From contig DTTI01000037.1 of assembly GCA_012964825.1 (NCBI GenBank), positions 1-64,000 of the forward strand: a stretch of 64,000 nucleotides of DNA, written 5' to 3'. The notes under the pieces were generated by a model, which saw only the letters and a list, made by a program, of their open reading frames with translations, was not told where the DNA came from and searched no databases. How positions within the stretch are numbered: the first letter of the stretch is position 1; the number at the start of each line of letters is the position of its first letter. This stretch comes from Candidatus Neomarinimicrobiota bacterium (GTDB taxonomy: Bacteria; Fidelibacterota; Marinisomatia; Marinisomatales; S15-B10). Made by a program: the position numbers and the translations under genes. Positions 1 to 64,000 of the stretch are shown here, in pieces.

Positions 1-829
1 CAACCTTAACGGGAATAGGATTATTCTGGGAAGAATTATCATTACCCATCTGACTATTATCCCCTCTACCCCAGGCAAAAACTGTACCATCGGTAGCCAG
101 GGCAAGAGAATGATAATAACCAGCTGATATGGCAATAATCTTATTGTCGCTATCATCTCCCAGGTAGGTGGTGCCGGAATAAGCACCTTTCAAAACCTTT
201 ACTGGAGTAGACTTATCACTGGAAGTTCCGGTTGAATTATTACCCAACTGTCCATAATCACTAGACCCCCAGGTATAGACCGTACCATCGGCAGCCAGGG
301 CGACAGAATGATTTCTACCTGCCGCAACGGAAATTATCTTGTTGCTGCTGTTATCTCCCAGATAATCGGTACCGGAATAGTCTCCATTTTTGACCTTTAC
401 CGGGGTATCACTCGACGAGGTTGAATTGTTGCCCAGCCGACCATTACCATTATACCCCCAAGCATAGACTATTCCATCAGAAGCAAGGGCAATTGAATGA
501 TAATATGCCACCGCAACTTCGGTGATTTTATTGTCCGTATCATCACCCAGGTAGGTTGTGCCTGAATATTCACCCTTCACAACCTTCACCGGAGTAGAAC
601 TATTATCGTTATCATCATTACCCAGCTGGCCATTATTTCCGTGACCCCAGGCATATACCAAACCGTTAGCCTGCAGGCCCACAATGTGGAATGTCGATGC
701 CCCCTGGCCCAGGGATTGAGCTTTAAGGCTGGGCCCCATAGGTACTGTTGCTGCCATTACAAGAATGGCAAGCCATTGTTGAGGTCCACTAATTGTTGAC
801 TTTAAAACCAAAGGATGCTGTTTAGTCAT
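1..829 (-). CDS. Secreted RCC1-repeat beta-propeller protein, C-terminus beyond window
   Basis: Starting from ATG at 829, the minus strand is open to the left edge, so at least 276 codons are present and the C-terminus is missing. The first ~35 residues have a hydrophobic stretch and an A-Q-S site that look like a signal peptide. Four repeats follow, about 55-60 residues each, with the pattern LGDD..NKI (or NSSNKI), HS(I/V/L)ALA.DG.V(Y/F).WG, GQLGN and TPVKV..G.YSGT. This matches RCC1/BNR-type propeller repeats, known to form seven-bladed beta propellers. The function is unknown; secretion and binding are inferred. It follows the CsgG/FlgO-like gene by 33 bases and may be the last gene of that operon. 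A role as a surface or periplasmic binding partner of the envelope proteins upstream is possible but untested. Confidence 0.85.
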   Translation of the reverse strand, partial: MTKQHPLVLKSTISGPQQWLAILVMAATVPMGPSLKAQSLGQGASTFHIVGLQANGLVYAWGHGNNGQLGNDDNDNSSTPVKVVKGEYSGTTYLGDDTDNKITEVAVAYYHSIALASDGIVYAWGYNGNGRLGNNSTSSSDTPVKVKNGDYSGTDYLGDNSSNKIISVAAGRNHSVALAADGTVYTWGSSDYGQLGNNSTGTSSDKSTPVKVLKGAYSGTTYLGDDSDNKIIAISAGYYHSLALATDGTVFAWGRGDNSQMGNDNSSQNNPIPVKV

Positions 830-862
830 TTTTCTCGATCAAATAACCTTAAAAAACAGGGA

Positions 863-1639
863 CTAATAACCCCCTGGCATGGCCGGCGGTTCTGGTAGCG
901 GCTCCGGCCCCAAACCGAGAACGTCATCCAGCATGCCGGAGTCATAAGCATAAAAACCACCCCCACCTACTGCTGCCAGAAGGATGATCCATAAAAGACC
1001 TTTGCTGCGCTTCTTGGGGGCACCGGCGACCTCTGCCACAGGCTGGGCAGCCACTACTGGTTGGTCCATTCCGGGGAAGCGCCCCGGAGGCGGGGTGATA
1101 CCGATGAGCTGCCAGGAAATTATTTCAATCTCAGTAATAAGGCCGTCAATAGCTCCGCTATATGTGCGGTTAACTGACCTGACGATTGCACCATCCTCAA
1201 CAGCGAACATTCTCACATCAATGGTATAACTGGCACCGATCTTACCGATGGAGCCGGTGGCCATCTGGGAGACACCGAGAAGTTTTCCCACCTCTACAGC
1301 GCATTCCGACGAGACACACCCTGTCTGCTGGAATCCCTGCTCACTCAGGATTTCCGTCATCTGGCCCCTTTCTACGATGGTGACAGCACCGGTAGACACC
1401 AGCTCAGAACGCATCCTGTCCGTCAGCGTCTGGGCTTCCAGGGAGGAGATTCCGCGCCCCTCCAGGTCGATAATAGCGATGACCAGTTTACCAGAACCCT
1501 GGGCGTTCTGCTGGATCAGCTGGCCGTCTACCTGCGCTTCGCGAACATTCTGCTGTGCAACCGCCGGCACAGGAAGTGAAAAAACGAGCATCGTCCAACT
1601 CAGGATGACAGATATGGGTTTCATCCACGGTTTAATCAT
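863..1639 (-). CDS. CsgG/FlgO-like envelope protein with C-terminal membrane segment
   Basis: This 258-residue protein starts at ATG 1639, preceded by AGGAGA. It has a signal peptide (residues 1-28, ending AVAQ). The region at about 49-180 has the fold pattern of CsgG/FlgO/LpoB-type proteins: a KLVIAIIDLEGRG strand, then TDRMRSELVS, VTIVERGQM, and GKLLGVSQMATGSIGKIG. That family holds outer-membrane secretion-pore and peptidoglycan-synthase-activator proteins. Unusually, after this domain there is a Pro/Ala-rich linker, a basic stop (KKRSK), one transmembrane helix (about 213-232) and a Pro-rich tail. It lies downstream of FlgT-like and LPP20-like genes, so a shared envelope complex is inferred. 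The exact subfamily (CsgG, FlgO or DUF2380-like) cannot be decided by eye. Confidence 0.7.
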   Translation of the reverse strand: MIKPWMKPISVILSWTMLVFSLPVPAVAQQNVREAQVDGQLIQQNAQGSGKLVIAIIDLEGRGISSLEAQTLTDRMRSELVSTGAVTIVERGQMTEILSEQGFQQTGCVSSECAVEVGKLLGVSQMATGSIGKIGASYTIDVRMFAVEDGAIVRSVNRTYSGAIDGLITEIEIISWQLIGITPPPGRFPGMDQPVVAAQPVAEVAGAPKKRSKGLLWIILLAAVGGGGFYAYDSGMLDDVLGLGPEPLPEPPAMPGGY

Positions 1640-1693
1640 GATTCTCTCCTAATGTAAGGTAACGTTAACCAATAGTGTGTGAGCGGGGACACA

Positions 1694-1745
1694 CGGGAAA
1701 AATGTGATCCATCTATAATTCCGCATTTTGTGACCCACATTCCCG
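1694..1745. repeat. Imperfect inverted repeat between TlpA-like and CsgG/FlgO-like genes
   Basis: The arms CGGGAAAAATGTG (1694-1706) and CACATTCCCG (1736-1745) pair with a two-base bulge across a ~29-base spacer. It sits in the 139-base gap upstream of the CsgG/FlgO-like gene. It could be an attenuator, an RNA processing site or an operator. No T-run follows on the minus strand, so a classical intrinsic terminator is unlikely. Confidence 0.35.
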
Positions 1746-1778
1746 CATATAGCCCAGTTCAAAGAGAAGACTGTGAAA

Positions 1779-2399
1779 TCAGTCAGATTTCTTTTCGCCG
1801 GGATCCTTCAGCAGTTCATCAATGATTGCTGACAGTTCTCCTTCAAAATCTTCCCCTTCGTGGAAACCGCGCTTGATGAGTTTTATTGTGCGGTACTTGT
1901 CCAGCACGAACAGGCGTGGAAGCATCTTGTCTGGCACATACCTTTCCATGGCCATGCCGTAGGTGTCCAGCAAAAGTGGCATGGTGAGACCCCGCTCCTT
2001 CAGAAACGGTGCCGGCTCCGGTGCGTCGGCGTACTGTGGTACGGATCGGGTAGCGTCCGTGATGTCCACAAGAAAGATGCGGACCTCCCGCTCCTGATAC
2101 TTCTGCCACAGATTCTCCAGATGGGGCAGCTCTTTCATACAAGGTTGGCACCAAGTGGCGAAAAAGCTCACCAGCACCACGTGACGGACTGGCTGAGATG
2201 CAGGGCGGGAAAGCCTTTCACCGGTCCATCGGGTCAGCAGTTCATATTTTCCGTCAAGGGTACGGAGGGCAAACTTGGGTGCCTCATCACCGATCTGCAG
2301 CCCGACGATTTCAGGCTTTGCCGCTTCTTTGTCCTTTTGAGCAATAATGTAAACAGGCGTTATCACCAGCATGATAGTGATAATTGTTTTTCGTAACAT
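1779..2399 (-). CDS. TlpA-like periplasmic thioredoxin
   Basis: This exported thioredoxin-fold protein of the TlpA/redoxin family starts at ATG 2399, which is preceded by GGGGAA at good spacing; an alternative ATG at 2441 overlaps the LPP20 gene. A signal sequence (MLRKTIITIMLV...) is followed by the family entry motif IGDEAPKFALRTLDGK. The redox site is WCQPC in FFATWCQPCMKELPHL. The downstream helix and cis-Pro strand region (MLPRLFVLDK) are present. Such proteins reduce or isomerise disulfides in the periplasm. It lies within a run of envelope-protein genes, so these may be its clients, although the neighbours show few cysteines: the CsgG/FlgO-like protein has a C-V-S-S-E-C pair that is a plausible substrate. 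Confidence 0.85.
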   Translation of the reverse strand: MLRKTIITIMLVITPVYIIAQKDKEAAKPEIVGLQIGDEAPKFALRTLDGKYELLTRWTGERLSRPASQPVRHVVLVSFFATWCQPCMKELPHLENLWQKYQEREVRIFLVDITDATRSVPQYADAPEPAPFLKERGLTMPLLLDTYGMAMERYVPDKMLPRLFVLDKYRTIKLIKRGFHEGEDFEGELSAIIDELLKDPGEKKSD

Positions 2400-2437
2400 A
2401 GGTATATTCCCCAATTGTCTAGTTTTTTTCAAATTCA

Positions 2438-3322
2438 TCAATCGATAAGGATCATCACTTTGCAGTTGGACAGGAATTGACCGGAACTGTCGGCACTCTT
2501 CACACGGGATACATCACCAGCCGCCAAAACAAGGTCCGCCTTATTGGCACCCTGTACACTAACGCCTTTCACCACCAGCGGGTTACCCACTACACGAGGG
2601 TCCTGCTGGGCCTGTTCCAAATTCTTAGAGTAACCGGCTACGCCGAACTTCACGGCGAACTCCCGGGTAAAGTTCCCGGGTCCATAAACCACACCACCGT
2701 TCTGATCGAGAACCTTTGGTGACATGGCTGGCCTGAGTCCCAGACCCCTGGCATCTATAATAAGGCCTGTCACCGTTCCCGGCCGCGGTGCGGCGGGAGC
2801 GGCGGGTGCAGGTGCTCCTCCTGCTGTTGGCGCCGGGGCAGGGGCAAACCCTGCCGATGGTAAAATAACTTCAGAAATGCCCGACATATGGACTTCCATC
2901 TCGATCTCAATGGAGGTGTCACTGAGGTAGCGGATATCGCTGTTGCTGCCACGTCCATCTCCATCAATGTCCCGCATGCGGGCACCCCTCACCATCCCTT
3001 CAACTGATGTTTTCACAACATCATTTTCGATGGCAGCGCCCCGTACCGTTGTCTCCGAAGAAACAGTAATGGCCATGACCGCTTCCAAAAGATTGCGCAT
3101 GGCGTCCACTTTTGCCGCCCGGATAGCCGTAGCGCGGGCCATTCCCGGGTTCTGAGCCAAAGGTGAAATGGCACCGATCCCCGTGGCCACCACAAATCCG
3201 TTGGAGTAGTTCATAGCACCGTTAGCAACCTGCTGAACTGCATCATTGGCACCCCAGCCCCAACCCTGCCCTTGCACGGAAGTAAAAAGAATAAAAGATA
3301 AAAGTGTTAAAGTGCGTTTCAT
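2438..3322 (-). CDS. LPP20/FlgP-family exported protein
   Basis: 294 residues, starting 11 bases after the FlgT-like gene stops. It has an N-terminal signal peptide (cleavage near VQGQG) but no lipobox cysteine. The central part (about 45-150) shows the LPP20 pattern: a Gly-Ala strand, ARATAIRAAKVDAMRNLLEAV, then ITVSSETTVRG and a long stretch ending in a beta strand. LPP20 proteins include the Vibrio flagellar outer-membrane lipoprotein FlgP. A Pro/Ala-rich linker (about 158-182) leads to a C-terminal domain (LIIDARGLGLRPAMSPKVLD...) that also occurs in envelope proteins of this type. The missing lipid anchor differs from FlgP. It overlaps the alternative start of the TlpA-like gene. Function outside flagella is unknown. 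Confidence 0.7.
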   Translation of the reverse strand: MKRTLTLLSFILFTSVQGQGWGWGANDAVQQVANGAMNYSNGFVVATGIGAISPLAQNPGMARATAIRAAKVDAMRNLLEAVMAITVSSETTVRGAAIENDVVKTSVEGMVRGARMRDIDGDGRGSNSDIRYLSDTSIEIEMEVHMSGISEVILPSAGFAPAPAPTAGGAPAPAAPAAPRPGTVTGLIIDARGLGLRPAMSPKVLDQNGGVVYGPGNFTREFAVKFGVAGYSKNLEQAQQDPRVVGNPLVVKGVSVQGANKADLVLAAGDVSRVKSADSSGQFLSNCKVMILID

Positions 3323-3333
3323 TATGCCCCCCG

Positions 3334-4458
3334 TTATTGAGCAATTTGTGCTGAAATTCGGTTGCCGGAAAGCCCTGTAACCTGAAGTGCCGCACCCTGG
3401 GCCTGATTTTGCATAAGTGCCATGGCCAGGTCCTGGGATTTCCCCTCATAAAGAATCTGGAATTCTGCCACACCTCCGTTGAACCCCTTCTCAAAGGCGT
3501 TCTGAATGCCGGGAATGGTCTGAGACTTCAGGTGGTTACCCAGCGCCATGTAAGTCATGAAATCGACATTTTGAACTACGAGAAAAACATTGACAGCATT
3601 GGCCTGCTGGGTACTCCATTTCTTGATGAGCTGGGTGATAATATCACTTCCCAGTTTCTTCGCCGCCATATTCACGGCGCTGATACCGGCAGTGGTTGCT
3701 GAAATGTGGGGTTTCTTTCCCCGGGCCTGGGGCACAATGGCCAGAATTTCGCCTGTGTCCGCCCGGATAATCTTGCCGTTCACATCCGCCTGCCCTGAAG
3801 TCATAGTATAGTTCCCAGCCTTGATTTCTCCTCCGGATGAGATCTTGGCTGTACCAATGACGATAATGTCAGCCCCCAACATTCCCGCTATCTTTGCGGC
3901 GGCTGTAACATCTCCGGCCAGAGCCTGCGTGAAGTCGGCTTCGCCTTTCATGGCCTGTACCAGTTGGCGGTCCACAACATCAAATCCTTTGTCATAAAAC
4001 ATTTTGATCAGCTGAGTTTCTGCAAAATCGGTGGGGGTGTTATCGATAAGATTCTCCTCTCTCACCATGAAGATTATCTTCGGACGGTTCATGGCGTTCA
4101 GCAGCGTCTGCACCGCCATCTCATCCTTGAGCACCTCATCGAGGATCTCCGTCACCACCGCTTCAATGGTTATGGTCCAGAGGCCGTCGGGGTCCTGAAA
4201 CTTGTCCTTCACGGTATAGGTTTTTACAAAACCGTTTGCCTTGGCGTAAATGTTGTCTGAAAAGAGAACGGAATTCTTCACCACCGTCTCAGAGGACATA
4301 ACGGTACCGATACCGATCTCAACGGCGGAGCGTTTCGCCTGCTCGATGGCGGCATCTTCCGTCATGCCGAAACCCTCGGCAGTGATAGATGATACCTGAG
4401 CTACCAGCGAAACAGCCAGCAGACAGAGAATGACATGAATTCTAACGGCGGCTCTCAT
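3334..4458 (-). CDS. FlgT/CsgG-like exported envelope protein
   Basis: I prefer the ATG at 4458 (AAGGGG about eight bases upstream, followed directly by a signal peptide ending in VAQ) over the ATG at 4488. The N-terminal domain resembles FlgT-N: AEGFGMTEDAAIEQAKRSAV, then SSETVVKNSVLFSDNIYAKA, NGFVKTYTV, and an I-E-A-V-V strand. The middle domain (from about NRPKIIFMVREE) has a CsgG-like layout with ALAGDVTAAAKIAGMLGADII and IGTAKIS. In Vibrio, FlgT forms the H ring around the flagellar basal body. No flagellar gene is seen in this window. It is the first gene of the minus-strand operon that continues with the LPP20-like, TlpA-like and CsgG/FlgO-like genes. Confidence 0.7.
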   Translation of the reverse strand: MRAAVRIHVILCLLAVSLVAQVSSITAEGFGMTEDAAIEQAKRSAVEIGIGTVMSSETVVKNSVLFSDNIYAKANGFVKTYTVKDKFQDPDGLWTITIEAVVTEILDEVLKDEMAVQTLLNAMNRPKIIFMVREENLIDNTPTDFAETQLIKMFYDKGFDVVDRQLVQAMKGEADFTQALAGDVTAAAKIAGMLGADIIVIGTAKISSGGEIKAGNYTMTSGQADVNGKIIRADTGEILAIVPQARGKKPHISATTAGISAVNMAAKKLGSDIITQLIKKWSTQQANAVNVFLVVQNVDFMTYMALGNHLKSQTIPGIQNAFEKGFNGGVAEFQILYEGKSQDLAMALMQNQAQGAALQVTGLSGNRISAQIAQ

Positions 4459-4671
4459 TAAATACCCCTTTCCTTGTCTAAAGATCATAGGTCAAAATAA
4501 ATATATTCAACTTACTACTCATTATCAATCATTATCGCCTGATGTTGCACAGCTAAACTAAACAAAAAAGGTAAAATAAAAATGTGATACAGGTCAATAA
4601 CATGAGTAAAGATGTTTTATTTGCGCCGGAAGGCGGTTATATTTTTATTATACCTTATGGAGAGTGTAACG
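4459..4671. promoter_or_regulatory. Divergent intergenic promoter region
   Basis: About 210 AT-rich bases separate the FlgT-like gene (minus) and the TPR-SLH lipoprotein gene (plus). Both transcripts must start here. Several AT-rich boxes occur (for example TAAAAT at 4572), but no well-spaced sigma-70-like pair could be fixed. Confidence 0.45.
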
Positions 4672-5808
4672 ATGAAAAAATTGACTGCCGCCGCTATTAT
4701 TGTTCCGACGCTTCTTATTATTACAGGGTGTGGCCCCAAAGCGACATCCCAGTCGGATGTGGATACGCCCGAATACCACTACAGGGCAGGGATGCGCTAC
4801 CTTGAGAATGAAGATTACCAATCGGCCATCCGGTCATTCCAGCGCTCAGTGGACCTGGATAAAAAGTTCGCACTGGGGTGGGGCGGCCTCGGCCTTTCCT
4901 ACGGACTCATTGGTGATCTTAAAACAGGCCGCAAACATATGGACACAGCTCTTGGCCGGGGGAAAAAGAATCCCGACGTCCGAGTACTGTCTGGCCGGCT
5001 CTGGATTGCCCACAAGGACGATAACAAACGGTGGCTGAAGCGGGCCGTTGACGAATTCAATACTGCCCTCAAGCTGAAAAAAGGGCACGAGCCCGCCATC
5101 TTCTGGAAAGGGATGGCCTACATGCAGAACTACGATTTTTCTCTGGCCGAAGCCGAATTCAGGACACTTGTGGAACGGAAAGGAGAATACGCCGGTAGGG
5201 CCGATGATATGTGGGCACTTTCACAAAAGATAGTCCGGGCCCAGCCTGGTACCACCGCCGGCAAGAGGATCGCCTTGAAACCGAAGATCAGCCGGGCTGA
5301 TATGACCGTCCTCTTTATTGAAGAGCTAAAACTGACTGAACTATTTGACCGCTTTATGCCCCAGTCCACCGGCGGCGGTTTTCAGACTCCGGCACAAATG
5401 ATGTCACAAGGCAGCACACTGCTGCCGGGCGATGTACGTGGGAGCTGGGCCGAAGGGTGGATCGAAGAGGCCATGAAGCTGGGTGTGGTAGAGACCGATC
5501 CTGATGGGAATTTTTACCCTGCTGAGGCAGTTACGCGAGCCGGCTATGCTCGTGCCGTTGCCAAGATCTTAACCATGGTGACACGGGACCAGACCCTGGA
5601 GACCAGATATTTTGGAGAAAATCCCTCCCGGTTCTCGGACGTTTCCAGCTCTCATTTTGCTTATCCTGCCATGGCCCTTTGTACGGAGCGTGGTATCATG
5701 AAAGCCGATCTGGTCACAGGCGGGTTTAATCCGGTTGGGAGCGTGGGTGGCGCTGACGCACTGCTTATCATCCGTTCTGTGCAGAATTCCCTGAGAGTAA
5801 CATTCTAA
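4672..5808 (+). CDS. TPR and SLH-domain lipoprotein
   Basis: The start at ATG 4672 is chosen because GGAGAG lies about nine bases upstream and it opens directly on a lipoprotein signal (MKKLTAAAI..., lipobox ITGC). Upstream ATG/TTG codons would put extra sequence before it. Residues about 35-180 hold three to four TPR units (for example YHYRAGMRYLENEDYQSAIRSF). The C-terminal part (about 250-370) has two S-layer-homology-like segments: GSWAEGWIEEAMKLGVV...FYPAEAVTRAGYARAVAKIL and FSDVSSSHFAYPAMALCTERGIM. SLH domains bind secondary cell-wall polymers or peptidoglycan, so this could link the outer membrane to the wall. It is divergent from the FlgT/LPP20 operon, which suggests a shared envelope role. 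A terminator follows. Confidence 0.8.
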   Translation: MKKLTAAAIIVPTLLIITGCGPKATSQSDVDTPEYHYRAGMRYLENEDYQSAIRSFQRSVDLDKKFALGWGGLGLSYGLIGDLKTGRKHMDTALGRGKKNPDVRVLSGRLWIAHKDDNKRWLKRAVDEFNTALKLKKGHEPAIFWKGMAYMQNYDFSLAEAEFRTLVERKGEYAGRADDMWALSQKIVRAQPGTTAGKRIALKPKISRADMTVLFIEELKLTELFDRFMPQSTGGGFQTPAQMMSQGSTLLPGDVRGSWAEGWIEEAMKLGVVETDPDGNFYPAEAVTRAGYARAVAKILTMVTRDQTLETRYFGENPSRFSDVSSSHFAYPAMALCTERGIMKADLVTGGFNPVGSVGGADALLIIRSVQNSLRVTF

Positions 5809-5831
5809 TTCAATTTCGGAATTGATCTCAC

Positions 5832-5857
5832 AAAAACCCCGCCGGGCGGGGTTTTTT
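5832..5857 (+). terminator. Rho-independent terminator after TPR-SLH gene
   Basis: A perfect GC-rich hairpin (AAAACCCCGCC, one-base loop, GGCGGGGTTTT) ends in TTTTTT, about 25 bases past the stop codon. Confidence 0.9.
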
Positions 5858-5920
5858 GTTTGTGGGGACCCTGCTCATTTCAGTTAAATTTTCATTACTT
5901 CACAAACCGGAAGCACCTCA

Positions 5921-6760
5921 CTGAAACTGAAACTCCACCCAACCGATTGGACTGTTGTCCTTTACAACCTCTCCCTTATTCCACTCATTCTTACCGCCAA
6001 AAACAAGCTGGACAATTGGGATTACTTCACCGCCAGTCATTTCATTATTATTCTGTTGGTTTTGTTCATTTCATGGAACAACAGAATTAAAGAGACACGC
6101 TTCAATCAATGGGTGAAACTATGGTATCCCTTAATATTAATTCTTTGGTTTTACCCTGAATCGGGACTCCTCCGCCACATTATCTTTCCCAGGGACTTTG
6201 ACCCTGAATTGCTGATTATGGAGACAGAACTGTTTCCACAGCGCTATTATTTTACCGTCCCACTTTCGCTTTCAGTTTTCACACTGGAATTCTTCCATGC
6301 TGCCTATTTCAGCTTCTATCTGATTCTTTGGGTTCCCGCCATGGTTGCATACCGCAAGCAACGCCCTCTCGTAAGCGAATATATCTTTGTCATGATGGTC
6401 GTCATGTTTGTGCAGTTCTGGTTAACGATCGTTTTTCCCGCCAGCGGCCCGGTTCCGCTCCGTGCACAGGTAATACCAGAAGGCATCTTTTTCATCCCCC
6501 TCATGAATCTCATTTATACTGTGGGGGAAACCGGAGGGTCTGCCTTCCCCAGCACCCATGCGGCGGCGGCTGTCGTCGCTACAGCGTACGGCTGCAAGAT
6601 GTTTCCGAGGGCCAGCCGTCCCATCATTCTGTGGCTTTTTCTGATCCTTATTTCTACTGTTGTGTGTACTTTTCATTATACGATCGATACTATTGCCGGG
6701 GCGTTTAGTGGGACCCTCTGTTTGTTAGTCAGCAAAAAGCTTTATGAGAAAATATCCTAG
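5921..6760 (+). CDS. PAP2-family membrane phosphatase (Aur1-like), unusual start
   Basis: An integral membrane phosphatase/phosphotransferase of the PAP2 superfamily. The catalytic motifs are GGSAFPSTHAA (PSTH) and CTFHYTIDTIAGAFSG (His...Asp); the spacing and the FPASGPV segment resemble the PAP2_3 (inositol-phosphoceramide synthase-like) branch. The first normal start codon, TTG 6056, would cut into the second membrane helix. The frame is open back to a TAA at 5885, and the extra part encodes a believable N-terminus with one more helix (DWTVVLYNLSLIPLILTA). The most natural start is CTG 5921 with GGAAG seven bases before it; ATT 5888 or 5894 are alternatives. The substrate is unknown; a lipid phosphate or head-group transfer is inferred. 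It overlaps the next gene by 17 bases. Confidence 0.75.
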   Translation: MKLKLHPTDWTVVLYNLSLIPLILTAKNKLDNWDYFTASHFIIILLVLFISWNNRIKETRFNQWVKLWYPLILILWFYPESGLLRHIIFPRDFDPELLIMETELFPQRYYFTVPLSLSVFTLEFFHAAYFSFYLILWVPAMVAYRKQRPLVSEYIFVMMVVMFVQFWLTIVFPASGPVPLRAQVIPEGIFFIPLMNLIYTVGETGGSAFPSTHAAAAVVATAYGCKMFPRASRPIILWLFLILISTVVCTFHYTIDTIAGAFSGTLCLLVSKKLYEKIS

Positions 6761-7214
6761 CATCTTTTTCTTTCTGATTATTGTCCCGTTGTTCTCTGAG
6801 ATCTGCTTGGGCCAAGGTGCCAAAAGCCGGTTTTCTGATCAGCAAATCGTCGCCATGACAGGCAGCTACCTGAAGCGTTTGTCTGGCGCCCCTCAGTACG
6901 TTGGGGCAAAAGTGTACCGCCACCCGGAACAGGGGAAGATCTACCAGGTCCATCTGCAAGTAGACCGTAACCGAGAGACAGAAGGACTTGGTTACGCTTT
7001 TGACGTCATGCTCACCATGAGTCAATATTTCAAGAAGCAGCCGAAGGTTTTCATGGCGGTCCTTCACTCCGACAATCGGTCCGCACCACCAATCATCTGT
7101 TCCGGCAACGCCAAGTGCACCAAAGACCACTACATCAGAAAAACTATCACATATAAAGAATGGTACACAAAGTGCATCCGGTTCGAAGAGCCAAAAACGC
7201 TGGCCGGTTCGTGA
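6744..7214 (+). CDS. Hypothetical secreted protein
   Basis: 156 residues with a clear signal peptide (MRKYPSIFFFLIIVPLF..., cleavage near CLGQG). The mature part contains four cysteines (two in the IICSGNAKC segment) and a beta-rich region (YVGAKVYRHPEQGKIYQVHLQVD). I do not recognise a family. Overlap of its start with the PAP2 gene and the 10-base gap to the aminotransferase gene suggest co-transcription. Confidence 0.6.
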   Translation: MRKYPSIFFFLIIVPLFSEICLGQGAKSRFSDQQIVAMTGSYLKRLSGAPQYVGAKVYRHPEQGKIYQVHLQVDRNRETEGLGYAFDVMLTMSQYFKKQPKVFMAVLHSDNRSAPPIICSGNAKCTKDHYIRKTITYKEWYTKCIRFEEPKTLAGS

Positions 7215-7224
7215 GTCTACCCTT

Positions 7225-8703
7225 ATGAATAATGGACTTCCAAAAGGGCAGCAGCTGTACGAAAAAGTCCGCAATGACTTTATAGGTCTCAACACACAAT
7301 ACAAGGTTGCCACCGGCAAGACCAGCACACGGGTTTATCTCGACTCCTCTGCCACCACCCTCATGATGAAAGTTGCCCACGATGTCATGGAAGATTTCTA
7401 CAAACATTACGCCAACACTCACTCACTCCTTCATTTCGGTGCCAAGATTTCCACCCGGGAATACGACTGGGCCCACCGGCGTATTCTCTCATTCGTGAAA
7501 GCAGACCCGGAAGTATATACCTGCTTCTTTACCGGCAGCGGCACTACGACTGGAATGAACAGGCTCGCCCGTATTCTACGGGACATCCGTCCTGATAAAG
7601 ACGTGGCCATCGTCTCCATCATGGAGCATCACTCCAACGACCTCCCTCACCGGAAACATATGAAAAAGGTGGACCACATCCCGCTAAAATCCAGCAATGG
7701 CAAACTCGGCTGTGTATGTCTCGAGAGCCTGGAAAAAATATTGCAAAAGAACGAGGGGCACGTCAATTATGTTGCCATGACTGGGGTCAGCAACGTCACC
7801 GGTATTGTAAACCCCATCAACGAAGCTGCGGAGGTAGCTCACCGCTACGGCGTCCTCTTCATCGTGGACGGCGCCCAGCTGGCATCCCATGTGCCTGTGA
7901 AGATGTCCGTGCCGGAAAATCCTGAGCAGAATATTGACGCTCTCGTCTTCTCCGGTCACAAGACCTACGTCCCCGGATCACCGGGCGCCGTCATAGCTCG
8001 GAAAGACCTTCTAGAACAGATCGAGCCGGAAGAGGTGGGCGGCGGTATGGTGGAAGATGTTTTTGTGGACCGTTATGAGGTGAAGAAGGTCTTTCCCGAT
8101 AGGGAAGAGGCGGGCACGCCTAACATTCCCGGCGCAGTTGGACTGGCCGCCGCCGTGGACGTTCTGGACAGGATAAGTATGAAACTACTCTGGGACAAGG
8201 AGACCCAACTTATCAATTCAGCACTGGATCAGCTCATGAAGATCGACGGTGTCGTCATCTACGGCGAGACAGACACAGAACTGTGCGATAGAGTCGCATC
8301 CATCTCATTCAACATCACAGGGCTGGATCACGGCCTGGTGGCGGCTGTGCTGAACGACTACTTCAACGTCGCCGTCCGAAATGAATGCTTCTGCGCTCAT
8401 CCGTACGTTAAAGAGATGATCTTGGACGATCTACTAGATTACGTGGAATCGGTAGATATGGAAGACATTGAGCAGGTCTATCACCTCAAACGGGGGATGG
8501 TGAGGGCCAGTTTCGCCCTCTACTCCACTGAAGAAGATGTGGCCACTCTCATAAGCGCCGTGAAAGATATTGCTTCAAGGAAAGATTATTACCAGTCCCA
8601 GTACGAAGTTGACAACAGTAAGAACTACGTCCACAAAAGTTTTTATTTTGATCATACTGAGACGTTCTCCGTTGAAGATGCAATCTCGGCTCTTCTTTCA
8701 TAA
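7225..8703 (+). CDS. Class V aminotransferase, cysteine-desulfurase-like
   Basis: PLP-dependent fold-type I enzyme of the class V family (SufS/CsdA/NifS relatives). Visible motifs are the N-terminal VYLDSSATTLM (substrate strand), FTGSGTTTGMN (phosphate cup), FIVDGAQLASH (Asp that contacts PLP nitrogen), SGHKTYVPGSPG (Schiff-base Lys) and, near the C-terminus, RNECFCAHPYV, where a Cys sits near the SufS nucleophile position. At 492 residues it is longer than SufS (about 410), with an extra C-terminal region (YYQSQYEVDNSKNYVHKSF) of unknown role. No suf or isc scaffold gene is nearby, so the substrate and physiological role are open: cysteine desulfurase, selenocysteine lyase or another sulfur-transfer enzyme. 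Confidence 0.8.
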   Translation: MNNGLPKGQQLYEKVRNDFIGLNTQYKVATGKTSTRVYLDSSATTLMMKVAHDVMEDFYKHYANTHSLLHFGAKISTREYDWAHRRILSFVKADPEVYTCFFTGSGTTTGMNRLARILRDIRPDKDVAIVSIMEHHSNDLPHRKHMKKVDHIPLKSSNGKLGCVCLESLEKILQKNEGHVNYVAMTGVSNVTGIVNPINEAAEVAHRYGVLFIVDGAQLASHVPVKMSVPENPEQNIDALVFSGHKTYVPGSPGAVIARKDLLEQIEPEEVGGGMVEDVFVDRYEVKKVFPDREEAGTPNIPGAVGLAAAVDVLDRISMKLLWDKETQLINSALDQLMKIDGVVIYGETDTELCDRVASISFNITGLDHGLVAAVLNDYFNVAVRNECFCAHPYVKEMILDDLLDYVESVDMEDIEQVYHLKRGMVRASFALYSTEEDVATLISAVKDIASRKDYYQSQYEVDNSKNYVHKSFYFDHTETFSVEDAISALLS

Positions 8704-8718
8704 CTTCTCTGCCTGCAG

Positions 8719-11764
<3,046 letters not shown>

Positions 11765-11847
11765 TACAATTGTACCTGAACCGGAGAGTTGATCTTTGCC
11801 CCTTTCAAAACTGTGGCTTACCTTAGAACCACAATTTGGAGTCTGCC

Positions 11848-12198
11848 ATGGATATGATGAAAATTGAAAATACGGTTAACGATATTGTTCTTGTGATCTT
11901 GAACGATTCAGCACCGTTTGAGCGGGTTGGCATTGGTATCGATCAGTTCTATACTCGTGTTGTAGGCTATGATGAATTTGGGGTCTGGCTTGAACATCCA
12001 AACTTCGAGGTTATAATATCAGAGAATGAAGAAGGGAAACCGCTTCCTCCAGACAAAGTGAAACGGGAGCATCACAACGCTTCAGTTTATATCCCTTGGC
12101 GAAATGTTGCGAGCCTCGTTCATTTCCCAAACCGGGAAGGCTACGACTTTCCGTCGCCTTTTGAGCGGCATGTGGGCTTCCGTGCTGATGAGAAGTAA
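11848..12198 (+). CDS. Hypothetical cytoplasmic protein
   Basis: The start at ATG 11848 has GGAG seven bases upstream; TTG 11836 is a weaker alternative. The ~116-residue acidic protein has no signal or membrane segment. It has a beta-rich N-terminal half (NDIVLVILNDSAPFERVGIGID, VVGYDEFGVWLEHP) and a conserved-looking YIPWRNVASLVHFP segment that resembles the end of small Sm-like or regulatory folds. No family is recognised. Confidence 0.55.
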   Translation: MDMMKIENTVNDIVLVILNDSAPFERVGIGIDQFYTRVVGYDEFGVWLEHPNFEVIISENEEGKPLPPDKVKREHHNASVYIPWRNVASLVHFPNREGYDFPSPFERHVGFRADEK

Positions 12199-12215
12199 AA
12201 TCAGAAAGGGGATTC

Positions 12216-13103
12216 CTAAGTTTCGAAGGATCTCTCAACGGATCCGAACAGCGCTTTTCTCAATAGGCCTGAATAGCAATTCATCGGCAAAACAGCTCTG
12301 AGCAAGATACGGATCCGGGCCTGCCTCCCCACCACATAGCGGAGTTTGGGAGATCTGCTTGTCACGATCTTTTCAATAAGTTCAGCAACCACTTCCGGAT
12401 TATCTCCCATCCCCACTGATCCTCCTTTTGTCATTGTCTCAATCTTTCGTCTTAATGCTACGGAAAATCGGGCATAGGGACTTACTTGGTTTTCAGCCTG
12501 TTCGGCAACATGTGCGTTGGAAGTGAATATCTCAGTTCTGTAACTGCCCGGCTCTACAATCACCACACGGATGCCAAAGGGTGCCAGCTCGTGATATAAC
12601 GCTTCACTGAATCCCTCCAACGCCCATTTGGAGGTGCCGTAGGCTCCCAACCCGGGGATGGGAGCCCGCCCCTGAGCACTGGAAATATTGATGATCTTGA
12701 CATTGCCGTGATCGGTGGTACTCCTTCGCATGAGTGGCAGTGCTCTTCGAGTCATTTTCAGGACGCCAAAAAAGTTGGTCTCCATCTGGTCTCGGAATTC
12801 CCGTTCCGAAATATCTTCGAAAAAACCGCCCAGGCCGTACCCTGCATTGTTGATAAGAATGTCCAATCGGCCTCTCTCCGATTCGATTGTGTTAATGGCG
12901 TCATCTATAGTAGTGTTGTCAGTCACATCAAGCTTAAGCAGCTTCACTTCCCCGCCGCGACTTTCTACCTCTACCAACAATGCCTCTTTTTTTTGGAGAT
13001 TTCGCATGGAGGCGTAGACGGTGTGCCCCGCCGCCGACAACCGTGCTGCCGAAAGCATGCCAAAACCGCTGGAACAACCTGTTATCAATGCTACACTCAT
13101 CAT
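12216..13103 (-). CDS. Short-chain dehydrogenase/reductase
   Basis: Classical SDR with the Rossmann motif TGCSSGFG near the N-terminus, a D-V-T acidic step after strand 3, NNAG (LINNAGYGLGGFFED), catalytic Ser in INISSAQGR and YGTSK (Tyr-x-x-x-Lys). Strand-6 motif VEPGSYRTEIF follows. At 295 residues it is slightly longer than the core family. The use of TGxxxGFG and the lack of an obvious substrate-specific tail fit the ketoreductase/retinol-dehydrogenase-like subgroup. NAD(P) preference and substrate are unknown. It is convergent with the small gene at 11.8 kb and divergent from the ROK gene. Confidence 0.88.
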   Translation of the reverse strand: MMSVALITGCSSGFGMLSAARLSAAGHTVYASMRNLQKKEALLVEVESRGGEVKLLKLDVTDNTTIDDAINTIESERGRLDILINNAGYGLGGFFEDISEREFRDQMETNFFGVLKMTRRALPLMRRSTTDHGNVKIINISSAQGRAPIPGLGAYGTSKWALEGFSEALYHELAPFGIRVVIVEPGSYRTEIFTSNAHVAEQAENQVSPYARFSVALRRKIETMTKGGSVGMGDNPEVVAELIEKIVTSRSPKLRYVVGRQARIRILLRAVLPMNCYSGLLRKALFGSVERSFET

Positions 13104-13176
13104 ATTTCCCCCATATTCAATCGAAATTTAGCCAAGGTTGGAAAAGCGCCATGCCAAAAGTACTTTTGCACTCCTC

Positions 13177-14038
13177 ATGAAGCGCGTAGGTCTTGACATA
13201 GGCGGTACTAAGATTGAGTGTGCTGTTCTCGATGGTGATGGTCATGTTCTGGCTCGGGAGCGCGTCCCCACCGAGCGTGATAACGGTTACAAACACATTC
13301 TCGGTCAAATCTCCAAACTATACAAAAAGCTGAGCGATCAACTAAGCGATGAATTCCTGTTCGGCGTCTGTGTACCGGGCCCTCTCACCGCGGAAGGAGA
13401 CAGGTTGAAGCACGGCAATACTCAAGCGTTGGTGGGCGAACCGCTGAAAGATGATATTGAATCAATTTTCGGCGCCACACCTGTACTGGACAACGACGCT
13501 AACTGCTTCGCTCAGGCCGAGGCTTCACTGGGAGCTGGTAAGGGTTCTAAAGTTGTTTTTGGCGTCATCCTGGGAACAGGCGTGGGGGGGGGGCATTTCC
13601 ATCGATGGCCGTGCTTACCACGGAAGACAGTATATCGCTGGCGAATGGGGACACTCCCTCCTCTATCCTGGCGGGCAACCGTGCTATTGTGGAAAGTCGG
13701 GGTGCGTAGAACAGTACCTCTCCGGCCCGGCGCTGGAAAAACGCTACCTCGAAATGACAGGTGAAACAGCACTCGTTACAGATATTGCGAAAAATCCACC
13801 CAATGAGTGGAAAGAAGAATTCCTAGACAATTTCGGCATGGCTATCTCAAACATCATTAACATCCTCGATCCCCATATTATCGTTCTGGGCGGTGGTGTC
13901 TCTAAAGTCAACTTTCTTTACACCGAAGGGCCCGATTACGTCCGTCGCTACTGCTTCGACGACAATATCACCACCCCCATTGTGAAAAATACCATGGGTG
14001 ATTCGGCTGGTGTCTTTGGGGCGGCCTATCTGCCCTGA
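13177..14038 (+). pseudogene. ROK-family sugar kinase, frameshifted at a G10 tract
   Basis: The first part (ATG 13177 to about 13593) has the ROK N-terminus: VGLDIGGTKIECAVLD (phosphate 1), FGVCVPGP, VLDNDANCFAQAE (catalytic Asp) and VILGTGVGGG. At 13584-13593 there are ten consecutive Gs; with nine, the reading would continue GVGGGISIDGRAYHG. The continuation is found in the next frame to the stop at 14036-14038 and carries the ROK zinc-binding motif CYCGKSGCVEQYLSG and VLGGGVSK. Together the two parts make about 286 residues, the normal length of glucokinase or fructokinase-like ROK enzymes. The break may be a sequencing error, a real mutation or phase variation. The rest of the sequence is not degraded. 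Confidence 0.88.
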
Positions 14039-14082
14039 TCTCTTTCTGTTTCCCACAGATTAATAGAACGTAAATTCCGGCT

Positions 14083-15018
14083 GTGCCCGCCGCCATTGAA
14101 ATCAGAGATCTCTGTAAGTCCTATGATGATACAGTCGCCCTTCAGGGAATCGACCTCACTATACAACCCGGTGAATTCCACGGCCTCCTGGGCCCTAATG
14201 GTGCCGGGAAAACAACCACAATCGGTCTCATCACGGGGCTTGTACGGCTGGAAAAAGGATCCATCTCCGTATTCGGAAAAGACGTCATCCGGGACTACCG
14301 CTTCACCCGTTCTAAGATTGGATTGTCGCCACAGGAATTCACGTCAGACTGGTTTTTCCCCATCGAGCGTCTTCTCATCTTCCAGGCTGGTTACTATGGA
14401 ATTTCAAAGAAAGAAGCACAGCCGAGAGTAAAAGAGCTTCTAGAGAAATTTGGGCTGGCGGAAAAAAGTGAAACCAAGATGCGGAAGCTTTCCGGTGGAA
14501 TGAAGCGCAGATTTCAGATTGCTAAGGCGCTGGTGAACGATCCTGACATACTCATCCTCGATGAACCGACGGCGGGAGTGGATGTGGAGTTGCGGCACAT
14601 GCTCTGGGATTTCCTCAGAGAGCTGCACCAGCAGGGAAAGACGATCCTTCTAACCACCCATTATATCGAAGAAGCCGAACAGTTGTGCGAGCGCGTTTCC
14701 ATCATTAATGATGGATTGATAGTGTCTGAAGGAACGCCTCGAGAACTGATCAAATCTCTGGGCAAGGGCAGCATTGAAGTGACGTTGTCTGGATGGGACG
14801 GTTCTCTTGAAGCACAAATATCCGATTTCGACTTCGTCTATGAACCTGAGACAGACGGCGGTCGCCTCATCTTCTCAGTTGATAATCCAGAAAGAGAGTT
14901 GACCCACATCGTAGCGACACTCAGCAGTAATGGATGTCACATTCTTGAAGTAAAAATCAACAAGTCAAGTCTGGAAGATGTGTTCGTCGCCATGACTGGA
15001 CGAGGCATCAATGATTAA
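14083..15018 (+). CDS. ABC transporter ATP-binding protein (ABC-2 exporter type)
   Basis: 311 residues, GTG start. Walker A GPNGAGKTT, Q-loop (LSPQEF), signature LSGGMKRR, Walker B ILILDEPTAGVD and H-loop TTHYIEEAEQ are all present. The C-terminal ~80 residues form the extra domain usual in the DrrA/NatA/CcmA-type exporters. It overlaps the permease gene by eight bases, and the two together make a complete ABC-2 exporter. The cargo is unknown: drug, lipid or polysaccharide export are all possible. Confidence 0.93.
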   Translation: MPAAIEIRDLCKSYDDTVALQGIDLTIQPGEFHGLLGPNGAGKTTTIGLITGLVRLEKGSISVFGKDVIRDYRFTRSKIGLSPQEFTSDWFFPIERLLIFQAGYYGISKKEAQPRVKELLEKFGLAEKSETKMRKLSGGMKRRFQIAKALVNDPDILILDEPTAGVDVELRHMLWDFLRELHQQGKTILLTTHYIEEAEQLCERVSIINDGLIVSEGTPRELIKSLGKGSIEVTLSGWDGSLEAQISDFDFVYEPETDGGRLIFSVDNPERELTHIVATLSSNGCHILEVKINKSSLEDVFVAMTGRGIND

Positions 15019-15775
15019 CTGGATCGGATTCAGAACTCTGGTCTTGCGTGAGATTACCCGCTTCTTATCTGTCTATCGTCAGACGGTGATTCCCGGGCTG
15101 ATCTCTTCGGGACTCTACATTATCATTTTCGGACTCACCCTCCAGCGCCGCATCTCATCCATTGATGGTGTCCCCTACACAGTCTACATCCTCCCCGGCC
15201 TCATCATGATGAATGTTATCACTAACGCCTACAACAATACTGCCTCCAGCATGCTACAAATGAAAATGCTGCAGCAGATTCAGGACATGCTTATCACGCC
15301 TCTTAGCAATGTGGAGCTGGCTCTCGCCTTCATCATCGGTGGCGCTGTGAGAGGATTTGTTAACGGAATCCTCGTCCTGCTTCTCGGAATCTTTATTGTA
15401 GGGATGCCGTTAGAAAATCCCTTCTCAGTGATTCTCATTATTTTCTTGGTGTCGTGGGCCTTTTCAAGCATAGGATTGGTCATTGGAATAATGGCCCAGA
15501 CATGGGACAACATTGCTTCAATGGTCAATTTCTTTATCACCCCTCTCATTTTCCTGGGCGGTGTGTTCTATTCCATCAATATGCTCCCCGACTTCTGGAG
15601 AACCATCTCACTCGTCAATCCTATCTATTACGTAATCAATGGCCTGAGGCAATCTGTCCTTGGAGTAGGAGATACACCCTTCTCGACCTCACTGATAGCA
15701 TCAATTGTCATGACGTTGCTTTTCTCCTCAATCGGTATCTTCCTGTTCCACAAAGGGTACCGCATCAAGAGTTAG
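15011..15775 (+). CDS. ABC-2 type permease
   Basis: 254 residues with about six transmembrane helices. The ABC-2 signature region is visible near the end (FFITPLIFLGGVFYSINMLPDFWRTISLVNPIYYVINGLRQ). It is the membrane partner of the ATPase directly upstream. ABC-2 permeases of this size act as homodimers. Confidence 0.92.
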   Translation: MINWIGFRTLVLREITRFLSVYRQTVIPGLISSGLYIIIFGLTLQRRISSIDGVPYTVYILPGLIMMNVITNAYNNTASSMLQMKMLQQIQDMLITPLSNVELALAFIIGGAVRGFVNGILVLLLGIFIVGMPLENPFSVILIIFLVSWAFSSIGLVIGIMAQTWDNIASMVNFFITPLIFLGGVFYSINMLPDFWRTISLVNPIYYVINGLRQSVLGVGDTPFSTSLIASIVMTLLFSSIGIFLFHKGYRIKS

Positions 15776-15776
15776 G

Positions 15777-16508
15777 TTGCTCCCGGCGGTGCGGCGCCCA
15801 CTCTATTTAGTTCTCACTCTTTTCGCCTCATTACTCCTTTCACAGGAACCGTCGGAAGACTTGCCCAAGTGGACCCAGTACGGCAGAGGTGGCGCGGGCC
15901 AGCTAAACGACTGGGGTGGGCTCGCTTTCTACCGCATGAAGCGGATCAAAGGGAACTCCTTCCACGACCTGCGACTTCTGGGAGTGTACATTCCTGACAA
16001 TACACTGGCTACTGCAAGATACAAATCAAGCAGAAAATTTGATATATTTCCGCGGTTTTACCGCTTCACTGTTACTTCTCTGCGCAAGAGTTCAGCGTCG
16101 GATTTGAGAATTCGGTATCACTACAATCAAGGCTTCGGTGCTTTTCTTTTCGATCAGTCTTCTACAAATCTCACCTCTGAACTAGCCCTTTCCTACGATA
16201 TGTCGGACTATCTCAATGACACCCGAAAAACTTCCTATCTGAAAGGAGGTCTTTTTTGGGATCTGGACATTTCTCTCACATCATTTGCCATCGATTTTGA
16301 ATATTTCTATCAGATCAGTGACGTTGTTCCCGAAGAGACAGCTTTGAGCCGTTACGAGATTTCAGCGGAAATGAACGTCTGGATACGTGATCCTTGGCTG
16401 GTAATTGCAGGCTATGAGGAAGAATTCTATATGGCTGAAGAAAGAAGAAATGTCCGCTACGTCTACCTGTCCGTCGGGTTCAAGAAACCTCTTCCCTTCC
16501 TCTTCTGA
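15777..16508 (+). CDS. Predicted outer-membrane beta-barrel protein
   Basis: It begins two bases after the permease stop, with TTG 15777 (GTG 15789 is an alternative). A signal peptide (LYLVLTLFASLLLSQ) is followed by repeated amphipathic beta strands with alternating aromatic residues, ending in a strand with terminal Phe (VYLSVGFKKPLPFLF), the usual outer-membrane insertion signal. It is close to DUF481-like or small porin barrels, but no family can be fixed. Its tight linkage to the ABC-2 exporter suggests the pair may hand a substrate to the outer membrane, or that the barrel is a cargo-related protein. Confidence 0.7.
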   Translation: MLPAVRRPLYLVLTLFASLLLSQEPSEDLPKWTQYGRGGAGQLNDWGGLAFYRMKRIKGNSFHDLRLLGVYIPDNTLATARYKSSRKFDIFPRFYRFTVTSLRKSSASDLRIRYHYNQGFGAFLFDQSSTNLTSELALSYDMSDYLNDTRKTSYLKGGLFWDLDISLTSFAIDFEYFYQISDVVPEETALSRYEISAEMNVWIRDPWLVIAGYEEEFYMAEERRNVRYVYLSVGFKKPLPFLF

Positions 16509-16610
16509 AAGAAGTGTCGCGATTATGCCCCGATATAGATAACTGAATGAGGACCACAGGCCTGGATGATCAGATGAAAGGTTTAGATGTAAAAGTGAGT
16601 GAGGACATCA

Positions 16611-17849
16611 TTATCCTCTTGCCTTAGCATTTACCCAAGCCGGATAGTCACCGTCGTATCCTGCTCTATCTTGAAGAGAGCGGACTTTTTTGCGAACAGC
16701 CTCAACGTTCACACCATTTTCAGGAAGCCGTTTATCAGCTACATAAACCGCTACTTCCCTGGCGTGAACACGCGAGACGCGGATATTCCCCTTCCCTGTA
16801 ATGGCGTTACCGACACCAAAAACGTTATCAAGCCCGTTGACTTCCCCGGTCTCTTCGTCCTTGATATCGTAAGTGCTCCACTCCATGGGAATACCCTCTA
16901 TCGGTTCAGGAATACTTCCGATGGAACTGATTACCATGGAACCGTAGACGTCGTGCTCCGTTCCTTCTTTCGGCACAGCTTTATTATTGACCACATCGTT
17001 TTCAATCATTCGAAGTCCCACCAGCTTACCTTCTTCCTCAATGATTCCGATGGGCTGTGTCTGACCTTTAAAACGGAAGAGGTACTTGTCCTGAGCTTTC
17101 TTCAATATCTTTACACGGGTATCGCGGATTTTCTGCTCTTTTTCGGGAGTTGCATCCACCGGTATTGCAGTAAACGGCATGTTGCGCACATTTCGACGAT
17201 AGAGGAGATAAGCGCCCTCAAGTTCCAGGTCATCCCAAGTCAAATTAAATTCCTCTAGAGCAGCGGGGATCCCCTTATGCTCAAGATCGATAGTACCCAT
17301 TTCGATCCCCCGTTCCTTCAAAACACGCGACACAAGCTCCACCTGTATTATCTTCACCACATCAATGGAGGCTAATCCACCACCTACAACTAAAACATTA
17401 TCTTCTACCCCTATCTGTTCTCCTGTATAGCTGGACTGTTCATTGTGATTATACCAATAGACAAACGGGTTCTGATAGTAAAATCCGTCTCCCTCGTATT
17501 GTTCTATGTCCTTGATAGGAAATGATCTGTCCTTCCAAGCGCCGTTTGCCATGAGCACAGCACTGCAACCCATAGCTAGAAGTTCTTCCATAGTGAAATC
17601 TTTTCCCATTTGGGTGTTCGGCAGAAAATCCACCAATTCATGACCGATGCGAGTATCAATGAGTTCCATCTCTTTTTTCCGCTGCTTCACATGCCACTTG
17701 GGAAGACCATCCTCTATTTTCCCATAAGGAAGGTCATTCTGTTCAAACACAATGCAACGGACACCCCGCTCCGTAAACTGGTATACCGCCTCTGAACCTG
17801 CCACGGCGCCACCAACGATACCTACAATCTGATTATCCTGCTGAGCCAT
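16611..17849 (-). CDS. FAD/NAD(P)-dependent oxidoreductase
   Basis: 412 residues. The N-terminal FAD-binding Rossmann motif is GIVGGAVAGSEAVYQ, the second dinucleotide motif is VLVVGGGLASIDV, and near the C-terminus GLDNVFGVGNAITGKGNIRVS places the flavin-contacting Asp. The layout recalls the glutamate-synthase small-subunit / ferredoxin-NADP reductase group, but the iron-sulfur cysteines of GltD are absent. The first glycine motif has GGAVAG instead of GxGxxG. Electron donor and acceptor are unknown. It is monocistronic: a 313-base gap precedes it and a convergent gene follows. Confidence 0.8.
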   Translation of the reverse strand: MAQQDNQIVGIVGGAVAGSEAVYQFTERGVRCIVFEQNDLPYGKIEDGLPKWHVKQRKKEMELIDTRIGHELVDFLPNTQMGKDFTMEELLAMGCSAVLMANGAWKDRSFPIKDIEQYEGDGFYYQNPFVYWYNHNEQSSYTGEQIGVEDNVLVVGGGLASIDVVKIIQVELVSRVLKERGIEMGTIDLEHKGIPAALEEFNLTWDDLELEGAYLLYRRNVRNMPFTAIPVDATPEKEQKIRDTRVKILKKAQDKYLFRFKGQTQPIGIIEEEGKLVGLRMIENDVVNNKAVPKEGTEHDVYGSMVISSIGSIPEPIEGIPMEWSTYDIKDEETGEVNGLDNVFGVGNAITGKGNIRVSRVHAREVAVYVADKRLPENGVNVEAVRKKVRSLQDRAGYDGDYPAWVNAKARG

Positions 17850-18162
17850 CCTGAATCAGCACTGGCACGTGCCGTTCCGCATCTTAGACATGAGATCAAC
17901 CATGAAATCACAGATAGAAATCTCCTTAATAACAGCTATCTTAATCATGAATTATTGATCGATGATAAACTTGATTTAATCATGTTAAACAAGGGCGCGA
18001 AATTAACAGGGAAGTGCATGTTTTCCAAAGACATCACATCGTTAATAATCAATTTAAATAAAGATAAAGTTTGCCAAAGAAAGAAATAACAAAATACAAA
18101 TTACTTATCCCTCTTGTGAAAATCACCGTTACGACCTACTTTCCTTTATTAGGGTAAAGAGT
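17850..18162. promoter_or_regulatory. AT-rich divergent intergenic region
   Basis: These 313 bases between the FAD oxidoreductase gene (minus) and pcm (plus) contain no credible gene. They must hold both promoters. A nine-base direct repeat, TTAATCATG, occurs at 17941-17949 and 17976-17984, 35 bases apart, and could be an operator. GGGTAAAGAG lies just before the pcm ATG. Confidence 0.5.
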
Positions 18163-18888
18163 ATGGATGTGCGGTATTTCAGAAGTATAATTGGGATTGT
18201 CTGTTTTACTTTTGCCTCCCTAGTTTTTGCCCAAGATGATAAAGATTATGAAAAGTTAAGAGAAGTTATGGTCGAGACGCAGATTGAATCCCGTGGTGTA
18301 AAGAATGAAGAGGTCCTGTCCGCTATACGGGGCGTCCCTAGGCACCTTTTTATCGATGAATCGCTCTGGCCCACGGCCTACTCTGACGGCCCCCTTCCCA
18401 TCGGTTACGGACAGACAATCAGCCAGCCTTACATTGTGGCATTCATGACAGAATTGCTCCAGCCCGACAGTCACCATGTGGTTCTGGAGATCGGTACCGG
18501 CTCAGGCTATCAGGCCGCTGTGTTGGCGAAGTTGGTTCACCACGTCTACACCATAGAAATTGTACCTGAACTTGGCCGCAAAGCAAAGGTGACTCTGAGG
18601 CGGCTTGGTTACAATAATATTTCCGTCCGAGTTGGAGACGGCTACAAAGGGTGGCCTGAAGAGGAACCCTTTGATCGGATCATCGTTACAGCGGCCCCTG
18701 AGGAAGTGCCTCAGGAATTGGTGGAGCAGCTCAAACCGGGAGGCAGAATGGTCTTGCCAGTTGGACCTCGGTGGTGGGGCCAAGACCTGCTTGTGATTGA
18801 AAAGGATGAGACAGGCAAAATGGCACGGAATAATATCATTCCCGTCCGATTCGTTCCCATGGTCCACCAGGAAGAACGGAAAAACTAA
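18163..18888 (+). CDS. pcm: Exported protein-L-isoaspartate O-methyltransferase
   Basis: Pcm methylates L-isoaspartyl residues in damaged proteins using S-adenosylmethionine. Motifs visible: the PIMT substrate region PRHLFIDESLWPTAYSDGPLPIGYGQTIS, SAM motif I VLEIGTGSGYQAA, motif II (FDRIIVTAA) and motif III (LKPGGRMVLPVG). The first ~23 residues form a signal peptide with Ala-Gln cleavage (SLVFAQDD), so the enzyme is predicted to be exported, which is less common than the cytoplasmic form. How SAM would reach it is unclear. It is convergent with the next gene, overlapping four bases. Confidence 0.9.
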   Translation: MDVRYFRSIIGIVCFTFASLVFAQDDKDYEKLREVMVETQIESRGVKNEEVLSAIRGVPRHLFIDESLWPTAYSDGPLPIGYGQTISQPYIVAFMTELLQPDSHHVVLEIGTGSGYQAAVLAKLVHHVYTIEIVPELGRKAKVTLRRLGYNNISVRVGDGYKGWPEEEPFDRIIVTAAPEEVPQELVEQLKPGGRMVLPVGPRWWGQDLLVIEKDETGKMARNNIIPVRFVPMVHQEERKN

Positions 18889-19457
18889 GTCTTTTCTCCC
18901 GGAGTAAGCGCCGCATACTCCTGCCAGAACCTCACAGCTTCAGCCCACTCTTCAGAACTGTAATGAGCTTTGGTCCCGCCTGGGAGTGCCAGCTGGTTCC
19001 GCATCATGGTAACTGGCCCCATGGGCAGTTGATCCACCCCTTCAGGCACAGCCTGGATTGAAATCAGTTCCCATTCAGCATCACTACTATGCTCATCATT
19101 CTCCTTAAGTATATCGTGGCGATACAGAATGAACTCCACTTTCTCCACCGGCAGTGGTGAGCCCATGGCTGCACGGATCTGAATGTAAGGCTCCTCCCCT
19201 TCTCGACGTCGGACAGATTCGGCCTTCAGTTCTGTGGCCTGATCAATTTTTACATAAGGACAGACAAAATGGCTGGTCATTTCATCTGCGGCTTCAACAA
19301 TCACTACTCCATCCCTATACCCTTCCTTGAAATATCCTGTTTCAAAGCGGACTGAAGCGTGGTTCACTATCTCTTCAAAAGTAAGATCTGTGGCGTATGT
19401 TTTGCCTGACCCCTCTACCTGCCGCCGGACGAAATCGTTGACAGCTACCTTTATCAT
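18885..19457 (-). CDS. Conserved hypothetical protein, possibly DUF3228-type
   Basis: 190 residues, soluble, no signal. It shows an MIKVAVNDFVRRQ start, a beta-rich middle (GVVIVEAADEMTSHFVCPYVKID) and an acidic C-terminal helix (SSEEWAEAVRFWQEYAA). Size and layout recall DUF3228, but this is from memory and weak. The ATG overlaps the stop of the penicillin-acylase-family gene by four bases, so translation is probably coupled. Confidence 0.6.
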   Translation of the reverse strand: MIKVAVNDFVRRQVEGSGKTYATDLTFEEIVNHASVRFETGYFKEGYRDGVVIVEAADEMTSHFVCPYVKIDQATELKAESVRRREGEEPYIQIRAAMGSPLPVEKVEFILYRHDILKENDEHSSDAEWELISIQAVPEGVDQLPMGPVTMMRNQLALPGGTKAHYSSEEWAEAVRFWQEYAALTPGEKT

Positions 19458-21595
19458 TGTTCTTCACCTGGGCGATAAACCCGCTCCAGATTTGCCTTGA
19501 TATCTTCCAAATCAAGCCAGACAGGTTTCAGCTCCTGCTGGGCAAACAGGGGTGACTGATCATCAAAATGGGGAGATGATTGATCAACAGCGGCACTGCC
19601 AAAGGGATGACCGCTGAAAGATTCCATATTTCCTTCCTTATCCCACCGCACAGCAAGAATGTAGCTGTCTCCCGCAACAGCCACTTGTTGACCTTTTTCA
19701 TCACCACGGGAGTAAACTGCTCTGAGAACATCGGGGCCACCGGCAATGGGGAGGTTCTCTTTTCCTCGAACAAGCCTTTGTACTTCCCCCCATGTCACAT
19801 CCAAACGGCCGTAATGTTTCATCAGAAAATCTGCACTTTTTCGAACCGTTTTCTCCAACTCTTCATCGGGATGCATATCAAGATCCCGCCATAAATAGGA
19901 ATCGAATTCCCTGAGCGTCAGAATACTGACTGCTGCCTGCCGGTTATCAATATTCATTCGGTGATCCCATGAACCCATAAGTTTCAACGCCCTATTCACA
20001 AGGGGATCATCACTCTTTACTTTAGAAACTAACTTTTCAATAAGCTGAACATGTTTAGAATGCTGGGAGTAAGAAAGATCAAATTTCGCTTTAAGAAATT
20101 CGTCAAAAGTCATTGAGCCATTATTGGTGAAAATTTCCTGGGCACGGAGGGAACGATTGGTCTTATGAGTTTCGATTCCCATGGTGGGCGAAAAAAGTGC
20201 GGGGTCAGGGTTGTCGCCTTCCCCGGAAGACATGAACGGTGTGTGGTTACAGGATTGGACAAAACCGGATGACGGGTTCAGCACTTGAGGAATCTCTGAC
20301 AGCGGAAGAAACTCGTTCCAAACCACAGCGGAAGTATCACCCGGGAGATAGTCTTGCCAATCGAAGGCTTCATCCCGTTTCGGAAACCGCCCATTATAGA
20401 TATAGAAAATGTTGCCCTCTCTGTCAGCGTAAACCGTATTGAAGCTGGGAATGGCCACCATTTTCATGGCCTCCGTAAACTGAGCGAGGTTTTTAGCTTT
20501 GTTTATCCTGTACCACTGATCAACAGCTCGAATATCTTTCAAACTGGAATGGCGAACAGCAAAAGTGCCGAAGGGACGCCTGATGACAGGGCCATGGATT
20601 GACCATAAGCCTTCCCGGCGAACCGTCCATTTAATTGGTCCCCACAGCTTTACAATAATGGGAACCTTAAACTTTTCGAACTCCAGCCACTTGCCATCAT
20701 AGCGATACTGGTCTTTGTTTCGAGGATTGATAACAAGTTCATAAACATCAATGAGGTCAGGCTCATTAACCGTATGGGTCCACCCTTTGTTAAAATCGTG
20801 GCCGACGCCAAAAACAGGCATGCCAGGGAAAAGAGCACCGGACACCTGCCACCCTTCTTCACTTTTTACGTGTGCCTCATACCAGGCCAGGGGACCGTTC
20901 CAAGGCTGATGCGTATTTGAGAGGAAAAAAGTGCCCCCATCGGCTGTCCTTTCAGGTGATACACCAAAACCGTTGGAGCCCACGGGGGTTCCGCCGAAGG
21001 TGTCTGTCAGATGCATTTCGTCGGAGGAAGAAGCCAGAGTTTCGGGCCTTTGATCTCGCATAAGCCTGCGAATAACACCATCCAGTCCAAAAAAGAAGGT
21101 GGTTCTAAGAGAGAAACCTGTAACTATGTCCTTCCCGGAAACAGGGTAAAGACCGGCTGTTTCGGAACCGGGGTGGCGAGTAATGTAATAATTAATTCCA
21201 TCGGCGTAGGCTTCGCAAACTTTTCTCACTTCCGGGGAAAGGTCCGTTTCATACTTTTCTTCCACTGTTTCATACAGCTTAAAAAGTTTGACAAAAAAAT
21301 CGATGGGGACGGATTTAATTCCCTGATGGGAAGCGAGAATCCCCCGAGCGGCAAGAAGAGAAACTTCCATATTCTCTAAGTCATCTTCGGCGTGGGCGTA
21401 GGCCAGACCAAAGGCCACATCAGCATCGGTTTTACCGTATATGTGGGGGACACCCCAGGTATCCCTATAGATAGTTACGTCGAAACGGTCACCCAAATCT
21501 GACGGAGCTTGCCAGGTGGGAACAGAGGCACAGGATATAAAAAGTAAACCTGAAAAAGAGATTGGAAAACAAAACCGAAACACAGTTTTTACCAT
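19454..21595 (-). CDS. Penicillin-acylase-family lipoprotein (Ntn hydrolase)
   Basis: 713 residues. The signal peptide ends in a lipobox (LLFISCAS), so the protein is lipid-anchored. The N-terminal part has the alpha-chain motif YRDTWGVPHIYGKTDADVAFGLAYAHAEDDL. The new N-terminus after self-cleavage is predicted at the Ser of GSNGFGVSPERTADGG, aligning with the SN.W.V.G.RT..G pattern of the family; FLSNTHQPW follows. Further family landmarks are FPGMPVFGVGHDFNKGWTHT and NRSLRAQEI. Family members cleave amide bonds in beta-lactams, acyl-homoserine lactones or acyl-peptides; the substrate here is unknown. The Trp usual two residues after the Ser-Asn is Phe here. Confidence 0.88.
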   Translation of the reverse strand: MVKTVFRFCFPISFSGLLFISCASVPTWQAPSDLGDRFDVTIYRDTWGVPHIYGKTDADVAFGLAYAHAEDDLENMEVSLLAARGILASHQGIKSVPIDFFVKLFKLYETVEEKYETDLSPEVRKVCEAYADGINYYITRHPGSETAGLYPVSGKDIVTGFSLRTTFFFGLDGVIRRLMRDQRPETLASSSDEMHLTDTFGGTPVGSNGFGVSPERTADGGTFFLSNTHQPWNGPLAWYEAHVKSEEGWQVSGALFPGMPVFGVGHDFNKGWTHTVNEPDLIDVYELVINPRNKDQYRYDGKWLEFEKFKVPIIVKLWGPIKWTVRREGLWSIHGPVIRRPFGTFAVRHSSLKDIRAVDQWYRINKAKNLAQFTEAMKMVAIPSFNTVYADREGNIFYIYNGRFPKRDEAFDWQDYLPGDTSAVVWNEFLPLSEIPQVLNPSSGFVQSCNHTPFMSSGEGDNPDPALFSPTMGIETHKTNRSLRAQEIFTNNGSMTFDEFLKAKFDLSYSQHSKHVQLIEKLVSKVKSDDPLVNRALKLMGSWDHRMNIDNRQAAVSILTLREFDSYLWRDLDMHPDEELEKTVRKSADFLMKHYGRLDVTWGEVQRLVRGKENLPIAGGPDVLRAVYSRGDEKGQQVAVAGDSYILAVRWDKEGNMESFSGHPFGSAAVDQSSPHFDDQSPLFAQQELKPVWLDLEDIKANLERVYRPGEEQ

Positions 21596-22062
21596 CTATA
21601 GTAGGCGGGATGCCCCAGTTTAACTGCAACAAATGTTCCAATGCAAGTTGCGCAAATTTTTCCGCCGGCTTCCAATACAGCTTCCACAGTGACCCTCTCC
21701 TCTGTTGATTTCACAACTCGGGCTGAGAGATGAATTGCACCTTTGTCAGTAGGTGTGGGACGTTTCATTTTAACGAAATAGTCCGCAGTGACCGTTGCCG
21801 GCACTTGGTCTTCACCGTTTTTTTTCATGAGAAAATGAGCAGCAGCCCAATTGGAATGGCAATCCATAAGGGCACCGATGATACCTCCATTCAAAACACC
21901 TGAAAATGCTTCATGATGCTTACTGGCTTGCCAGTCACAAATATATTCACCTCCCTTAAAAAAACTGCGAATCCGTAACCCTTTTACATTTGCAGGTCCA
22001 CAGCCGAAACAAACGTTATCCGGAGCTAATGTTTCCTGAAGACTGTTACCTTGCGGTGACAT
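21589..22062 (-). CDS. PaaI-family hotdog thioesterase
   Basis: The start at ATG 22062 shares a base with the MATE stop (TAATG). The 157-residue protein has the hotdog pattern: CFGCGPANVKGLRIRS, FSGVLNGGIIGALMDCHSNWAA (active-site Asp/Asn helix), TVTADYFVKMKRPTP and a final beta strand ATCIGTFVAVK. An N-terminal C-F-G-C-G motif is typical of the YbgC/PaaI relatives that resemble acyl-CoA thioesterases for large hydrophobic acyl groups. It overlaps the penicillin-acylase start by seven bases. Confidence 0.85.
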   Translation of the reverse strand: MSPQGNSLQETLAPDNVCFGCGPANVKGLRIRSFFKGGEYICDWQASKHHEAFSGVLNGGIIGALMDCHSNWAAAHFLMKKNGEDQVPATVTADYFVKMKRPTPTDKGAIHLSARVVKSTEERVTVEAVLEAGGKICATCIGTFVAVKLGHPAYYRW

Positions 22063-23480
22063 TACGCACCCTGTACCTTCCCGGCAAGACTCATGGAGAC
22101 GGCGGGTTCGGGCTCTACCAGTTCTCCACGCTCCAATTTGCGAAATATAGTCAAAAGCCAAACAGTTGCCACAGAGGAAGATACCATCACGGATATGACC
22201 TGGGCAATCCACACCCATTCGATGGTCTTACCCATAACAAAAACAAAATATGACGCCAGGGAAACACTCACCAGTAGTACACGCATAATGGTAATTACAA
22301 GCATAGGTATCCCTTGACCCAATCCTTGAAGCGCTCTGCCGCTGATCATACTTATAGCAACAAAAGGATAACCGAACACAAAATACCTCAGGTACTGAGA
22401 ACTCACAGCCCGGATGGCCGCTTCATCACTGAAGACAGTAACCATTTTGGGTGCAAAAATAAAAAAGATCGCTCCAATAACCACAGCGATGAGTACGCAA
22501 CTTTTGATTGCATGACCTGTGATGGACCTTATCAAATCGGTTCGTTGTGCTCCGTAGAACATGCCTACCAAAGTGACAAGGCTGGAGGAAACGGAAATTG
22601 CTGGCATGAGAAAAACGTGATCTATACGGATACCGATCTGGTATCCCGCTACAGCCTCGCTGGAAAACATGACAAGAATTCTGTTAAACGCCCCGCCACC
22701 CAAAGCCATAATAATCATGGAGAAAGAGGCGGGCAGACCAATCTTGAAAATCTTGGAGAGGATTGTACTCGAAAAGGAAAAATCCTTCAAGGCAAAGTTG
22801 ATGTAACTGTGCTGTTTTACCAGCATGAGATAAGCAAAAATAAGTGCAACCACAGCCTGGCTTACCACCGTGGCAACTGCTGCACCTTTCACGCCCATGT
22901 CCAGGGCGAAAATGAAAATGGGATCGAGGATGATGTTCAGTATCGTTCCTCCGCCCTGAATGATCATGGGCGTTTTCATGTCTCCTTCACCAGAAAGAAT
23001 AGATCGAAAAAAGATGGAAAGGACAAGAAAAATATAGGCGCTAGCGATAACACTGAAGTAGTCCCATGCCAGAGGAAGGATTGAGGCCGGTGTTCCCAAC
23101 AATATCAAGATTTTTTTCCCTTTTAACAATCCGATAACTGTCAGAAACAGTCCAAGCAACAGACCAAGAATAACTGCGTGCTCAGCACAGTTGTCCGCAT
23201 TTCGCTTATCTTTGGCACCAATGTATTGAGCGATGACGGCTGTGACACCGGAGCCAAGACCAAATACCAGGCCCAGGCCAAAGAAAAGGAGTGGAAGATT
23301 AAACGCCAGGGCCGTTAGAGCGTCGCCGCTCACCCGGCCAACGAATATCATATCCACTATTGTGTAGATAGTTTGTACCATCATACCCAGCATCATGGGC
23401 ATGGCCAGCGTCCACAAAGCGCGCCGTGGGTTGGCTGTGAACTGGTCCAGTCTGGAATCTTTGTCTTTGTTTATATCCAT
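22062..23480 (-). CDS. MATE-family efflux transporter
   Basis: 472 residues with 12 predicted helices in two similar halves. The first repeat begins WTLAMPMMLGMMVQTIYTIVDMIFVGRVSG and the second IGLPASFSMIIMALGGGAFNRILV, both matching the MATE pattern. MATE pumps exchange Na+ or H+ for cationic drugs and metabolites. It starts ~130 bases after the PorV-like gene and is translationally coupled with the thioesterase gene that follows. Confidence 0.93.
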   Translation of the reverse strand: MDINKDKDSRLDQFTANPRRALWTLAMPMMLGMMVQTIYTIVDMIFVGRVSGDALTALAFNLPLLFFGLGLVFGLGSGVTAVIAQYIGAKDKRNADNCAEHAVILGLLLGLFLTVIGLLKGKKILILLGTPASILPLAWDYFSVIASAYIFLVLSIFFRSILSGEGDMKTPMIIQGGGTILNIILDPIFIFALDMGVKGAAVATVVSQAVVALIFAYLMLVKQHSYINFALKDFSFSSTILSKIFKIGLPASFSMIIMALGGGAFNRILVMFSSEAVAGYQIGIRIDHVFLMPAISVSSSLVTLVGMFYGAQRTDLIRSITGHAIKSCVLIAVVIGAIFFIFAPKMVTVFSDEAAIRAVSSQYLRYFVFGYPFVAISMISGRALQGLGQGIPMLVITIMRVLLVSVSLASYFVFVMGKTIEWVWIAQVISVMVSSSVATVWLLTIFRKLERGELVEPEPAVSMSLAGKVQGA

Positions 23481-23612
23481 TTCCTAAGTCAACAAATTAG
23501 AATTTTAGCCTGATTGAAAATACAAACAGACTCATTTTCCGCAGGAAAGATTGTAAAGTTTAACTCGAACTCAATAGGGATAAAATGATCTTTTTCGCCA
23601 CCTGCAAAGTAA

Positions 23613-24506
23613 CTAAAACCGGCGTGAAAAACCGACACCCAGGCTCATGCCGCCTACACCACTGTTTGCCACGGCAAAACCTACTGAAACCCGCTTCAGA
23701 CTATATCCAAAGCCGAGAGAAAAACCGGAGGCGATATCTCGCCACAGTTTTCCTGTCTGAAGATCGGACCGGAAGGAACTTGTGCCAAGTTGCAGAAAAA
23801 GTCCTCTCGGCAGCGAAAACTCACCACCCAGCCTGAAAAGACTGCGCTTCTCCCACCAGACTGCATCGGCAGAAAGAGTGAGCGGCAGATATTCCATTTT
23901 TCTTGTGACTCCTATAGCCACAGATGTAGGGATCACTTCAATATGTGACGTGTACTCCTTAACAGTGGTACCGAGGTTGCGAATAGAAACACCCAGCGAT
24001 GTTTCAAGCTGTGGTATGCTCACTCTACCACCCAACGAAACGAGGCCCAGTACAGCGGTGACATTCCCCACACTGCTTTGAAACATCCCCACCGATACAC
24101 CCACATCAGCTAGTGAAGACAGACTTTTAGCCACAGCTACGTTGAGCCAAGCATCACCGGCTGAAAACGAACCCATGTCGTTGCCATCTCGGTCGCGTTC
24201 TTTGAAAGCGCCATAGTTGACACTGCGGAAAGTGGCAGCAACAGACAGGCCTTTCACAGCCATTCGCCACTCAGCTAACTGAGATTGAACCGTGGCGGGA
24301 TAGCGTACTGCCGAAAGAATCAATGTTTTCTCTTTGCCTGACAAAAGGGCGGGGTTCAGTGATGAAACATCCGCCCCGAGAACGTCCGCTACACCGCTGC
24401 CGGACATTCCGAGAGAGCGAACGTGATAGGCAATGTCGAGAGACTGGTAAGAAGTTTGCGCCCAGGCGGATCCAATGAGAAAAAAAATCAATAATGTTTT
24501 CCGCAT
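23613..24506 (-). CDS. PorV/PorQ-like outer-membrane protein
   Basis: The start at ATG 24506 opens on a signal peptide (MRKTLLIFFLIGSAWAQ); an upstream start would add sequence inside priA. The mature N-terminus (RSLGMSGSGVADVLGADVSSLNPALLSG) is the PorV/PorQ/FadL-like entry with an N-P-A-L motif. Glycine-rich beta strands follow to a terminal aromatic strand (LGVGFSRRF). PorV is an outer-membrane partner of the type IX secretion system in Bacteroidota, but related barrels occur in this wider group without T9SS. No other T9SS gene is seen here. Confidence 0.65.
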   Translation of the reverse strand: MRKTLLIFFLIGSAWAQTSYQSLDIAYHVRSLGMSGSGVADVLGADVSSLNPALLSGKEKTLILSAVRYPATVQSQLAEWRMAVKGLSVAATFRSVNYGAFKERDRDGNDMGSFSAGDAWLNVAVAKSLSSLADVGVSVGMFQSSVGNVTAVLGLVSLGGRVSIPQLETSLGVSIRNLGTTVKEYTSHIEVIPTSVAIGVTRKMEYLPLTLSADAVWWEKRSLFRLGGEFSLPRGLFLQLGTSSFRSDLQTGKLWRDIASGFSLGFGYSLKRVSVGFAVANSGVGGMSLGVGFSRRF

Positions 24507-24510
24507 TATT

Positions 24511-26742
24511 TTAGAGGAGAGATATGGGATCAACATCCATAGTAACCCTGACATTTCCTTTCTTTCCCTTTTTCTCGGATCCGGTGAAATGTCGCTTCAG
24601 AAATGTATGAAAAAGTTCACCGTTTTTATCCTTCTGTTTCGGTGATTTAAAAATGATCTGATACCGGTAGTTTCCACGGAGACGCTCCACAGGACAGGGC
24701 GCGGGCCCCACAATCTCTAGCCATTTCGGTTTTTCACTGTTCTTCTTCAGGTGATTTTTTGCTGCTAAGCAAACCTTTTTCTCATCCGGACCGGAAAATT
24801 CCACTCTTGCCATCCAACTGAAAGGGGCATACATCAGTTCCCTACGCTCATTCAGGCAGATATTGTAGTATTTTTCAATATCAAGCTGGGACGCGGATTT
24901 TATAGCAGGATCGTCAGGATGGCTGGTCTGTATAACCGCTTCTCCAGGCTTGGTGCCACGGCCTGAGCGGCCCGCCACTTGGTAGATAAGCTGAAAAGTC
25001 CTCTCCCCGGCTCTGAAATCGGGCAGAAAAAGTCCTGTGTCAGCATTGACAACACCCACCAGCGTGACGTTAGGAAAGTCGAGGCCTTTGGCAATCATCT
25101 GAGTTCCTAAAAGAACATCGTATCGTCCTTCACCAAACTCCTTTAGAATTTTTGTGTAGGCCCCCTTCCGGCGGGTGGTATCCATATCCATCCTTACATA
25201 CTGAATGTCAGGGAATTTTCGAATTAGAACTTCTTCCACTTTTTGAGTCCCCGTTCCGCCAAGCCTTAGTGTACCATCACACTTTGCACAAAGCGTAGGA
25301 ACTGGTTTTTGAAAATTACAGTAGTGGCACTTCAGTAACGAATCTGACTTATGAAACGTCAGTACGATCTGACAGTGCTTGCACATCTCCACCTCACCAC
25401 AGTCCACACAGGCGACCACCGTTGCAAAACCCCGCCTGTTCTGAAGTAAAATCACCTGTTCCTTACGTTCCATCCGCTCAGCAATTTTTTCAGTCAGTTC
25501 TCTTGACAAAACAATGGAATAATCCTCCAAAACGGCACGTTCTTCATTCATGTCCACCACATGGACTCTGGGATAGAGCGCATCACCATACCGGGATGTC
25601 AGCCTGAGATAGTTCAGCTTGCTAGTGGCCTGATTGTAGTATGATTCCATACTCGGTGTGGCACCGGCAAGCAGCGTGATAGCATCGCTCAGTTTCCCCC
25701 GCATAAGGGCTACATCTCTGGCATGATACCGCGGAGCGGGGCTCTCCTGCTTAAAACTCCCCTCCTGTTCTTCGTCAACAACAATGAGGCCCACATTTTT
25801 CATGGGGGTAAAGATGGCGCTCCTGGCTCCCACCACAACCGAGTACTTCCCGGCGCAGATCTGGCGCCATGTCCAGCTTCTCTCAGAGGATGTCATACGG
25901 CTGTGCCAGATGGCCACCTCCTCACCGAACACTGACCAAAACCGTCCGGCAATCTGGGGCGTAAGGGAAATTTCAGGCAAAAGAATGATGGATGTCTTGC
26001 CGAGCTGTTGCGCGGCTCGTGCCAGATGAATGTACACTTCCGTCTTTCCACTACCTGTAACTCCATGAAGTAATGAAGCACTGTACAGACCTTGCTTCAT
26101 AGACTTCATTATTTCGTCAACAACCGCTTGTTGCTCAGCTGTCAGTTCAATCTTTTTGTGAACAGAAGTCACTTTAAGTCCGCCCAGTTCCGGCTCCCTG
26201 GTAAGGGCCCGAACAGCCACCAGCCCCTTTTTCTCAAGAGACCGGCAGATGGCAGAAGCCCGGTCAGATACATCAGAAAGATCTTTTACAAAAAGTTTCC
26301 CGCCTCGGTTAGATATTGCCTGGATAACTTTGTATTGTTTGGGCGCTTTTTCCTTTAGCTCTTGTAGCTGATCGGCAGAAATTTTTTCAGCACTCACTTC
26401 CAGAATCTGGGCCGGCTCATATTGTTGCGACAGACCGGACGGCACCGCCGACCGCATCACTAGCCCCAGAGGTGTAAGATAGTAATCGCTCACCCACGAA
26501 ATGAGCCGCCAGAGCGTATCGTCCAAAAGTGGTACGTCATCCACAACTTCACTAATGAGTTGAATCTTACCTTTAAACTTAGCTTTGTCTCCTAGGCCCA
26601 CAACAACACCCTGAACCGCCTTGCGCCGGCCCAGCGGTGCCTTGACGCGGATCCCTGTCTTAATCACTCCATCCAGCGGCTTCGGTATCCGGTAAGTAAA
26701 GACCCGCCAGCTTGAGATGGGGAAAGAGACGTCAGCGTACAT
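24511..26742 (-). CDS. priA: Primosomal protein N', replication restart helicase
   Basis: PriA recognises stalled forks and reloads the replicative helicase. At 743 residues it is full length. The N-terminal 3'-DNA-binding domain (FTYRIPKPLDGVIKTGIRVKAPLGRRKAVQGVVV) is followed by helicase motif I (HGVTGSGKTEVY), DEEQ-type motif II (VVDEEQEGSFKQ), zinc-binding cysteines (CVDCGEVEMCKHC...CHYCNF...CAKC), and motifs IV-VI (IAKGLDFPNVTLVGVVNAD, QVAGRSGRG). It is separated from the ribosomal operon by a terminator and directly precedes the PorV-like gene. Confidence 0.97.
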   Translation of the reverse strand: MYADVSFPISSWRVFTYRIPKPLDGVIKTGIRVKAPLGRRKAVQGVVVGLGDKAKFKGKIQLISEVVDDVPLLDDTLWRLISWVSDYYLTPLGLVMRSAVPSGLSQQYEPAQILEVSAEKISADQLQELKEKAPKQYKVIQAISNRGGKLFVKDLSDVSDRASAICRSLEKKGLVAVRALTREPELGGLKVTSVHKKIELTAEQQAVVDEIMKSMKQGLYSASLLHGVTGSGKTEVYIHLARAAQQLGKTSIILLPEISLTPQIAGRFWSVFGEEVAIWHSRMTSSERSWTWRQICAGKYSVVVGARSAIFTPMKNVGLIVVDEEQEGSFKQESPAPRYHARDVALMRGKLSDAITLLAGATPSMESYYNQATSKLNYLRLTSRYGDALYPRVHVVDMNEERAVLEDYSIVLSRELTEKIAERMERKEQVILLQNRRGFATVVACVDCGEVEMCKHCQIVLTFHKSDSLLKCHYCNFQKPVPTLCAKCDGTLRLGGTGTQKVEEVLIRKFPDIQYVRMDMDTTRRKGAYTKILKEFGEGRYDVLLGTQMIAKGLDFPNVTLVGVVNADTGLFLPDFRAGERTFQLIYQVAGRSGRGTKPGEAVIQTSHPDDPAIKSASQLDIEKYYNICLNERRELMYAPFSWMARVEFSGPDEKKVCLAAKNHLKKNSEKPKWLEIVGPAPCPVERLRGNYRYQIIFKSPKQKDKNGELFHTFLKRHFTGSEKKGKKGNVRVTMDVDPISLL

Positions 26743-26780
26743 GCAACGAAGATAGATGGGAGGTCAGGAATCTGCAACAA

Positions 26781-26806
26781 AAAACCCCCGCCACAGCGGG
26801 GGTTTT
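26781..26806 (-). terminator. Bidirectional intrinsic terminator after rplI
   Basis: A perfect inverted repeat (AAAACCCCCGC, loop CACA, GCGGGGGTTTT) lies between rplI and priA. On the minus strand it ends the rpsF-rpsR-rplI transcript; T-runs flank it on both sides. Confidence 0.9.
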
Positions 26807-26832
26807 ACAGATAATAGATGAGGGCTTTCGCC

Positions 26833-27282
26833 TCATTCTTTAATCACGTATACCTTTATTTCAGTCTCCACATCAGTGTGGAGCTTAATGGAAACATTGT
26901 GCACACCCAGCGATTTGATGGGCTCATCCAGCTGGATAGCTTTCCGATCCACATCAAAACCTTGCTCTTGGAGAAGCTCACTAATTGTGATAGCTGTTAC
27001 TGAGCCAAAGAGCCGGTCATCTTCGCCGACCTTCACCGGCGCGGAAAGTTTCAGCTTGGAAAGCTGCTCAGCAACCTCGCTGTGGTGTCCTGTGGTTTTT
27101 TTGTCCCTAGCGGTAATCTGATTTTTGAGTACATCAACTTCTCTCATATTCCCGGGCGTTGCTTCTACAACTAAGCCTCGAGGCATAAGGTAGTTCCTGG
27201 CGTAGCCATCTTTTACCCTAACCACATCACCCACGTCGCCAAGCTTGTCAATCTTTTGTTTGAGGATAACTTCCATTGTCAC
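26833..27282 (-). CDS. rplI: 50S ribosomal protein L9
   Basis: 149 residues, full length. The N-terminal L9 signature is GDVVRVKDGYARNYLMPRGLV, then the long connecting helix and a C-terminal domain (KVGEDDRLFGSVTAITISELL). It is the last gene of rpsF-rpsR-rplI. Confidence 0.98.
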   Translation of the reverse strand: MTMEVILKQKIDKLGDVGDVVRVKDGYARNYLMPRGLVVEATPGNMREVDVLKNQITARDKKTTGHHSEVAEQLSKLKLSAPVKVGEDDRLFGSVTAITISELLQEQGFDVDRKAIQLDEPIKSLGVHNVSIKLHTDVETEIKVYVIKE

Positions 27283-27296
27283 AGACCCTTTCCTGA

Positions 27297-27527
27297 CTAA
27301 CCGCTAAATTCATCGCCAGTGTAAGAAAGCAACGCAATGTTTCGCGCCCGCTTGATTGCACCGGTCAGCTGCCGCTGATGCCTGGAGCAAGTGCCCGTCA
27401 CACGTCCGGGGATGATTTTACCCTGCTCATTCACAAACTTTCTAATCAGTTTAACGTTCTTGTAATCGATGGTGAGGGTACGGTCCTCACAGAATTTGCA
27501 TACTCGCCCACGTCCCATAAACGCCAT
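27297..27527 (-). CDS. rpsR: 30S ribosomal protein S18
   Basis: 76 residues. Signature IDYKNVKLIRKFVNEQGKIIPGRVTGTCSRHQRQL is complete. The N-terminal C-K-F-C pair suggests a zinc-binding variant, but the second pair is reduced. It lies between rpsF and rplI. Confidence 0.98.
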   Translation of the reverse strand: MAFMGRGRVCKFCEDRTLTIDYKNVKLIRKFVNEQGKIIPGRVTGTCSRHQRQLTGAIKRARNIALLSYTGDEFSG

Positions 27528-27530
27528 AGC

Positions 27531-27905
27531 TTAGCCCTCCGTTTCCAACTTGGTCTCAACCTTAACATCCTTTTTATCAAATGATGCTTCACTGTTTGAG
27601 TCTTCCCTGATAACAGGTGCATCATCAAGACGCGTGGTGAGATATGCCAAAATCGGTTCCTGAAGTTCCATCCAACTGTTCAACTCATCAATGAAAGGTT
27701 CCTGAACAGAATATTGGAGCATCATATAGTTACCGTATCTGAATTTGTTCACTTCATAAGCAAGTCGTCGTTTACCCCAAGTGTAAGAGTTGACGATCTC
27801 AGCACCATGATTCTTAATCCGCTCATCTACATTGTTCTTGAGCTCATCTAAACGCGCATCTTCATAATCAGGGTGTGCGATATAGAGCGTTTCGTAGTAT
27901 CTCAT
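27531..27905 (-). CDS. rpsF: 30S ribosomal protein S6
   Basis: 124 residues. S6 N-terminus MRYYETLYIAHPDYED, the TWGKRRLAYEVNKFRYGNYMMLQYS core and an acidic C-terminal tail are present. It starts 15 bases after hppA ends. Confidence 0.97.
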   Translation of the reverse strand: MRYYETLYIAHPDYEDARLDELKNNVDERIKNHGAEIVNSYTWGKRRLAYEVNKFRYGNYMMLQYSVQEPFIDELNSWMELQEPILAYLTTRLDDAPVIREDSNSEASFDKKDVKVETKLETEG

Positions 27906-27920
27906 ACTTTCTCCTTAATT

Positions 27921-29954
27921 CTATGAAATCAGTGGTGCAATGACCAGTGAGACCACAGACATTAGTTTGATCAGAATGTTCAGCGACGGGCCCGCTGTAT
28001 CTTTAAAGGGATCGCCAACTGTGTCTCCAACCACAGCGGCTTTGTGAGCATCGCTTCCCTTGCCACCGTGAGCACCACTTTCAATATATTTTTTTGCATT
28101 GTCCCAAGAACCACCGGCATTGGCCATAAAGATAGCAAGCAGCACTCCGGTTACTGTTACTCCCGCTAGAACACCTCCTAGCATCTCAGGATTTTTCAGT
28201 ACCAATCCGAAAAACACCGGTGTAAGTACTGCCAGCAATCCTGGAGCGATCATCCGCTTAATAGCCGCCGCCGTGGCAATATCCACACAGCGGGCATGAT
28301 CAGCCTTGGCTTTGCCTTCCAGTAAGCCTTCTATTTCTCGAAACTGCCTTCTGACTTCCTCAATCATTTCAAAGGCAGTCTCACCAACAGCCCGCATAGC
28401 GAAGGCCGAAAACAGGAAAGGCAGTGCACCTCCAATCAGCAATCCCGCCATAACTGTGGGTTTCATAATATCAATTGAATCAAGACCTACTTTTGTCTGG
28501 TAAGCACCGAAAAGAGCCAAGGCTGTCAATGCAGCGGATCCTATAGCAAATCCTTTACCAATGGCGGCTGTGGTATTCCCCACGGCATCCAGTTTATCTG
28601 TTCTTTCACGAACTTCTGATGGTAGTTTCGCCATTTCTGCACAGCCCCCGGCGTTATCTGCGATGGGACCGTACGCATCCACCGCCAATTGGATTCCCGT
28701 AGTAGAGAGCATCCCCAACGCCGCAATTGCAATGCCATAAAGACCCGAAAAATTGTATGCTACTATAATGGCTATGGCAATGCTGAGAACCGGAAACACT
28801 GTTGATTGCATTCCGTTTGCCAAGCCGGAAATGATATTCGTAGCCGGACCGGTTTCGCTCGACTTGGAGATGCTCCTTGCCGGACCGCGGGATTCAGCTG
28901 TGTAGTATTCTGTCAGCGTCCCCACCAGAATGCCCGCCACCAACCCGGTAGTGGTAGCACCAAATATATCTACAGCCTTTACAACTTTGTCATTCAGCAT
29001 GGCTGTGCCTGGGACAAAATAATCAATGATAAAATAACTGACGGCCAACATAAGAACACTGGAGCCATATGTGCCGATATTGAGCGCGGTCTGAGGGTTG
29101 CCGCTCTCCTTGGTTCTCACAAAGAATGTTCCGATGATGGAGACAAAAATGCCTGCTCCTGCCAGATAAAGCGGCAACATGACCAAGTTGGTAGCACCGG
29201 CCGCTGCCGCAAGAACCATGGCTCCAATAATAGAACCGACGTAAGATTCGAACAGATCTGCACCCATTCCGGCCACATCACCCACATTATCACCGACGTT
29301 ATCAGCTATAGTAGCAGGATTTCGAGGATCATCTTCCGGAATGCCCACTTCCAGTTTCCCCACAAGGTCAGCACCCACGTCAGCTGCTTTCGTGAAGATA
29401 CCACCTCCAACGCGAGCAAAAAGAGCTATGGATGATGCACCCATGGCAAATCCCGAGAGGAGTGTCATCACGTGTTGAAGATCAACACTTTCATTCAGTC
29501 CGCCGTAAAGATAAAACAGCGAAGAGATACCAATCACACCCAAGCCCACAACACTCATACCCATGACAGATCCGCCTGCAAAAGCGACACCAAGGGCAGA
29601 ATTGAGGCTGGTTCTGGCAGCCTGCGTTGTACGGTTGTTAGCCGCTGTAGCTACTCGCATACCAAAGAATCCGGCAAAACCACTGCAAAGAGCACCAACA
29701 ATAAAACTTACTGCCACCATGCTGGTGTTTTGTGACGCATTACCCCATGCAAGAAGGGCGGCTACCGCAACCACAAACACCGCCAAGACCTTATACTCCC
29801 GAGCGAGAAATGCCATGGCACCTTCCCGAACAGCTGTACCGATTTCTATCATCTTCTCATTGCCAGGATCCTGCTTGTTTACCCAGGAAGATCTCACAAG
29901 CGCATAAATCAAAGCCAAAACACCCGCCAGTGGAATAAAATAAAACAAGGTCAT
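27921..29954 (-). CDS. hppA: Membrane-bound ion-translocating pyrophosphatase
   Basis: 677 residues with about 16 transmembrane helices. The PPi-binding segments [38 protein letters not shown] and the C-terminal [22 protein letters not shown] are intact. It uses pyrophosphate hydrolysis to pump H+ or Na+. In [10 protein letters not shown] the Ala (not Lys) after GNTT is the mark of the K+-dependent subfamily. Whether Na+ or H+ is moved cannot be decided by eye. The ATG shares one base with the pth stop (TAATG), so it is co-translated with pth and precedes rpsF, an unusual place for this gene. Confidence 0.97.
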
Positions 29955-30526
29955 TACTCGGCTAACTCCTCTGTATGTAATCTGTTGAATTCAGCCATGG
30001 TCTTTTCCAAACCTCTGGTCAAAATAGATTCCACTGCATCGGCACCTCGGATCATCATTTCTTCAGCCAAGGATTGATTTTCCTTCCGGAATGGTTTTAG
30101 CACATAATCTTCTGCCGGTCGCATCTGCTCCTCCGTGCCGATACCCATGCGAATCCGCGGGAAGTCGGTGCTACCCAGTTGGTAGATGATCGATTCCAGA
30201 CCGCGGTGACATCCGTCGCCACCGGCAGGCCGAACCCGCATAGTACCCAGTGAAAGGTCTACATCATCCACGATGATGTGCAGATCTGCCAGATCAATCT
30301 GCCAATGGGCCTGAACTTTCTTCACTGAAATACCACTTCTGTTCATACCCGATGTCGGTTTAACCCAGACAAGATCATCAGATCCAGCATAAACGTAGTT
30401 ATCGTTTCCTGGTCGAAAAACGAGATTTCGGCGGCGAACAAGCTCATCCACTACCCAAAACCCAAAGTTGTGTTTTGTTCCGGCATAGTGAGCTTCCACA
30501 TTGCCTAAACCGATAAACGCAATCAC
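29954..30526 (-). CDS. pth: Peptidyl-tRNA hydrolase
   Basis: 190 residues. Motifs [24 protein letters not shown] (active-site His), [37 protein letters not shown] and FPRIRMGIG are all present. It releases tRNA from stalled peptidyl-tRNAs. First glycine motif reads G-L-G-N-V instead of the usual G-L-G-N-P. Overlaps rplY by four bases, as in many genomes where rplY (ctc) and pth are paired. Confidence 0.97.
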
Positions 30527-31233
30527 TTTGAAGCACCTTCCTCCTTCTCGCTATCACCGGATGGTTTTTCAGCACCTTCGCCCTCACCTTTTTCCGCGGG
30601 TATTTCTTCACCTTCGACACCTTCACCTTCCTCACCTTCCTCACCTTCAAGTTCTTCCTCTTCAAGCTCAGGCTCTTCAATAATCTCTTCTTTCGGAGCT
30701 TGGACGGAAACCACCGTAATGTCAGGATTGGTCAAGATTTCTCCATCTTCGATAGAAAGATCATAAACATGGACACTGTCACCGACTTCCATTTCTTCCA
30801 CATCTAGATGTACAGCCTCGGGCACTTTTGTGGCGGGACAACTAATCTCCAGTTCTGTAATATTCTGCGTCATTATGCCACCGGTCTTAACACCAGCTGC
30901 TTCGCCGTCCAAGACCACCGGTATTGAGAGCGTGATCGTATCCTTAAGGCTCACACCAAAAAGATCCACGTGAACAATCTCTTCAGTGACAGGGTGGTAT
31001 TGAATTTCCTTAAAAATTACGTGAAGTTTTTCTTCACCCACAGTTACGGCATAGACCCGAGACATGGATTGAAGTGCATCGTGGAGGTGGCGCCTGTCTA
31101 TGACAAACGGGACTGCATCATGCGTAGCCGAGTAAAATATACCGGGTATCTTACCTTTATCTCTCATCTGTTTCGCAGTCTGATTTCCCAGTTCTGTCCG
31201 CTTATCAAGTTCAAGTTTGAACTCTTGAGCCAT
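30523..31233 (-). CDS. rplY: 50S ribosomal protein L25/Ctc
   Basis: 236 residues: N-terminal L25 domain (ELGNQTAKQMRDKGKIPGIFYSATHD), the TL5/Ctc C-terminal beta domain (LSIPVVLDGEAAGVKTGGIMTQN), and a long acidic tail after residue ~190 made of Glu/Gly runs. The long tail is typical for this CTC branch; low-complexity DNA there may be prone to length change. Binds 5S rRNA. Confidence 0.95.
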   Translation of the reverse strand: MAQEFKLELDKRTELGNQTAKQMRDKGKIPGIFYSATHDAVPFVIDRRHLHDALQSMSRVYAVTVGEEKLHVIFKEIQYHPVTEEIVHVDLFGVSLKDTITLSIPVVLDGEAAGVKTGGIMTQNITELEISCPATKVPEAVHLDVEEMEVGDSVHVYDLSIEDGEILTNPDITVVSVQAPKEEIIEEPELEEEELEGEEGEEGEGVEGEEIPAEKGEGEGAEKPSGDSEKEEGASK

Positions 31234-31245
31234 AACTACCTCCGG

Positions 31246-32178
31246 TTAAACGTTGAAAAGTGCACTGACAGACTCACCGCTATGGATATTGGCGATAGCG
31301 TTCGCAAACAGAGAAGCAACCGATATTACTTCCAGTTTATCGAATCGCCGGTCATCATCCAATTTTGCGGTGTCAGTCACAATGACTTTCTTGATAGATG
31401 AATCCATAAATCTTTGGGGAGCCTCGCCGGAAAAAAGCCCATGGGTGGCCAAGGCAAAGACCGAAGTGGCCCCATTTGCAATAGCCGCTTCAGCTGAATT
31501 AATCATGCTACCGCCAGTATCGATCATGTCATCCATAACAAAAACTTCTTTGTCTTTCATATCTCCAATCAGGTGTACCACTTCCGCATGGTTCGGTGAA
31601 GTGCGTCGTTTGTCAACGAGACCGAAACCGACTCCTAGGCGCTTAGCATAAGCCTGTGCCATGGGTGCCCGTCCCACATCTGGCGCCAAAATGACCGTCT
31701 TATCGGGATGAAGGTCAAACTCACGCAATCTTTTAAAAACAAGCTGCCGGGCATAAAGGTGATCGAACGGGATATGAGTAAACCCCTGAATTTGCGGTGA
31801 ATGAAGATCCATGGTGAGCACACGTCCCGCTCCGACACTGGATAACATATCCATAATCACACGGGCTGAGATTGGGACTCTCGGTTGATCCTTTCTGTCT
31901 TGGCGGGCATAGCCATAGTAAGGGATTACAGCCGTTACACGGTCCGCTGAAGCTCGAACAGCTGCATCGATCATAAAAACGAGTTCAAGGATATTCTCCG
32001 CCGGTGGTTGAGTCGATTGAACAACGAAAACATCCTGTCCTCGAATGTTCTCTTCATACTTCACCCACAGTTCTCCGTCAGCAAACTGACGGAAACTTAT
32101 CTTGCCCATCTCGATACCGAGATGTTTCACTATTTCCGCTGTCAGTGGTTTGTTTGATCTTCCACTAAAGACTTTCAT
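31246..32178 (-). CDS. prs: Ribose-phosphate pyrophosphokinase
   Basis: 310 residues. It makes PRPP from ribose 5-phosphate and ATP. Motifs: FSGRSNKPLTAEIVKHLG start, RQDRKDQPRVPISAR, DLHSPQIQGF (ATP site), PPi loop DVGRAPMAQAYAKRLG and PRPP loop VFVMDDMIDTGGSM. GGAGATATA precedes the ATG. It lies just downstream of the two tRNA genes and upstream of rplY. Confidence 0.97.
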   Translation of the reverse strand: MKVFSGRSNKPLTAEIVKHLGIEMGKISFRQFADGELWVKYEENIRGQDVFVVQSTQPPAENILELVFMIDAAVRASADRVTAVIPYYGYARQDRKDQPRVPISARVIMDMLSSVGAGRVLTMDLHSPQIQGFTHIPFDHLYARQLVFKRLREFDLHPDKTVILAPDVGRAPMAQAYAKRLGVGFGLVDKRRTSPNHAEVVHLIGDMKDKEVFVMDDMIDTGGSMINSAEAAIANGATSVFALATHGLFSGEAPQRFMDSSIKKVIVTDTAKLDDDRRFDKLEVISVASLFANAIANIHSGESVSALFNV

Positions 32179-32198
32179 TATATCTCCTCATCTCACTG

Positions 32199-32269
32199 TT
32201 GCCGGGCTTGGATTCGAACCAAGATTAACGGCTCCAAAGGCCGCGGTCCTGCCGTTGGACGACCCGGCA
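32199..32269 (-). tRNA. tRNA-Gln (UUG)
   Basis: On the minus strand a full cloverleaf can be drawn: acceptor TGCCGGG/CCCGGCA, D-stem GTCC/GGAC, anticodon stem GCGGC/GCCGT with loop CTTTGGA (anticodon TTG), and T-arm CTTGG TTCGAAT CCAAG. The discriminator is A. CCA is not encoded. It lies between tRNA-Asn and prs. Confidence 0.95.
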
Positions 32270-32334
32270 AAACTATTACAGGCACGTCCGGGAAACTTAC
32301 TCGATTCGCGGACCGCGCCACATCTGAAATGTGG

Positions 32335-32407
32335 CTGGGATGGCAGGATTCGAACCTGCATCGTCCCGGTTAACAGCCGGGCGTCATGCCAGTTAGACCA
32401 CATCCCA
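32335..32407 (-). tRNA. tRNA-Asn (GUU)
   Basis: On the minus strand: acceptor TGGGATG/CATCCCA, anticodon stem CCCGG/CCGGG with loop CTGTTAA (anticodon GTT), and T-arm GCAGG TTCGAAT CCTGC. The discriminator is G, followed directly by CCA in the DNA (32334-32332), unlike the neighbouring tRNA-Gln. It sits 18 bases after the end of ispE. Confidence 0.95.
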
Positions 32408-32425
32408 AAAAGATACGGGGCAAAG

Positions 32426-33274
32426 TCAGCGTGTAACGGGATGGGTAATGAAGGTTTGGAAGGAAGAGAACTGTTTCAGGGCTTTTTCAGCAACATCGTT
32501 GTCCTCAAAGATTCCAAACACAGTCGAGCCGCTACCCGACAGACTGGCAAATCCCGCCCCGGCGTCTAAAAGCCGTTTCTTCAGGTCACCAATCTCTGGA
32601 TATGTTCGAAATACCAGAGATTCAAAATCGTTCTCAAAAAACTTCCCCAGAGATTCCCACGATGAGTGTTCTTCTATGAGGGCCGCGAAATTACCAGCTT
32701 CAAATCTGCCGGACAAGGAGTTTTTGACTTTTCCATAGGCCCAGGCCGTCGATATCTCCACTGATGGACAAACCAAAAGTATCGACTCCATTGTCGGGAG
32801 TGAGACAGGTGTCAACCGGTCACCGATACCTTCTGCCAGCTGTGTTCCCCTTTTCAAAAAGAAAGGGACATCGGCACCCAATGTTACAGCCATCTCTTTA
32901 ATAAGGCCATCGCTAAGCTCCAACCCAAAAAGATCATTCACTCCGGTCAGAACGGTGGCGGCGTTGCTTGACCCTCCGCCTAATCCTCCCGCTACGGGAA
33001 TCCGTTTTTCGAGATGAATGGAGACGCCGTCAAGTCCGGGGACAGCTTTTTTCAATGAATTATAAGCTTTTACGCAAAGATTTGTATGGTTGGTAGGAAG
33101 CGCCAGTCCTGAACAGGTGAGCGTGCAACCTTCGGAGGTTTCATCAAGAATAATTTCGTCGGCCAATGAAATTTCCTGGAAAATGGTCACGATGGTGTGG
33201 TAGCCGTCGTCCCGCCGGTCCGTGATTTTCAGACCGATGTTTACTTTGGCTCGAGAAGAAAGAGTGATAGGAAT
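32426..33274 (-). CDS. ispE: 4-diphosphocytidyl-2-C-methyl-D-erythritol kinase, ATT start
   Basis: IspE phosphorylates CDP-ME in the MEP isoprenoid pathway. The GHMP-kinase motif VAGGLGGGSSNAATVL is present. The first standard start codon (GTG 33190) would remove the conserved N-terminus. The frame is open back to a TAA at 33278-33280, and the added residues (SSRAKVNIGLKITDRRDDGYH) match the IspE N-terminus with its K-V-N-x-G-L-K motif. The best start is ATT 33274, preceded by GAGGT with five bases between. This gives 282 residues, the normal length. It follows ispF by nine bases. CDP-ME kinase activity is inferred from family. Confidence 0.93.
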   Translation of the reverse strand: MPITLSSRAKVNIGLKITDRRDDGYHTIVTIFQEISLADEIILDETSEGCTLTCSGLALPTNHTNLCVKAYNSLKKAVPGLDGVSIHLEKRIPVAGGLGGGSSNAATVLTGVNDLFGLELSDGLIKEMAVTLGADVPFFLKRGTQLAEGIGDRLTPVSLPTMESILLVCPSVEISTAWAYGKVKNSLSGRFEAGNFAALIEEHSSWESLGKFFENDFESLVFRTYPEIGDLKKRLLDAGAGFASLSGSGSTVFGIFEDNDVAEKALKQFSSFQTFITHPVTR

Positions 33275-33282
33275 CTTTTACC

Positions 33283-33765
33283 TCAGCCGTCCGGTCGCCT
33301 GAGTGTAACGATTGCGATAGCGCCAATCCCTTCGCCGATACCGGTGAATCCCAGACCGTCTGAGGTGGTAGCCTTCACCGATACAGACTGAGTGTCAAGA
33401 CTCATCTCTGAAGCAAGCGTCTGCCGCATGGACTGGAGATATTTTCTCAGCCGGGGAGACTCAAGAACGACGGTTCCGTCCACGTTTCCAATCACAAATC
33501 CTGCTTCGCTCACCAGTTCTACAGCGTGTGAAAGAAAGGTGAGGCTCGATACCCCTTTCCACCTATCATCGCTACTGGGGAAGTAGGTACCGATATCACC
33601 CAAAGCATTGGCGCCCAGGAGCGCATCCACAATAGCATGTGTCAAAACATCCCCATCGGAGTGACCAACGGAACCCTTGTCAGACGGAATTGTGACGCCA
33701 CCGATAATCAGGGTCTCGCCCGCTGAAAGCCGATGAACGTCATAGCCGATTCCTGTCCTAACCAT
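33283..33765 (-). CDS. ispF: 2-C-methyl-D-erythritol 2,4-cyclodiphosphate synthase
   Basis: The start at ATG 33765 gives the usual N-terminus MVRTGIGYDVHRL with the metal-binding D-x-H. IGGVTIPSDKGSVGHSDGDVLTHAIVDALLGA and GDIGTYFPSSD carry the catalytic pattern. ~160 residues, normal. It overlaps the ispD stop by eight bases and precedes ispE. The next MEP step after IspE. Confidence 0.96.
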   Translation of the reverse strand: MVRTGIGYDVHRLSAGETLIIGGVTIPSDKGSVGHSDGDVLTHAIVDALLGANALGDIGTYFPSSDDRWKGVSSLTFLSHAVELVSEAGFVIGNVDGTVVLESPRLRKYLQSMRQTLASEMSLDTQSVSVKATTSDGLGFTGIGEGIGAIAIVTLRRPDG

Positions 33766-34456
33766 ATTGACCCATAGAGAGAATAGCCTCAGCAAGGGTA
33801 AGATCGTTCTTGGTGGTGATCTTTATATTAAAAGAGCTTCCCTCCACAATGGCAATTCGGCCTCCTACAGTTTCCACCAGTTGCGCTTCATCGGTTCCCA
33901 CAATGCCCAGCGCCAGAGCGTGTTCAAAAGCCTTGTCCAGGATGCCCACAGCAAATGTCTGGGGCGTCTGGGCCTGCCAAACTGTGGAGCGATCCATGGT
34001 TCTGTTGATGATATCGTTGTCAGAAGTCTTCAGCGTATCTGTGGCAGGGATCGCAACAATCGCGCCGTCGTAAGTGTCCGTAAGTTCTACAGTTTTCTCG
34101 ATCCATTCAGTCTGGAGAAAAGGACGGACGGCGTCATGAATTATCACAACTTCCACCCTCTCTCTAATTTGAGAAAAAGCGTTGTAGACACTTTCCTGTC
34201 TCTGCTCGCCCCCAGGAATTACGTGCACGTTGTGACCATCACTACATTTTCTCAAAAGCTGATTACATTTTTCCACGTTGGAGGCAGGGACTGTCACTAC
34301 GGTTTCATCAATGATGGGTGATTCAAGAAATATTATCGCAGACCTTAGGAAAAGGGGCTCGCCGCCCAGCTCAGCGAATTGTTTCTTTGAATTATCACTC
34401 TCAGAAATGAATCGTTTCCCTTCGCCTGCGGCGGCTATGATTGCCCCAACCCGCAA
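33758..34456 (-). CDS. ispD: 2-C-methyl-D-erythritol 4-phosphate cytidylyltransferase
   Basis: 232 residues, start TTG 34456 (no ATG fits). IIAAAGEGKRF is the CTP-binding Gly-rich loop, IIHDAVRPFL the metal site and PATDTLK the MEP pocket. It follows queA with a short gap and overlaps ispF. The ispD-ispF-ispE order puts three MEP-pathway genes together. Confidence 0.95.
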   Translation of the reverse strand: MRVGAIIAAAGEGKRFISESDNSKKQFAELGGEPLFLRSAIIFLESPIIDETVVTVPASNVEKCNQLLRKCSDGHNVHVIPGGEQRQESVYNAFSQIRERVEVVIIHDAVRPFLQTEWIEKTVELTDTYDGAIVAIPATDTLKTSDNDIINRTMDRSTVWQAQTPQTFAVGILDKAFEHALALGIVGTDEAQLVETVGGRIAIVEGSSFNIKITTKNDLTLAEAILSMGQYG

Positions 34457-34462
34457 AACAAA

Positions 34463-35518
34463 TCAGAGGATCAGCATGGCATCGCCATAACTGAGGAATC
34501 GGTACTGCTTTTTTAACGCTTCCTTATATGCCTTGAAAATAAATTCCCTCTCAGTAAAAGCACAAAGGAGCATGAGAAGCGTCGATTTGGGCTGGTGGAA
34601 GTTGGTGACGATGGAATCAGTCATCTTGAAATCGAAGGGGGGGTAAATGAATTTGTCCGTCCAACCTCGCTTCGGCGTCACCTGAAAACCTGAAACGACG
34701 ACAGTTTCCAATGCTCTCACTGAAGAAGTTCCGATCGAAAAGATGCGTTTCTCGCGTTCCCGTGTTTCGTTGATTGCGATAGCTGTTTCAGGCGGCACTT
34801 CGAAATATTCAGAATCCATCTGGTGGCGAGTGAGGTCTTCAACCTGCACCGGCCGAAATGTCCCGAGACCGATATGGAGGACGATGGGTGCCACACGAAC
34901 ACCTTTCGCTTTGATCTTTTTCAACAGGTCATCAGTAAAGTGAAGACCAGCGGTGGGTGCTGCCACGGCACCTCTATTTGAAGCAAAAACAGTCTGATAA
35001 CGCTCTTTATCCTTGGGCGTGTCGGCCCTTCTAATATATGGCGGCAGGGGGGCATGACCGATCCTGTCAATAATTTCATAGAAATTTTCTGAATCGTACT
35101 CGAAGCGAACCACTCGACCACCCGAGACGGTATTGTCAATGACGTCACAGTGTACCTTGTCAGTGAAGTGGAGCTTATTACCGATTCGGACTTTCCTGGC
35201 AGGCTTCACCAACACTTCCCAAAGATCATTCTCCAGTTCCCTCAAAAGAAAGACTTCTACCCTGGCGTCTGTCCTGTCTTTCACCGCGTAGAGGCGGGCG
35301 GGGAACACCTTCGTCTGGTTTACGATGACAAGATCATCCTTCTTGAGATAGTCGATGAAATTATGAAACCGTTTGTGCTCAATCCTCTGCGTTTCTCTGT
35401 GCAGCACCATAAGCTTGGAGTATTCCCGCCGGGGCCACGGTTCCTGAGCAATACGAGTTTTGGGTAAATTGTAATCAAAATCCGTTAATCTGAGTTTTAC
35501 TCGCTTTTCAAATAGCAT
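34463..35518 (-). CDS. queA: S-adenosylmethionine:tRNA ribosyltransferase-isomerase
   Basis: QueA adds the epoxycyclopentane part of queuosine to tRNA. 351 residues. Signatures: LTDFDYNLPKTRIAQEP, FHNFIDYLKKDDLVIVNQTKVFPARL, VAAPTAGLHFTDDLL, IGLGTFRPV and TNFHQPKSTLLMLLCAF. It is nine bases downstream of ruvB. Confidence 0.97.
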   Translation of the reverse strand: MLFEKRVKLRLTDFDYNLPKTRIAQEPWPRREYSKLMVLHRETQRIEHKRFHNFIDYLKKDDLVIVNQTKVFPARLYAVKDRTDARVEVFLLRELENDLWEVLVKPARKVRIGNKLHFTDKVHCDVIDNTVSGGRVVRFEYDSENFYEIIDRIGHAPLPPYIRRADTPKDKERYQTVFASNRGAVAAPTAGLHFTDDLLKKIKAKGVRVAPIVLHIGLGTFRPVQVEDLTRHQMDSEYFEVPPETAIAINETREREKRIFSIGTSSVRALETVVVSGFQVTPKRGWTDKFIYPPFDFKMTDSIVTNFHQPKSTLLMLLCAFTEREFIFKAYKEALKKQYRFLSYGDAMLIL

Positions 35519-35527
35519 TTATTTCTC

Positions 35528-36550
35528 CTAATTAAAAAGTGTCTGTTGGTTTTCCGGTTTATCGATGCCGAGATATTTGAATGCCCTTTCTTCAGCCACT
35601 CGACCACGAGCTGTCCGCTGGATGAAACCTTTCTTAATGAGAAAAGGTTCATAAACATCCTCAATCGTCTGAGAATCCTCCCCGATGGCGACACTGAGGG
35701 AATTTAGACCCACAGGCCCACCGCTAAATTTTTCCACCAGTGCCGACAGTATTGCCCGATCCATATCATCCAGGCCATGGCCGTCAATTCCCAGTTTTTC
35801 AAGAGATTTCATTGCTACCTTTTTTGTAATCTCCCCATTTTCTTTTACCTCAGCATAGTCACGGGTTCTCCGGAGAATACGATTGGCAACACGGGGTGTT
35901 CCCCGGGAACGGGATGCCAGTTCGGAAGCACCCTCTTTATCAATTTTTACTGTAAGAATTTTGGCCGAACGAAGAATTATCTGAACAAGATCTTCCACTT
36001 CATAAAAGTCCACACGCAGCACCACTCCAAACCGGTCTCGCATGGGTGAGGTGAGATTACCGAGGCGCGTGGTGGCACCGATAAGGGTAAAAGGTTCCAG
36101 ATTCAGGCGGACACTTCGAGCGCTGGGTCCCTTATCTATGAGGATATCGATGCCATAGTCTTCCATGGCAGAATAAAGATACTCTTCCACAACATTATTA
36201 ATTCTGTGAACTTCATCGATAAAAAACACGTCCCGGCCCCGGAGATTCGTAAGAAGCCCCGCCAGATCAGCGGCCCGTTCCAAAACAGGGCCCGATGTCT
36301 GTTTAAGATTCACATCCAGTTCCTTGGATATTATGTGAGCCAACGTTGTCTTCCCCAATCCCGGTGGGCCGAAAAGCAAAACATGGTCGAGTGCCTCGCC
36401 CCGCTTTCGCGATGCTTCAATATAAAGTTTTAGGTTTTCAACAACATCAGACTGGCCTACAAATTCACTGAAGGTTGTTGGCCGAAGAGTCTGGTCGGCG
36501 ACCAGATCTTCTTCCTGAGGAGCGGGGGTGGTTATATGCGGGTCAGTCAT
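35528..36550 (-). CDS. ruvB: Holliday junction branch-migration helicase RuvB
   Basis: 340 residues. AAA+ motifs: Walker [15 protein letters not shown], Walker [11 protein letters not shown], sensor 1 TLIGATTR, arginine finger region (SPMRDRFG), and the C-terminal winged helix ([28 protein letters not shown]). The N-terminal [12 protein letters not shown] is canonical. ruvA and ruvC are not in this window. Two small hairpins precede it. Confidence 0.98.
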
Positions 36551-36567
36551 TCAGGAAAGAGACATCC

Positions 36568-36605
36568 ACGCCGAGCACCTCGGCGTCTACTGCGCCTATA
36601 CGCAG
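36568..36605 (-). other. Two adjacent hairpins between second transketolase and ruvB
   Basis: Stem 1: ACGCCGAG (36568-36575), loop CAC, CTCGGCGT (36579-36586), eight perfect pairs. Stem 2: CTGCG (36590-36594), loop CCTATA, CGCAG (36601-36605). Together with 36550-36567 they make up the 5' leader of ruvB. No T-run follows on the minus strand, so a regulatory leader or processing site is more likely than a terminator. Confidence 0.5.
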
Positions 36606-36650
36606 TCCTAAATCTAAGATGAGGTTGGAGCGATTGCAATTGAAGAGTCT

Positions 36651-38984
36651 TCAGCAGGAGGGAAATGCGCTACGCAAGCGGGACAGGCGGGCGTCTCTTT
36701 CCGAGGAGAAACGTTCAATTCCCTTCTTGAGCCAATCTGCGGAAAGGTGTGCTTCCTCCACCACCTCGTCCACACTGCCTCCAGACCGCCACCTGTTGTC
36801 CCAGTCTGAGGAGAGGGAATACTCTTTCACCACAGGATTGGCAATCCAGTTGTACATAAGGCGGAGTCCACCGTTGGTAACGATCATGGCATCGTGCATA
36901 TCCTCCTCTGACAGCACGGACTGCCGGTATTCCATCACCTGGCGCTGAAAAAGTCCCCAAGATATTGCAGCAACAATCTTCACATTTGGGCCGTCCTGAT
37001 TGAGGTCGTGGAGAATCTTCATGAGGTTCGAGGTGCAACTGGTCCCCCGGATGATGACAGTCCCCTCGTGTGGTTTATTTTCACTGTAATCCCTGATGAT
37101 GTAGGCCCCCTTTACCGCTTCCTTGTGCGATTCCATACCGAGTGCTTGCCTGTCTGGAATTTCTATGGGCGGTCTTGTGAGGTGAAGGATGATAATGGGA
37201 ACATCGGTACCCAAAGCGGCACCAAGAACAGGTGCAACCTCGTTATGCTCCCAAGGGTGGAGGTTGAGAACGTGCCCGTCAGGAAACAGCTGTGTCACGC
37301 CCGGTGAAAATATACCGAAATGAGTCCTGGCGTCTTCGGCGGTTTCCGGCCCGGAATGGCCAGCCACCCACAGAAGCCTCCCCACCTTCAGTTCAGAATC
37401 TTGAGCTACCTGACTAAAGAGGCGAATGGGACCGTACTTTAGATAAGAAAACGAGGCGTATGTGGAGCAGGCGCCTATAAAGCCGTTGAACTCTTCATAT
37501 GGTTTTTCACTGAAATTAACTGTCGCCATACCGACAAGAATACCGGCATTGGCGAATTCTGTAATGGCCTGCGGCAAGACCGTACCATCCAGATTGGTGT
37601 GACGATTGTAAAAGCCAAAGTCGGGCTGGCCATTCCACCCCTTCCCAAAACCAGAAATGTTGGTTGAATCAGCCAAATCAGCCGACGCCGCAATTACCAT
37701 AGGCCGGCCATATTTTTCTTTGACATAACAGTTGAGCCAGGAACCAAACTTGGCAAGGGCAACCCTGTTGGGGATTTTGGTTCCCGGCTCCACAAAAAGA
37801 TCATCTGGATAGGATTCGTAGTCAGTAAGAACCGAATCGTTGAAAGGGTTGGATTTTCCAACACGACATCCTTTTATCGTTTCTGGTACTGAATTCCCCA
37901 GTTCCACTAGTCGACCGGACAAGTAATCAACAAGAGCCTGGTCCCGTTCCAGAACCGACATGACCGTCTCCAGGTGACTCACAGCCTGCTCTCTCAACAT
38001 TTTTTCGTCCTCAGGTGCAGGGTTATTACTACCATCGAATTCAACATCATATTTTTCAGCGAACGGGTGTTTTGTTTCCCAGAATAGTTCCGAATGTCTT
38101 TTGTGAGGTGTGCCATGACTCTTGAAGTCGTATACACCGTAGCCCCGTCCTTTTCTATTCTTGGTCCAAATCATCTTCGGTACATTAGGCTCATCATCTT
38201 TGAAGAGACGGTGATAGGCGGAAATGATCTCCTCCCAATTTTCTCCATCCTCTGTTCCTTCAACATGCCAGCCGTACGGTTCAAACCAATCTTTTGGCGA
38301 ACCGTGAACAACGTCACTGTACGGCCGCGAATCGATGCCGTGATCATTCCAATCGATGAAGTAAACTAGATTCCCGAGACCCAAGCCGTAAGCCGATTGA
38401 CGGGCTTCATGACTGGCGCCGGTGGTAAGACCCCCCTCCCCCTCAAAGGCAAAAACTTTCACTTCGTCTGTCCCGGCTAGTTTGTGTGCCAGCGCTTCAC
38501 CGACAGCTGGAGGCGAGCCATGTCCTGAGGGGCCAGTATTAAATTTGAGGAATAGTGTTTTTCCGGCCATTTCGGCGTGGCCCGGAAGACCACCAATACG
38601 GCGCAGGGTCAGCAAATCTTCCCAGAATAGTGTTCTTTCCTCACCGCCATTCACCAAATAACAGTCGTCTTTCGTCTGACCACGCTTTATTCTAAGGGCC
38701 TGATTGAAAACAGCTAGTGTGGCATAGACTACTGGATTGGTATGCCCAGCCACGAGTAAAAACCGATCCCCAAACCGCTTCCCCGGCTCACGAATATCCC
38801 ATCGCATTGCCCCTGAAAGTAGGGTGGTAACCATGGCGAATACCTTGGAGCGGGAGCCGCCGGGATGTCCGCTCTGCCTGTAGTTGAGCATTAGATCGAT
38901 ACATTGATCTATAAGATCCTTTATCACCTCCCAGTGAACGAACTCATTCTTCAACTCATCCATCGGTTTCAATGTGTTCTTCAC
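36651..38984 (-). CDS. Divergent transketolase-like TPP enzyme
   Basis: 777 residues, about 110 more than normal transketolase. The thiamine-diphosphate fold is visible throughout: [31 protein letters not shown] (His at the transketolase position), [21 protein letters not shown], and in the second half [14 protein letters not shown], where the Glu fits the catalytic TPP-activating Glu. The metal-binding G-D-G is replaced by G-E-G ([13 protein letters not shown]). It sits in an operon directly after the normal transketolase (ATGA overlap). Its own substrate is unknown; a special sugar-phosphate or alpha-keto-acid reaction is a guess. Confidence 0.85.
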
Positions 38985-40993
38985 TGTTCTGTCTTTCTCT
39001 TGTCCGCCACTAAATTTTTTACCGTGTTCATGACATTCTCTAAATTCATGCCCAGCTTGTCCATAACGGTCTGCCCCGGCGCTGAAGCACCAAATCTGTC
39101 AATTCCTACAACTTCTCCTTCATTGCCTACATAACTACGCCAACCCATTGTGGTGCCTGCTTCCAAGGCCACTTTCGGTATACTTTTCCGAAGAACGGTT
39201 TGGCGATATTCCTCTGGCTGTTGTTCAAATAGCTCCCAAGAGGGCATAGAAACAACACGGGCATTAATACTATCCTCAGACAGTGACTGCTGTACTTGAA
39301 GTGCAAGGGAAACCTCTGATCCCGTGGCAACTAAGATAATATCCACTGCACCATCATTGGACTCACTGAGTATATAGGCACCTCGATTAAAACCGTCCGT
39401 AATAGTAACACGATTTTTGTCCATGACGGGCAGTTTTTGGCGCGTTAAAACTATCGCTACAGGACCTTTTGATGAAAGCGCTGTAGACCAAGCCTCAGCC
39501 GTTTCATTGGCGTCCGCCGGCCGGAGGACAGTCAACCCTGGAATGAGGCGAAGGGACATGATCTGTTCAACAGGTTGATGTGTAGGCCCATCCTCTCCAA
39601 TCCCTACACTGTCATGGGTAAAAATGTAGATCACATTCGTTTGCATGAGGGCCGAAAGCCGTATGGACGGCCGCATATAATCAGAGAATATGAGAAAGGT
39701 ACCTACATAAGGGATTACGCCTCCGTGGAGTGCCATGCCGTTTGCGATCCCTGCCATGGCGTGCTCCCGAACACCAAAGTGAACATTGTGACCAGCACCG
39801 TTTTCCGGACCAAAGACACTTTTTTCGTTTTGGATAGTTTTGTTGGATGGCGCCAAGTCAGCAGAACCGCCTACCAGATTATCAATTGTTGACGCCAAGG
39901 CATTCATTACTGCCCCTGAGGCAGCACGGGTGGCTAATGGTCCATCGCTTTCACTGAAAAATGGGATAGCCTCTGACCACCTTTCAGGCAGGTCTCCTGC
40001 TATAGAAATCTCCAATTCTTTCAAGAGTTCAGGATACGTCTCGCCGTAGCGGGACATGAGATTATCCCAATCTTCTTCCGCAGCTTTTCCGACCTCAATA
40101 GCACTGCTATGATCTTTCGCTTCATCAGAAACAAAAAAATGAGGTTCGGTGGGCCAGCCCAATTTTTCTTTTGTAGCCAGAAGAGCATCTTTCCCCAGCG
40201 GTTCGCCGTGGGCCGCAGCGGTGTCCTGCTTTGGACTGCCGTAGCCAATGTGTGTCCGAACTATAATGATCGACGGCCGTGAATCTTCCTGTCCGTTTTT
40301 CACGGCTGAGTCGATAGCTTCCAGATCATTCCCGTCTTCAACGTTCTGGACATGCCAACGGTAGGCATCGAAACGCTTCGCTACGTCCTCCGTAAACGTA
40401 AGATCGGTGCCACCATCAATAGTGATACTGTTGTCGTCATAGAGATAAATCAGTTTACCCAGACCCAGATGGCCTGCAATGGAGGATGCTTCAGATGCGA
40501 TCCCCTCCATTAGATCGCCATCGGAAACGATGGCGTAGGTATAATGGTTAATGACGTTCAAACCGTCCCGGTTGAATTTGTCCGCAAGAAACTTTTCTGC
40601 CATGGCCATGCCAACACCGTTAGCAAATCCCTGCCCAAGAGGACCGGTGGTGGCCTCTACACCTGGTGTAAGACCGAACTCGGGATGTCCAGGTGTTTTA
40701 CTTCCCCACTGACGAAAATTTTTTATCTCATGAAGAGACAAATCATAACCCGCCATGTGGAGCAAGGCATAGAGCAGTGCGGAACCATGTCCAGCGGACA
40801 GGATAAACCGATCCCTGTTGAACCATTGAGGATTTGAAGGATTGTGCTTCAGGAACCTGTTCCAAAGTAAGTAAGCCATTGGGGCCGCACCAAGTGGCAG
40901 TCCCGGATGACCGGAATTGGCGGCCTGCACCGCATCCGCAGCCAGAAACCGGAGCATGTTGATGGAAAGAGTATCGAGTTCTTTTGACGTCAA
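38981..40993 (-). CDS. tkt: Transketolase
   Basis: 670 residues, normal length. TPP and metal motif [33 protein letters not shown] is intact, [18 protein letters not shown] and the catalytic [17 protein letters not shown] are canonical. It transfers two-carbon units between sugar phosphates in the pentose phosphate and Calvin-type pathways. The ATG overlaps the uvrA stop by four bases, and its stop overlaps the next gene. Confidence 0.97.
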
Positions 40994-43824
40994 GCTTTAC
41001 CGTGCAATATGGGCTTAAGGAATTGTCCAGTATATGATTTTTTATTTTTTATGACTTGTTCCGGTGTCCCCTCGGCAACAATAGTACCACCCTCATCACC
41101 CCCCTCAGGACCAAGATCGATGATCCAATCCGCAGTCTTGATGACGTCGAGGTTATGCTCAATGACAATCACACTGTTCCCCTTTTCCACAAGCCGCGTT
41201 AGAACGTTGAGCAACATTCGAACATCCTCAAAGTGAAGCCCAGTAGTGGGCTCGTCTAGAATGTAGAGCGTGCGGCCGGTACCGATGCGCGAAAGTTCTG
41301 AGGAAAGTTTTACCCGCTGAGCCTCACCCCCTGAGAGGGTTGTTGCCTGCTGGCCAAGGCGAATGTAGCCAAGACCGACATCCCGAATGGTTTCCAGCCG
41401 CCTCATAATCTGCGGAATGTTCTTGAAAAAGCCGAGTGCTTCTTCCACTGTCATTGCCAAAACATCGGCGATTGTCCTCCCCTTAAAGCTTATCTCCAAG
41501 GTCTCGCGGTTGTATCGAGACCCTTTACACTCCTCACACCGCACATAGACGTCAGGTAAGAAATGCATCTCTATCTTAATGATGCCATCACCTTTGCACG
41601 CCTCACACCGCCCACCTTTCACGTTGAAGGAAAAGCGCCCTGGTTTATAGCCTCGCAGTTTTGACTCGGGTAATTTCGAAAAAAGTTCACGGATATGTGT
41701 AAAAATACCCGTGTAGGTGGCGGGATTCGATCTCGGTGTCCTACCGATAGGAGACTGATCGATGTCGATAACCTTATCCAGATAGAGTAAACCTTCCATA
41801 TGGTTGTAAGAAAGGGGCGTTTTCCTGGCGTTGTGGAACTGTCTGGCCATAATGGGGTAGAGCGTTTCATTAACCAACGTACTCTTACCTGAACCGGATA
41901 CACCTGTAACACAGATAAGTCTCCCCAGCGGGAAAGAGACATCAAGAGACTTGAGATTATTCCCGCTAGCACCCGATAGCAAAATACTTTTTCCCAAACC
42001 GTTCCGCCTCTCAGAGGGGATTTTAATCTCTTTCTTTCCAGACAGATATTGCCCCGTGATTGAATTATCCGCTTTGGCAAGTTCCCCGGGAGAACCTGAG
42101 AAGACCACATTACCACCTGTCTCCCCGGCTCCGGGCCCAAGATCCACTACAAAATCAGCTGTCTCTATGGTTTCCCGATCATGTTCCACCACAAGAACTG
42201 TATTCCCCAGATCCCTCAGTTTCTCCAAAGTGGCGATAAGACGTTTGTTATCACGCTGGTGAAGCCCGATGGATGGCTCATCAAGTATATAAAGGACTCC
42301 CACCAGCTGAGATCCGATCTGCGTGGCCAACCGAATCCGCTGCGCTTCACCGCCGGAAAGGGTGGCTGCCGACCGGTCAAGTGTCAGATAATCCAGACCC
42401 ACGTTCTCAAGAAACTGAAGTCTCTGTTTCACTTCCTTCAGCACCTGTTTGGCAATGGTGGTTTCACTCTTGGTAAGTTTCAATTTCTGAAAAAACTGAG
42501 CCATTTCATAAATCGTATTTTTTGATAATTGCCCAATATTGAGGCCACCCAAAGTCACTGCAAGACTCTGTTTGCGGAGACGGGCACCACTACATTCGGG
42601 GCAGGGACGCATACTCATGAACTTCTCAATCCACTCCCGGATACCTACAGATTTCGTCTGGCGGTATCGCCGCTCCAGGTTGCGGACGACGCCCTCAAAA
42701 CCACCGGAATACTCCCCGGAGAATCGTTTCGATTTGTACTGCATCTTGACTTGATCACTGCCTGTTCCAAACAGAAGTACTTCCCGGGCCCGCTCAGTAA
42801 GCTTGTACCAAGGTGTGGAAAACTTAAAATTGTAATGGTGTGCGAGACTTTTCAGGATGGCACTGTACCAGCTTCCCCTTGGCTGTTCGCCCAGAGGCAG
42901 GATGGCACCCTGAATCAGAGATTTCTTTTTGTCCGGGACAAGAAATTCCGGATCAACCTCCATTCGAGAACCGAGTCCATCGCAGGTTTTGCAGGCACCG
43001 TAAGGTGAATTGAAAGAGAACATTCTTGGTGAAATTTCCTCCATGCTCACCTCGCATTTTGGGCAGGCGAAATGTTCACTAAAGATGTGTTCCTTTTTCG
43101 GTAAAACGTTGACAATGACCAGACCTGAACCAATTTTCAGCGCCAATTCTACAGATTCGGTAAGTCTTTCCTTAACAGTCTTCTCAAGGATGATCCTGTC
43201 CACCACCACTTCAATGTTGTGCTTCTTGTTGCGGTGAAGAATAATTTTTCCGGCCAGGTCCCGCAACTTGCCATCCACCCTTACCCGAACGAAACCTTCC
43301 CGGCTGATCTCTCTAAACACTTCTTTGAATTGCCCTTTCCGGCCTCGGACCACCGAACCAAGGACCTGAAGTCTGGTCCCTTTAGGAAACTTCATAACCG
43401 CGTCAACGATTTGCTGAACCGTTTGCCTCTGGATCGGATCACCACATTTCCAACAGTGGGGTTTACCGACTCGGGCGTAGAGTAAACGGAGATAATCATG
43501 AATTTCAGTAACTGTACCTACCGTGGAACGAGGGTTCCGAGATGAAGCTTTCTGTCCTATGGAAATAGCTGGGGAAAGGCCTTCAATATAATCCACATCG
43601 GGCTTTTCCATAAGGCTAAGAAATTGGCGGGCGTAGGCGGAAAGAGATTCAACATACCGGCGCTGGCCCTCCGCATAAATGGTATCAAAAGCGAGAGAAG
43701 ATTTACCCGACCCGGAAAGACCGGTTAGAACCACAATTTTATCACGCGGAATCTCCACATGGATATTTTTCAGGTTGTGTACCCGGGCGCCCCGAACAAT
43801 TATTTTGTCAATTGAACCAGCCAT
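40990..43824 (-). CDS. uvrA: Excinuclease ABC subunit A
   Basis: Damage recognition ATPase of nucleotide excision repair. The start at ATG 43824 is preferred to TTG 43833. Two ABC modules are visible: [22 protein letters not shown] with [17 protein letters not shown] and [13 protein letters not shown], then [17 protein letters not shown] with [15 protein letters not shown] and [13 protein letters not shown]. Zinc fingers CPKC...CKTC and CEACKGDG...CEEC are present. The length (~944) is normal. It heads an operon with the transketolases. Confidence 0.98.
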
Positions 43825-43910
43825 TGCGACCAACCCGGTAAATTATTCTCCCCCCGTATGCTTTCAAACATGAAAGTCAAATTTTCCTGCTTAACAAGTG
43901 TCTAGAATGA

Positions 43911-44756
43911 TTAGGCTGATGCTGAGGGCATCTTTCCAGAAGTTTCCAACATCAATGTTGGAAAATCAGAAATGAGACCGTCCACCCCAAGCGCCATAAG
44001 CCAATCCATGGCAGGTAAGTTGTTTACTGTCCAAACATTGAGTCGAAGCCTTTTTCGTTTTGCGAAGCTTATCACATTCTCGTTCATGAGATGGGCCGTT
44101 GGGTGAAGAATATCCGGGTGAACAACGTTGATAAACCGTGGCTTGGTGAGAATGGATGGTACATTTTCATCGCTCCAGAGGTAAGCGGTGGGAATAGTAT
44201 GGTCAATCATCTTGACCCGACCGATGACAAGAGGATTAAAACTAGAGATCATGACTCTTCCTTGCAGTTTATGTTTTCTAATGAGTGACACAACTTTCTG
44301 CACTGCATGCAAATCCAGCAATTTTATGGACTTAATCTCGATATTAAAGATGCTATTTGGGGGAAGTGCAGATATGAGTTCGGCCAGCGTAGGGATAGGA
44401 GTGACGCCCAGGTTGGGAAATTTGATACCGGCATTTATCCCTCTGAGCTCTGAAAAATCTGATTCATTGATGTATCCGGAACCATCTGTTTCACGTTCCA
44501 GATCGTGATTGTGTGAACAGACAACTTCACCGTCTTTTGTACAGAGTACATCCACTTCTACAGCCCCAAGCCCGGCGTCCAGAGCTCTCTGAAATGAAAG
44601 AATGGTATTTTCGGGTGCAACCCTAGGAGAGCCGCGATGGCCCATCATAAGAGGTCCGTCACGGTAGAGATGACTAACATCCATAGGGTGCCAGAAGAAA
44701 AGGTGCTTGACGATGACCGCACTAACAATAAACAGCAGAAAAGCGATGGATGTCAT
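43911..44756 (-). CDS. Glycerophosphodiester phosphodiesterase
   Basis: 281 residues. The GDPD motif is MGHRGSPRVAPENTILSFQRAL with the metal pair E-V-D-V and HNHDLERETDGSG. An N-terminal hydrophobic helix (TSIAFLLFIVSAVIV) indicates membrane attachment. It hydrolyses glycerophosphodiesters to glycerol 3-phosphate and an alcohol. It follows the penicillin-acylase-family gene by five bases, so both may act on released lipids or acyl compounds. Confidence 0.92.
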   Translation of the reverse strand: MTSIAFLLFIVSAVIVKHLFFWHPMDVSHLYRDGPLMMGHRGSPRVAPENTILSFQRALDAGLGAVEVDVLCTKDGEVVCSHNHDLERETDGSGYINESDFSELRGINAGIKFPNLGVTPIPTLAELISALPPNSIFNIEIKSIKLLDLHAVQKVVSLIRKHKLQGRVMISSFNPLVIGRVKMIDHTIPTAYLWSDENVPSILTKPRFINVVHPDILHPTAHLMNENVISFAKRKRLRLNVWTVNNLPAMDWLMALGVDGLISDFPTLMLETSGKMPSASA

Positions 44757-44761
44757 GAATA

Positions 44762-47242
44762 TTATTTAACCGCTGGATTCAGCACTAGTTTTCGGAAACC
44801 GGTGTTACGAACGGTCGCTTCATCCATGAATGTTGTCCTATAACGGCCGGACATATAGAGGGGTGCCTGATCAGCGTAGTGGGGACTTCGGGGAACACCA
44901 GACTGACCAGTAGGCAGTACAATTTGTGAGCTATTCATATCTGAAAGGTCTACAATTCTCCGAAATGATGGGCCCACCACCCGGCGGAATGGGGCCGAGA
45001 GTGTATACTCACCATTATTAATGGTGGTACTGGATCCACCACTTTCAAAGGGTCCTACATTAAAACCAAATAGACGGTCCAGAAACGGCTTCGCCCTACC
45101 AATGGTATGAACATGTGTAAGTGTATGAAGCCGTCCCCACCACCAGTAGCCAGGCGACGGTCCAAGGCGCGTTTCTAGTTCGGCCACAGCAGAGCGGAAT
45201 GCCTTGCGAGTGATTTCATCCAGATCCTCCAACCGATCCGGGGTGTTCACATCATCAACCCAGGATGAGCCACCGCGCTCCAACACAGCTCTCAGGTTCC
45301 TGAGCGAAATTGCCCAATTTCCTCTCGCCCCCACGGGTCCTATCCATGCTGAAAAAAAGTTGTCTCCAATAAGAGCCATTTCATCTGCGTAGATCGCCTC
45401 CAGAAGTTCCAGCATAACCGTGCTGTAAATGAGCCCGCCAACAGACTCAGACTCAAATCCGCCGGCCCATTCTCCAAGAACATTGATGGCATACTGAAGG
45501 TTACTGCCCTTTTCAACTGTCTCATTCTCAAACACCTTAATGAAATAGGGTGCAATGTCCCGGCCAAAAGGAGAAACTACATCCTGCTGGATCGCTGCCA
45601 TATCATCAACGGTTAGATCCGATCGGCCTTCAAGCAGTTCAGAAATACGGTCATAACGGGATTTTTCGTGCCAAAGGCTTGAAACATAATAAGGAAAGTC
45701 ATCAGAAAATGTCCGGTTGTTCGCCGTAGCGATGACGCCGGCAGAAGGGTTGAAGAGCCAAGGCATTGCCGATGATCTGATAAAGCCTTTCCAGTCATAT
45801 TCTGATGTCTCCCCCGGTAGCGGCACAAGGGTCTCCCCGCCCTTTCGTTTGGGGATCCTGACAGCCGGCCGCCAACCAATGTTCCCTTTTATATCGGCAT
45901 AAATGATATTCTGTCCCGGCACGGTGAAACGGGCAACGGCCTCTGAAAAATCGCGCCAGTTTTTCATAGTGTTGAGACGCAAAAATGCGTCCACTTCATC
46001 GCTCATGTCGTGACCGGTCCAGCGGAAAGAGATGACTCTCTCTCCTTCTCTGGCTAACGGATGAAGATCGGAAATGACAGGACCGCGGTGAGTTGCGCGA
46101 ATCAGCAAAGTGTGCTTTTTGCCATCCTTTGTGAAAATTGCTTCCTCCCGGAGCATCATATCTTTCCATTTACCATCATGGTAATACTGATTGGGATTAT
46201 CTGGGTTCACTTTTTCTAGATAGAAATCGAGGTCGTCCGCCATGAGATTTGTGAATCCCCAAGCGGCGTTCCGATTCTGCCCAAGAATCACAAAAGGAGT
46301 TCCGGGGAAGCAGACGCCGCTCACATCATATTTCCCTCCAACAAGATGCATCTCGTACCAGATGGAGGGTTGCGTCATCCCCAGGTGTGGGTCATTGGAT
46401 AGAATGGGTTTACCGGACTTTGTTCTGGCGCCGGAGACCACCCAGCTGTTTGAACCGAGATGGCCACCAGCTGTCCCCAGTAGTCCGCGGATGTTTTCAT
46501 CAGCAACAGACATAGCCTCCCACACAGGTGCCAGGTCCAAAGCCACTGTGGGAAGTGACTCCGGTGACTCATCTGGAGCCACGGGCCAAAGCTCCAGCGC
46601 CTTCTGCTCACCAAACATGTACGCCACTTGTCCCAGCATCATTTCCGGATACCACGACTGGGAAAGTGAATAGGCCATCAACCTAGCATAGCCAGTCACA
46701 TGCTTCGGCTCCCAACGGATAGGTTTTATCCGCAACAGTTTGAATTCCACGGGAATATCACTGCCTATTTCATCAATATATGCATTAACCCCGTTACAAA
46801 AAGTTTCCAGAACTTTCCTCGATTCCGGACGGACATAATTCACAAGTTCCTCGGCAATTTTTGGGATGCCCCACGTCCTGAGAAAGATGTCACTTTTAAG
46901 CTGACTTTCACCGAATAGCTCCGACAGTCTCCCTTCAGAGGTGGCAGCATTCACTGTCATCTGGAAAAGTCGCTCTCGGGCCATGAGGTATCCTGCCGTA
47001 AAAAACATGTCAGTCTCATTCTTGGCATAAACGTGAGGTACCGCGTAGTCGTCGAAGAAAACTTCAACCTCTTCTTTCAGTCCGCTTATTTTCAGATGAC
47101 CTTCATAAGGAGGCAATGACGAGTGCAAATATTGATAGGTGGAAAACCCCAGTAACAAGACCGTTCCGATTCCGATAACTGTTCTATTTATCTTATTAGT
47201 CACTTGGTAACACCAACCATATACTTGTAGAAATTTAGACAT
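44762..47242 (-). CDS. Penicillin-acylase-family membrane protein (Ntn hydrolase)
   Basis: 826 residues. An N-terminal helix (NRTVIGIGTVLLLGFSTYQYL) anchors it. Alpha-chain motif FFDDYAVPHVYAKNETDMFFTAGYLMARERLFQM is followed by the beta-chain start GSNSWVVSGARTKSGKPILSNDPHLGM, where the Ser before Asn is the nucleophile. FPGTPFVILGQNRNAAWGFTNLMAD follows. It is longer and more canonical than the 19.5 kb member. Substrates may be acyl-homoserine lactones, acyl-peptides or beta-lactams. It precedes the GDPD gene by five bases and follows the polymerase core gene by 30 bases. Confidence 0.9.
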   Translation of the reverse strand: MSKFLQVYGWCYQVTNKINRTVIGIGTVLLLGFSTYQYLHSSLPPYEGHLKISGLKEEVEVFFDDYAVPHVYAKNETDMFFTAGYLMARERLFQMTVNAATSEGRLSELFGESQLKSDIFLRTWGIPKIAEELVNYVRPESRKVLETFCNGVNAYIDEIGSDIPVEFKLLRIKPIRWEPKHVTGYARLMAYSLSQSWYPEMMLGQVAYMFGEQKALELWPVAPDESPESLPTVALDLAPVWEAMSVADENIRGLLGTAGGHLGSNSWVVSGARTKSGKPILSNDPHLGMTQPSIWYEMHLVGGKYDVSGVCFPGTPFVILGQNRNAAWGFTNLMADDLDFYLEKVNPDNPNQYYHDGKWKDMMLREEAIFTKDGKKHTLLIRATHRGPVISDLHPLAREGERVISFRWTGHDMSDEVDAFLRLNTMKNWRDFSEAVARFTVPGQNIIYADIKGNIGWRPAVRIPKRKGGETLVPLPGETSEYDWKGFIRSSAMPWLFNPSAGVIATANNRTFSDDFPYYVSSLWHEKSRYDRISELLEGRSDLTVDDMAAIQQDVVSPFGRDIAPYFIKVFENETVEKGSNLQYAINVLGEWAGGFESESVGGLIYSTVMLELLEAIYADEMALIGDNFFSAWIGPVGARGNWAISLRNLRAVLERGGSSWVDDVNTPDRLEDLDEITRKAFRSAVAELETRLGPSPGYWWWGRLHTLTHVHTIGRAKPFLDRLFGFNVGPFESGGSSTTINNGEYTLSAPFRRVVGPSFRRIVDLSDMNSSQIVLPTGQSGVPRSPHYADQAPLYMSGRYRTTFMDEATVRNTGFRKLVLNPAVK

Positions 47243-47272
47243 ATCAGGAGACTCAGCATAACGGAGCGGATC

Positions 47273-49561
47273 TCACGCACGGTTCGATGATCGCTTCATG
47301 CTCGGTATCGGTGTCTCACTATCCGCCAGTACAGCCAACTGTTCTACAGTCACCGGCGTGTGACCCCAATCGTTCTCTACCTGTCCTTCAATAATGTACG
47401 GCCCCCGACTTCTGATGAGGTGACCAAACTTACGGTATGCCCCAGGAAAAAGTACCGCTTCGTACGTCGCTGTTAAATCTTCGCAGGAGAGAAACTGCAT
47501 TATCTCTCCCGGCTTTGTTTTTGTCCGGCGGGTGGTGAGCATCCAACCCACCAGCTTAACTTTTTTGCCCACATATTGAGTCAATTCCTGGCTGTGAATC
47601 AATCTACCCACTTTCTTGACATGTTGTTGAAGAGCTCTTTTCCAGATCCAGAGCGGATGCTTTTCCACTGTCAGTTCCATCAGTTCCAGTTCGTCTCTCA
47701 ACTTTTGCTCCAAAGGATAATCCACCCACGGGATTTTGGAAGATGTCTTCACCACACTGGGGAACATCCCATCACAGCTCGCTTTCAGTTTATGATAGAA
47801 CAGCTTCAACCGCCACAAATGCTGGGGGCGGGTGTAGCCCAGTGAATCAAAGGCACCGCACCGGATGAGTGTTTCCACTTCCCGGTAGGTCGGTTTTACG
47901 CGGACACAAAAATCTTCCAGCGATTCGAAGGGTCGTTCTGTCCGTTTTTCCAGTAGCACAATGAGGGTCTGCCGGGTAAGTCCCTTAATTTGCAAAAGAC
48001 CGATACGGAGCCACGGTACGTTGTCATTTGCCGTAAAGTGAAGTTTCGATTCATTCACATCCGGCGGGAGGATGGTAACCCCGAGCCGACGGGCTTCTTC
48101 CAGGTAGCACGATGTATGGTAAAAGCCACCGTAGTTGGACATGACCGCCGCCAAGAATTCCGCCGGAAAGTGAGCCTTGAGCCACGCTGACTGGACGGAA
48201 ATAACCGAATAGGCGGCGGAGTGTGCTTTACAGAAAGCGTAGCCGGAAAAAGCTTCCATCTGCCGCCAGACCTCCAAAGCCGCCTCCACATGCACTCCCC
48301 GTTTCACCGCGTCCCGGATAAAACGATCCCGGTGCTCCATGAATGGCTCATCCACTCGCTTCCCGCTCATGGACCGCCGCAGCCTGTCTGATTCCGCCAG
48401 ACTCCATCCTGCAATAGCCTCGGCAATCTTGATCACATCCTCCTGGTAGAGCATGACACCGTAAGTGTCTTTCAGCAGTTCCGTGAGAGAGGCGTGTACT
48501 GCCTCCACTTTTTCTTTACCATGGTGTCGTTTGACGAAATGTCTCAACATCCCTGAATCGGCGGGCCCGGGACGAATCACCGAACTGGCGGCGGTGATCA
48601 TTTCAAAAGAGTCCGCTTTCAGTTTTTTCAACAGTCCCCGCATCCCTGGTGATTCGATCTGAAACACGCCCATGGTGCGGCCCTCCTGGACGAACACTTT
48701 TGTTCTTTCATCCATCTCTAGCACGGTATGGCGATTGAAGTTCACGTTATATTTTTCTTTCAAGGTGTCGGCCATTTCCGCCACCACCGTGAGGGACCGC
48801 TGCCCCAACAGATCAATCTTCACCAACCCCGTTTTTTCAATCCCATACATATCAAACTGGGTTACCACCGGACCTTTTGTAGATCGCTGGAGTGGTACAT
48901 AGTTGGTAATCTTTTCAGGTGATATGACAATGCCACCACAGTGGATCCCCATATGCCGCGGTCGTCCCTTCAGTTTTTGCGCCAGCTCAAATATTCCTCT
49001 GTACTTGTCATCCTCTATCATTTGTTTGCCGGCTCCCTTTTCATAGCGCCGCGGCAGCTCACGGGGCATTTGGTTGATCTCTCTTTCCGACAACCCCATA
49101 GCCCGCGCCACATCTCGCACTGCTCCCCTGAGTCGGTAAGTGTTGAATGTAGAAATCATAGCCACTCGATCTCTCCCGTACTGCTCATAGACATATTCCA
49201 GCACTTCGTCCCGGCGCTTCCAGCAGAGATCCACATCGATATCTGGCGGTTCCTCCCGGTCAGGGTTGAGAAACCGCTCAAAGATGAGATTGTGTTCTAT
49301 GGGATCAACCGGAGTGATGTTCAAGAGATATGACACTAAACTTCCTGCCGCCGAACCACGCCCTACCGTAGGAATGCCCTGCCTGTTTGCCCACTGAACA
49401 ATATCCCAAACAATAAGGAAGTAATCGGCGTAGCCCATATCGATGATGATGTCCAGTTCATAGGTCAGTCGCTTCAGTATCCTTGTTGTGATAGGGTCAT
49501 ACTTCTCCGGCAGCGCCTTGTGGCAAATGTTTACCAGATGATCAGCTGAACTTCGATTCAT
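47273..49561 (-). CDS. dnaE2: Polymerase core of error-prone DNA polymerase III alpha, PHP domain missing
   Basis: 762 residues that start exactly where the PHP domain of DnaE ends: SSADHLVNICHKALPEKYDP, then the linker ELDIIIDMGYADYFLIVWDIV. The catalytic triad is intact: Asp107 and Asp109 in PDIDVD, and Asp250 in VKIDLLG; VGRGSAAGS is also present. Fingers, thumb and OB regions continue to the end. GYAFCKAHSAAYSVIS, SNYGGFYHTSCYLEEARR and the overall length (plus 257 residues of PHP) match the DnaE2/ImuC error-prone type. No RBS is seen. A stop (TAA) lies four codons upstream, so no larger N-terminus is encoded here. The missing PHP domain is found ~12.5 kb away at 62.1-62.8 kb. The role is probably translesion synthesis. 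A β-clamp motif was not found. Confidence 0.9.
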   Translation of the reverse strand: MNRSSADHLVNICHKALPEKYDPITTRILKRLTYELDIIIDMGYADYFLIVWDIVQWANRQGIPTVGRGSAAGSLVSYLLNITPVDPIEHNLIFERFLNPDREEPPDIDVDLCWKRRDEVLEYVYEQYGRDRVAMISTFNTYRLRGAVRDVARAMGLSEREINQMPRELPRRYEKGAGKQMIEDDKYRGIFELAQKLKGRPRHMGIHCGGIVISPEKITNYVPLQRSTKGPVVTQFDMYGIEKTGLVKIDLLGQRSLTVVAEMADTLKEKYNVNFNRHTVLEMDERTKVFVQEGRTMGVFQIESPGMRGLLKKLKADSFEMITAASSVIRPGPADSGMLRHFVKRHHGKEKVEAVHASLTELLKDTYGVMLYQEDVIKIAEAIAGWSLAESDRLRRSMSGKRVDEPFMEHRDRFIRDAVKRGVHVEAALEVWRQMEAFSGYAFCKAHSAAYSVISVQSAWLKAHFPAEFLAAVMSNYGGFYHTSCYLEEARRLGVTILPPDVNESKLHFTANDNVPWLRIGLLQIKGLTRQTLIVLLEKRTERPFESLEDFCVRVKPTYREVETLIRCGAFDSLGYTRPQHLWRLKLFYHKLKASCDGMFPSVVKTSSKIPWVDYPLEQKLRDELELMELTVEKHPLWIWKRALQQHVKKVGRLIHSQELTQYVGKKVKLVGWMLTTRRTKTKPGEIMQFLSCEDLTATYEAVLFPGAYRKFGHLIRSRGPYIIEGQVENDWGHTPVTVEQLAVLADSETPIPSMKRSSNRA

Positions 49562-49566
49562 TGGAC

Positions 49567-49579
49567 AGACTTAAAGTCT
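49567..49579. promoter_or_regulatory. Perfect palindrome AGACTT-A-AAGTCT in the dnaE2-core/rpiB gap
   Basis: Six-base arms around one central base lie five bases upstream of the polymerase-core ATG, inside the 55-base divergent gap with rpiB. The position suits an operator that could block translation initiation or transcription of the polymerase core. Which regulator would bind is unknown. Confidence 0.4.
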
Positions 49580-49616
49580 TTGTGCTCTCTGTGGCTCTCT
49601 ACCATAAATTTGCCCC

Positions 49617-50078
49617 ATGAAGATTGCCGTCAGTACTGATGAACGGACACCTCTTGTGGAGTCACTTCTTCACGAGCTGCAGGAACGAGGTCACGATGTC
49701 ACCTATTTCGGTCCGGAGAGAGATGAGTCAATGGACTGGCCTGTAGTGACTGAACGGGCAGCTCAACTTGTGGCCAGCGGTGAGGCTGAAGAAGGTATTG
49801 TCATGTGCTGGACCGGCACAGGGGCCTCCATCACTGCTAACAAGATAAAAGGAGTAAGGGCCGCCCTTTGCCGGGATAGTGCAACAGCGAAAGGTGCCCG
49901 AACCTGGAATCACGCCAACGTTCTTGCTTTGAGTCTTCAGTCTACGGATGATACAACACTGAAAGAAATTTTGGACGTCTGGTTCGCTACACCGTACAGC
50001 AGTGACAAGTGGAACCTGCAACAGATTGATAGGATCAGAAAGTTGGAACAGGCATCATCTTCGGAATCAAGCACGTAA
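49617..50078 (+). CDS. RpiB/LacAB-family sugar-phosphate isomerase
   Basis: 153 residues. The RpiB fold is visible: MKIAVSTDERTPLVESLLHEL, the loop YFGP and GIVMCWTGTGASITANKIKGVRAALC, where the Cys is at the catalytic cysteine position, then ARTWNHANVLALS. RpiB interconverts ribose 5-phosphate and ribulose 5-phosphate; LacAB acts on galactose 6-phosphate. Which applies cannot be told. It is divergent from the polymerase core gene. Confidence 0.88.
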   Translation: MKIAVSTDERTPLVESLLHELQERGHDVTYFGPERDESMDWPVVTERAAQLVASGEAEEGIVMCWTGTGASITANKIKGVRAALCRDSATAKGARTWNHANVLALSLQSTDDTTLKEILDVWFATPYSSDKWNLQQIDRIRKLEQASSSESST

Positions 50079-50428
50079 TAATAGAATAACCTTAAAGGTC
50101 TACGGTTTAACAGTTATGTGGACTGGTTGTTGCGCAACAGGTCCCTTCCGTTGATTCTGCTAACACAGATCTGAGACCTCTCTTCTAACCAATTCCTAAC
50201 CTGTCTTTCATCCGGTCCTAATGGATAACTATCATGTCCCAATCACGTTCTTTCAAAACGATAAGGATAAAATTTTTGGATTGTGTAATATGTATTTTAA
50301 TGTCAGTCTCAAAGTGGACTTATAGCCTATCATATGGGAGCCCGTTTTCCCTACCGTATCCCCACATACTTCACACAAAACAAATAACGGGCGGTATTGC
50401 AAACAGTGAAACGTATTACCTAAAAAGA
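50079..50428 (+). other. Gene-poor 350-base leader upstream of phytase-like gene
   Basis: No convincing gene is seen. It has the perfect 12-base palindrome TGTTGCGCAACA at 50128-50139. An ATG at 50234 would be in frame with the next gene but would place ~65 odd residues before a lipoprotein signal. The region ends in the hairpin at 50422-50457. Confidence 0.45.
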
Positions 50429-50460
50429 GTGAGCAGATTATTCTGTTCACTCTTTTTTTT
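50422..50460 (+). terminator. 15-bp terminator-like hairpin covering a start codon
   Basis: Bases 50422-50436 (AAAAAGAGTGAGCAG) pair with 50443-50457 (CTGTTCACTCTTTTT), giving 15 pairs (one G-T), with loop ATTATT. A T-run continues to 50460. The likely GTG start (50429) of the next gene lies inside the 5' arm. It may terminate rpiB transcription or attenuate the downstream gene. The complement also ends in a T-run, so it could act in both directions. Confidence 0.7.
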
Positions 50461-51451
50461 AGCCTTGATTGCTTCTTGCGAGAAACCCTCAAGCACATTC
50501 AATGAAATCTATTTTACACCCATACAACCAGGCGACGAGCTTGATTCTCCTGCCGTCTATCACGGTAATGATGAAGCGTGGATTGTTGTAACCGGTAAAG
50601 ATGGTGATCGTCTGTCTGTGTATGACGCAAACAGTGGGAAAAAGGTGCGTGTGATAGGAAGTAAAGGGGATGGATTCAGTCAATTCGCTTATCCCAACGG
50701 CATTTGGATTGAAGATGATCTTATGATCATTGTAGAACGAGATAACCATCGTCTTCAACTGTTCAGACTTCCTGATTTTGAACCTCTTGGATTTATTGGT
50801 GAAACCGAGCTTGCTAAACCTTACGGTATCAACGTACTTCACGACTCAGAAGGTCAACTGGACGTTTTTGTAACGGATAGCGAAGATGTAAAAGGCAGGG
50901 ATCTGGTCGAGGTGCATGGCCGACGAATTCGTCACTGGAAATTAACTGTAGAAGGGGATGCTATCTCTCATACCCTTGTCAATACATTTGGTGATATCAC
51001 CGGCCCCGGTATGCTCTATGAAGTGGAATCCATTTTTGCAGACAGACAACACAACCGGCTTATGATAGCAGACGAACAGGAAAATGTCATAAAGGTATAT
51101 ACTATGGATGGAGACTTTACCGGAACCATTCTTGCCAAAGGGCGCTTTGCCGGGGATCCGGAAGGAATTGCCCTGTATAAATGTGGTGATAATTATGGCG
51201 TCTGGATTTTTACAGATCAAAGTCACGATGGGAACCGATTCCACCTTTTCGATCGTAAATCATTGAAATACCTAGAGACCTTCACTATGAGCCAGACCAC
51301 AAATACGGACGGAATCTGGTTGACGCAGAAACCGATGGGTAAGTTCATTGATGGTATATTTTGTGCCTTGAATGACGATAAGAATGTGGGTGTTGTAAGT
51401 GTCAGTAGCTTTAAGGAAGCTATGCCCCAGCTTTTCAGATGTAACGGCTAA
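50429..51451 (+). CDS. Phytase-like beta-propeller lipoprotein
   Basis: The GTG 50429 start gives a compact lipoprotein signal (VSRLFCSLFFLALIASC, lipobox IASC). ATG 50234 is the alternative long start. The mature protein has beta-propeller features of 3-phytase-like/NHL proteins: DSPAVYHGNDEAWIVVTGKDGDRLSVYDANSGK (the propeller-phytase entry is D-x-P-A-x-W), FAYPNGIWIEDDLMIIVERDNHRLQLF, MLYEVESIFADRQHNRLMIADEQ and GDPEGIALYKCGD. Beta-propeller phytases release phosphate from phytate, but the calcium-site residues cannot be confirmed by eye, so the activity is unproven. It lies between rpiB and sixA. Confidence 0.75.
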   Translation: MSRLFCSLFFLALIASCEKPSSTFNEIYFTPIQPGDELDSPAVYHGNDEAWIVVTGKDGDRLSVYDANSGKKVRVIGSKGDGFSQFAYPNGIWIEDDLMIIVERDNHRLQLFRLPDFEPLGFIGETELAKPYGINVLHDSEGQLDVFVTDSEDVKGRDLVEVHGRRIRHWKLTVEGDAISHTLVNTFGDITGPGMLYEVESIFADRQHNRLMIADEQENVIKVYTMDGDFTGTILAKGRFAGDPEGIALYKCGDNYGVWIFTDQSHDGNRFHLFDRKSLKYLETFTMSQTTNTDGIWLTQKPMGKFIDGIFCALNDDKNVGVVSVSSFKEAMPQLFRCNG

Positions 51452-51460
51452 AATCTAACT

Positions 51461-51961
51461 ATTAAACAACTCACTGTCATACGTCATGCAAAGTCCAGCT
51501 GGGAATATCCTCATTTGAGTGATTTTGAACGTCCTCTCAATTCCCGCGGTGAACGGAATGCACCCATGATGGGTCAAATCCTCCGGGACGAAGGAATCCA
51601 GTTTGATCAGATTGTCAGCAGTTCAGCCAACCGGGCAATCACCACGGCGCGGGTCGTGGCTGGTGAAATGGGCTATGGTGAAAAACAGATCAGAGAAGAA
51701 CAGAGTTTTTACGGTGCCAGTCCAAATACCATTGTCGATATATTAAAGGGATTGGGGCACTCAGTAGACCACGCCGCTGTCTTCGGTCACAATCCCACCT
51801 TCCATTCCCTTGTGGAGCAGCTTGCCAACACGACCATAGAGAAATTCCCCACATGCGCCGCTGCCACCATTTCTTTGGATATTGACAAGTGGCCGGATCT
51901 TGAAGCAGGGCGGGGAGAATTGACGGCACTCCGCTTGCCGAGAGATTATACGGACAAATAG
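51461..51961 (+). CDS. sixA: SixA-type phosphohistidine phosphatase, ATT start
   Basis: This is a histidine phosphatase of the SixA group, known to remove phosphate from phosphohistidine on signalling proteins. The first standard start (TTG 51515) lies after the catalytic motif. The same frame is open back to the previous gene's TAA (51449-51451) and reads IKQLTVIRHAKSSWEYPHLSDFERPLN, in which V-I-R-H-A-K is the active-site RHG motif. The natural start is ATT 51461, giving 166 residues, the usual SixA length. GERNAPMMGQ, SSSANRAITTARV and FGHNPTFHSLVEQLAN complete the fold. It starts ten bases after the phytase-like gene. Confidence 0.9.
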   Translation: MKQLTVIRHAKSSWEYPHLSDFERPLNSRGERNAPMMGQILRDEGIQFDQIVSSSANRAITTARVVAGEMGYGEKQIREEQSFYGASPNTIVDILKGLGHSVDHAAVFGHNPTFHSLVEQLANTTIEKFPTCAAATISLDIDKWPDLEAGRGELTALRLPRDYTDK

Positions 51962-51974
51962 GGGTAAAACAAGA

Positions 51975-52100
51975 TCAGGCCGGAACGGCCTGGTGGTCCA
52001 TCAGCCGCTTGTAAATCGGCAGCTGTTTTAGATAGTCGAAAAGATAGATAATACGTTCGTGGGCGGTTGGGAAGATATACTCCAACTCATTATCGGAGAC
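51975..52100 (-). CDS. Possible small protein or gene remnant downstream of ppk2
   Basis: Minus-strand frame of about 41 codons (VSDNELEYIFPTAHERIIY..., ending MDHQAVPA), between stops at 52101-52103 and 51975-51977. No standard start opens it except TTG ~52086. The residue mix (hydrophobic heptads, aromatic residues) looks protein-like, but it may be a remnant of a larger gene. An AGGCCGGAACGGCCT hairpin overlaps its 3' end. Confidence 0.25.
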   Translation of the reverse strand, partial: VSDNELEYIFPTAHERIIYLFDYLKQLPIYKRLMDHQAVPA

Positions 52101-52130
52101 TCACCAACAGTCTTAATTCGATCTATCATT

Positions 52131-52964
52131 TTAGGTATGTCCTTGTAGGCTGAAGAGAAACTCATACTGCTCTTTGGTGAGATTGTCAAAAAGCACGCTG
52201 TCTATGGTGATGCGGTATTCCGGAATCTCCCGTGTCCATTTTTTGGCCCTGAGGTCTTTCTTTCCCGCGTAGTCAATGTGTGAAAGAACATAACGCATAG
52301 CGTTCAAACGTGCGATCATCTTGTTCTCTGAATTGATGGCTACCCAGGGATTCTTTTCCGTGGAGGTTTTATGAAACATCTGCTCTTTATAGTAGGTGAA
52401 CAGATCCCACTCTCTGGCCGCCTCCAGATCATTCGAAGAAAGCTTCCAGTATTTCAGCGGACTCGCTTCTCGCAAACGAAACCGGAGCGTCTGACTGTGT
52501 TGCGAAACAGAAAGGTAGAATTTGATGAGGATTAGTCCCCTATCCACCAAACCTTCCTCCCAATCATTGACCTTGCTCATGAAGTAGTGGTACTGCTTCT
52601 CCGTGCAGTAACCCATGGTGGGTTGAATAAGTGCCCGGGAGTACCAGGATCTATCAAAAAAGACAATTTCACCCGGTTTGGGCAACAGCTTTTCATATGT
52701 CTTCAACCACTTTTTTCTCTGCGTTGGTGACGGGACGCCCAGTTCCTCCATCCTCACACTTTTTGGCATAAGTCTTTCTATAAACCGCCGGATGGTAGCC
52801 CCTTTCCCGGCAGCGTCTCGACCTTCAAACAGGAGGGCTATGCGTTGACCCTGATCCATGACCCACTCTTGCAGTTTCAGCAGTTCAATCTGCAGACGGC
52901 GCTTTTCCTTCTGATATTTCCCCGGAGTCAGTTCTTTATACTGTGTTCTGTTGTAGACAATCAT
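52131..52964 (-). CDS. ppk2: Polyphosphate kinase 2
   Basis: 277 residues. Walker A in FEGRDAAGKGATIRRFIERLMPKS, Walker B in VFFDRSWYSRALIQPTMG and the lid segment (LRFRLREASPLKYWKLSSNDLEAAREWDLF) match PPK2. These enzymes use polyphosphate to phosphorylate nucleotides (mainly ADP/GDP or AMP, depending on class). The class is most like class I but not proven. It lies next to the esterase gene (10-base gap) and near sixA and the phytase-like gene. Confidence 0.93.
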   Translation of the reverse strand: MIVYNRTQYKELTPGKYQKEKRRLQIELLKLQEWVMDQGQRIALLFEGRDAAGKGATIRRFIERLMPKSVRMEELGVPSPTQRKKWLKTYEKLLPKPGEIVFFDRSWYSRALIQPTMGYCTEKQYHYFMSKVNDWEEGLVDRGLILIKFYLSVSQHSQTLRFRLREASPLKYWKLSSNDLEAAREWDLFTYYKEQMFHKTSTEKNPWVAINSENKMIARLNAMRYVLSHIDYAGKKDLRAKKWTREIPEYRITIDSVLFDNLTKEQYEFLFSLQGHT

Positions 52965-52974
52965 AGCCGAAGGA

Positions 52975-54693
52975 CTAATACCTCCAACTTTTCAGGTCAG
53001 CTCCGGAAGGTGCGGTCTTTTCCATCCGTTCTACAGCTTTGGGAATGAACATTTGATTATACCGTAATCGGGATAGGGCGTTAGGGCGAGTCTGGTCACC
53101 ATTCCAGCAATGCTCCGCACGATCGCCGTAATCCACTTCGCCGTTGTAATAGGGATCAGTAGTCCCTTCCAGGAATTCTTCCATAAGGTAAACAGCATTG
53201 TTCAGATAATAATTGTCCATGTCACCACAGTAGACATGAATCTTACCTTCCAACTTCGGGCCGATTTTTGCCCAGTCCCGCTCAAGAACGTAACGGAGGT
53301 CGTAGTTTTCTTTCCAATAGTCAGCCACTTCTTTATCAATCTTCCCTGACTTTTTATCCCAGATCGGCTTGGGATAGCCGTCCAAGGCCATGGGGCTGTA
53401 GACCGCTTGCCAGATATCCCATTGATCACCCGAGCGGCTGTGACTGCCGATGGCCAACTCCACATGATTCATCTGCTCCATAGTAGCGTTCACTTCACCC
53501 AGGTAATCCCTGTGAGCCGGGGTCTCAACCTTTTTGAAGGGACCGCCTTTGAAATAAGCATTCTTATCTTCATAAATATTCACAAGGCAGTATGCCCGGA
53601 AATCGATAGGGTCGGGACAGGCAGCAAAGCAGCCGTTATATTCATCAGGGTAGAACATCTGCGCTGCCAGTGCTTCCCATCCACCAGTAGAACCGCCGTA
53701 AAGAAACCTTGCCCATCCTTCACCGATACCGCGAAACTTCTCCTCAATGTACGGTATCAGTTCGTAGGTGATAGCGTCACCATAGGGACCGATATTTGCC
53801 GAATTGACCGCATAGGAATCATCATAGTACGGGTTTTGGTGCTGGATTTTGATGACCAGCACTCGAGGGAAATCTTCACCTATCCAATCTTGATAGAATT
53901 GATAATCGTACTCCTGGACAGTCTTGTTATACCCTTCCCAATCAAAGCGGGCGCTGTACTTAGGCTCCAAATCAGGATCGGGCGGTTCTGTCCTGAAGCC
54001 GCCGAAATCATGAGGATAGTGACCGTGAAAAATCATTAGAGGATACTGCGCTTCAGGATGTTCATCAAAGCCTTCCGGCAGCAAAACATGAGCACCGAGA
54101 TACATGGGGCGACCCCAGAACTCCGTCAGCAACTTACTCTGCATCTGTATATGTTTAATATATTTGGTGTCTTCCGGTGGTTCGATGGGTGGAATGACCT
54201 GATCCAGTCTAATCTTTACAGATTTTTTCTTGCCAGGGTCTAAAAATATCTTCTTAGGTGTTGAATAGAGATTTCCGGGAGAACGGTTCCATTTTTGGCC
54301 CTCTCCGTTGTCCATGGGAAGTTTCACCGTGTGACCGGTCTTCAGCTTGAATGTTTCGTAGGTGTGCAACAGCCCCTGCACCCAGTACTCTCCGGCTGGA
54401 ATATTGTCAAGGGATTCGATGGGATAGCCAAATGCAGTGCCATCAATGACAACACCCCCCTTTGGCTTTTGCCCCAGTGCATCCACGCCATAGATCAATC
54501 CCGTATGGTTTTGGTAGGTAATCTGAAAGCGGGGTTCAGCTTCATCACTTTTCGCCAACATAAGCAAAACCCGACCTTCCAAAATGTTACCATCTTGCTC
54601 AGTAGGATAATTTATGACAAACTTCAGCTTGCCCGCGGACAGGGGCACTACAGCCACTACAAAACTGAGCAAAATAGACATTATTCTAGGCAT
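52975..54693 (-). CDS. Secreted alpha/beta-hydrolase (esterase) family protein
   Basis: 572 residues with a signal peptide (ILLSFVVAVVPLSAG). The nucleophile elbow is FLYGGSTGGWEALAAQMFYPDEYNG (G-x-S-x-G). A C-terminal DRAEHCWNGDQTRP carries the likely catalytic His. Before the hydrolase domain there is a ~170-residue beta-rich N-terminal part. It resembles the putative-esterase family (Esterase D/feruloyl-esterase type). The ester substrate is unknown; plant or algal polysaccharide esters are possible. Confidence 0.85.
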   Translation of the reverse strand: MPRIMSILLSFVVAVVPLSAGKLKFVINYPTEQDGNILEGRVLLMLAKSDEAEPRFQITYQNHTGLIYGVDALGQKPKGGVVIDGTAFGYPIESLDNIPAGEYWVQGLLHTYETFKLKTGHTVKLPMDNGEGQKWNRSPGNLYSTPKKIFLDPGKKKSVKIRLDQVIPPIEPPEDTKYIKHIQMQSKLLTEFWGRPMYLGAHVLLPEGFDEHPEAQYPLMIFHGHYPHDFGGFRTEPPDPDLEPKYSARFDWEGYNKTVQEYDYQFYQDWIGEDFPRVLVIKIQHQNPYYDDSYAVNSANIGPYGDAITYELIPYIEEKFRGIGEGWARFLYGGSTGGWEALAAQMFYPDEYNGCFAACPDPIDFRAYCLVNIYEDKNAYFKGGPFKKVETPAHRDYLGEVNATMEQMNHVELAIGSHSRSGDQWDIWQAVYSPMALDGYPKPIWDKKSGKIDKEVADYWKENYDLRYVLERDWAKIGPKLEGKIHVYCGDMDNYYLNNAVYLMEEFLEGTTDPYYNGEVDYGDRAEHCWNGDQTRPNALSRLRYNQMFIPKAVERMEKTAPSGADLKSWRY

Positions 54694-54729
54694 GGTATTT
54701 CTCCTAGCATTTCCTTTATTGATGAAGAA

Positions 54730-56139
54730 TCAGTGTTTACCTACTCTTATGGGCCTGCCCGGCCGAACACCTTCAACAAACCGACCATTATCTACGATAG
54801 GTACACCGTTCACCAGTACATACCTAAACCCTTCAGACGGCACCGCACCATTCGTGTAGGTGGCACGATCAATGACTGTTTCCGGATCGAAAACGGTAAG
54901 GTCTGCATCAGCACCAGCATAAATACGTCCTTTTGTTCGCATAGCTGGAACTCTGGCTTCCAGCCGGCGGGCTGGCTCAATGGTCATTCTTCGGAGAGCA
55001 TCCATAATATCCAAGATCCCTTCGTCCCGTACATAGCGGCCCAACACTCTAGCATACGATCCGGATCCACGGGGATGGCCTCTGCCGTTTTCGATATGAC
55101 CATCGCTCGCAATCATGGTAAGAGGACTTTCAATGGCGGCACGGGTCATCGCCTCTGTCCTTTGATGAATAATAACTATTCCTCCCATAGCATGGTATTG
55201 AGCAAAAGACTGGCGATTCAAACGCTCTCCTGTATCAACCCACTGAAAAATTTGGTAGCGCTCCGGTTCCCATGTCTGCCAATCATCAAAGAGTGCTGAT
55301 TCGATGTAGGTCTGGCTGGCACTGTAGGGATACGCTTCTGTTGTTACATCCTGCCCCGCGGCACGGGCTTCTTCAATAATAGCCAGAAACTCCGCCGTCT
55401 GTTCAGCACCACTAGAATTGGCATGAACAACATGAAGAGCCGTTCCAGTATTTGCTGCACTTGTAATTGCTTCCCGGAGGCCATCTAATCCGCCACGAAC
55501 GTGGATATGTGCCGAAGCATTATACTGTGATGCCACACGCAACATTGTCTCAAACTCTTCCACCGTGGTCGCCGGTGTGTAGGCAATTCCAAAACCCACA
55601 GCTACTGCACCTTGATTTAACCCCTCCTCAAACCGTCGGGTCATTTCAGCTATCTGCGATTCACTGGCTACAACAGTTTTCGCCGGGCCGCTTGGCAGGA
55701 AATCTCCTTCATCCCCTGTCACAATCATCCGGACGGGAATATGCCCAATACTGACTCCGTAGTGTATTAATTGACTTTCGTCCCGCTCGGCGTACCATTT
55801 GGTAATATCTCCTGTTCCAACCTCCAGCTCAAAAGCGGAGGTAACACCGTCCAGTGCTTTAAAACGGAATGCTTCCTCATTCTGACCGTGATCGTGAAGA
55901 TCTATAAATCCGGGTGAAACCACCAAACCGTCAGCATTGATGACACGTTTCCCAGTAATTTGGTCTTGAGTGACTGTCACAATTTTACCACCCTTTATAC
56001 CAATATTTCGGACACCATCCAACCCGGAATTAGGATCCATTACCCGTCCGCCTTTGATCACAATATCAAATGGTCCATCAGTACATGAACAGAATAGTAA
56101 AACCGTCGTAAATGCAAAAAGTTGATAAATAGGTTTCAT
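54730..56139 (-). CDS. N-acyl-D-amino-acid deacylase-type amidohydrolase, lipoprotein
   Basis: 469 residues. The lipobox LLFCSC indicates lipid anchoring. The amidohydrolase fold begins FDIVIKGGRVMDPNSGLDG with the metal site PGFIDLHDHGQNEE, and further metal ligands in SAHIHVRGG, ALHVVHANSSGAEQ and MIASDGHIENGRGHPRGSGSY. The C-terminal ALRRMTIEPARRLEARVPAM is the family mark. It may release D-amino acids from N-acyl forms, in keeping with the Ntn acylases elsewhere in the window. It starts one base from the recN stop. Confidence 0.87.
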   Translation of the reverse strand: MKPIYQLFAFTTVLLFCSCTDGPFDIVIKGGRVMDPNSGLDGVRNIGIKGGKIVTVTQDQITGKRVINADGLVVSPGFIDLHDHGQNEEAFRFKALDGVTSAFELEVGTGDITKWYAERDESQLIHYGVSIGHIPVRMIVTGDEGDFLPSGPAKTVVASESQIAEMTRRFEEGLNQGAVAVGFGIAYTPATTVEEFETMLRVASQYNASAHIHVRGGLDGLREAITSAANTGTALHVVHANSSGAEQTAEFLAIIEEARAAGQDVTTEAYPYSASQTYIESALFDDWQTWEPERYQIFQWVDTGERLNRQSFAQYHAMGGIVIIHQRTEAMTRAAIESPLTMIASDGHIENGRGHPRGSGSYARVLGRYVRDEGILDIMDALRRMTIEPARRLEARVPAMRTKGRIYAGADADLTVFDPETVIDRATYTNGAVPSEGFRYVLVNGVPIVDNGRFVEGVRPGRPIRVGKH

Positions 56140-57840
56140 TTATGCTTCCGCTGCGCCCCTGAGGAACTCCCGGGCGTGTTCCAGTGTCAAGTCTGTAATC
56201 TGTTCTCCCGAAATCATTCTTGCGATCTCGGCCACTCGTTCTTCCTGGCTGAGCTCCGCTACTTCAGTCACTGTCCGATCCTCTCGTTGAGCCTTACGGA
56301 CCTGGAAGTGTCTGTCCGCAAAAGATGCAATCTGCTGGAGATGAGTGATACAGATGACCTGGTGATTTTGGGCAAGTGCTTTCAGTTTCTTACCCACCAG
56401 GTTGGCGATGTTACCACCGATCCCCACATCGATTTCATCAAACACCAACAGAGGAATAGCGTCCACTTTGGCAAGTACTGTTTTCAGCCCGAGCATGATG
56501 CGGGACATCTCACCACCGGAGGCGATTTTCGCCAATGGTTTTAAAGGTTCGCCGGGGTTAGGCGATATGAGAAATTCAATGTCCTCAAGCCCGAACTCTC
56601 CCGCGAGGCAGGGGTCATCGTCATTCGTTAATGCCACCCCGGCATTTTTAGAAACAGGCGTCAGCGCCACATCAAATTGAGTCCCTTTCATGCCAAGTTC
56701 CGCCAATTCTTTCTTGATCTTCTTTTTGAGGTCCTTTACACCATTTGTCCGCTTCTCAGAAATCTTGCTTCCCAAATCATAGACTTGAGATTTCAGTGAG
56801 GTGATCTCTTTTTCCAGAGATTTGATCTTTTCATCCCTGTGTTCCAGACTGTCCAGTTCCCCGACAATTTTTTCTCTGTAAGCCATAATTCCATCATACC
56901 CTTCGCCATACTTCTTGGAAAAATCCCGGTACAACTGAAGCCTTTCGTTTACCCAGGTAAGCCGCTCAGGATCGGCTTCAATGGTGTCCCCGTATCGCGA
57001 CAGTTCCAGCGAAATATCTTCTAGAGAATAGACGGCCTCTTTCCACTGGACGGCCTTCTCTTTCAGGCTACTGTCCAGCTCCGCTAAAGATTCAAACACT
57101 TTCAGCATACCCCGGAGGCGATTAAGGGCTGAGTCTTCATCTTCGGAAAGGGAATAACTCAGTTCTCGGGTAGTGTCTTTCAACTTTTGGGCATTGCGTA
57201 AGATGGTCACCTTTTCCTCAAGAGATCTCTCCTCATCCGTTTCCAGTTTTGCTGCATCAATCTCCTGGAACTGAAAATGGTAAAGTTCCTGGCGCTCCTT
57301 TGTGAGCTGATCTGCGTTGACCGCCGATTTCAATGTCTTCTGCCGCTCCTCGAGATCGTTAAAGGTATCGCTGTATTTTTCAGCAAGTGTGCCGTCAACA
57401 GCAAAACGGTCAAGAAGGGCACGATGATTATCCACATTCAGCAGAGATTGGTGATGATGCTGACCCAAGAGATCCACCAGTACATTACCGATCTCCTTCA
57501 GCTTTGCCACCGTCACCTGGTGATCGTTGACAAAAGCATAGCTTCGGCCACCGCGAACCACCTGTCGCCTCACAAGGACAGGCTCTCCCTTGCATACATA
57601 GAAGGCAAGCAAATCCGGAACCTTTCCGACGAGTTCAAAGGTGGCCTCCACAAACGCCTCTTCCTCCCCGCTACGAACCATCTCTGTGGAAGCTTTTTCG
57701 CCAATTATAAGGTGTAGTGAACCGATGAGGATCGACTTACCGGCACCTGTCTGCCCGGTGAGGATATTCAGTCCCCCGCCAAACGTCACGTCCATATCTT
57801 CTATTAAAGCGTAATTTTTAACCCGAAGTCGACTAAGCAT
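56140..57840 (-). CDS. recN: DNA repair protein RecN
   Basis: 566 residues, SMC-like. Walker A ILTGQTGAGKSILIGSLHLIIGEKAS near the N-terminus, long coiled coil in the middle (about 150-360), and the C-terminal signature KIASGGEMSRIMLGLKTVLAK with Walker B PLLVFDEIDVGIGG. It acts in double-strand break repair and is often damage-induced. It is single in its operon with the amidohydrolase gene after it. Confidence 0.96.
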   Translation of the reverse strand: MLSRLRVKNYALIEDMDVTFGGGLNILTGQTGAGKSILIGSLHLIIGEKASTEMVRSGEEEAFVEATFELVGKVPDLLAFYVCKGEPVLVRRQVVRGGRSYAFVNDHQVTVAKLKEIGNVLVDLLGQHHHQSLLNVDNHRALLDRFAVDGTLAEKYSDTFNDLEERQKTLKSAVNADQLTKERQELYHFQFQEIDAAKLETDEERSLEEKVTILRNAQKLKDTTRELSYSLSEDEDSALNRLRGMLKVFESLAELDSSLKEKAVQWKEAVYSLEDISLELSRYGDTIEADPERLTWVNERLQLYRDFSKKYGEGYDGIMAYREKIVGELDSLEHRDEKIKSLEKEITSLKSQVYDLGSKISEKRTNGVKDLKKKIKKELAELGMKGTQFDVALTPVSKNAGVALTNDDDPCLAGEFGLEDIEFLISPNPGEPLKPLAKIASGGEMSRIMLGLKTVLAKVDAIPLLVFDEIDVGIGGNIANLVGKKLKALAQNHQVICITHLQQIASFADRHFQVRKAQREDRTVTEVAELSQEERVAEIARMISGEQITDLTLEHAREFLRGAAEA

Positions 57841-57894
57841 GGAAGGGAGAATTTAATATTGCGGCGTGAAAGAATCGCGGCGAGAAATAACCCG

Positions 57895-59289
57895 TTATCG
57901 GGGAAGTGTCTCGGGCAGATCGGCTACCACATAGGCCATAACGGCCATGGCAGCAACGCAGAGGTTCACATCATGGGGATCCAACTTGTCCATGGTGTCG
58001 GCATTGGTGTGGTGGTACCAGAAATATTTCGAGCCATTCACATTCAGACCCATACCAGGGACACCTTCTTTCATGATGGGACCGATGTCAGCACCTCCAC
58101 CACTGGAGCGAATTTCACCTGCCTCGATGGGGTCCAAGAACGAAGCAATCTGCTCAATGATCTCCCGGGCACGGTCCGATCCGGTAAAACCAAAACCGGA
58201 CGGTTTGAAAACACCGCTATCAGACTCCATGGCGAGAACGTGATTTTTCAGTTCATCCTGATGCGCATCATGATAGGCATTGCCGCCCCGGAGACCATTT
58301 TCTTCATTGGTCCACATGACCACCCGGACAGTCCGGCGCGGACGGAGACCCAAATCTTTCATCAACTTTACGGCCTGCCACGCTGCCACACACCCACCTG
58401 CATCGTCCATAGCTCCCTGACCCACGTCCCAAGAATCGATATGTCCCCCAAGAACAACCACCTCTTCCGGTTTTTCACTACCTCTTAACTCTCCCACTAC
58501 ATTTCTGGAAGGGACATCATCCTCAAAATGGGCTTCCATGTAGAGGGACAGGACAACGGACTCACCCCTGTCGGCCAGACGGCCCAGCATCATGGCATCT
58601 TCCACTGTAATGGCGGCGTGGGGAATTTTGGGAATGCCCTCTTTGTATCCCATTGCGCCGGTGTGGGGTGTATTCATGGAGTATGGTCCCACCGAACGGA
58701 TCAGACTGGCCAGTGCCCCTGCCTCAGCAGCGGCACTGGCTCCATCATATCGGTAACGGACCGTTTTCCCGTAGTTTGTGAACGGTGCATTAAAAAGAAC
58801 GATTTTACCTTTCGCTTCGCCGGCACGTCTTTGCAGCTCTTCGAAATCATCAACCACCAGCACTTCAGCCGTAATTCCGTCACCAGGTGTTGCCACACTG
58901 CCGCCAAGGCCGAGCATAGCCATTTCTTTCTTCCAGGGCACTTCCATACGGACCCACTCTTCCCCGCGAACCCATCTCGGGATCATGACCTCTTCACCAT
59001 GGACATTCTCGAATCCGTCTTTCTTCATCTCTTCAAGAATCCAGTCAATGGCGTCCTCAAGATTCTTTGTCCCGCTAAAACGCGGTCCAAAAGTGTCCGT
59101 CAGTTCGGCAAGACGATTATAGGCAAAACTATCGGCCAGGGCAGTAGTCATGAGTTTGTCAGCAACAGCCGAGTATTCAGCAACGATTGGCGATGCTTTC
59201 GGATTACTATCCGAAGCCGGAGGAACGGCACAAGATGCCAAAATAGTTAAATAGAGACTCAAGGGAAAGAGTCTGCTACACGTCATCAT
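57895..59289 (-). CDS. Zinc peptidase, M28 family (carboxypeptidase Q-like), lipoprotein
   Basis: The start is ATG 59289 or 59286, chosen because a lipoprotein signal follows (YLTILASC). The M28 metal motifs are GGHIDSWDVGQGAMDDAGG (His and bridging Asp), WTNEENGLRGG (catalytic Glu and second metal Glu), AMESDSG and near the C-terminus YHHTNADTMD. A PA-like insert with AGEAKGKIVLFN lies before the catalytic domain. It removes amino acids from peptides; specific substrate unknown. It lies downstream of glnA in the same orientation with a 28-base gap. Confidence 0.93.
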   Translation of the reverse strand: MMTCSRLFPLSLYLTILASCAVPPASDSNPKASPIVAEYSAVADKLMTTALADSFAYNRLAELTDTFGPRFSGTKNLEDAIDWILEEMKKDGFENVHGEEVMIPRWVRGEEWVRMEVPWKKEMAMLGLGGSVATPGDGITAEVLVVDDFEELQRRAGEAKGKIVLFNAPFTNYGKTVRYRYDGASAAAEAGALASLIRSVGPYSMNTPHTGAMGYKEGIPKIPHAAITVEDAMMLGRLADRGESVVLSLYMEAHFEDDVPSRNVVGELRGSEKPEEVVVLGGHIDSWDVGQGAMDDAGGCVAAWQAVKLMKDLGLRPRRTVRVVMWTNEENGLRGGNAYHDAHQDELKNHVLAMESDSGVFKPSGFGFTGSDRAREIIEQIASFLDPIEAGEIRSSGGGADIGPIMKEGVPGMGLNVNGSKYFWYHHTNADTMDKLDPHDVNLCVAAMAVMAYVVADLPETLPR

Positions 59290-59317
59290 GATTCGACGAC
59301 TAAGTAGCGCTATGGGT

Positions 59318-60328
59318 TTAACCACAGGTAGTTTCGATAAGCGCGGCGCAAACCTGGTATGGATCCATGTTGGCAGAAGGCCGGCGGTCCTCAAGGTAAC
59401 CTTTGCCGTTATTAGCAGTGTCCATAGGGATCCGGATGGAAGCACCCCGATCGCTTACACCGTAGCGAAACTCATGAAGAGCACAGGTTTCATGAAGACC
59501 GGTCAGCCGTTCTTCATTGTGAGCACCATAAACAGCGATATGTTCCTCGTGCTTCCTTCCAAGTTTTTCACAGGCGCTCTCTATAATCTTCAGACCACCA
59601 TTTTCACGCATGAGTTTTGTACTGAAATTGGCGTGGGCGCCTGCGCCGTTCCAGTCACCTTTAACCGGTTTGGGGTGCAGGGTTGCATTCACACCATAAT
59701 TTTCCGCAATGCGGTAAAGAATCCACCGGGCAATCCAGAGCTGGTCAGACACCTCCAACGGTCCCAAGGAACCTACCTGGAACTCCCACTGACCGGGCAT
59801 CACTTCAGCATTGACACCTGAAATCTGAATCCCAGCTTGCAGACATATGTCCATATGATCTTCTACAATGTCACGGCCGAACACTTCATCGGCGCCTACG
59901 CCGCAATAAAAGGGGCCTTGGGGTGCCGGGTAGCCGCCATTCGGCCAGCCCAGTGGTGAACGCCCTTTGAAAAAAGTGTACTCCTGCTCAATTCCGAACC
60001 ACGCATCTTCATCTTTATGCTTTTCAGCAATTTCAACCAATCGTGCCCGGGTGTTGGATTCATGAATCGATCCATCGGGTTTGCGAACTTCATTCATGAC
60101 CAAAATATCGTCACCGCCTCGAATAGGATCCGGCAAATAATAAACCGGTTTTAACATACAGTCACTATCGCTTCCTTCTGCCTGCATGGTGCTTGAACCA
60201 TCAAAACCCCACATGGGAATATCATCTAAACTTTTGACGGGCCCCTCAAATACTTTTGTTTTGGAACGGAGTTTGGCTGTCGGTTTATGTCCGTCTATCC
60301 AAATGTATTCAGCTTTTACTTTGGTCAT
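59318..60328 (-). CDS. glnA: Glutamine synthetase, type II (eukaryote-like)
   Basis: 336 residues, the GSII length (bacterial GSI is ~470). Signatures: YIWIDGHKPTAKLRSKTK, WGFDGSSTMQAEGSDSD, FGIEQEYTFFKG (metal Glu), NAEVMPGQWEFQVGSLGPL, GAGAHANFSTKLMRENGG, NEERLTGLHET and RGASIRIPMDTANNGKGYLEDRRPSANMDPY. It condenses ammonia and glutamate with ATP. GSII is found in eukaryotes and some bacterial phyla. A GGAGAAT is seen upstream of the ATG. A 121-base AT-rich gap to lhgO probably carries its promoter. Confidence 0.97.
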   Translation of the reverse strand: MTKVKAEYIWIDGHKPTAKLRSKTKVFEGPVKSLDDIPMWGFDGSSTMQAEGSDSDCMLKPVYYLPDPIRGGDDILVMNEVRKPDGSIHESNTRARLVEIAEKHKDEDAWFGIEQEYTFFKGRSPLGWPNGGYPAPQGPFYCGVGADEVFGRDIVEDHMDICLQAGIQISGVNAEVMPGQWEFQVGSLGPLEVSDQLWIARWILYRIAENYGVNATLHPKPVKGDWNGAGAHANFSTKLMRENGGLKIIESACEKLGRKHEEHIAVYGAHNEERLTGLHETCALHEFRYGVSDRGASIRIPMDTANNGKGYLEDRRPSANMDPYQVCAALIETTCG

Positions 60329-60449
60329 GTACTATTCTCCTTAAAAAATTGATACTTAAAAATATTAATATAATAAATAATATTACAAGAAATATTTAGG
60401 TAAATAAAGTGATAAACTAAATAATTCTATATTTTAGCTCTTAAATCAC

Positions 60450-61574
60450 TTAAGTGGAAATCCAACCGGCCACATCTTCACCAATAGCCAATGCAGCTGT
60501 CAACCCCGGCGAATCGATGCCGATAAGATTTACCCAACCGGGGTAATCCGGCTCATGTTTCATATAAAAATCAGAATGTCCATTCACCGTTTCAGCCAAC
60601 TTTGGACGGATTCCTGCATAGTCAGGACTCAAATCATTACGCTCCAGGGCGGGCAGATATATTTTCGCTTCACGATAAAAAAAGTCCACCTCAGTTTCGT
60701 TCACGGTATAATCTTCTGACCGGTCATCAATCCATTCGGCGCTGGGACCCAGTTTCATATCACCAGCCTGATCGAAACTGAGGTGAATCCCCAGTGAATC
60801 GTGGAATGCATCAGGAATTGGATAGACAAGACATTCAATACGATGCCGCCATTCCCCGGAAAGTTTGAAATAGGATCCCTTTAAATACCGCAGCGTGGGA
60901 TGGGATTTATCATTTGTTCCCCAAAGAAACTGAGCTGTTTTATCACTATGGAGCCCCGCCGCATTTACCACCCAAGGAGCGGTTACGGAATAGGATGCTT
61001 CCCCGGGCCCTTTAACTTGGAGAGAGTATATGTCACCCTTCGGTTCCGCACCGACAATAACGGCCTTGAGCAGCAGATCATGATCGGCATCAGCCGAAGC
61101 ACGGTGAAACGCTGACATGAGTTCGTGAGCTGAAATAATCCCCGTGCACCCTACAAACATGGCCAATTCCGCTGACACTTCCGGTTCCAGTGTCTGAATC
61201 TCCGCTCGATCCATCATATGAATCTCCGTGATACCATTAGACTGAGCCTGCTCATATAAAGCTTCTAGCAGCGCCTCCTGGCCGGACTGTGCCACCACAA
61301 GCTTACCGCACTTACTATTCCAGACATCATTTTCACGACAGAAAGCATAGAGCCGGTCCCGGCCGGCTAGGCAATACTTCGCTTTGAGAGAATCTGTGGG
61401 GTAGTAAATCCCGGAATGAATCACTTCGCTGTTCCGGCTCGAAATCCCTTGCCCAATGCCCATCTCTTTTTCCACGATCAGCACAGATGTTTCTCCCCGT
61501 GTCGCCAGCGCCCGCGCTATGGCAAGACCTACAACACCGGCGCCTATAATGACCACCTTATAATCCACATCCAT
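60450..61574 (-). CDS. lhgO: L-2-hydroxyglutarate oxidase family FAD enzyme
   Basis: The start at ATG 61574 (MDVDYKVVIIGAGVVGL) is chosen over upstream ATGs in the regulator gene. The FAD-binding GAGVVGLAIARAL, the LhgO-type stretch SSRNSEVIHSGIYYP and C-terminal GIRPKLAE and NLIGIDSPGLTAALAIGEDVA are clear. LhgO oxidises L-2-hydroxyglutarate to 2-oxoglutarate, feeding electrons to quinone. It begins two bases after the Lrp-type gene stops and lies upstream of glnA. Confidence 0.92.
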   Translation of the reverse strand: MDVDYKVVIIGAGVVGLAIARALATRGETSVLIVEKEMGIGQGISSRNSEVIHSGIYYPTDSLKAKYCLAGRDRLYAFCRENDVWNSKCGKLVVAQSGQEALLEALYEQAQSNGITEIHMMDRAEIQTLEPEVSAELAMFVGCTGIISAHELMSAFHRASADADHDLLLKAVIVGAEPKGDIYSLQVKGPGEASYSVTAPWVVNAAGLHSDKTAQFLWGTNDKSHPTLRYLKGSYFKLSGEWRHRIECLVYPIPDAFHDSLGIHLSFDQAGDMKLGPSAEWIDDRSEDYTVNETEVDFFYREAKIYLPALERNDLSPDYAGIRPKLAETVNGHSDFYMKHEPDYPGWVNLIGIDSPGLTAALAIGEDVAGWIST

Positions 61575-61576
61575 GG

Positions 61577-62020
61577 TTACAGTTTTAGGCTGGTCGCTTC
61601 TTTGAATGTGGACATGACGATCATGGTATGAGTCCGGATCACCCCCGGCCACGACTGAATATCTCTCAACAGTGACTCCAGGGATGAAGTATCGTGAGTC
61701 CGGACTTTGAGGATATGGGACCCTTCTCCCGTAATGGAATGGCACTCCAATACTTCATCATTATCCTGTGCATGATCCACCATATTACCGTAAGAATCAG
61801 AAGAAGACATATCCAAGAGGATGTATGCTGTCACATCGTAGCCTACCTTCTTGGCATCCACTACAGCACGAAATTCTTTTAGAACACTACCTTCCGTCAG
61901 TTTCCGAATCCGTTCTGTAACAGCCGGTACGGAAAGATCCACTTTTTCCGCCATTTCGCTGGCAGTCATACGCCCGTCTTTCTGAAGAAGACTAAGAATT
62001 AGTTTATCTTTCTCATCCAT
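61577..62020 (-). CDS. Lrp/AsnC-family transcriptional regulator
   Basis: 147 residues. N-terminal HTH (LSLLQKDGRMTASEMAEKVDLSVPAVTERIRKL) and C-terminal RAM ligand-binding domain (VTAYILLDM..., SITGEGSHILKVRTHD, GVIRTHTMIVMSTFKE). Such proteins sense amino acids. It is in an operon with lhgO, with glnA next, so a 2-oxoglutarate/glutamate/glutamine role is inferred. It may also control its own promoter. Confidence 0.94.
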   Translation of the reverse strand: MDEKDKLILSLLQKDGRMTASEMAEKVDLSVPAVTERIRKLTEGSVLKEFRAVVDAKKVGYDVTAYILLDMSSSDSYGNMVDHAQDNDEVLECHSITGEGSHILKVRTHDTSSLESLLRDIQSWPGVIRTHTMIVMSTFKEATSLKL

Positions 62021-62065
62021 GGTATAGTGAAAATTAAGGTAAAACTTCTCTTAATATTAAAATTT

Positions 62066-62836
62066 TTAAGTGCCACGGTGAATATATCTTGGAAGATGAA
62101 GTGTAGTAAAATCAAACCGAAAGGTGCAAAGTCGCGCCACATCGCCGGAGGAGAGGACAGTCTGGAAAGGAAGGAGCGGCTCCTCCATCAGTTGTCCGAA
62201 TAGTTTGGCAGAAGGGGCTTTAGGAATAGTCTCTTCAGTCGGCAAGGACGCCACCGTGCAGTTACGGCTGATAGCTCGGAGAACTTTGTACAGGGCTATA
62301 TCTTCACCTGAAAAAAGATTCAGCTCTATTACCGGCACTGCCGAAAGGGAGGGAGCCAGATCGGGCCGGCGGGATACCAAAGTGAGCAGTGATCTACACC
62401 GGGAGCTGTCCGATACAACCGGTATTGCATAAAGACCTCCTGTTTCTCCTCGACGTACCCACCGTTGAAGTAATACCGGATCGGCACAGAAATGAAGGAG
62501 ATCATCACCGCCGGGAACCACAATTTCCGTTAGTGGTGGTTCATGGAGCTGGAGCTGTGTGATGATTTCAGATAGTCGCACATATCCATCTCTGTTTCGG
62601 GCAATAACCGTAACGTTTCGTTTCCCATCCGTCAGTTCAGCACCAATAAGGGGTGTAATATTTGCTTTGCCGCATGCAGTTGCAAATTCAATTGCACCGT
62701 AGAGACCGTTCTCATCCGCTAAACAGAGCTGACGCAAACCGTGATCGGAAGCGAACGTCACAAGATCAGGAACGGAATGGACTCCCTTTAGAAAGGAGTA
62801 GTGACTCTTACAGATGACGAGAGGTGAATGACGCAC
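62066..62836 (-). CDS. Detached PHP domain of DnaE2-type DNA polymerase
   Basis: The start at GTG 62836 is favoured because the PHP domain follows at once; TTG 62860 is an alternative. The 257-residue protein aligns with the N-terminal PHP domain of DnaE2/ImuC: SHYSFLKGVHSVPDLVTFASDHGLRQL, ADENGLYGAIEFATACGKA, PLIGAELT, and the end LPRYIHRGT, equal to the L-P-x-F-P segment that closes the domain. The metal ligands are lost: the H-x-H positions are I and K (VICKSHYS) and the Asp-His of T-D-H is D-E. So the domain is probably a structural one without exonuclease activity. The polymerase part lies at 47.3-49.6 kb. It is followed on the minus strand by the Lrp gene. Confidence 0.85.
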   Translation of the reverse strand: MRHSPLVICKSHYSFLKGVHSVPDLVTFASDHGLRQLCLADENGLYGAIEFATACGKANITPLIGAELTDGKRNVTVIARNRDGYVRLSEIITQLQLHEPPLTEIVVPGGDDLLHFCADPVLLQRWVRRGETGGLYAIPVVSDSSRCRSLLTLVSRRPDLAPSLSAVPVIELNLFSGEDIALYKVLRAISRNCTVASLPTEETIPKAPSAKLFGQLMEEPLLPFQTVLSSGDVARLCTFRFDFTTLHLPRYIHRGT

Positions 62837-62855
62837 AAATAGCGTATAAATAGCG
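62837..62855. promoter_or_regulatory. Direct repeat AAATAGCG x2, 11 bases apart
   Basis: AAATAGCG occurs at 62837-62844 and 62848-62855, one helical turn apart, just upstream of the predicted GTG start of the PHP gene. The second copy is followed by CAC. It could be an operator for the dinB-ssb-PHP group. Protein unknown. Confidence 0.4.
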
Positions 62856-62860
62856 CACAA

Positions 62861-62907
62861 TAAAAAGCCGCCGAACCGGACATTAACCCAGCTGTCACGG
62901 CTTTTTA
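62861..62907 (-). terminator. Probable intrinsic terminator after ssb
   Basis: The arms TAAAAAGCCG (62861-62870) and CGGCTTTTTA (62898-62907) pair perfectly across a ~27-base spacer that holds another small hairpin (CCGGTTCGG region). On the minus strand it ends in a T-run, 17 bases after the ssb stop, just before the PHP start. Confidence 0.6.
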
Positions 62908-62923
62908 TATAAGCAACCGCTAT

Positions 62924-63331
62924 CTAGAACGGGAGGTCTTCTTCTTCTTCTGAAACGTTCTCCTTTTCAGCCGGGACGCTGTCGTTGCTACTACTGCGCC
63001 GACCAAGCATGGTGAACATATCGCCGTGTACTTCTGTAGTGTTACGCTTATTCCCTTCCTTGTCTTCCCAGGAGCGCGTTCTCAATCTGCCCTCCACGTA
63101 CACCATCTGACCCTTCTTGAGATACTGCGTGGCAGTTTCAGCAGGCTTGCCAAACAGTACACACCGGTGCCATTCGGTATGGTCCTCGAAATCACCATCG
63201 GAGTTTTTACGGCTTTCGTTTGTGGCAACGTTAAAGTTTGCCACTGCCGTACCCGACGGCGTGTATCGGCTTTCGGGATCTCCACCCAGATGGCCTACGA
63301 GGATGACGCGATTTATGCTTCCTTTCTGCAT
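62924..63331 (-). CDS. ssb: Single-stranded DNA-binding protein
   Basis: 135 residues. OB fold [71 protein letters not shown] is canonical. A short acidic linker ends in the conserved tip DLPF, which binds repair proteins. It lies between dinB and the PHP gene on the same strand. The PHP gene is in the same frame after the TAG. Confidence 0.97.
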
Positions 63332-63420
63332 TAGATTTCTCCTTCCTTTGCTTGTTATACTAACTACCCTCTTCCGACAGAAATATCATATCCCTGACCA
63401 TGAAAATCAAGGAATTTATT

Positions 63421-64000
63421 TCATCGCTGTGCGGCTAAACGGATCGCTTCTCCAGTCAACACTGCATTAAACCCAAACCGGCTCCGCGCCTTATCTATGG
63501 CCTCTAGCCGATGCCACCCTTTTATCCACTCTCCTTCATCAAACAGATCCGTCTGACGGCCACTGCCGGTGAGGTTCGATAGTCCCATCCCAATTAGACG
63601 AACCCCTACTCGGCGGGTAATGGCGGAGCACATCAGCTCCTTCGCCACAGAGAACAGTGAGGGATCCCTGTTCTCAGGCCTAGACAATGTCCGGGAGCGA
63701 TGGATGGTCTCAAAATCTTCATACCGCAATTTTACCGACACGGTGCGGGCGGCCTTCTGTTCCCTACGCAACCGCCAACACACTTTCTCCGTAAGCATAT
63801 GGAGAACGGCAGTAATGTACTGCTGGTCAGTAGTGTCGGTGCGAAAGGTGGTCTCTTTGCTGATGGATTTCCGTTCCCACTCAGGAATCAGTTCGCTTTC
63901 ATGGTTTCCCGTGGATGCGTGCCAGAGCCATCGACCGGTGACGCCCAAGGTCGATTCCATGAGCAGTTCCCCCACCGCGGCGAGCTGCCCCACCTGCTCC
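63421..64000 (-). CDS. dinB: Y-family DNA polymerase (DinB/Pol IV-like), N-terminus beyond window
   Basis: The C-terminal ~193 residues of a DinB-type polymerase; the 5' part lies past the right edge, as the frame is open to 64000. GRWLWHASTGNHESELIPEW, KSISKETTFRTDTTD, RLRREQKAARTVSVKLRYEDFETIHRSRTL are the little-finger domain marks, and RQTDLF is a sliding-clamp binding motif. The catalytic palm is outside the window. Its place next to ssb and a DnaE2 PHP domain recalls the mutasome (ImuB/DnaE2) organisation. Confidence 0.9.
   Translation of the reverse strand, partial: EQVGQLAAVGELLMESTLGVTGRWLWHASTGNHESELIPEWERKSISKETTFRTDTTDQQYITAVLHMLTEKVCWRLRREQKAARTVSVKLRYEDFETIHRSRTLSRPENRDPSLFSVAKELMCSAITRRVGVRLIGMGLSNLTGSGRQTDLFDEGEWIKGWHRLEAIDKARSRFGFNAVLTGEAIRLAAQR

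Follow-up and report, generated by a model that had tools for sequence, protein, structure and literature searches.

A conserved Marinimicrobia gene module for FlgT- and LPP20-like envelope proteins and a TPR-SLH lipoprotein

Marinimicrobia genomes encompass a conserved module of envelope genes in which a FlgT-like and an LPP20-like protein are encoded together with, in most loci, a TlpA thioredoxin and a CsgG/LpoB-like protein, next to a gene for a TPR-SLH lipoprotein, and a non-flagellar reading of this module is well supported. Tentatively, with confidence somewhat short of even, we interpret the products as ring-type proteins that would assemble under the outer membrane, with the TPR-SLH protein as their anchor. 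Ring proteins of the flagellar motor are usually treated as motor accessories. A conserved FlgT/LPP20 pair without the flagellar core provides a setting for studying the role of such proteins in the absence of a motor and their possible recruitment by motors; ring-building parts may have a job of their own. LipL46, domains 1 and 2 of Tp0624 and TPR-SLH lipoproteins, all poorly understood, meet here in one neighborhood of a little-studied marine phylum, and among the open-licence papers that we searched, none joined FlgT or LPP20 with Marinimicrobia.

Gene layout and conservation of the module

The window, that is, the whole stretch of 64,000 nucleotides analyzed here, belongs to a Marinimicrobia genome of 2.2 Mb that is 97.6% complete. 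Four ORFs follow each other on its minus strand, encoding the FlgT/LipL46-like exported protein (3334..4458; the ORF spans 3334-4488, with the likely start at 4458 taken from alignment with relatives), the LPP20-like protein (2438..3322), a TlpA/ResA-type thiol-disulfide oxidoreductase (1779..2399; the ORF, 1779-2441, opens with TTG, and the same kind of alignment puts the likely start at 2399) and the CsgG/LpoB-like exported protein (863..1639). The gaps among the first three genes are 11-38 bases, and the gap between the TlpA and CsgG-like genes is 139 bases; the CsgG-like gene may have a promoter of its own. The TPR-SLH lipoprotein gene (4672..5808, plus strand; lipobox ITGC) diverges from this cluster, its ORF opening at 4612 with the likely start at 4672. 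The intergenic stretch 4459..4671, which separates these divergent transcription units, contains a promoter-like minus-strand match at 4528-4500, from a scan that did not rise above chance, and an intrinsic-terminator-like hairpin lies 3' of the TPR-SLH gene (5832..5856, plus strand).

The four genes do lie in one strand order, as proposed in the first-pass annotation, and gene order is conserved in every relative examined. Amino-acid identity of the module genes to the next genus is 80-87%, and the pN/pS values of 0.10-0.18 indicate purifying selection, which, together with the conserved order, shows that the genes are real. Among 20 wider loci, the FlgT-LPP20-TlpA succession is intact in all, and the TPR-SLH gene invariably adjoins the FlgT-like gene (divergently in 18 loci, on the same strand in two), with the CsgG-like gene next in 17 loci and missing from three. 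Family f18 has a different arrangement, an operon that, in five complete loci, consists of genes for FlgT, TPR-SLH, LPP20, FecR and a CHASE2/guanylate cyclase and is flanked by rpsI, rpsB, tsf, pyrH and frr (neighbors identified by eye). These operons have FecR and the CHASE2-cyclase instead of TlpA, so that the redox and CsgG parts of the module are not universal. Chance adjacency of unrelated genes was considered and is ruled out by the conservation across the families of the window's taxonomic order and by the alternative arrangement in f18. That the TPR-SLH gene accompanies the FlgT-like and LPP20-like genes in two arrangements, adjacent in all 20 loci and sandwiched between the two in f18, is the strongest sign that these proteins work jointly, and bears out the partnership that had been suggested for the TPR-SLH protein.

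Domain composition of the encoded proteins

The FlgT-like protein consists of a signal peptide, a FlgP/FlgT_N-type domain with a hairpin insert (residues ~34-113; residues of this protein are numbered on the 384-aa ORF), a CsgG/TolB_N/FlgO-like middle domain (~137-261) and a C-terminal alpha/beta domain (~298-383), and has neither a conserved cysteine nor a lipobox. None of the Pfam profiles FlgT_N, FlgT_M and FlgT_C matched the window protein, which stays below every FlgT cut-off; among 42 relatives, FlgT_N was weakly matched by eight (best E 0.0017), and FlgT_M and FlgT_C by none. A phylum-wide FlgT_N search retrieved nothing, controls included, and so carries no weight as a sign of absence. 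Other weak Pfam matches among these relatives were to FlgO (25 proteins) and CsgG (15), the FlgO profile falling weakly on the middle domain (0.0027). The closest curated family is LipL46 of Leptospira (NCBIfam NF033164), with nearly full-length matches in 40 of the 42 proteins (best E 5.6e-16). The window protein also aligns with it over almost its entire length, but at 29.2 bits it is far under the equivalog cut-off of 400, and, unlike LipL46, it is not a lipoprotein.

Searching the PDB with an AlphaFold2 model of the FlgT-like protein (mean pLDDT 78.7), Foldseek ranked the Vibrio LPHT ring first (8z5n_0, E 9.5e-8), then FlgT (3w1e, E 2.8e-7), followed by CsgG. Despite these first-rank matches, superposition of the whole chain on FlgT yielded TM-scores of only ~0.3, with rmsd 13-17, so that the domain arrangement either differs from that of FlgT or is flexible. 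The hairpin of the model is formed by strands E63-71 and E74-83, with residues 64-83 below pLDDT 50. Like Vibrio FlgT (3w1e; 8z5n), the protein is exported and non-lipidated, with a FlgP-type N-terminal domain preceding a TolB_N/CsgG-like middle domain, whereas the middle domain is nearer to FlgO/CsgG models, FlgT_C is unmatched, and the host genome yields no FlhA or FliF match. The original description of this gene as a FlgT homolog is echoed by the first-rank matches to the Vibrio ring entries, but membership in the FlgT family is not supported. Profile comparison (hhalign) detected a homologous FlgP-type domain in the FlgT-like and LPP20-like proteins (E 1.1e-10); the same kind of comparison revealed no significant similarity between the FlgT-like middle domain and the CsgG-like protein.

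The LPP20-like protein of the window scores 20.9 bits against the LPP20 profile, with a cut-off of 25.9 that the f18 member exceeds at 26.1, and 30 of 35 relatives match the profile (best E 9.9e-7). The first domain of the family profile retrieves FlgP structures (9hmf, E 1.6e-9; 8z5n_2, E 8.6e-7), in agreement with the initial assignment to LPP20, and the second domain retrieves domain 2 of Treponema pallidum Tp0624 (5jir, E 1.9e-8). A structure model with a pLDDT of 67.7 likewise matches Tp0624 over 289 columns (Foldseek E 4.4e-8, probability 1.00). The protein is thus a fusion of a FlgP-type domain with a Tp0624 domain-2-type domain, a D1-D2 tandem. In contrast to Tp0624, it lacks the OmpA-like domain D3, the chain ending after the D2-like domain; nearly 50 bacterial sequences with D1-D2 pairs and no D3 have been described (PMC5104382). 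In Marinimicrobia, the SLH protein, encoded by a gene of its own, may take over wall binding of the Tp0624-D3 type.

FlgP derives from a broad family in which ring formation correlates with an insert following a helix (PMC12222027). The LPP20-like profile aligns with FlgP nearly without gaps through the stretch of the hairpin insert; the homology to the FlgP/LPP20 family (8z5n, 9hmf, 9yec) thus extends over the region in which the ring-forming insert lies, and the FlgT-like model has its low-confidence hairpin at this place. The differences from that family are the location away from flagellar genes, a length about doubled by the second domain and the lack of a lipobox: the protein has a signal peptide, and its sole conserved cysteine is C287 (43 of 43 sequences, some from the same genome), consistent with the lipobox loss noted at the outset. 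Residues 86-105 of the model, in the hairpin region, are below pLDDT 50; this region is the lowest-confidence part of the FlgT-like and LPP20-like models alike.

The fourth gene had been called FlgO-type, an identity that does not survive profile searches: FlgO gives no match, and the only Pfam matches are LpoB (the best, 35.9 bits, cut-off 22.3), CsgG (27.1 bits, cut-off 20.8, confined to profile positions 38-98 of 210) and DUF3280, so we refer to the protein as CsgG/LpoB-like. The evidence, then, does not place these genes in the families named FlgT or FlgO. The CsgG-like protein clears both superfamily cut-offs but differs from that superfamily in having an additional C-terminal hydrophobic helix and a CxxxxC pair, and no lipobox; a signal peptide is present without the lipobox cysteine, and the lipobox/beta-barrel-segment signature of CsgG was not found. 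Its score against the NCBIfam LpoB equivalog is 30 bits, with a cut-off of 110.55. The Gly-rich C-terminal helix, which was correctly recognized from the start, spans residues 214-232 (hydropathy 1.64) and can be seen in each of the six members that were aligned; it is preceded by KKRSK and fits poorly with a simple inner-membrane anchor.

The paired cysteines of the CsgG-like protein, C108 and C113, are kept in 22 of 22 sequences, and a non-lipobox cysteine of the TPR-SLH protein, C357, in 40 of 43 (in both alignments, some rows come from the same genome). The TlpA active-site motif is WCQPC, and it is plausible that the conserved cysteines of the CsgG-like, LPP20-like and TPR-SLH proteins are TlpA clients.

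Distribution of the module and of flagellar genes

The observation that no flagellar genes are visible near the module extends beyond the window, in which none were seen: profile searches of the window's genome gave no match to FlhA or FliF, the two proteins on which the assignment of flagellar absence rests. We surveyed 175 Marinimicrobia genomes that are at least 80% complete and found the FlgT-like protein in 54, namely, 43 from the same taxonomic order as the window, nine from family f18 and two from f22. FlhA scores over the cut-off in 36 of the 175 genomes, including six of the 43 same-order carriers, each of the nine from f18 and one of the two from f22; hence 37 of the 43 same-order carriers encode no FlhA over the cut-off, which agrees with the non-flagellar nature originally suggested for these genes. 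Across all 175 genomes, the association between FlhA and the FlgT-like gene is weak (FlhA in 16 of 54 genomes with the gene vs 20 of 121 without it; Fisher P 0.07, a value that is descriptive only, the genomes being related).

No homolog of the module is present in any of four 19-kb flagellar clusters (L081-L084) taken from Marinimicrobia that are flagellated. Three f18 genomes (G130, G131 and G132) carry flhA and the FlgT-like gene on the same contig, 36-42 kb apart; we rejected this proximity as flagellar linkage given that the FlgT-like gene is surrounded by ribosomal and translation genes and that the retrieved flagellar clusters lack a homolog. The occurrence of FlhA in only six of the 43 carriers, the lack of homologs in the four clusters and the purifying selection on the module genes together make a flagellar role of the module unlikely.

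The LPP20-like family is represented in 63 genomes. A diverged LPP20-like copy is present in about a dozen and a half genomes of f12, most of which have no FlgT-like gene, at a site flanked by some of the neighbors of the full module; because this gene occurs without the others, the parts of the module are separable.

A proposed scaffold and alternative readings

The combination of export signals, lipobox loss and a constant lipidated SLH neighbor makes a scaffold that lies under the outer membrane and is anchored to the wall the best-supported interpretation, and, judging from the sequences, an envelope-spanning assembly of the module proteins, as first suggested, is plausible. FlgP and FlgT polymerize in flagellar rings, and the FlgT-like and LPP20-like proteins could polymerize in the same manner beneath the outer membrane, via their FlgP-type domains. 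SLH modules are wall-binding domains, and the TPR-SLH protein is probably a link between outer membrane and cell wall: its lipid would compensate in trans for the loss of the outer-membrane anchor from the LPP20-like protein, while the SLH part would grip the wall. The CsgG/LpoB-like protein might add a further ring or a regulatory layer, with the C-terminal helix keeping it in place, and TlpA would keep the redox state of C108/C113 in that protein and of C287 in the LPP20-like one. The likely job of such a scaffold would be to tether or organize the outer membrane and peptidoglycan. A bolder version, which we consider doubtful, holds that this is a stand-alone ring or lattice of the FlgT/FlgP type in flagellum-less bacteria, anchored by the SLH lipoprotein, and that the flagellar H-, T- and basal-disk rings are later borrowings of an older envelope scaffold.

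It is also conceivable, albeit improbable, that the CsgG/LpoB-like protein and the SLH lipoprotein are outer-membrane regulators of a peptidoglycan synthase, with the FlgT- and LPP20-like proteins as accessory spacers. The rank of LpoB as best Pfam match and the wall binding of SLH modules would fit such control, but the LpoB equivalog threshold is far from reached, the CsgG-like gene is missing from some loci, and the fold, which was found for the FlgT-like middle domain, is common to CsgG, PelC, TolB and other envelope proteins, so that it does not specify the function. Somewhat less probable still, the module could form the periplasmic and outer-membrane portion of a sensor for stress or surfaces that is coupled to FecR and a CHASE2 cyclase in some lineages, as the continuation of the f18 operon into these genes suggests; within the window's own order, however, the operon includes no sensor or cyclase gene.

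LipL46 is an outer-membrane lipoprotein that is partly surface-exposed (PMC2698987), and the recurrent LipL46 matches of the FlgT-like proteins could point to surface lipoproteins or adhesins that form no structural assembly. We regard this as quite unlikely because a lipobox is missing from the FlgT-like protein, its score is far below the equivalog level, and the tight linkage to genes for a wall-binding lipoprotein and a thioredoxin indicates that it acts in the periplasm. Least probable of all, the module would be a relic of a flagellar ring set that outlasted the loss of the flagellum. Some relatives are indeed still flagellated, and f18 combines the module with FlhA, but there the module sits beside ribosomal and translation genes, outside the flagellar cluster, 20 of the 36 FlhA-positive genomes lack the FlgT-like gene, and purifying selection persists.

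One component of the assembly as initially envisaged, an RCC1 propeller, has to be removed from the scaffold proposed here. A terminator-like stem-loop with a run of six T (857..876, minus strand) falls exactly on the CsgG-like stop codon, between the CsgG-like gene and the RCC1 gene (start 829, truncated by the contig end), which is therefore probably a separate unit; the scan found 12 terminator-like sites compared to 5.9 expected from shuffling, and this one sits at a gene end. Furthermore, the position beyond the CsgG-like gene is variable, being occupied in relatives by differing large exported proteins (by eye, of right-handed beta-helix, repeat and Ig-like types). The window's genome contains 24 matches to Por_Secre_tail, the type IX secretion domain, 20 of these over the cut-off.

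Neighbors of the module

The position following the CsgG-like gene of the module is usually occupied by a gene for a large exported protein, the make-up of which varies among the loci examined in relatives (L004-L006, L058, L060, L061, L065, and L067-L071); in the window, this position is filled by the RCC1 gene. In the sister family f18, the module is coupled to genes encoding FecR and a CHASE2/guanylate-cyclase protein (L045:8907-15475 and four further f18 loci), and this junction suggests that, in f18, the module is linked to signalling.

Additional FlgT-like and LPP20-type genes

In the Marinimicrobia genome G018, the divergent partner of the TPR-SLH gene encodes a 361 aa protein that contains only the FlgT-like N-terminal domain (L052:6166-7251), and the complete FlgT-LPP20 pair is located on a different contig. 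Genomes G020-G022 carry a second FlgT-like paralogue (L048:5831-9832, L047, and L049) that belongs to a four-gene set distinct from the module; a Pfam search of its partners yielded no significant match.

Another conserved Marinimicrobia cluster (L085:3411-9224, L086:1125-7005, and L087:5576-11251, and partly in L091) includes LPP20-type genes. It opens with a protein of 570-630 aa, continues with one of ~423 aa that is DUF6175-like, and then has three consecutive LPP20-type proteins of ~450, ~190, and ~260 aa, respectively. Clusters of this type are present both with and without FlhA, the flagellar core marker.

Apparently interrupted genes in the window

The DnaE-type polymerase III alpha gene is apparently split, such that the PHP-domain ORF (62066-62860) lies apart from the remainder (47273-49561), on the same strand, with 12.5 kb between the two. 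When read by eye, a ROK-type sugar kinase gene (13138-14038) seems to be spread over two overlapping reading frames, owing to a frameshift or to an error in the assembly.
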